From a virus, in the IMG/VR virus record IMGVR_UViG_3300001352_000095, positions 1-22,769 of that record: a stretch of DNA of 22,769 nucleotides. The stretch is one strand, 5' to 3'. The position numbers and the translations under genes are program-made. The notes beneath the pieces are model-generated. The model searched no databases, was not told the origin of the DNA, and was given only the letters and a program-made list of their open reading frames with translations. This document shows, piece after piece, positions 1 through 22,769 of this stretch; the stretch's first letter is position 1; each line of letters starts with the position of its first letter.

Positions 1-10
1 AAAAAAAAAA

Positions 11-25
11 CTCCCGAGAAGGGAG
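11..25 (-). terminator. Terminator after the tail tube gene
   Basis: A 5-bp G+C-rich stem (CTCCC/GGGAG) with a 5-nt loop is flanked by A10 on one side and T8 on the other. Read on the minus strand it is a hairpin followed by ten T residues, about 35 nt past the gp19 stop. It could also act on the plus strand, since the other flank supplies a T-tract in that direction. This is a classic intrinsic terminator form. Confidence 0.88.
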
Positions 26-59
26 TTTTTTTTAAATTAAACTGAATATTATGTAAAAA

Positions 60-551
60 TTAGTATTGAAGAATTGCGTAGTCGTAAGACACGGTAAGTT
101 CAACAGTCATAAATTCACTGGTTGACCAATCAAGTGTTCCCATGTTGGTTGCTTGACACCAAGCACCCTTGATTGTCCATTCTTCAACTAAATCACCTAC
201 AGGACCGAGAGTATTAATAACAAGGTCTTTTTTGTAGAAGTCGGCATAACCATTTCTACCTGTAACTGATTCGTGAGAAAGACGTACCCATTCCATAGCA
301 ACCTGTGCGCCACTTGGTACGATTGGATCATAAAGTGTCATTGTAATGTCCTGCCACTCTGCTTTACCACCTCTCAATTTTCTTTTGATGTTGATGTGGT
401 CGAGGGTCTGAACTTCAATGTTAAGATTCGGACGAGTAACACTCTTGATAAGATATGCAGGAACTCCGTCCATATACATGATAAAACGATTTGCTGTTTT
501 CGGTTCAAATGCCGTAAAAAACATTTCTTCGGTTGAAATAACTTGTGCCAT
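60..551 (-). CDS. 19: Tail tube protein, gp19-like
   Basis: This is the tail tube subunit, which stacks as hexameric rings inside the sheath and carries DNA into the cell. The 163-residue length equals that of T4 gp19. The C-terminal half follows T4 gp19 closely in pattern: an INIKRKLRGG segment (T4 has MNRKINVAGDR), EWQDITMTLYDP, ADFYKKDLVI, then EWTIKGAWCQATNMGTLDW and a final beta-rich VELTVSYDY stretch. The ATG at 551 is preceded by GGAGAAC about 10 nt upstream, a good Shine-Dalgarno. The gene appears to be its own transcription unit: a TATATTTAT-like element lies 38 nt upstream and a strong terminator follows. It is the last structural gene in the window and lies downstream of the sheath, as in T4, but here an unrelated membrane-protein gene separates the two. 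Confidence 0.93.
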   Translation of the reverse strand: MAQVISTEEMFFTAFEPKTANRFIMYMDGVPAYLIKSVTRPNLNIEVQTLDHINIKRKLRGGKAEWQDITMTLYDPIVPSGAQVAMEWVRLSHESVTGRNGYADFYKKDLVINTLGPVGDLVEEWTIKGAWCQATNMGTLDWSTSEFMTVELTVSYDYAILQY

Positions 552-588
552 TTTTGTTGTTCTCCAGTTTAATGATTAACTTTTAGTA

Positions 589-597
589 ATAAATATT
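589..597 (-). promoter_or_regulatory. Candidate late promoter element for gp19
   Basis: The coding strand reads AATATTTATTA, matching the element that recurs upstream of other genes here (core ATATTTAT). It lies 38 nt before the gp19 ATG, which leaves room for a leader carrying the visible Shine-Dalgarno. The promoter role is inferred from recurrence and position only. Confidence 0.4.
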
Positions 598-613
598 GAT
601 TAAAAATTCAAAA

Positions 614-636
614 ACTTGTTTTTTCAATCAACAAGT
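614..636 (-). terminator. Weak terminator-like hairpin after the gene at 670-1374
   Basis: A perfect 7-bp inverted repeat (ACTTGTT/AACAAGT, 9-nt loop) lies 34 nt past the stop of the membrane-protein gene. On the minus strand it is followed by TTTT, then GAATTTTT. The stem is A+T-rich, so termination would probably be partial. Confidence 0.4.
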
Positions 637-669
637 ATAAATAGTTACCAAATTAAAAAATATATTTAT

Positions 670-1374
670 TTATGTTTTGTCTTTTCTTAGTTTCTGACCA
701 ACTAGTTTTGCAGAACCATATACAATGGCTCCTATGAATTGAAAGTGTTGAGGACCTGGCCATGGAAACGACAATCCGATGACACCAGTTACAAATAATG
801 TTAATAGTGCCATTCCTTCTGGTCCGGCAAATAAAGTAGATAATGTGAACCCACCACCAAGTGCAAGAATCATATCACCCATATCAAAATCATAATCTGC
901 ATTTCCTGTGAATGTCATGTTTAACCAAATATAAATCAATATACCGGCAACTGCCATACCTGCAATTCTTTTAGTCTTCGGATGCGTTGCCAAGAACGCA
1001 TCCAAATCTTTTAGTTTGTCTTCAGTCCATCGTCCTACTTTAGTTTTGGATAAGTAGTCTCCTATTGCCTTTATCACCTCTTTATATGCCTTGAATCCTT
1101 TTTTAACCAGATCAAATAAATACTTCATACTGAATTTTATTTTTGCGAAGAACTTAAATACAAGTTTGTTCATAAATAATTTTGCCAAGTCCATGATCTT
1201 AACCTTGATTATATCTTTTAATTCTTTCAAAAATGACCAAATCTTTTTTAATCTACCAGGTATTGCAAACTCATTCAATGTACATACATCAGAGTCAAGT
1301 TTATTTTCTTTTACAAATTTACAAAATTCTTCATATTGTAATTCATGTAATATATCAGTAAGTGAGATTTCCAT
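670..1374 (-). CDS. Unknown membrane protein between sheath and tube genes
   Basis: I do not recognise a characterised family. The protein has 234 residues. Residues 1-35 form an acidic helical start, and 40-125 are rich in Lys and aromatic residues in an amphipathic helical pattern. The C-terminal half is hydrophobic, with likely membrane segments near 136-155, 166-184, 187-206 and 211-226, ending in a basic tail. The ATG at 1374 has no Shine-Dalgarno; the TATATATTTAT element ends 5 nt before it, and no other in-frame ATG occurs nearby. Terminator hairpins flank the gene (1403-1432 before it, 614-636 after it), so it looks independently transcribed. Its place between tail sheath and tube genes suggests late expression. 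A structural, membrane-interacting or lysis role cannot be told apart from sequence. Confidence 0.8.
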   Translation of the reverse strand: MEISLTDILHELQYEEFCKFVKENKLDSDVCTLNEFAIPGRLKKIWSFLKELKDIIKVKIMDLAKLFMNKLVFKFFAKIKFSMKYLFDLVKKGFKAYKEVIKAIGDYLSKTKVGRWTEDKLKDLDAFLATHPKTKRIAGMAVAGILIYIWLNMTFTGNADYDFDMGDMILALGGGFTLSTLFAGPEGMALLTLFVTGVIGLSFPWPGPQHFQFIGAIVYGSAKLVGQKLRKDKT

Positions 1375-1379
1375 TTTAA

Positions 1380-1391
1380 ATAAATATATAT
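1380..1391 (-). promoter_or_regulatory. Candidate late promoter element before the gene at 1374
   Basis: The coding strand reads ATATATATTTAT, then 5 nt, then ATG. If transcription starts 5-8 nt past the element, as for T4 late promoters, the mRNA would be leaderless or nearly so. No Shine-Dalgarno is visible, which fits that idea. Confidence 0.42.
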
Positions 1392-1402
1392 CAACACAAA
1401 AA

Positions 1403-1432
1403 AAAGACCTCTCTGCGAACAGAGAGGTCTTT
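1403..1432 (-). terminator. Strong terminator after the tail sheath gene
   Basis: A perfect 13-bp stem (AAAGACCTCTCTG paired with its complement) closes a 4-nt loop that reads TTCG on the transcribed strand, followed by a run of T residues. It begins 23 nt past the sheath stop. The length and perfection of the stem make this the most convincing terminator in the window. Confidence 0.95.
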
Positions 1433-1454
1433 AAAGTTTAGAATTAAATTATTC

Positions 1455-4106
1455 TTATGCTTCGAAACTTGCACCAGTTGGTGTAAGATTAAAGTCAAGA
1501 ATGATAAATTCAACTGCACGTGCAGGTTGTAGGAATATCTGACCATACAGGATATTTCTATCAATGAGATCAGGTGTGTTGTTAGACTCATCCATGATAA
1601 CACGGAATGCATACAGACCATGACGTTGTTGAACGTTTTCTAAGTATGGATTAACGATACTAAGGAAACGGTTACGTGTTGATGCCACATTTTGTTCGAA
1701 AAGCAAGAATCTTGCAGAACTCGCAATGAACTTTTTAAGTGTGATAAGCAAACGACGTACGTTAACTCTGTCTAATGCACTTGCACGACGTTGTAAGGTC
1801 TTTTGACCGAAAGCAACAATACCTTGACCAGGGAAAGCCGCAATTGGATTAACCTTACCTTCGTAAAGTGTATCTCTTTCTGCGAAGTTAAGACGATCCA
1901 TGACCGCAACCGCAGATTCAATTCCACCACGATTCAAACCAGCAGGAGCAAACCATTCAGCCGCACTTTTATCGTTGGCCGCATATACTGCCATCATAAG
2001 TGATGATGGTGGATATGGTTGCAATACGTTTGTTGCAGGATCAATAATCTTAACCCAAGGGTAGTATGTAGCGGCATAGTTACTATCAATAGTAGCAACT
2101 TGCTGAACTGCATCATCTACACGACCGGGTTGGTTATTTGCACTTACACAATCAAGAATGTAGAAACAATCTTCACGTTGTTCGCACAAATCAACACCAC
2201 GATTGATAACTGATCTATGAAGATCAAGACTCAAACCGGGTGTTACAAGAAGATTGATATCAAATTCGTCTTGGTTACTAAGAGCTGCAAACGCACGTTT
2301 GTATCCCTTTGTACCTGAACTGAATTCTCTACTACAATCAAGACCTTGAGCATTATTCTCTGTGATGTCTTTTCCGAGTGCGATTGGATGTGCAGGAGAT
2401 TGTCCGTCAAATCCACCTTGGAATCCAACAACAAATCTACGAAGTTTTGCAACAAGCAATTCGTCAGCAGTTGATGGATTAGTTGGAATTGGATCAACAT
2501 CAAATACATCAGTTGCACCATCCACTTCTTCTACATAAGTTGCATTCCATTCTACATTTTTAGAACTGTCCATGTAAAAACCACGGCCGGCATCTCCAGG
2601 ATTCGCAGGAAGTGGTCGGAAAAGTTCCGAAGTATCTCTTCCTGAATTTGGAAGTTCAAGAATTCCATCAGGTGATGTTTGATTGAAAACTGCACCATTG
2701 AAGAATCTACCAAGTGAACGTGCATACTGAGAAGCATAACTATACTCAGGTGTTCCTACATCAATTCCACCAAGTGGTGAACGATAAGGAGCATGACCAT
2801 AAGGCATAGCATTTGCAGGTGCAGTACTTTCTGCTGGCATTTCAATACGAATCCAGTTACTTGAGTTTACATAATCACCATAGTCAATGATCTTTCCTTT
2901 AGAATCGATGGTAGTAAAACGATCACCGATAACACGTGGAAGATAACGAGGACTTAATGGGTCAAGTGTAACTCCATCATAATTTTCAACAATCTCGGGA
3001 GATTTATCGTTGTCGTTAAACGAACGAACCATCAAACTAAATGTTGCGTAATCGGAATCTTGGATTGAACCAGGAGTTCTAACATTATAGATCGCAATCT
3101 TAATTTCACGATTTGCATCTGATCCCATGTTGCGTGTCCATACTTTAAACAAATCATATCGTCTGCCACTTATTTCTTGTGACTTAATATAAGGAGTTTC
3201 TGCAGGTCTGCAACTGAATGCAGCCTCACCTGGTTTCCAAGGATCATCATCAAGTTCACCTGTAACACTATCACGTGTTTCAAATACCATTGCTTCACTT
3301 GAAGTATCAACTTCTATTTTATACTTAACACCACTCATGATGTTATTGAAAACTTCTTCTTGTGAGTTTTCAAAGTATGTATAGAAATATGCAGGTTCCA
3401 AGTTTTTCTTGGGTGCTCTTCCGAATATGTTTTGAAGACTATCTGGTTCTTTAGGATCAATGTTAAAAACATAATCAGAATCATAATCGTCTTTCAAACT
3501 TTGAACAGTTTCAATAATGTCACCTGTGAACTCATCTGCAAGTCTTACTGTTTTTCTAAGATACAAAGTAGTTTCGAGATTACCTACTGAAACAGTTTCA
3601 CCTGTTTCTGGATCAACACTTTCTGTATCGTGATACAAAACAGATGTGTCGTTATCGATTGACGAACCTTCAAATCCGGAATCATCTGTGACTCCTTCGT
3701 AAAGTGTATTTGCCAAAACACCGATAACAACTTCGTTACCAACTGCAACTCCAAGAGAACCACTTCCTAGTGATCCACTTAAATCTGCAGGTACATCTGT
3801 TACCTTTGCTTTAATGACAAGTGCGTTGTCTTGTTTATATCCACCTAAAGCACCGACACGAACGATTGTAACAACACCTTGGTGCGTTAAGTATTCACGT
3901 GCGGTGAATGGTTGATAATAGTTTCCTTGGGGAACACCAAATAAATCTTCAAGTTCTGCGTGAGTTCTTACAATCGTTGGTGCATATGCCGGACCTTTTT
4001 TGAATGGTCCAACAACTGCTCCACCTATTTGTGAGATACCTTGTGTCAGGAATGTTTGATCGATTTCGTTGGTGAAAACTGCTGGGCTTACAATTCTTTC
4101 TGCCAT
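1455..4106 (-). CDS. 18: Contractile tail sheath protein, gp18-like
   Basis: This is the subunit of the outer contractile sheath that drives tail injection. The N-terminus has the family signature (residues 1-60: VSPAVFTNEID, then GISQIGGAVVGPFKKGPAY and an ELEDLFG segment). The C-terminal domain is also typical: GLNRGGIESAV near residue 725, NPIAAFPGQGIVAFGQKTL, RRLLITLKKFI, and the ending with QIFLQPARAVEFIILDF. At 883 residues it is much longer than T4 gp18 (659). The extra length lies in the middle (about 110-620), the region that forms surface-exposed protrusion domains in sheath proteins. The ATG at 4106 has a strong Shine-Dalgarno (AAAGGAGA). The gene has its own upstream element (4164-4171) and a strong terminator, as expected for a very abundant protein. 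Confidence 0.95.
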   Translation of the reverse strand: MAERIVSPAVFTNEIDQTFLTQGISQIGGAVVGPFKKGPAYAPTIVRTHAELEDLFGVPQGNYYQPFTAREYLTHQGVVTIVRVGALGGYKQDNALVIKAKVTDVPADLSGSLGSGSLGVAVGNEVVIGVLANTLYEGVTDDSGFEGSSIDNDTSVLYHDTESVDPETGETVSVGNLETTLYLRKTVRLADEFTGDIIETVQSLKDDYDSDYVFNIDPKEPDSLQNIFGRAPKKNLEPAYFYTYFENSQEEVFNNIMSGVKYKIEVDTSSEAMVFETRDSVTGELDDDPWKPGEAAFSCRPAETPYIKSQEISGRRYDLFKVWTRNMGSDANREIKIAIYNVRTPGSIQDSDYATFSLMVRSFNDNDKSPEIVENYDGVTLDPLSPRYLPRVIGDRFTTIDSKGKIIDYGDYVNSSNWIRIEMPAESTAPANAMPYGHAPYRSPLGGIDVGTPEYSYASQYARSLGRFFNGAVFNQTSPDGILELPNSGRDTSELFRPLPANPGDAGRGFYMDSSKNVEWNATYVEEVDGATDVFDVDPIPTNPSTADELLVAKLRRFVVGFQGGFDGQSPAHPIALGKDITENNAQGLDCSREFSSGTKGYKRAFAALSNQDEFDINLLVTPGLSLDLHRSVINRGVDLCEQREDCFYILDCVSANNQPGRVDDAVQQVATIDSNYAATYYPWVKIIDPATNVLQPYPPSSLMMAVYAANDKSAAEWFAPAGLNRGGIESAVAVMDRLNFAERDTLYEGKVNPIAAFPGQGIVAFGQKTLQRRASALDRVNVRRLLITLKKFIASSARFLLFEQNVASTRNRFLSIVNPYLENVQQRHGLYAFRVIMDESNNTPDLIDRNILYGQIFLQPARAVEFIILDFNLTPTGASFEA

Positions 4107-4163
4107 CTTATATAGTCTCCTTTGTTGTTATGGGTTGAATTTTGGAAATGTTTGACTTTTATC

Positions 4164-4171
4164 ATAAATAT
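4164..4171 (-). promoter_or_regulatory. Candidate late promoter element for the sheath gene
   Basis: The coding strand reads ACATATTTATGATAAAA, with the shared ATATTTAT core, 57 nt before the sheath ATG. It sits in the 98-nt gap after the small gene at 4205-4486 and leaves a leader with a good Shine-Dalgarno. Confidence 0.4.
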
Positions 4172-4204
4172 GTTTTGAAAATTTGAAAATTGTATATTTA
4201 ATGA

Positions 4205-4486
4205 TTATTTTTTTGATTTAGTGTAAACACCTGATTCCAGATTAATTTCACCTTCTCCGTATTTACGCACTATACGTTGTTTGAAGTTTGCTTCTTTCTT
4301 TTGAGTTTCATCATACGAATTGTAATGTTCTGATTCTGTGATTTTTAATGCCGCCTCTTCTTTTTCAATAGAATCTCGTCTTAAATTGATTTGGCCAAGA
4401 CTTATTAATATTTCTTGATACTCGTTGTTCAATGATAAAATCTCAGCTAGTTCATCACTAGTTAATTCTACTTGATTATTTTTCAT
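4205..4486 (-). CDS. Small coiled-coil protein, unknown
   Basis: The 93-residue product is highly charged. Residues 8-72 are almost wholly helical with a heptad-like pattern, and the C-terminus is basic. No catalytic motif is visible. The ATG at 4486 has no Shine-Dalgarno, and the coding strand before it is a run of T and A. It lies 32 nt after the gp15-like stop and 98 nt before the sheath gene, so it is most likely the last gene of the neck operon. Position suggests a tail or neck assembly factor or chaperone, but nothing in the sequence proves that. Confidence 0.65.
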   Translation of the reverse strand: MKNNQVELTSDELAEILSLNNEYQEILISLGQINLRRDSIEKEEAALKITESEHYNSYDETQKKEANFKQRIVRKYGEGEINLESGVYTKSKK

Positions 4487-4518
4487 TAAAATAATAATAC
4501 ACTAATAAAAGTAAAAAA

Positions 4519-5745
4519 TCAAGTTATATATTTTATTTTAATTATTTCAACAGTATGTTCGTGTGTTTCTATAAGTACTTTCTTGTTACCAACTTCCACG
4601 TGTACCGTTTCATTTTTAAACAGTTTAATTTCATTCTCGGATGATTTATTCCACATCAAGAAATCATTTGCGTCATCGTCTACATCTATTCCAATTTCAA
4701 ACTTTTTATCATTTATATAAATCGCATAATATTCTTCATCATTCCATATACGAATTTCAGTTTCATCTCCAATATCTCCTGCAATATACAACTCACGTGT
4801 TTTTCTGTTTAATACGAACTTTGTTCGGTCACCAGATGACTCTAATCCGTTTACTGCTTTATCGGAGATAATCTCTGTTCCGAATACAACTTTTCTATTG
4901 GTAAGATTTCGTTTTGATGTTTTGGTATTATCAAATACCTCTGGTAACAAATACGCATTTACTGTTAATGAGAATGTGGTTGATACAATTCTGTCATCGT
5001 CCGTAGGCACTTCCACACTATTTGAAAATGAATCAACCGATGCACGAAATTTAAATCGTGCAGGATCACCCCAATAATCATTGCTAACCCAATTTATTCG
5101 TTCTACCAACGAATTCATTTGCTGAACATACTCAGTTGACATTGTGAAATCGTAATTCAATATAACATGATCAGGAAAAGTAATATTATGAACTTCTACT
5201 TGACGATTTGAGTTGGTCAACGAACTAAACTTGTCGTACATATTCTTTTTATCAAACTTCTTGACAAACGGAACAGATAAATAACGATTAAAATACACAA
5301 ACGAATCATCTTTTGATACACTCGTTCTTGTAAAAATTATCATAGGTTTTTGTACCTGTCCTTTATCGTCACGATAAACTCCATCGTTTAAAATTGAACT
5401 CCATCGTTCAGGTGAAGCATGACGAACTGGAACGGTTAGAATACCACCTCCGGTATCATCAACCTGTGGATTGATTACATTAACAAAATACTCGTATAGA
5501 ATATTGTCAATGTCCATCAAGGTTATTGCATAATTTTCAAATGAAATTTCATCATCATCAGAACGCATTTTGTCGGAACGATTGTCAGAGTATAATGCGT
5601 GTTCTGATTTCTTCTTATTTGACATATATGTGTCGTTTGCCAATGAAGGAGGACTGGTATTTAATTTAGCCTTAAACTCAGTTGAATCGTCTCCTGATAA
5701 CTTCTTCAGAGTGATAAACGGATTATTTACTCCATCGTAATTCAT
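4519..5745 (-). CDS. 15: Tail sheath terminator, gp15-like, with C-terminal extension
   Basis: T4 gp15 caps the finished tail and binds it to the head neck. Residues 70-290 follow its pattern: VPVRHASPERWSSILN near 105 (T4 has VPITYASKEHF), a KPMIIFTRTS strand near 133, HVILNYDFTMSTEYVQQMNSLVERI near 193-217 (T4 has IYELSIFTRYEDDMFQIVEQI), and a TTFSLTVNAYLLPE strand near 256-269 (T4 has WSLTFEVNGWMYP). The protein has 408 residues against 272 in T4. The excess is a charged 65-residue N-terminal stretch and a beta-rich domain from about 300 to the end. The start codon overlaps the stop of the preceding gene by one base (TAATG at 5743-5748), implying coupled translation. The family call rests on remembered pattern similarity and on synteny with gp13/gp14. 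Confidence 0.78.
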   Translation of the reverse strand: MNYDGVNNPFITLKKLSGDDSTEFKAKLNTSPPSLANDTYMSNKKKSEHALYSDNRSDKMRSDDDEISFENYAITLMDIDNILYEYFVNVINPQVDDTGGGILTVPVRHASPERWSSILNDGVYRDDKGQVQKPMIIFTRTSVSKDDSFVYFNRYLSVPFVKKFDKKNMYDKFSSLTNSNRQVEVHNITFPDHVILNYDFTMSTEYVQQMNSLVERINWVSNDYWGDPARFKFRASVDSFSNSVEVPTDDDRIVSTTFSLTVNAYLLPEVFDNTKTSKRNLTNRKVVFGTEIISDKAVNGLESSGDRTKFVLNRKTRELYIAGDIGDETEIRIWNDEEYYAIYINDKKFEIGIDVDDDANDFLMWNKSSENEIKLFKNETVHVEVGNKKVLIETHEHTVEIIKIKYIT

Positions 5746-6206
5746 TACACTTCTCTATCCAAAATATTTAATCGACTTTTTCTACTCATGTGAGCATTGC
5801 ACACGAGACTATAATTTTTTTCTGGCTGGCCACCGAGAAATTGATTTTCAACCACATTACTTATTTCAAAATGAGCATTTTCCCATTCAACTATATCAGA
5901 AATTTGTGGATACAATTCCTTTAGCTCGCATAATTTTTGGTGAAATCTAAACAATGTTCCTTTTTTAACATCTGGTCCGAACCCTTCGTACAATGTACTT
6001 TGTGGATCAGTTTCAACTAAGCAACTTATTTCTATACCAGGATAATAAACTTTATCTAAACTTTCCCCATAAATATTTGATTCAGTTTCATCAGGACTAA
6101 TTTTATACACAATAACCTTCTGTTCTACAATGTCAGTAAGAAGTTCTCCATTCAAACTGTTCATCAGTCGGACATCTCTTCGTGTGAAATATCTTCCTCG
6201 TGACAT
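5745..6206 (-). CDS. 14: Neck protein, probably gp14-like head closure
   Basis: The 153-residue product likely joins the portal or gp13 ring to the tail. Its C-terminal half has a FRFHQKLCELKELYPQ helix, a DIVEWENAHFEISNVVENQ beta-rich stretch and a GGQPEKNYSLVCNAHMSRKS segment. This pattern resembles, from memory, gp14 proteins of marine T4-like phages. It is much shorter than T4 gp14 (256). The ATG at 6206 is preceded by AGGATAACCC, a good Shine-Dalgarno. It lies 4 nt after the gp13-like gene and overlaps the gp15-like gene by 1 nt, so the order 13-14-15 matches T4. The assignment depends largely on that order. Confidence 0.68.
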   Translation of the reverse strand: MSRGRYFTRRDVRLMNSLNGELLTDIVEQKVIVYKISPDETESNIYGESLDKVYYPGIEISCLVETDPQSTLYEGFGPDVKKGTLFRFHQKLCELKELYPQISDIVEWENAHFEISNVVENQFLGGQPEKNYSLVCNAHMSRKSRLNILDREV

Positions 6207-6210
6207 TGGG

Positions 6211-7557
6211 TTATCCTATGTATAAAAAGTTTGGAACTTTTTTAAGGTTTTCTTGCAAGTTATCAGATACCTGATTTAGTTGTTCACTTGTAGTGCTTTT
6301 GCTTGTTACTTCCAAATCTTCTCGAAGTTCAGTTATCAGTTGTTCTTTTTCTGTTTGTGCTTCTGCTCTTAGTGCGTCACCATCTAGTGATGTTTCTCCA
6401 CCAGGTATCGGAATACTTTGATATTTTGCACGGATCGCACCGAGTAATTCTTTACAAGTTGATAGATAATATTTCATTATCCATCGTTTACCAACATCGT
6501 TTATAGCAGAAAAACTATGAAATTCATAAGGTGCATTACTAACGTCGGTTATTGAGTCAGGTGATGATGCCAATTGACGTGAAGGCCTGGTCGACTCGGG
6601 TGGTAATCCTGTTTGTGTGTTATCTGCTACAACTTGTTGAGTAGTTTCCTCAGTCACTTGTGTCTGAGTCTTTGGCATTGTATTGAATTCATCTGCATCA
6701 ACATATCCTTGTACAGCTGCGATATCTCGTTCTCGTTTGAATATATAATCAAACCATAGTGTGAAATCTTTTGTTGGTATTGGAAATACAGTTAGTTTGT
6801 TATTTACCAACTCAAATCCATACGCACTTCTTCGTATCTGTTCGTTGAACTCAATTGCTTGCAATCTCATCAAGTCTTCATTTACCGGCCTGAGCAAAAA
6901 TTGAGTACCTACCGGAGACATACCACTCCAACCAAACTCACTTAACATATTAGAAACAGACATACCCGAGTTTGACATTGGATCGTATATTTTATTTAAT
7001 GCAGGTGGTGGATGGTGAAATATTCGTTTAACTTCAATTCTTTCAATTTTCTTTTCACCTGTTTTTGGATCAATATAGTATTGATTAAACAATCCTTGTA
7101 AATCATAGGTTTGAACTCCCGCCTTTACACTTAAACTTTGTTTTCTCCAGTCAACATTACCACCCACACCAACCTCTGCTCCGTATGCCTCTGACAATTT
7201 TAAATAAAATGGAAGTGGTTGTGTGCGTAAAACTGACGTTGTTAGATTTACACTAGTCGAAGTTCCTTTTAAACTATATAAATTTTGCTTGATTGAAAAT
7301 TGATTTATTTGTGCACTGTATTCGGTTACTGCTTCTTCAAAGCAAGTATAAAATTGAACATCGATCATTTCTACATCTACAATTGGATAACCTAATCTTT
7401 TAGCTGCCCAATCAGCTGCCCTTGGAGCAAATTCAACGAACGCTGGATCTGCGTCGAAGAATCCAAACGGTGTTTTTCCTACAGGTGATGTAACAACACC
7501 CTCCCACCTGATTCTTTCTAGTTCTGTATTCTCTTCTACGTTGTCATTGTCGTCCAT
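6211..7557 (-). CDS. 13: Neck protein, gp13-like
   Basis: T4 gp13 forms part of the neck ring that closes the filled head and accepts the tail. The homology can be read in two blocks. Residues 46-90 (WAAKRLGYPIVDVEM, then FYTCFEEAVTEYSAQ) match T4's RRLGAPIINVEL and its following CIQRALELYGEY. Near the C-terminus, KRWIMKYYLSTCKELLGAIR, then PIPGGETSLDGDALRAEAQ and EKEQL match T4's [40 protein letters not shown]. At 448 residues it exceeds T4 gp13 (309), with a long N-terminal arm and a Thr/Gln-rich middle insert near 295-340. The ATG at 7557 has no Shine-Dalgarno; a TATATTTAT element ends 4 nt before it. It heads the operon 13-14-15-unknown. Confidence 0.87.
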   Translation of the reverse strand: MDDNDNVEENTELERIRWEGVVTSPVGKTPFGFFDADPAFVEFAPRAADWAAKRLGYPIVDVEMIDVQFYTCFEEAVTEYSAQINQFSIKQNLYSLKGTSTSVNLTTSVLRTQPLPFYLKLSEAYGAEVGVGGNVDWRKQSLSVKAGVQTYDLQGLFNQYYIDPKTGEKKIERIEVKRIFHHPPPALNKIYDPMSNSGMSVSNMLSEFGWSGMSPVGTQFLLRPVNEDLMRLQAIEFNEQIRRSAYGFELVNNKLTVFPIPTKDFTLWFDYIFKRERDIAAVQGYVDADEFNTMPKTQTQVTEETTQQVVADNTQTGLPPESTRPSRQLASSPDSITDVSNAPYEFHSFSAINDVGKRWIMKYYLSTCKELLGAIRAKYQSIPIPGGETSLDGDALRAEAQTEKEQLITELREDLEVTSKSTTSEQLNQVSDNLQENLKKVPNFLYIG

Positions 7558-7561
7558 GTCT

Positions 7562-7570
7562 ATAAATATA
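7562..7570 (-). promoter_or_regulatory. Candidate late promoter element before gp13
   Basis: The coding strand reads TATATTTAT, then 4 nt, then the gp13 ATG. It lies just after the capsid terminator, where a new promoter is expected. There is no room for a Shine-Dalgarno between it and the ATG, and none is visible upstream. Confidence 0.45.
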
Positions 7571-7598
7571 CATTACTTATGGTAATCGTTATAAATAA

Positions 7599-7624
7599 AA
7601 GAGGGGTTCAAACGAACCCCTCTT
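7599..7624 (-). terminator. Strong terminator after the major capsid gene
   Basis: An 11-bp perfect stem (AAGAGGGGTTC and its complement) has a 4-nt loop. On the minus strand it is followed by TTATTTAT. It starts 26 nt past the gp23 stop. The stem is G+C-rich compared with its surroundings, and it separates the capsid unit from the neck operon. Confidence 0.92.
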
Positions 7625-7649
7625 AAATTTTGTGTTATTCCGATCAGAA

Positions 7650-9074
7650 TTACAGATTCTCTGCATTCTTAACGGTAAGTTTACCGTAGAATTCAGGACG
7701 AACCATCTTCTTGGCATAACGGGTCATTACACCACGACGTGGAGTAAAGTTGACCGGATCGTATACCAATGGAGTTTGGATTAACGGAATGTACGGAGCA
7801 TAAACTGCACCAGTTTCGAGGAAGTTTGTTCCACGGAATCCGATGAGAATGTCACCACTCGTCATGTATGGATTCTTGTAAACCTGGAAACGATTGTTTA
7901 ACGCACCTACTTTAGTAACACCCATTGCGAACTGAGACTGATTTCCGTCTGTGTCAGCTGCGTATCCTGGGATACTTTCAAGAATTGTAGCAACCGTTGG
8001 AGAACAAACCAAGAAGTTTGCACCACCACGAAGTGTCAATTGATGAATTGTGTTACTCACCTTTTGAATACTTGTGCCGAGTTTCTGGAACAATGTTCCT
8101 TGAGTCTCACCACCCGTAAGAGCAGTAGTCGCATCAAATTCAGTACCTACAGTATGTGCGTTAACGATAAGCATATCGAGAATTTCCAAATCAATTTCCA
8201 TTGAAACGTACTCGGAAAGAAGAGAAGTCAATTCTGCTTCTGCATCAATACTATGATATGCGTTAAGGTCTTGTGCCAACTCGGGTGTCCAAACTGCTTT
8301 CAACTTACGTGTCTTTGCAACGATTGGTTCACTTTTGAGTTCCAAGTTAACTTCGGGGATACCGACATCTTTTTGAATTCCTGTGTCAGCTGCGTCTTCG
8401 GAATTACCAAGATTGTCTTCAAAATCACCACGATTTTCTGCGGTTGTAGCCGCATGGTAATGTAATGTTCCGGCTGCGATTGCTTTGTTTTCACCGTCAA
8501 GTTGAGATTCACTTCCGTCAGCTGCAACAACTTTAAACGCACGAACACCTTCTAAGTCTGCATCAGCTGGGATAGCCGCACCTACCTCGACAGCGATTTG
8601 CTTGTCATTGAGTGAGTAACCGTGACGACCTGCTCCGTAAAGACCACCTGTTGCTTCATCGGTTGAACCGAGTTTTGCGTCTGATGATCCACCGAAAAGA
8701 CTTCCACCACCTTGAAGTGATTGACCTGTTCCATACTTAAAGTCTAAGTAAAAGATCAATCCGGAGGGAAGATTCATTGGTTGAACGGAAACGAATTCCT
8801 TTGATGCGATTTCTGCGAACACACGACGTACTAAAGGAAGTGCTACTCCACTCCACTCTTCGTTGCCTCCACCTGTACCGGTGCGTGATGATTCATCGAT
8901 CAACTGCTTTGCTTGATTTTCTAAAAGAATGGACATACCACTCTTTTCTGTGTCAGTAGAAATTCCTTCGAGAAGTCCTGTCTTTTCCCATTTAGTTACT
9001 AAACCACGGGTTTCGGACATAAGACGTTCTTGAGGATTCTGACTTTCTTTTAATAATTTGCCTATTTCACTCAT
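7650..9074 (-). CDS. 23: Major capsid protein, gp23-like
   Basis: This is the main shell subunit of the head (HK97 fold). Residues 71-108 carry the family hallmark, with LPLVRRVFAEIASKEFVSVQPM followed by NLPSGLIFYLD. The late TPLVYDPVNFTPRRGVMTRYAKKMVRP segment near the C-terminus is also typical. The 474 residues are fewer than the 522 of T4 gp23. The N-terminal 61 residues are a helical propeptide, and I-D-E at 59-61 fits the gp21 rule ([LI]-x-E before the cut). The mature protein would then start at Ser62, close to T4, which loses 65 residues. LLE at 50-52 is an alternative. The ATG at 9074 has AGGAAAA upstream. The gene follows the scaffold by only 33 nt and ends in a strong terminator. 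Confidence 0.95.
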   Translation of the reverse strand: MSEIGKLLKESQNPQERLMSETRGLVTKWEKTGLLEGISTDTEKSGMSILLENQAKQLIDESSRTGTGGGNEEWSGVALPLVRRVFAEIASKEFVSVQPMNLPSGLIFYLDFKYGTGQSLQGGGSLFGGSSDAKLGSTDEATGGLYGAGRHGYSLNDKQIAVEVGAAIPADADLEGVRAFKVVAADGSESQLDGENKAIAAGTLHYHAATTAENRGDFEDNLGNSEDAADTGIQKDVGIPEVNLELKSEPIVAKTRKLKAVWTPELAQDLNAYHSIDAEAELTSLLSEYVSMEIDLEILDMLIVNAHTVGTEFDATTALTGGETQGTLFQKLGTSIQKVSNTIHQLTLRGGANFLVCSPTVATILESIPGYAADTDGNQSQFAMGVTKVGALNNRFQVYKNPYMTSGDILIGFRGTNFLETGAVYAPYIPLIQTPLVYDPVNFTPRRGVMTRYAKKMVRPEFYGKLTVKNAENL

Positions 9075-9107
9075 TATAATTTTCCTATATATTAGATTTT
9101 GTTTTTG

Positions 9108-10376
9108 TTATGATTTTATACCTGCAAGTTTCTTGAATCTGTTAGCAAGTTCGTTGCCCTCAGATAAAATCTTCTTGGAAGGTTTTGTTGATTTGATTGC
9201 CTTGGATGCAATTCCTTCAGTCAAAGGGTTTTTCTCAGCCTTTACAGGTTTTGATTTTACCTTTACTTCTGGTGTTTGAGTTCTGAAACTCTCTCCAAGT
9301 GTGGCATATACTAATTTTGCTTCACGAACATTCTTCGTAAGGTCAAAACTTTCTACAACCTTTAGTTTTTGATCTTCATTTAATACGTGTGCCTTAAACA
9401 ACTTATTTGTGTAAAGCAATTTTGCATTAAGAAGATTAACTTCATTTAACTTACCTCGCAAAAATTTGTAAACTTTGCGGTATTCATCATTTTCTTGTTG
9501 AAGTTTAGTATTTGCAGTTTTAAGTTCTGCTAGTTCTTCAGAGGACTCGTCTTCTTCAGATTCCACGTCTGCCGACTCGTCTTCAAGTTCCTTGAGGATT
9601 TCTTCTAAGTTGATTTCTTCATCATCTTCTTCAGATTCATCTTCTTCAGACTCGTCAATTGATTCAACTTCGTCAGAATCTTCGTCAGAATCTTCGTCAG
9701 AATCTTCTTCGGATTCTTCTTCGGATTCTTCTTCGGATTCTTCTACGATTTCAATATCAATATCTTCGTCAATATCAGCAACTTTTTCTTCTTCGCCTTC
9801 AGTTCCTGGATCACCAGCAACAGTTTCAGTTTCAGCAGGAAGTTCTTCATCGTCACTATCAGCAACGTTTACGTGTTCTTCTCCACCTGTGCCTAATTCA
9901 GATGAGTCGGATTGTTCTTCCAACTCTTCTTCATCGTCTTCGACTGCCATTTCATCTTCAAGTTCCTTGATGATGGAATCTAAATCGAACGCATCTTCTT
10001 CAACTGCATCTTCGTCTTCTTCAGAATAGTCACCTTCGACTTCTGGTTCAACGTCAATTTCGTCTTCAGCAGGTGCTTCTTCAGCAGGTGCTTCTTCAGC
10101 AGCCGGTTCTTCAACTGGTGCTTCATCGGCAACTTCTATTTCATCGTCTTCAACTGCGACTTCTTCGTCCTCTTCGGAGTAAGAACCTTCTTCAACTTCA
10201 TCAGAAACTTCAACTTCTGATTCTTCGTCTTCTAATTCTTCTTCCTTGAGTTTTTTTGTAAGCATACTTTGCAAACGTGGTGCGAAAGCTTCTTCGAGGG
10301 CAAGTCTTGCATTTGCAAGAGCTGTTTCACGAACTGCTTTCGCATCTGCAATAGCTTCTTTTAGTAATTTACTCAT
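9108..10376 (-). CDS. 22: Prohead core scaffold, gp22-like, highly acidic
   Basis: This is the likely main scaffolding core protein, removed by proteolysis during head maturation. Residues 1-48 form a basic/helical N-terminus (ALANARLALEEAFAPRLQSM near 19-38). Residues 44-283 are extremely acidic, with Glu/Asp/Ser runs, and 281-365 are helical and probably coiled-coil. The C-terminus is basic (368-422). Possible protease sites include LEE at 27-29, LTE at 385-387 and LSE at 404-406, the last giving a C-terminal peptide starting GNELANRF. KELEDE occurs twice (137-142, 262-267), suggesting internal duplication. It is longer (422) than T4 gp22 (269), and the extra length is the acidic tract. An AAAGGAT Shine-Dalgarno precedes the ATG. 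Position just before gp23 supports the call. Confidence 0.85.
   Translation of the reverse strand: MSKLLKEAIADAKAVRETALANARLALEEAFAPRLQSMLTKKLKEEELEDEESEVEVSDEVEEGSYSEEDEEVAVEDDEIEVADEAPVEEPAAEEAPAEEAPAEDEIDVEPEVEGDYSEEDEDAVEEDAFDLDSIIKELEDEMAVEDDEEELEEQSDSSELGTGGEEHVNVADSDDEELPAETETVAGDPGTEGEEEKVADIDEDIDIEIVEESEEESEEESEEDSDEDSDEDSDEVESIDESEEDESEEDDEEINLEEILKELEDESADVESEEDESSEELAELKTANTKLQQENDEYRKVYKFLRGKLNEVNLLNAKLLYTNKLFKAHVLNEDQKLKVVESFDLTKNVREAKLVYATLGESFRTQTPEVKVKSKPVKAEKNPLTEGIASKAIKSTKPSKKILSEGNELANRFKKLAGIKS
9671..9742 (-). repeat. Tandem 12-bp repeats in the scaffold gene
   Basis: Six consecutive 12-bp units occupy this stretch: three copies of cgtcagaatctt and then three copies of cttcggattctt (plus strand). 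In the scaffold protein they encode the Ser/Glu and Ser/Asp run near residues 212-235. Perfect copies within each set suggest recent expansion by slippage. They are coding and are not a CRISPR or an origin. Confidence 0.9.
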
Positions 10377-10453
10377 GGTTAATTATCCTTTTTTGTGTTT
10401 AGTTTGATAAAGTCATTTTAATAGGACTTCAAATAATTAAAACCTTAAACTTG

Positions 10454-10473
10454 GTTTTCAATAAAGTGAAAAC
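10454..10473 (-). promoter_or_regulatory. Hairpin in the scaffold gene leader
   Basis: A perfect 7-bp inverted repeat (GTTTTCA/TGAAAAC) with a 6-nt loop sits between the candidate promoter element and the scaffold ATG. It would lie near the 5' end of the roughly 100-nt leader. It could protect the abundant scaffold-capsid mRNA. In AT-rich DNA it may also be chance. Confidence 0.3.
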
Positions 10474-10483
10474 ATTTTGATTA

Positions 10484-10494
10484 ATAAATATATA
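10484..10494 (-). promoter_or_regulatory. Candidate late promoter element for scaffold-capsid
   Basis: The coding strand reads TATATATTTAT, just after the terminator at 10524-10552 and 107 nt before the scaffold ATG. The sequence agrees with the elements before gp17 and before the gene at 1374. It would drive the scaffold and capsid genes together. Confidence 0.45.
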
Positions 10495-10523
10495 CTTATA
10501 TCCGAAAATATATAAAAATTTAT

Positions 10524-10552
10524 AAAAAAAGAGAAGATTCTTCTCTTTTTTT
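10524..10552 (-). terminator. Terminator after the modular core gene
   Basis: A short stem (GAGAA/TTCTC, 5-nt loop) is extended by flanking A and T runs. On the minus strand the 3' arm runs into seven or more T residues. It lies about 30 nt past the stop of the gene at 10582-11304 and before the scaffold promoter element. Confidence 0.8.
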
Positions 10553-10581
10553 GTGTTTTAAGTTGTTTTTGTTGATTTATT

Positions 10582-11304
10582 TTACAAAATTTTGCGATTT
10601 CCGAGTATTCTGTCTAGTTTTTCGGCAAGGGTTATCTTGGTCCAGTTTTCACGAACCTTGTATGTTTTGCCACCAACTTCGAATTCTGCATCTACCGTTT
10701 CTTCGATGTCTTCATCGTCTTCTTCATACGAACAATCAGAGACTTCTTTTATTTTAGACCAGTCTTCACTTACCTTGTAAGTTTTTCCGTCAACTTGAAA
10801 TTCTGTGTCTCCGTCTTCTTTTGCTTTTTTTACAGCTGCACCAAATGCGTTACCTTCTTCTACATCGTCTTCGTCTTCACCTGTAAATTCTTCGGTGTCT
10901 TCTTGTTCGGTAATTTCTTTCTTTTCTTTTAGTTTGTATTTCTTACCCGCAACTTCAAACTCTTTGTCTCCGTTTTCACGAGCAGCTTTTACGGCCGCAC
11001 CGAAAGCATTGCCTTCTTCAATTGACTCTTCTTCCGAATCATCATCCGATTCTTCAGTATTACCTTGCTTTTTAAGAATTGCTTTTTTTAAAGGTTCTGG
11101 TAATTTTTCTTGTGCGGCTGTTAATCCCTCTTCAACATCTTCTGTTTCATCATCAGATGAATCGGAATTACCTTGCTTTTTAAGAATTGCTTTTTTCAAA
11201 GGTTCTGGTAATTTTTCTTGTGCGGCTGTTAAGCCTTCAAATAGTCCAAGTTCTTCTGCGACTTCTTGGATAACTTCTCTTAGTTCTTTTTTTGTAATTT
11301 TCAT
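10582..11304 (-). CDS. Modular repeat polyprotein of the head core (candidate)
   Basis: The 240-residue protein is built of repeated modules. Residues 1-23 form a helical leader. Module A (GLTAAQEKLPEPLKKAILKK...) occurs at 24-46 and 60-82 with near-identical sequence. Module B (GNAFGAAVKxAxExGD, then EFxVxGKxYK) occurs at 98-127 and 151-180, with a shortened third copy at 204-224. Acidic Ser/Asp/Glu linkers join them. Every module is preceded by a site of the form [LIV]-x-E: LFE|G at 23/24, VEE|G at 59/60, IEE|G at 97/98, VEE|G at 150/151 and IEE|T at 202/203. That fits the gp21 head protease rule, so the protein may be cut into small peptides inside the head, like T4 internal proteins. The ATG has AAGGAAA upstream, 12 nt after the preceding gene. 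Function is inferred. Confidence 0.82.
   Translation of the reverse strand: MKITKKELREVIQEVAEELGLFEGLTAAQEKLPEPLKKAILKKQGNSDSSDDETEDVEEGLTAAQEKLPEPLKKAILKKQGNTEESDDDSEEESIEEGNAFGAAVKAARENGDKEFEVAGKKYKLKEKKEITEQEDTEEFTGEDEDDVEEGNAFGAAVKKAKEDGDTEFQVDGKTYKVSEDWSKIKEVSDCSYEEDDEDIEETVDAEFEVGGKTYKVRENWTKITLAEKLDRILGNRKIL
11059..11124 (-). repeat. 66-bp direct repeat, copy 1
   Basis: This 66-bp stretch matches 11167-11232 at 65 of 66 positions by eye, with a 108-bp period (36 codons). It encodes the second module A of the polyprotein. Such near-identity at silent positions points to recent duplication or gene conversion. Confidence 0.9.
11167..11232 (-). repeat. 66-bp direct repeat, copy 2
   Basis: This is the partner of 11059-11124 and encodes the first module A. 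The linker between the two copies is much less conserved, which suggests selection or conversion acting on the module itself. Confidence 0.9.
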
Positions 11305-11316
11305 AATTATATTTCC

Positions 11317-12045
11317 TTATAGGAACATTTGGTGACCTGATTTTATTCTTTGCATATTTTCAAATGCACTACCTGTTTTAAATGATTTTTTTCCACACTT
11401 GGTTTTATCTTCTTCTAGTTCTTCTAGTTCTTCTTGATTCTCAAAAAAACGTTTGGAAAGAAGTGTAGTCGCATACTCAAATTCAGATTCAGATAATTCT
11501 ATTTTATCTTCTGTATATGATATACACGATTGTTTTACTAGATATTCAAATAATTTTGTAAATTGAGTTTTGTCATACAAACAACCTTTTATACTACTAT
11601 TGATTTGCTCAAACACCATGTTTGTTCGTTCTTCACGAAATAACTCGTTTGTACAAACAAAGTTAACCAGAGTTTCTGCGTTTTGTACGTGTACCTCAGT
11701 TAGTACTTGGTCGTTCGTTCCACATATACGTGCAAGTTGTTCACGTGCAGACATAGACGTTTCCATGAGTTCTCCGTAGAACTCTGGATTTGGGTGGAAT
11801 TCATATGAAGTCATTTCGTTATTAAAGTGACCTCCGAAGTGTGCAGTTTCTTCTGATGTAAATGTTAATTTGTTTTGTGTTGCGTATTCGTTTGCATCTG
11901 TAACATTGCCTTCGCAGACAATTTCACGTTGTATTCCACTGAAACTAATTGTTTTCTTTACAAGTTTACCGAAAACCACCGGAGTTTGTTCTAACTTCTC
12001 AAGCAATACTTTCGTTATATAGTTTTTAAGTTCACGTTTGTTCAT
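11317..12045 (-). CDS. Unknown protein with putative capsid-targeting N-terminus
   Basis: The 242-residue product has no family that I recognise. Its first 20 residues (MNKRELKNYITKVLLEKLEQ) form an amphipathic helix like those of the products starting at 14882, 12493 and 11304. LLE at 14-16 and KLE at 17-19 could be protease sites. The middle is mixed, with about six Cys. Residues 206-217 are a Glu-rich run (EELEELEED), and the end is basic (NMQRIKSGHQ). The ATG overlaps the preceding gene by 14 nt, with CGGAGAAAC as Shine-Dalgarno. It lies between protease and scaffold genes, where T4 keeps core components, so a prohead core or internal head protein is the best guess. Confidence 0.72.
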   Translation of the reverse strand: MNKRELKNYITKVLLEKLEQTPVVFGKLVKKTISFSGIQREIVCEGNVTDANEYATQNKLTFTSEETAHFGGHFNNEMTSYEFHPNPEFYGELMETSMSAREQLARICGTNDQVLTEVHVQNAETLVNFVCTNELFREERTNMVFEQINSSIKGCLYDKTQFTKLFEYLVKQSCISYTEDKIELSESEFEYATTLLSKRFFENQEELEELEEDKTKCGKKSFKTGSAFENMQRIKSGHQMFL

Positions 12046-12493
12046 TGGTAGTTTCTCCGTTTATTTCAAAATATCTGTTTAAGATATTACCCATATCTTC
12101 ATACAAACTTTGCATACGCTGTGTGTATACTTGTCTTTCGTTTGCAGTTTTGTGAAATTCTTTAGCAAGAGTTTTGATTTCTTTTAGATTACGTTTTACA
12201 CTCATTGCATCAAACCAATCATCTGTTTCATTGAGAATATACTTAGATGCATTTTCAACGATATTACATATATCTTCTGCTATGTCCGTATCTTTTGCTT
12301 CGTGAGTGATATATGACTGATAATTTCCGAACTTAGAAATTTTCTCAGATGTTAACTTTTTTTGGTCAGCTGACAAACCTTCGTCTTCAAACCTACCTGT
12401 TTTTGGATTAAATTCATTGATTTGTTTAGTTCGTTCTTCTTTGAGAACTTCTAAAATCGTAGACTTGATTAATTTAGAGATTTCTTTATTCAT
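12032..12493 (-). CDS. Unknown helical protein with putative capsid-targeting N-terminus
   Basis: The 153-residue product is mostly helical and unrecognised. It starts MNKEISKLIKSTILEVLKEE, matching the N-terminal pattern shared by other genes of this region. INE at 25-27 is a possible cut site. A short linker (NPKTGRFEDEGLSA, 29-42) precedes a helical body. The start codon shares one base with the protease stop (TAATG at 12491-12496) and has GGAGAAATG upstream, so translation is probably coupled to the protease. Coupling to gp21 and position before the scaffold suggest a head-core role, but none is proven. Confidence 0.7.
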   Translation of the reverse strand: MNKEISKLIKSTILEVLKEERTKQINEFNPKTGRFEDEGLSADQKKLTSEKISKFGNYQSYITHEAKDTDIAEDICNIVENASKYILNETDDWFDAMSVKRNLKEIKTLAKEFHKTANERQVYTQRMQSLYEDMGNILNRYFEINGETTNEQT

Positions 12494-13122
12494 TACATTT
12501 CTCCAATCTCTCCGAGTATTTCATGTACGATTCCCTCAAGTTTACAATATTTGGTACACACTCGGTCTTCGGTTATGACTTTAAGTTCAGGTGAAACTGA
12601 TTCGTTTAAATTCACAGGTTCTAAAAAAGCACCTCTGGTTGATGGATTGCTAACAAAATCAAATGCCACCAATTCAAAATCATCATTGACCATAGTTTTT
12701 CCTTCACTTTCACGAGTAGTTCCCATTCCCCTTGAACTTATACCAAGTGTGATACCAGCCTTAAACAATTCTTTTAAAATATTACCAGACGGAGTTCCTA
12801 AAACTTCAACGTCACCAAGAAGACTATCACCTTCCCACCACATCTTTTTAACATTGTGACTTACATTCTGTAAATTAACTACACTGCTTTCTGGATGATC
12901 AAGTTCTCCCAGTGCACGTCTATCATTTATCAGTTCGTTATATTTGCCCGCCTCTCGTTCCAACAGTGACCGTGTATAAACACGACCATTTTGATTTTGT
13001 TCAGTTGCTTTTTGTAGAATTCCCCTTACAAGAAGTTTACCCGAGTTTTTTTCAATACTTTCACTTATTTGCTCAGGACTGAATTCAAAGGGCATGGTGG
13101 ATACTAATAATTTTTTTGCCAT
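12493..13122 (-). CDS. 21: Prohead core protease, gp21-like
   Basis: This is the serine protease that matures the prohead by cutting scaffold, core and capsid proteins after [LI]-x-E. At 209 residues it is close to T4 gp21 (212). Candidate catalytic residues are His76 in GELDHPESS, Ser129 or Ser130 in GITLGISSRGMG, and Asp155 in LVAFDFVSNPS; the SSRG motif is a family hallmark. NQNGRVYTRSLLERE near 43-57 is also typical. The C-terminus ends EILGEIGEM, and LGE could be a self-cleavage site. The ATG at 13122 lacks a Shine-Dalgarno and has an ATTTAT-type element 4 nt upstream. It heads the operon protease, two unknown genes and the modular polyprotein. Confidence 0.92.
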   Translation of the reverse strand: MAKKLLVSTMPFEFSPEQISESIEKNSGKLLVRGILQKATEQNQNGRVYTRSLLEREAGKYNELINDRRALGELDHPESSVVNLQNVSHNVKKMWWEGDSLLGDVEVLGTPSGNILKELFKAGITLGISSRGMGTTRESEGKTMVNDDFELVAFDFVSNPSTRGAFLEPVNLNESVSPELKVITEDRVCTKYCKLEGIVHEILGEIGEM

Positions 13123-13126
13123 ATCA

Positions 13127-13142
13127 ATAAATAAGTATATAC
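13127..13142 (-). promoter_or_regulatory. Candidate late promoter element before gp21
   Basis: The coding strand reads GTATATACTTATTTAT, then 4 nt, then the gp21 ATG. The match to the shared element is weaker than elsewhere (TATTTAT core), but spacing and the missing Shine-Dalgarno are the same as before gp13, gp17 and the gene at 1374. Confidence 0.33.
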
Positions 13143-13180
13143 GTATCTTAATTTAATTATTGTTTAATGAATCAAACTGA

Positions 13181-14008
13181 TTAAACAGATGCTTCATACT
13201 CTGTTTTTAACAAAAATTCTGATTGTTTTGTTAATTTGACAAATTTCTCTACAACTTCATTCAAATCGGATATATTTCCGAGTTCAAAGTTGTAATCCGG
13301 AGAAACCATATAAAACTTATCATCAAACTTTATAGTGAATTTGCGATCATTGGTATCTATGCTAACCTGTGACCCACCACTTTCTATCTTATCAAATGAA
13401 TACTCTGACAATAAAATGTTAAGATGATTCATTGTGTCGTAAAATTCGTCAGTTGGAATTGTTTCAGGTAAATCAGAGTGATCCGTTTTGGCCATATCCT
13501 CTGCGTCTGTTTTTGTCATCCCACTTGCAATTTTTTTTACTTTATCATACAAATCAGAATCTACATCACTTTTTTTAAGATCACCTTTGTTATATGCATG
13601 AACCATACCAAACAATCTTTGTTGTGATTTTGATGCAGACTTTTCAATTATACCTTCGGATGTAGATTTATCTGAATCAGATGATTCCCCGTCACGTGGA
13701 CCACCTTCACCTTTTTCTCCATCTGGTGTTGGTTTTACTTTTTTAATGGATGTATCGTGCGTGTTTTTGATTTCTTCTTCGTCATCAATTCCGAGTTCCA
13801 TCATAGAAACACCAAGTTTTGCTTTTTTGAGTAAACTAACTATATCAAGCCAATACTCAGCAGAGAGTTTTTTTCCTTCTTCCGTTTTGTGTGCAGATTT
13901 AATTGCACCACCTAGATTTTTAAGTGCCAATTTATAGTTGTCTATACTTGGATCGGCATTGGATTCCGATTCTACAACTTCACAACTTCCACATCCACAC
14001 TCACACAT
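13181..14008 (-). CDS. Unknown protein with Cys-rich start and DUF3008-like module
   Basis: The 275-residue protein has three parts. It opens MCECGCGSCE, four Cys in nine residues, which could bind a metal. Residues 23-70 are helical and 76-118 are a charged disordered linker. Residues 122-182 (KSASKSQQRLFGMVHAY, then KKIASGMTKTDAEDMA and a TDHSDLPE ending) closely follow the DUF3008 pattern (SKAQQRFFGMV, MSKKDVKDFASTKHKGLPE), a family common in phages and of unknown function. IIE at 120-122 just before that module fits a gp21 cut site. The C-terminal domain (184-275) is alpha/beta and unrecognised. AGGATAATGA precedes the ATG, 4 nt after the upstream gene. It closes the operon that starts at 15738. 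Confidence 0.78.
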   Translation of the reverse strand: MCECGCGSCEVVESESNADPSIDNYKLALKNLGGAIKSAHKTEEGKKLSAEYWLDIVSLLKKAKLGVSMMELGIDDEEEIKNTHDTSIKKVKPTPDGEKGEGGPRDGESSDSDKSTSEGIIEKSASKSQQRLFGMVHAYNKGDLKKSDVDSDLYDKVKKIASGMTKTDAEDMAKTDHSDLPETIPTDEFYDTMNHLNILLSEYSFDKIESGGSQVSIDTNDRKFTIKFDDKFYMVSPDYNFELGNISDLNEVVEKFVKLTKQSEFLLKTEYEASV

Positions 14009-14012
14009 TTCA

Positions 14013-14396
14013 TTATCCTAGTTTGTTACCAGACTCAGCAAGTGATCTAACTGCGTCAACAAGTGTATCACTTATTGATTGTCTTAATTCGTCAAAACTA
14101 GAACAAGATTTGTTTTTTAATTTAGTAGTATCAAAACTTAAAGAAAACTCATAATTGTTATTTTTAGGATTTTGAGAAACACGAATATACGAAGTTATTT
14201 CATTGCTAGTTGATGATATCTCACACGAACTTCCGAGTGCAGTCCACTCAGTCCCCAATTTATTTGCAAGTTGCGAACCTTTCTTGCTTTTTTTAAGTTT
14301 GACAGCTGCTTTGTTTTTCTTGAGTAACTTGGTTGTTGATTCTTCAAACGGAATCATATTGGTTTTTACATTATCTAATCGTTGGCAATTTTTCAT
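14013..14396 (-). CDS. Unknown small protein
   Basis: The 127-residue product is unrecognised. The N-terminal third is Lys-rich (KLLKKNKAAVKLKKSKKG near 23-40). A central beta-rich stretch (EITSYIRVSQNPKNNNYEFS) is followed by a C-terminal helix (FDELRQSISDTLVDAVRSL). AGGAAAA lies upstream of the ATG at a suitable distance. It is 9 nt after the preceding gene and 4 nt before the next, so it is clearly within the operon. Function unknown. Confidence 0.68.
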   Translation of the reverse strand: MKNCQRLDNVKTNMIPFEESTTKLLKKNKAAVKLKKSKKGSQLANKLGTEWTALGSSCEISSTSNEITSYIRVSQNPKNNNYEFSLSFDTTKLKNKSCSSFDELRQSISDTLVDAVRSLAESGNKLG

Positions 14397-14405
14397 AACA
14401 TTTTC

Positions 14406-14882
14406 CTATTTCATTTCTTTTATTTTATAAGAAATGCGTTTAATCTTTTCGTCTATTTTTAATAAAAATCTATTTGTCGTTTTCCACATTTTACTATTGT
14501 TCACGTTTGCCTCTGCTTTATACCGTGTAGAAACTTTTAACAATTTTTCAACTTCAGTCATAAGTTTATTTATTTCTCGTACCGCGACTCCCACTTTTTG
14601 CTCAGGTGTATAATCAGGATGATCTCTGAACAAGTGAAACAAACTTCTGCCCTCGTTTAGTTTTATAGTGTTTGCTTTTTTATTTTCTGTGGACTTGTAA
14701 TCAAACACCTCTGCGTTAGACTTTATGTCTTCTGCGTGTTCATCTTCATCCTTGCCACTAAATGCATGAGGAGTTTCGTATCCATCTACATTTGATGTGG
14801 TATTAACTTCGGACAATTTAGATTCTTCTTCAAGTTCTTGAAGAATTGTTCTTATGATGTCTTTAAGATTACTTTTTTTCAT
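14406..14882 (-). CDS. Unknown helical protein with putative capsid-targeting N-terminus
   Basis: The 158-residue product starts MKKSNLKDIIRTILQELEEE, the pattern shared with the products starting at 12493, 12045 and 11304; LSE at 23-25 is a possible cut site. Residues 27-70 look disordered and acidic. Residues 73-158 (LNEGRSLFHLFRDHP near 75-89, then QKVGVAVREINKLMTEVEKL) are helical and, from memory, resemble a hypothetical family of marine T4-like phages. The ATG overlaps the preceding gene by 14 nt; the Shine-Dalgarno is weak (GAAG or a distant GGAG). A prohead core role is a guess from context. Confidence 0.7.
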   Translation of the reverse strand: MKKSNLKDIIRTILQELEEESKLSEVNTTSNVDGYETPHAFSGKDEDEHAEDIKSNAEVFDYKSTENKKANTIKLNEGRSLFHLFRDHPDYTPEQKVGVAVREINKLMTEVEKLLKVSTRYKAEANVNNSKMWKTTNRFLLKIDEKIKRISYKIKEMK

Positions 14883-15738
14883 TTGCGTGTTTCTTCAACT
14901 CCTTTATCAACTCGTAACTCATTAAAAGTGTTGATACTTGAGAATCCTTTACAACTTTTCCTTCGGTTGTTTTGTCAAGTTGAGAAATTACTTCTTTTAA
15001 CTTTATTTTAACAACATCATCTTCTATTGAATCTGAGTATTCGTTGATTTGATTTTTGATTGAAGGAACCTGCTTGTTGATGTATTCACGCAAACTATTC
15101 GTATTTGAAATATTATTTATGTAATTTTTAAGAAGTTTTTGCTGGGCATCGTCAAGGGTACTGTATTTTTTATTAAAATTATCGACCAACAATTTATACG
15201 CAATTAGTCTTAAATCTTCGTTTTGTTTTTCATATTCGTTGACATCTACAACCTCATTTTTTTCAGAACCCCGAGAACATAAATTCTGTAGAACAGTTGT
15301 TTTTGATTCGTATATTTCCTTGGGGTCACAATATATAGTTGGATTGTGACTTTCAAACAATTTAAAAATACTTGCGTATGTTTTATAGTTTCTTATCTTG
15401 GAACGAAATAAATCATTTATTGGATACGATTCTTTAATATCCTTAACCAACTCGTATCTAGCATTTACAAGTTCCGTTTGAAGAAGTTTTTTGTGGGAAT
15501 CAAGCACAACACCGAGAAGTGTATCTGCTTTTGACGAATCACCTGTAGATTCTTCTATCAACAACTGATATAATCTTTGCTCTTTTCCAAGCGAAGTATT
15601 TTCAGAAAAATGTTTCTTTAGCAATTTGTTTGCAGGTGATTCTGCATTGCCATCGAGTATATCAGCGGTTATTTGTCTGACAAGTAATTCAAACAGGATG
15701 CCGGTATTCTTATATTTGCTATGTTTTAACTTTTTCAC
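14869..15738 (-). CDS. Unknown protein downstream of portal; GTG start
   Basis: The 289-residue product opens with the conserved-looking stretch KHSKYKNTGILFELLVRQIT, which I remember from hypothetical proteins of marine T4-like phages, usually near the portal and protease genes. The rest is helical and charged, with no catalytic motif visible. The start is GTG at 15738; the ATG two bases upstream runs straight into a stop in its own frame. No Shine-Dalgarno is visible, and TATATTTAT-type elements lie about 30 nt upstream. It is the first gene of a four-gene operon ending at 13181 and overlaps the next gene by 14 nt. Head assembly is likely from context only. Confidence 0.75.
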   Translation of the reverse strand: MKKLKHSKYKNTGILFELLVRQITADILDGNAESPANKLLKKHFSENTSLGKEQRLYQLLIEESTGDSSKADTLLGVVLDSHKKLLQTELVNARYELVKDIKESYPINDLFRSKIRNYKTYASIFKLFESHNPTIYCDPKEIYESKTTVLQNLCSRGSEKNEVVDVNEYEKQNEDLRLIAYKLLVDNFNKKYSTLDDAQQKLLKNYINNISNTNSLREYINKQVPSIKNQINEYSDSIEDDVVKIKLKEVISQLDKTTEGKVVKDSQVSTLLMSYELIKELKKHANEKK

Positions 15739-15766
15739 ATCGTTGTGGTGTGGTAATATATATGAG

Positions 15767-15781
15767 TATAAATATAAATAT
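15767..15781 (-). promoter_or_regulatory. Doubled candidate promoter element upstream of 15738
   Basis: The coding strand reads ATATTTATATTTATA, two overlapping copies of the shared ATATTTAT core, 29 nt before the GTG start. It lies in the 61-nt gap after the portal gene, which contains no clear terminator. The plus strand reads TATAAATA twice here, the T4 late box in the wrong orientation for these genes. Confidence 0.38.
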
Positions 15782-15799
15782 AAAATAGATTTTAACTAA

Positions 15800-17653
15800 T
15801 TATTTTTTAATTATATTTTTATCGTCTAAATAGTCGGTGATTGGATCGGCTTTTGATTCGTGTGACGTTTCTTCTGCTTCACATATTATTTTTGATTTTG
15901 TTTCCGGATTAACTTGTTGTTTTTGTTTCAAAAATTCGTCTAGTTTTGCTAAATCAGATTCCAACTTCAATGGACTATCTCCCCAATCACGCCCACTTAC
16001 TCGTCTTTCATCTGCTCCTTGTGGGTCTCTTCCCATTGGTTTGTCGTCAGGATGATCATATACCTTTCCCGCATTCTTACGTTTCTTTTCCTCTTTTTTG
16101 CGTTGTTTTATTGCTTCTTCTTTTTCTTCAGAAGACATATTTTCAAAATCACCGAAACCCCAACCGTCTCCTTCTTCTTCGGAATCGGTAGATTGAGTTG
16201 GATCAGCCGGATCATTTCCTTCGTTTTGTATACTTTCTAATCTAAAAAATTCCTTAGCATCATCTACAAAATTACTCCGAATATCATTAACTTCATCTTC
16301 AGAAAGACCGAATATCTTATCATATACCCAATCCTTAGAAAACATTTTTGCGTCTACCATATCTCGGGCAGTATTAAGTTTTTCAGATAGAATTCGTATC
16401 CGTTCCTCTTCAAAAATTGTAGATGGATTAGTCAACTTTAAACTAAAATCAACCAACTTGGCATCTGTGTATCCCTGTGAATAAAGATGAACTATAGCAA
16501 TTTTAGTAAGTTCACTTACGGTAATTCTTTGTAATCTTTCAATTGTTCGTGCGAACCTAATATCTTCTGCGGCCAGAGTTGCTTTACCTGTTATGCTTTC
16601 ATCGTATCCTAAAAATGCTTTTGGTACTTTAAGTGCAGCCATCATTTTGTTTTTAACATATTCGATATCTTCAGTTCCATCGTAAGTCATTCCACCTAAG
16701 TTCTCAATTCGTGTACCACTATCTCCTCCACGCACAGGTAAAAAGAAATCTTCGGTCATGTTTTGCAAATTGAACTTGAGATTATAGTCACCTGTTTTTT
16801 CATCAACAAACGGAACTTTCTTCATTTTATTGATTACCTTTTGCATAAAGTTATCAACTTCATTTGGTGGAATGTTACCAATATCAATATAAAACATTCG
16901 TTTTTCAGGTGCTCTCATAATTCTATGAATGAGCATGGCATCCTCCATAAGCTGAAGTTGTTTCCATGTTCGTCTTCCACCCTCTATCATACTTTTTCCA
17001 TAAGGTAAATAATTTGTATCTCCTAGTAATCTAAAGTGTGCAACTTCATAGTTCTCATAGTCTACACGATACTGACCTTCTTGTTTGAACATAACCAACT
17101 GAGGATTATCTGGATCCATGTCTTCTATACGAGTCATTTCATAAGTTGAAATGGGTTTAACATTTAACACCCCATAATCAGGTTCTATTTCTAAATGAAG
17201 ATAAAAATCTCCGTATTTACACATATTGCGAATCCAACCCCATAAATTAAATTCAACATTCAATATATCGTAAAATAAATTTTCAAGGATACCTTTAACA
17301 TTTGAATCAGGACTTGAAATTTTAAGAATCTCACCAAACTCACTTTTAGTAGTTGATTCATCCGCATAAATGTCTAAGGCACTTGATATAATTGGATCAG
17401 TATCCATTACTTCATAATCACTAAACAATTCCAGTCGTGCAGATTGAAATCCAATATTATTGAAACCATTTGCATAATCACTATACAAAGTGTGCATTCG
17501 TTGGTACTTGTCGTCTCGTTTTTTGGAATATTGTAAATTGTCCGTATCTGCGATTTTTAGTTTTTTACCACCGATGTTTCTAACCACGACACCACTTGAA
17601 AAAAGTTTTTTAAGTGCTCCGAATAATTTGCTTTGTTTTGGATCGTCTGCCAT
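15800..17653 (-). CDS. 20: Portal protein, gp20-like
   Basis: This forms the dodecameric portal at the packaging vertex, where gp17 docks and DNA enters. Residues 40-130 hold the usual start (SDYANGFNNIGFQSARLELF, then YEVMDTDPIISSALDIYADE). The hallmark FFLPVRGGDSGTRIENLGG lies near 305-323, followed by VKNKMMAALKVPKAFLGYDE and AAEDIRFARTIERLQR. It has 617 residues against 524 in T4. The excess is a charged low-complexity C-terminal tail from about 490 (SEEEGDGWGFG, then KQRKKEEKKRK), which may be disordered. The ATG at 17653 lacks a Shine-Dalgarno, and the leader holds a 10-bp inverted repeat whose near arm abuts the start. Confidence 0.94.
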   Translation of the reverse strand: MADDPKQSKLFGALKKLFSSGVVVRNIGGKKLKIADTDNLQYSKKRDDKYQRMHTLYSDYANGFNNIGFQSARLELFSDYEVMDTDPIISSALDIYADESTTKSEFGEILKISSPDSNVKGILENLFYDILNVEFNLWGWIRNMCKYGDFYLHLEIEPDYGVLNVKPISTYEMTRIEDMDPDNPQLVMFKQEGQYRVDYENYEVAHFRLLGDTNYLPYGKSMIEGGRRTWKQLQLMEDAMLIHRIMRAPEKRMFYIDIGNIPPNEVDNFMQKVINKMKKVPFVDEKTGDYNLKFNLQNMTEDFFLPVRGGDSGTRIENLGGMTYDGTEDIEYVKNKMMAALKVPKAFLGYDESITGKATLAAEDIRFARTIERLQRITVSELTKIAIVHLYSQGYTDAKLVDFSLKLTNPSTIFEEERIRILSEKLNTARDMVDAKMFSKDWVYDKIFGLSEDEVNDIRSNFVDDAKEFFRLESIQNEGNDPADPTQSTDSEEEGDGWGFGDFENMSSEEKEEAIKQRKKEEKKRKNAGKVYDHPDDKPMGRDPQGADERRVSGRDWGDSPLKLESDLAKLDEFLKQKQQVNPETKSKIICEAEETSHESKADPITDYLDDKNIIKK

Positions 17654-17654
17654 A

Positions 17655-17712
17655 ATATAAGTTTATAAGTGTATAATTGTATTAAATATATATGTATATG
17701 TCAAACTTATAT
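17655..17712. repeat. 10-bp inverted repeat around the portal upstream region
   Basis: ATATAAGTTT at 17655-17664 is repeated exactly inverted at 17703-17712, with 38 nt between that contain the candidate promoter element. The near arm ends 1 nt before the portal start codon. It could be an operator pair, or a fold in readthrough mRNA that hides the start. Chance is possible in AT-rich DNA. Confidence 0.4.
17682..17694 (-). promoter_or_regulatory. Candidate late promoter element for the portal gene
   Basis: The coding strand reads CATATATATTTAA, nearly identical to the element before gp17 (CATATATATTTAT), 28 nt before the portal ATG. The final T of the core is replaced by A. Confidence 0.38.
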
Positions 17713-17715
17713 GTA

Positions 17716-18324
17716 TTACTGAAACTCACTTGCAGCTCCAATAATATCACCACCATCAAATCCTTGGAAAGGACCAAGTGGGTTTTTCTCTTTTTCTAAA
17801 CGATCAATGTTCTTTTCACCTGAGTACAAAACATATTCAACCGTATCATCTACGATAAGAATCAGTACACTGATTTTCCATCCAGTCGTGTGAACTATTT
17901 TTCTGAAATTGAGCATATCTAAAAGTACACTTCCTTCTCGTTTGTTTTTAAGTCTTTCCAAATTTATTTCATATGCTAGTCCGTTTTCACGTGATGCAAG
18001 CATTTTTAATACACCCGCAGGTAGTTCTATTTTATTAAACAAAGTAAATCTAGATGGACTATCCAATTTAAACTTACTCATAACATCAAGATATGTTAAA
18101 CGTTTTACATTTGGTATATTTTCTAAATCAAGTCCCATCTTAACAAGATCGGAGTATGATGTCTTACCCACTACAATCTCATTAACAACAACCTCCACTT
18201 CGTTATATGTATCATACAAAGACTCCGTGTACACTCCCCTAGTAGGTAGCAACGATTGTGTTGCACAACCTCCTGTTAGTAATAATAGACCCGTGAGGGT
18301 GAGTATAATCGGCGTTTTCTTCAT
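17716..18324 (-). CDS. Phage-encoded lipoprotein, unknown function
   Basis: The 202-residue protein begins with a clear lipoprotein signal: MKK, a hydrophobic core (IILTLTGLLLL), then TGGC with Cys20 as the lipidation site. Ala at +2 would direct it to the outer membrane of a Gram-negative cell. The mature part has a segment near 52-90 (EIVVGKTSYSDLVKMGLD) reminiscent of BamE/SmpA-type small lipoproteins, but this is weak. The ATG at 18324 has AGGATACC upstream and lies 26 nt after the gp17 stop, so it is probably co-transcribed with gp17. It is not a head protein by appearance. Some phage lipoproteins block superinfection (for example Llp of T5), which is one possible role here. Confidence 0.85.
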   Translation of the reverse strand: MKKTPIILTLTGLLLLTGGCATQSLLPTRGVYTESLYDTYNEVEVVVNEIVVGKTSYSDLVKMGLDLENIPNVKRLTYLDVMSKFKLDSPSRFTLFNKIELPAGVLKMLASRENGLAYEINLERLKNKREGSVLLDMLNFRKIVHTTGWKISVLILIVDDTVEYVLYSGEKNIDRLEKEKNPLGPFQGFDGGDIIGAASEFQ

Positions 18325-18350
18325 ATTGAGGTATCCTGGTTGAGTATATA

Positions 18351-19952
18351 TTAATCAAGTAACCATTCTAAATTTTCACTTTGACCATGTTGATTTTTCA
18401 TTTCATATGGATTTGATGCTAAACCAGAATGTCTATAGTTTGCTCCACTGCTCATATTGGTCGTACTTCCCATGTAATCAAATAAAGATTTTTGTGTTTC
18501 AATGTTTTCAGAACGAAATCTAAGTGCAGTATCACGAACCCACAAAGCAATACACAAACTCATAACCAAGTCATCGTTGTATCCTTGCATTGCTTCGGCC
18601 TTTTGACCATTCCATACAAATGTAAACAGTTCGTCAAGAGTTCGTTCTGATCTAATTTCAACTTCTTTTTCACGAATGTAACTTTCCATTTTACTGATAA
18701 TAAGTGGACGAGTTTTTATTGATGTTGTAAAACCAGGAACTTGCTTTTTCTCTTGTCGATTTAATTTATTGGTATGTTGCGTAAATTCATCTATATATTG
18801 AAAATCTCGTTGAGTGTAATACAGGTTGCTATACCCTTTATCTATTATTTGCTGTAAAACCGCCCAACCTATGTTTGCATTTTCCACTACAAGCAATGCT
18901 CCATTGAATTCACTTGCAACTGCAACAAGAAGATTTCCGAAGTCTTTGGTTTCGACTTCTCCTTTAAATTCGGCCACTTGTTTTACGTTTTCCACATCAA
19001 ATACATGAAATGCACTTTTATCACGGCCGTCTCCACGAGCAACATCAGCTGCGACTACATAATCCTTTGTATGATTTGGATACTCCCATATCCAATACTC
19101 TTTATTTGCTCCCCGTTTTTCAACAGGTTCACTGGCAAGATTGTCTTTATACCAATCCAGTAAACTAGCATCAACAACAGACCTACCACTAGATATAAAG
19201 TCACAATCACATTCTTGAGCAGCGTCTTTTTCACCTAAGTTTTTAGTTTGTAAATCTCTCCAAGTTTGATCTCTGTCTGGATGCAATGACCAATGTAAAT
19301 TAATAGGATTAAATTCATTTGATGCATCTTGAGTTCCAACCCATGTTTTGTGAAAGAAGTTACCAATACCATTTGGAGTTGATAGTAATATAGAACGACC
19401 ACCAGTTGTAATCGTTGATTGTGAAGCAGTCCAGATTTCTTCCATATTTGTAATAAACGCACACTCGTCAACGATAAGTAAACTCAATGAAGATGAACGA
19501 GATGCGTCAACACTACTTGAAGCTGCACGGATGTTACTTCCATTTTTAAAACGCATACTAAGTTTATTCTTCTCGGTACACTCACTTCGTAACCACGAAG
19601 GTAGAAAATCTGCCATATGAGTTACCTTGGTAACAATGTTCTTTGCCGTTTCTTGATTGATGGCAATGCACAATATAGATTTGTCTGTGAAAAATGTCAT
19701 CAACCACAACGCATATCCAGATACAAGAGTCGAAATTCCCATCTGCCTTGCTTTGAGAACGATATTAAATTGCTCGTTTTTAAAACTTTCTAAAGTTTTT
19801 TCTTGAAATGGATATAAATGAAACGGTATAGTTCCCAATGTAGGATGTTGAATCTTACAATACTTTTTCATAAAGTATATAGGTGACTTCAAACACTCAG
19901 TATACTCTTGTTTTATTATTTCCCGTAAGGGCATCTTTTGTCCATCTGCCAT
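18351..19952 (-). CDS. 17: Terminase large subunit, gp17-like
   Basis: This is the packaging motor, an ATPase plus nuclease that docks on the portal. The Q motif area is near YPFQ (47-50). The P-loop is KARQMGIST (67-75), a deviant Walker A in which the usual GK is GI, and Lys67 may supply the lysine. Walker B is SLLIVDE with Asp162/Glu163, and the coupling motif is STPNG (191-195). The RNase-H-like nuclease has Asp303 in AADVARGD, Glu357 in LVVENANIG and Asp461 in YNDDLVMSL, matching the T4 acidic triad, so it appears active. Length is 533 (T4 610). The ATG at 19952 lacks a Shine-Dalgarno, with the promoter-like element 5 nt before it. Met7 (at 19934, with GGACAAAAG upstream) is an alternative start. 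Confidence 0.95.
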   Translation of the reverse strand: MADGQKMPLREIIKQEYTECLKSPIYFMKKYCKIQHPTLGTIPFHLYPFQEKTLESFKNEQFNIVLKARQMGISTLVSGYALWLMTFFTDKSILCIAINQETAKNIVTKVTHMADFLPSWLRSECTEKNKLSMRFKNGSNIRAASSSVDASRSSSLSLLIVDECAFITNMEEIWTASQSTITTGGRSILLSTPNGIGNFFHKTWVGTQDASNEFNPINLHWSLHPDRDQTWRDLQTKNLGEKDAAQECDCDFISSGRSVVDASLLDWYKDNLASEPVEKRGANKEYWIWEYPNHTKDYVVAADVARGDGRDKSAFHVFDVENVKQVAEFKGEVETKDFGNLLVAVASEFNGALLVVENANIGWAVLQQIIDKGYSNLYYTQRDFQYIDEFTQHTNKLNRQEKKQVPGFTTSIKTRPLIISKMESYIREKEVEIRSERTLDELFTFVWNGQKAEAMQGYNDDLVMSLCIALWVRDTALRFRSENIETQKSLFDYMGSTTNMSSGANYRHSGLASNPYEMKNQHGQSENLEWLLD

Positions 19953-19957
19953 TAAGG

Positions 19958-19970
19958 ATAAATATATATG
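19958..19970 (-). promoter_or_regulatory. Candidate late promoter element before gp17
   Basis: The coding strand reads CATATATATTTAT, then 5 nt, then the gp17 ATG. It lies about 20 nt past the terminator-like hairpin at 19992-20020. It is one of the cleanest copies of the shared element. Confidence 0.45.
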
Positions 19971-19991
19971 TATTTAGTTTTCTATAATATA

Positions 19992-20020
19992 AAAAGTTTC
20001 AAGGTATCGTTGAAACTTTT
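19992..20020 (-). terminator. Terminator-like hairpin overlapping a stop codon
   Basis: A perfect 11-bp stem (AAAAGTTTCAA/TTGAAACTTTT) has a 7-nt loop. On the minus strand it is followed by one more T and then TATATTATAG. The 5' arm includes the last bases of the gene at 20019-20645, including two bases of its stop. The stem is A+T-rich and the T-tract short, so termination is probably moderate. Confidence 0.6.
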
Positions 20021-20645
20021 AGAACTTGATGTCTGCATACTCAGTTAACCTGTCCTCAATTTCAGAAAGTCTTGCTTCAAGCTCTTCCAAGTCTGATTCC
20101 AAATCTTTCATAAGTTCTTTTTTATTTGGAATGTTCCATTGCTCAAGAGAACCATCTTCATTCAGAAATTTAGGGTCGTTTGTTATATGCTCTTTTGATT
20201 CAACCAATTTACTTTTGGTGTCAGACAAAAAACTAAGTTCATTTTCAAGCATTGTCTTTGCTTCGTATGCTTCATACTTACCTTCGTCTTTTAGTTTTTG
20301 TTCATGCTCTTGAACACAATCAAAACACATACCTCGCATAGCAAGCATTCTTTTATCTAAATTCTTGGTTGGATCAACAGTACACATTTTCTTTGGACAC
20401 TTGGGTGCTTCCCGTAGAGTCTTTCTGACTTTGTCCATTAAAGTTTCAGTTCTTACCTTTGAGTTAGAACCCACTTGCTTCCACTCTTTTCCGTTTTTAT
20501 CTGTCCAGATTTCACCGGGTTGACGAATAACAAGTTCTTCAACTTCTCCTTCGTATCCATGTACCTTGGGAATTTCTTCTCCTTTGAACAACTTACGTGA
20601 TCGACCGATCACATATTTCAAATCGTCTTTATCCATTTTAGCCAT
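20019..20645 (-). CDS. Cys-motif protein before gp17; possible small terminase
   Basis: The 208-residue product carries a likely zinc-binding knuckle, Cys83-x4-Cys88 and Cys107-x2-Cys110 (APKCPKKMCTVDP and RGMCFDCVQEHE). Before it is a short segment, GEIWTDKNGKEWKQVGSNSK. The C-terminal part (115-208) is strongly helical and probably coiled-coil (LMKDLESDLEELEARLSEIE). T4 places the small terminase gp16 directly before gp17, and this gene has that place and a coiled-coil, but no obvious gp16 sequence match. It is separated from gp17 by a hairpin and a promoter-like element. AAGG lies close to the ATG. The gp16 equivalence is a hypothesis. Confidence 0.75.
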   Translation of the reverse strand: MAKMDKDDLKYVIGRSRKLFKGEEIPKVHGYEGEVEELVIRQPGEIWTDKNGKEWKQVGSNSKVRTETLMDKVRKTLREAPKCPKKMCTVDPTKNLDKRMLAMRGMCFDCVQEHEQKLKDEGKYEAYEAKTMLENELSFLSDTKSKLVESKEHITNDPKFLNEDGSLEQWNIPNKKELMKDLESDLEELEARLSEIEDRLTEYADIKF

Positions 20646-20683
20646 AACCTTATTATTCCATTCTTTTTGTATTTTGTCAAATA

Positions 20684-21097
20684 TTATGATAACTTTTTAA
20701 ATTTTTGTATACACTCTTCCAGTAATGTGTTGATTAAGAAGTTTTCATACTGAGTTCTATATTTTTTGCGTTGAGTGTCTGTTAAGTCATATTGCATAAA
20801 ATACAGCTTTTCACAACATTGATCTGTTTCTTTAAATCTATCTGAAATTGCTTTTGTAATTTTTTTAACGGGTGCGTATTTTTCTCCGTATCCATATAAA
20901 TAATATACACTCAATATTGCGTGTTTTGCTTCGTCTTTCAATGCGTCTACAAATTCACGATCAAGGTAAGTTATTTTTTTTGGAAGTATTGCACGATGAG
21001 AAGTTCTAAATTGATTTAATGTGGTGTGAACGATGTCATCAATTTCGTCTTCCGTTAAATAAACATTGCCATTCAACCTAATCACACGTCGTTCCAA
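20684..21097 (-). CDS. Unknown small protein; uncertain start
   Basis: Up to 137 residues, helical, not recognised. It has EDEIDDIVHTTLNQF near 16-30 and an aromatic stretch (SVYYLYGYGEKYAP). The longest form starts with TTG at 21097, two codons after an in-frame stop and without a Shine-Dalgarno. The GTG at 21085, with GGAAC 5 nt before it, is a better start and gives a 133-residue protein opening VIRLNGNVYL. It lies 17 nt after the basic protein gene and 38 nt before the Cys-motif gene, so it belongs to the same operon. Function unknown. Confidence 0.62.
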   Translation of the reverse strand: MERRVIRLNGNVYLTEDEIDDIVHTTLNQFRTSHRAILPKKITYLDREFVDALKDEAKHAILSVYYLYGYGEKYAPVKKITKAISDRFKETDQCCEKLYFMQYDLTDTQRKKYRTQYENFLINTLLEECIQKFKKLS

Positions 21098-21114
21098 TAA
21101 CTACATCTACGAAA

Positions 21115-22161
21115 TTAATCGTATTTACCTTTTTTTAAATCTACTCGGTTGTATGATTTTTTGCTTTTCATTGGTCTGCTTTTAGGCATAGTTGATTTTC
21201 TTACCCGTGCGTAAGCATCCATTTTAGACATAAACTTTTTCTTTTTTGCTTCTGATAAGTTTCTTATTTTATGAACGAGCATCTTGATATATTCTTTTTT
21301 ACTACCACGACCTTTAAAGTATGAACTTTGATCACTCAGCAGTTTTGCAATATCAAGCATTGCTTTTAATTCTTTTACATCTTCTTCGTTATCTTTATTT
21401 TCGTTCATTTCAGTCCATCCTGTTTTTGGTACAAATTGATATTTCTCAAGTTCAACACCCGTTGGAGATAATACCATCAAAAATTCGTTTCCTTTTGCAC
21501 GAACTTTTTTGAAAGTAAACTTGGCACTTGGGTATTCTAATTTCCATTGTTTCTTTATTTCGTTTGCGTTCTTGTATTCGACCTTCTCATTTACTGGTCC
21601 ATCAAGTTTAGTAAATTCTACATAAAACCGACCCGTGTCAATTGATTCAAACGGTTTCCCACCGACTTTTTTACAATGTAGCTTTGCATCTTCTCTTGTT
21701 TTAAATACATAAGGTTTTAGTTTTCCAGTTACATATCTCGCAGATACTTCTGGTTGTGAATCATTTACACTCAATGTTAAAACTCCATGTGTGTCCTCGG
21801 ATAATTCTTCTGTGTTTTGATTATTTGCTCTCACCTTTTTAAGTCGTTCCTTTTCTTTTTTTTTAATCTTTGGTAAAAGTTTTTTACCAACCTTTGCTAT
21901 TAAACCTTTTTTGGTAGATAGTTTTTTGTCTATAAGTTCTTTTTGACCTATTGATAAATCAGAGTAATTTTTTCCACCAAGCATCTTCTTTACTATAAGA
22001 TTTTTGGCTGCTTTCTCAGAAGATGCTTTTAACTTGGCAGGAGACTTCATTCTCTTTGCAAACATCTTTTTCTTTATTTGTCGTTTTTTTGCACTTCGTT
22101 TTGCAACCATTGCGAGTTTTCTTCTGGCCTGTCGAGATAAATTTCGTTCATCAACTTCCAT
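21115..22161 (-). CDS. Unknown, strongly basic protein
   Basis: The 348-residue product has an N-terminal part (8-115) of Lys/Arg-rich helices (LSRQARRKLAMVAKRSAKKR at 8-27, then LSIGQKELIDKKL and LLPKIKKKEKERLKKVR). From memory this resembles a conserved hypothetical family of marine T4-like phages. The middle (125-250) has two alpha/beta segments (YVFKTREDAKLHCKKVGGKP, then the FTFKKVRAKGNEFLMVLSP area). The C-terminus is again basic (KKKKFMSKMDAYARVRKS). The charge suggests nucleic acid binding, perhaps DNA condensation in the head or a packaging accessory. TGAGGTTT serves as Shine-Dalgarno, and the ATG follows the upstream stop by 2 nt. Confidence 0.75.
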   Translation of the reverse strand: MEVDERNLSRQARRKLAMVAKRSAKKRQIKKKMFAKRMKSPAKLKASSEKAAKNLIVKKMLGGKNYSDLSIGQKELIDKKLSTKKGLIAKVGKKLLPKIKKKEKERLKKVRANNQNTEELSEDTHGVLTLSVNDSQPEVSARYVTGKLKPYVFKTREDAKLHCKKVGGKPFESIDTGRFYVEFTKLDGPVNEKVEYKNANEIKKQWKLEYPSAKFTFKKVRAKGNEFLMVLSPTGVELEKYQFVPKTGWTEMNENKDNEEDVKELKAMLDIAKLLSDQSSYFKGRGSKKEYIKMLVHKIRNLSEAKKKKFMSKMDAYARVRKSTMPKSRPMKSKKSYNRVDLKKGKYD

Positions 22162-22163
22162 TT

Positions 22164-22769
22164 CTAAAACCTCATTATTCCCATAATTTGATTTATAGGA
22201 GCAAATGTTCCGGTGAGTTTATATGTACCACCTTTATATTGAAATACAACTCCTTCACTTGGTGCGATTACTTTCGTTCCACCAATTGCAGTAAGACGAT
22301 CAAGATTTTTGTGTAGTTTGGCCATATCTTTTTTGAACTTATCAGGTGATTCCACCGAATTAATTTTTTTGTTTTCTAATGTTTTGGTATGTGCATCGAG
22401 TGCTTTTGCTATGTCATCACTTCCACCAGCTGCCACAAATCCTTTTACATTTTGAAGAACTTCTGCTCCTAGTTTCAAAAATATAAATTGGAAAGGCCAC
22501 ATATTTGCTTCAAATTGTTTTACGATATCTTCTTTTTCAAATTTGTTTACCCAATCTTTCAACTTGGGTTGTTCAGATAAGTCCATTCGTATCGTTGTAA
22601 TTTTATTTGATTTATCATTGTATGCCCAACGACCTATAAGTGCTTCATATACTTTTGCAGGAAATATTTCTTTTAATTTGCTTTGTTGTTTATTCAAAAG
22701 ATTTCTCCACCAAGAATCGTGATACTTCATTACTTTATCGTTGTCTTTTAATTTAAATTCTTTTTTGAG
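22164..22769 (-). CDS. C-terminal part of a larger unknown gene (cut by window edge)
   Basis: An internal ATG at 22730 would give 188 residues, but it has no good Shine-Dalgarno and the frame stays open for 13 more codons to the window end (LKKEFKLKDNDKV), with coding-like residues. The gene therefore probably starts outside the window, and this is its last 201 residues. It contains a KVMKYHDSWWRNLLNKQQ helix and a long helical middle. Near the end is APSEGVVFQYKGGTYKLTG, then FAPINQIMG. EGVV followed by a Tyr-Lys-Gly strand is reminiscent of motif IV of nucleotidyltransferases (ligase-like), and similar tails occur, from memory, in uncharacterised marine phage proteins. No KxDG motif is in view, so an enzymatic role cannot be tested here. 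Confidence 0.7.
   Translation of the reverse strand, partial: LKKEFKLKDNDKVMKYHDSWWRNLLNKQQSKLKEIFPAKVYEALIGRWAYNDKSNKITTIRMDLSEQPKLKDWVNKFEKEDIVKQFEANMWPFQFIFLKLGAEVLQNVKGFVAAGGSDDIAKALDAHTKTLENKKINSVESPDKFKKDMAKLHKNLDRLTAIGGTKVIAPSEGVVFQYKGGTYKLTGTFAPINQIMGIMRF

Follow-up and report, generated by a model that had tools for sequence, protein, structure and literature searches.

Organization of the head gene cluster and of the 240-aa protein

The window, by which we mean the whole stretch of 22,769 nucleotides analysed here, contains a cluster of late head and tail genes from a T4-like phage, with genes for terminase, portal, protease, scaffold, capsid, sheath and tube (sheath, tube, portal and terminase were assigned by sequence and position). 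An open reading frame of 240 aa (P0001), whose product is referred to here as the modular protein, sits between the protease and scaffold genes. The protease gene lies three genes upstream of it, with two small genes intervening.

10582..11304, minus strand: gene of the modular protein, a putative head-core protein of 240 aa; ATG start at 11304, 29 homologues in IMG/VR, conserved synteny
12493..13122, minus strand: gp21-type prohead protease (PF03420, E 6e-27; phrog_207, E 5e-52), the candidate enzyme
9108..10376, minus strand: acidic scaffold protein in the gp22 position, assigned by position and conservation
7650..9074, minus strand: major capsid protein gp23 (PF07068, E 1e-82)

The gene order portal or p289, protease, p153b, p242, modular protein, scaffold and capsid is kept in those homologous loci that are long enough. 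The first-pass annotation had described the product as a self-partitioning head polyprotein. Its placement in the head region is borne out by the gp21-type protease gene and by a site of the same type in the capsid protein. The term self-partitioning is misleading, since no peptidase domain was found in the modular protein by Pfam and PHROGs searches and the protease is encoded by a separate gene. The same profile searches gave no family match above noise and detected no homology to T4 gp67, gp68 or the T4 internal proteins.

The lineage with the modular protein, a group of uncultured marine phages, consists of metagenome-derived sequences only, and no relatives of the protein were found in cultured phages. 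The closest cultured relatives of the capsid protein and the protease of the window belong to Flavobacterium phage immuto (52 and 48% identity, respectively) and Microcystis phage Mel-JY01, and a Bacteroidota host is therefore plausible for this phage. A literature search for the name immuto found no paper, and a paper on Baltic Flavobacterium phages does not mention it. Elsewhere in the window, the protein encoded at 17716–18324, between the portal and terminase genes, has an N-terminus resembling a lipoprotein signal (MKKTPIILTLTGLLLLTGGCATQ), and an open reading frame at 22164–22730 has homologues near genes for polyproteins of other phages that contain module B (see below).

The modular protein consists of a leader, two A modules, two B modules, a half B module and a C-terminal segment, with acidic linkers joining the parts. 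The residue positions proposed earlier for the two A and two and a half B modules and for the acidic linkers were verified, as was the presence of [LIV]-x-E followed by Gly or Thr before every module (LFE/G, VEE/G, IEE/G, VEE/G and IEE/T; the slash marks the predicted cut).

11236..11304, minus strand: N-terminal leader, residues 1–23 (MKITKKELREVIQEVAEELGLFE), predicted helix at 5–18; candidate capsid-targeting leader
11233..11244, minus strand: predicted cut site LFE/G, residues 21–24; L-[FL]-E-G precedes every covered first A module
11167..11235, minus strand: module A1, residues 24–46; basic peptide, helix-turn-helix-like
11125..11136, minus strand: predicted cut site VEE/G, residues 57–60; border conserved in homologues
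11059..11127, minus strand: module A2, residues 60–82; identical to A1 in protein, with 0 differences (2 of 69 bases differ)
11011..11022, minus strand: predicted cut site IEE/G, residues 95–98; ISE, ITE, LNE, IRE or IDE in homologues
10924..11013, minus strand: module B1, residues 98–127; predicted helix and β-hairpin, pLDDT 88
10852..10863, minus strand: predicted cut site VEE/G, residues 148–151; border conserved in homologues
10765..10854, minus strand: module B2, residues 151–180; 70% identity to B1
10696..10707, minus strand: predicted cut site IEE/T, residues 200–203; VDE/S, VEE/S or VKE/S in homologues
10645..10698, minus strand: half module B3, residues ~203–220, hairpin part only, from model and sequence
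10585..10644, minus strand: conserved C-terminal segment, residues 221–240, net charge +3, from sequence

The leader sequence occurs once in the 151.8 kb record. The predicted cuts fall after E23, E59, E97, E150 and E202 and would release the 23-aa leader followed by peptides of 36, 38, 53, 52 and 38 aa. The modular protein has a net charge of −31, and four of the five predicted module peptides keep an acidic linker (pI 4.2–4.4); the last one has a pI of 9.3. The AlphaFold model of the full-length protein (pLDDT 58) contains the leader and A helices, the B fold and low-confidence linkers. Modelled alone, module B forms a helix (3–14) and a β-hairpin at the pLDDT given above. Together with the presence of B in many unrelated proteins, this supports the proposal that it is a stand-alone small fold. 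A Foldseek search of module B against the PDB gave nothing significant (best E 2.1).

The motif [LIV]xEG occurs four times in the modular protein against 0.55 expected from shuffles (p ~0.002), and all four copies lie exactly at module starts. The count of the bare motif [LIV]xE (16 observed, 7.8 expected) proves little, because as many as 16 occur and the motif is common in acidic proteins. Two of the off-border copies are LPE-P within the A modules, with Pro at P1', and three others (LKE, VSE and VRE) each sit at the C-terminus of a B unit or close to it. Glu-rich linkers inflate the motif count, as would be expected if the pattern had arisen by chance or from the low complexity of an acidic and repetitive open reading frame. 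We regard such an artefact as hardly conceivable in view of the shuffles, and it is already refuted by conservation, both of the modules and gene order in the homologues and of the borders, as described next.

Conservation of module borders and of similar sites in other head proteins

IMG/VR contains 29 clear homologues (L001–L029), which are mostly close to full length. A further ten loci there have weaker or partial matches, mostly to module B only. The homologues have one to three copies of A and two to three of B (halves not counted), and the modules are much better conserved than the linkers, which vary in both length and sequence. A further module, C (QSxSS[ED][IL]G...HV[ND]VAD), is inserted in some homologues.

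The first-pass annotation had named homologues without border sites as one observation that would speak against it, and this check came out in its favour. All 111 scored borders (53 A and 58 B, from 26 distinct homologues) fit [VIL]-x-E/G, with one A border having lost P3 and P2 to a contig end and with many homologues so closely related that the counts are non-independent events. P3, P1 and P1' are constant at these borders, while P2 (E, F, D, S, T, L, N or R) and P4 vary. A variable P2 combined with a constant P3 and P1 matches the expectation for a protease motif. For V at P3 the counts are 27 of 53 A borders and 32 of 58 B borders, whereas the T4 motif is described as L/I-x-E. In those homologues that carry a half B, it is preceded by [IV]xE/[TS].

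Other head proteins of the window provide yardsticks for the specificity of the protease.

8964..8975, minus strand: LLE/G site in the capsid protein, residues 34–37, invariant in 22 of 22
9111..9224, minus strand: C-terminal peptides of the scaffold bounded by LTE/G and LSE/G; [LI]xE kept at both places in relatives
14808..14882, minus strand: leader of a neighbouring core protein, ending KLSE/VNTT; [LIV]xE kept and middle residue variable in homologues
12413..12493, minus strand: leader of a neighbouring core protein, ending QINE/F; QINE, QLNE, LLNE, LLKE or LLAE in most homologues

The capsid LLE/G is also present in immuto, in Mel-JY01 and in a sister lineage (L111/L121). At the scaffold-tail sites immuto has IKE/H and ISE/V and Mel-JY01 has LKE/S and LNE/S, meaning that P1' changes and [LI]xE persists. 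Both neighbouring-gene leaders look helical and end in [LIV]xE with a variable P2; a few members of a divergent group (L011/L013/L026) deviate at these sites.

Across 372 ORF clusters from all retrieved loci, [LIV]xE[GS] is enriched 3.95-fold in B-containing proteins, a value that is partly built in because these were found via module B, and capsid (3.2-fold) and scaffold (2.8-fold) are the fairer comparison. Enrichment was also seen for the protease proteins (3.5-fold) and p242 (3.4-fold), and not for portal (0.8-fold), terminase (0.47-fold) or gp13/14 (0.47-fold).

These sites bear on the idea that the protein is a structural repeat which stays uncut, as a flexible spacer or scaffold companion in which [LIV]xEG merely caps the first helix of each module. 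The modular protein is indeed Glu-rich, and the E-G before NAFG forms part of the B consensus also where P3 is not hydrophobic, as in a sister lineage with KKNEG or AKHEG ahead of the first B. We nevertheless find an uncut repeat very unlikely, since the same site type recurs in the capsid protein, the scaffold tail and unrelated leaders. Moreover, module A also occurs inside other phage proteins outside the modular-protein family, often without a preceding [LIV]xE (GGLTAAQ, KKGLTAAQ), which speaks against the motif being simply part of A. Relatives can also keep the site with another residue at P1' (VSE/LTDAQ in L111 and LDE/LTKAQ in L173).

Modules A, B and C in other phage proteins

Module B alone gave at least 255 candidate viral stretches, and no B relative was confirmed in a search of genome_contigs. 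B is found in C-terminal extensions of prohead proteases, which are apparent protease-scaffold fusions (L051, L090, L100 and L102), in proteins starting with MKKFEEFIGE/G, which we take to resemble the capsid-targeting leader of T4 IPIII, and in large proteins with a KISSFKSF-like leader.

Proteins with the KISSFKSF-like leader (L063:3533–6580, and also L109, L115 and L120) are 579–1016 aa long, polyprotein-like and divided by [LIV]xE motifs. On a reading of motif positions, the 1016-residue protein of L063 splits at [LIVM]xE[GSAN] into segments mostly of ~55–85 residues, and the spacers between segments in these giant polyproteins are 4–5 residues long (SLNE, SVVNE, SVVTE and SFINE). The phage of L063 encodes a protease of the Peptidase S77 type as well as a Gp23 capsid protein. 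Of eight B-polyprotein records, one matched PF03420 and PF07068, several of the others being short fragments and one a 161-kb record without a match; the protease linkage of this group therefore comes mainly from G004, in whose capsid protein a cut site could not be assigned.

In L053, L104 and L108 the last B stands at the C-terminus and ends in TLKD (VTLKD in L053), and relatives that continue further read TLKE. Glu may have changed to Asp in a terminal B where a cut would be needless, although the cases are few and related. The sister lineage (L108, L111 and L113) also has repeated ESVNE-type motifs in several head-region proteins, including a DUF3008-type protein.

The loci L161, L164–L166, L168, L169 and L172 encode module A as a basic protein of its own, 33 or 53 aa long; terminase or portal-like open reading frames lie nearby in some of them. 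The 53-aa protein contains an RGRP stretch resembling an AT-hook. A role of A as a DNA-condensing peptide was considered and is countered here by the acidic tail that A would keep after the predicted cutting.

Module C links the modular protein to the adjacent scaffold gene.

9834..9914, minus strand: scaffold copy of module C (LEE/QSDSSELGTGGEEHVNVAD...), a module exchanged with modular-protein homologues

C has two subtypes, DSDDE and DCKDC, and in L014 and L025 these have changed places between the scaffold and modular-protein genes. The scaffold of immuto, KNV73_gp067 (L174:9644–10015), has a tandem repeat of its own (186 bases, 94% identical, 62 aa), the copies of which are preceded by VNE/G and LEE/G.

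Searches of cultured phages with module A, one marine B consensus and the large polyproteins found no relatives, and a single-B query gave three matches with an E of 7. Two loci were inspected: the Vibrio one encodes a DUF7446 protein and is not a relative, and the protein of Rhizobium phage RHEph01, which is similar by eye only, was likewise rejected.

Proposed role in the prohead core and comparison with known systems

In T4, cleavage by gp21 takes place after L/I-x-E. The core proteins gp22, gp67 and gp68 end up as multiple fragments (PMC9026906), most of which exit the head (PMC9026906, PMC9958956). The T4 internal proteins shed a capsid-targeting leader of 10–19 residues (PMC9026906, PMC9958956, PMC5694885). 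Like gp22, gp67 and gp68, the modular protein has several predicted gp21-type [LI]xE sites and is encoded in a head cluster with gp21, gp22 and gp23, and it is acidic as gp22 is. It differs from them in that its sites are placed exactly at the borders of repeated modules, the number of which varies between phages. With IPI, IPII, IPIII and Alt it shares a short leader ending in a gp21-type LFE/G, but the T4 internal proteins are basic and are cut once, after their 10–19 aa leader, whereas the modular protein is acidic and has a 23-aa leader and several sites. Judged from its sequence, it appears to combine a leader of the internal-protein kind with a multi-cut acidic core chain. The earlier contrast between a string of repeated peptides and the single-domain internal proteins of T4 is correct, although multi-site cutting was already known for the T4 core proteins.

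Repeated cutting of one substrate by a single prohead protease, as predicted here, is also known for the propeptides of phiKZ and SPN3US (PMC5694885, PMC10052503), the SPN3US protease having the motif A-x-E (PMC10052503). In these phages the cuts destroy a propeptide ahead of a mature domain, whereas in the modular protein they would separate modules, and there is no large mature domain. Polyvalent proteins, multi-domain phage proteins of which some are processed and packaged in heads, have several domains per chain as well and were compared with polyproteins by their authors (PMC5512222); these often have a peptidase of their own and large enzyme domains, unlike the modular protein with its separate protease and modules of 23–30 aa. 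The immuto scaffold is similar in being a head-core protein with a tandem repeat and a site before each copy, but its module is of another type and the repeats lie within the scaffold itself. Our literature search, which covered few subscription journals, found no description of module repeats in which each border carries a protease site, nor of modules exchanged between a scaffold and a neighbouring core protein.

We consider it likely that the modular protein belongs to the prohead core of a T4-like phage, is cut by the gp21-type protease into module peptides and then loses its grip. The observed basis is the gene position, the protease gene, the capsid site, the conservation of the sites and the reuse of the modules in head-core proteins. 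The leader would probably bring the protein into the core in the manner of a T4 capsid-targeting sequence, and the repeated modules may provide several weak contacts of the intact chain with the core or shell. Upon closure of the prohead, the protease would cut after [LIV]-x-E at each module start, and the multivalent grip would be lost. Most of the pieces would then leave, or remain as free internal peptides, during DNA entry. As far as its sequence tells, the chain accordingly has a layout that probably serves its breakdown into small peptides at head maturation. Against this we count the commonness of the bare motif, the E-G of the B consensus, the B modules of a sister lineage that have no hydrophobic P3, the V at P3 and the failure of the profile searches to detect homology to T4 gp67, gp68 or the internal proteins.

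The same cuts could also serve a packaged peptide precursor, in which the module peptides are the product, are retained and injected, and act on DNA or the host. T4 IPI and Alt are the parallels for injected proteins, and the precursor would hold several peptides per chain. The far better conservation of the modules than of the linkers would fit such a precursor, as would the separate small A proteins of other phages, the B relatives in many-domain polyproteins with intervening cut sites and the B relative that begins with a leader like those for T4 capsid targeting. We hold a packaged precursor to be rather unlikely, since four of the five module peptides are acidic, in contrast to the basic T4 internal proteins, and since T4 core fragments mostly exit the head (PMC9026906, PMC9958956). 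The exchange of module C with the scaffold and the occurrence of B in protease-scaffold fusions likewise point to a core role. A role in the core is favoured because most module peptides would stay acidic with their linker, because C is exchanged with the adjacent scaffold gene and because the immuto scaffold itself holds a tandem repeat with [LIV]xE/G before each copy.

It is possible, and we suggest it with some reserve, that uncultured T4-like phages follow a general polyprotein strategy, in which interchangeable mini-modules and small domains with prohead-protease sites between them, in giant cases up to 1016 aa in total, are taken in as one chain and released in the capsid as retained or injected peptides. 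If the proposed cutting of the modular protein is true, the picture of T4 head maturation would be extended, as the protease would not just clear a scaffold but also split a chain of modules at borders that are conserved. This suggests a general route by which many small proteins might be loaded into a phage head via one leader. The signature of modules separated by [LIV]xE may also be used to find head-core proteins, possibly injected ones, among unannotated phage genes.
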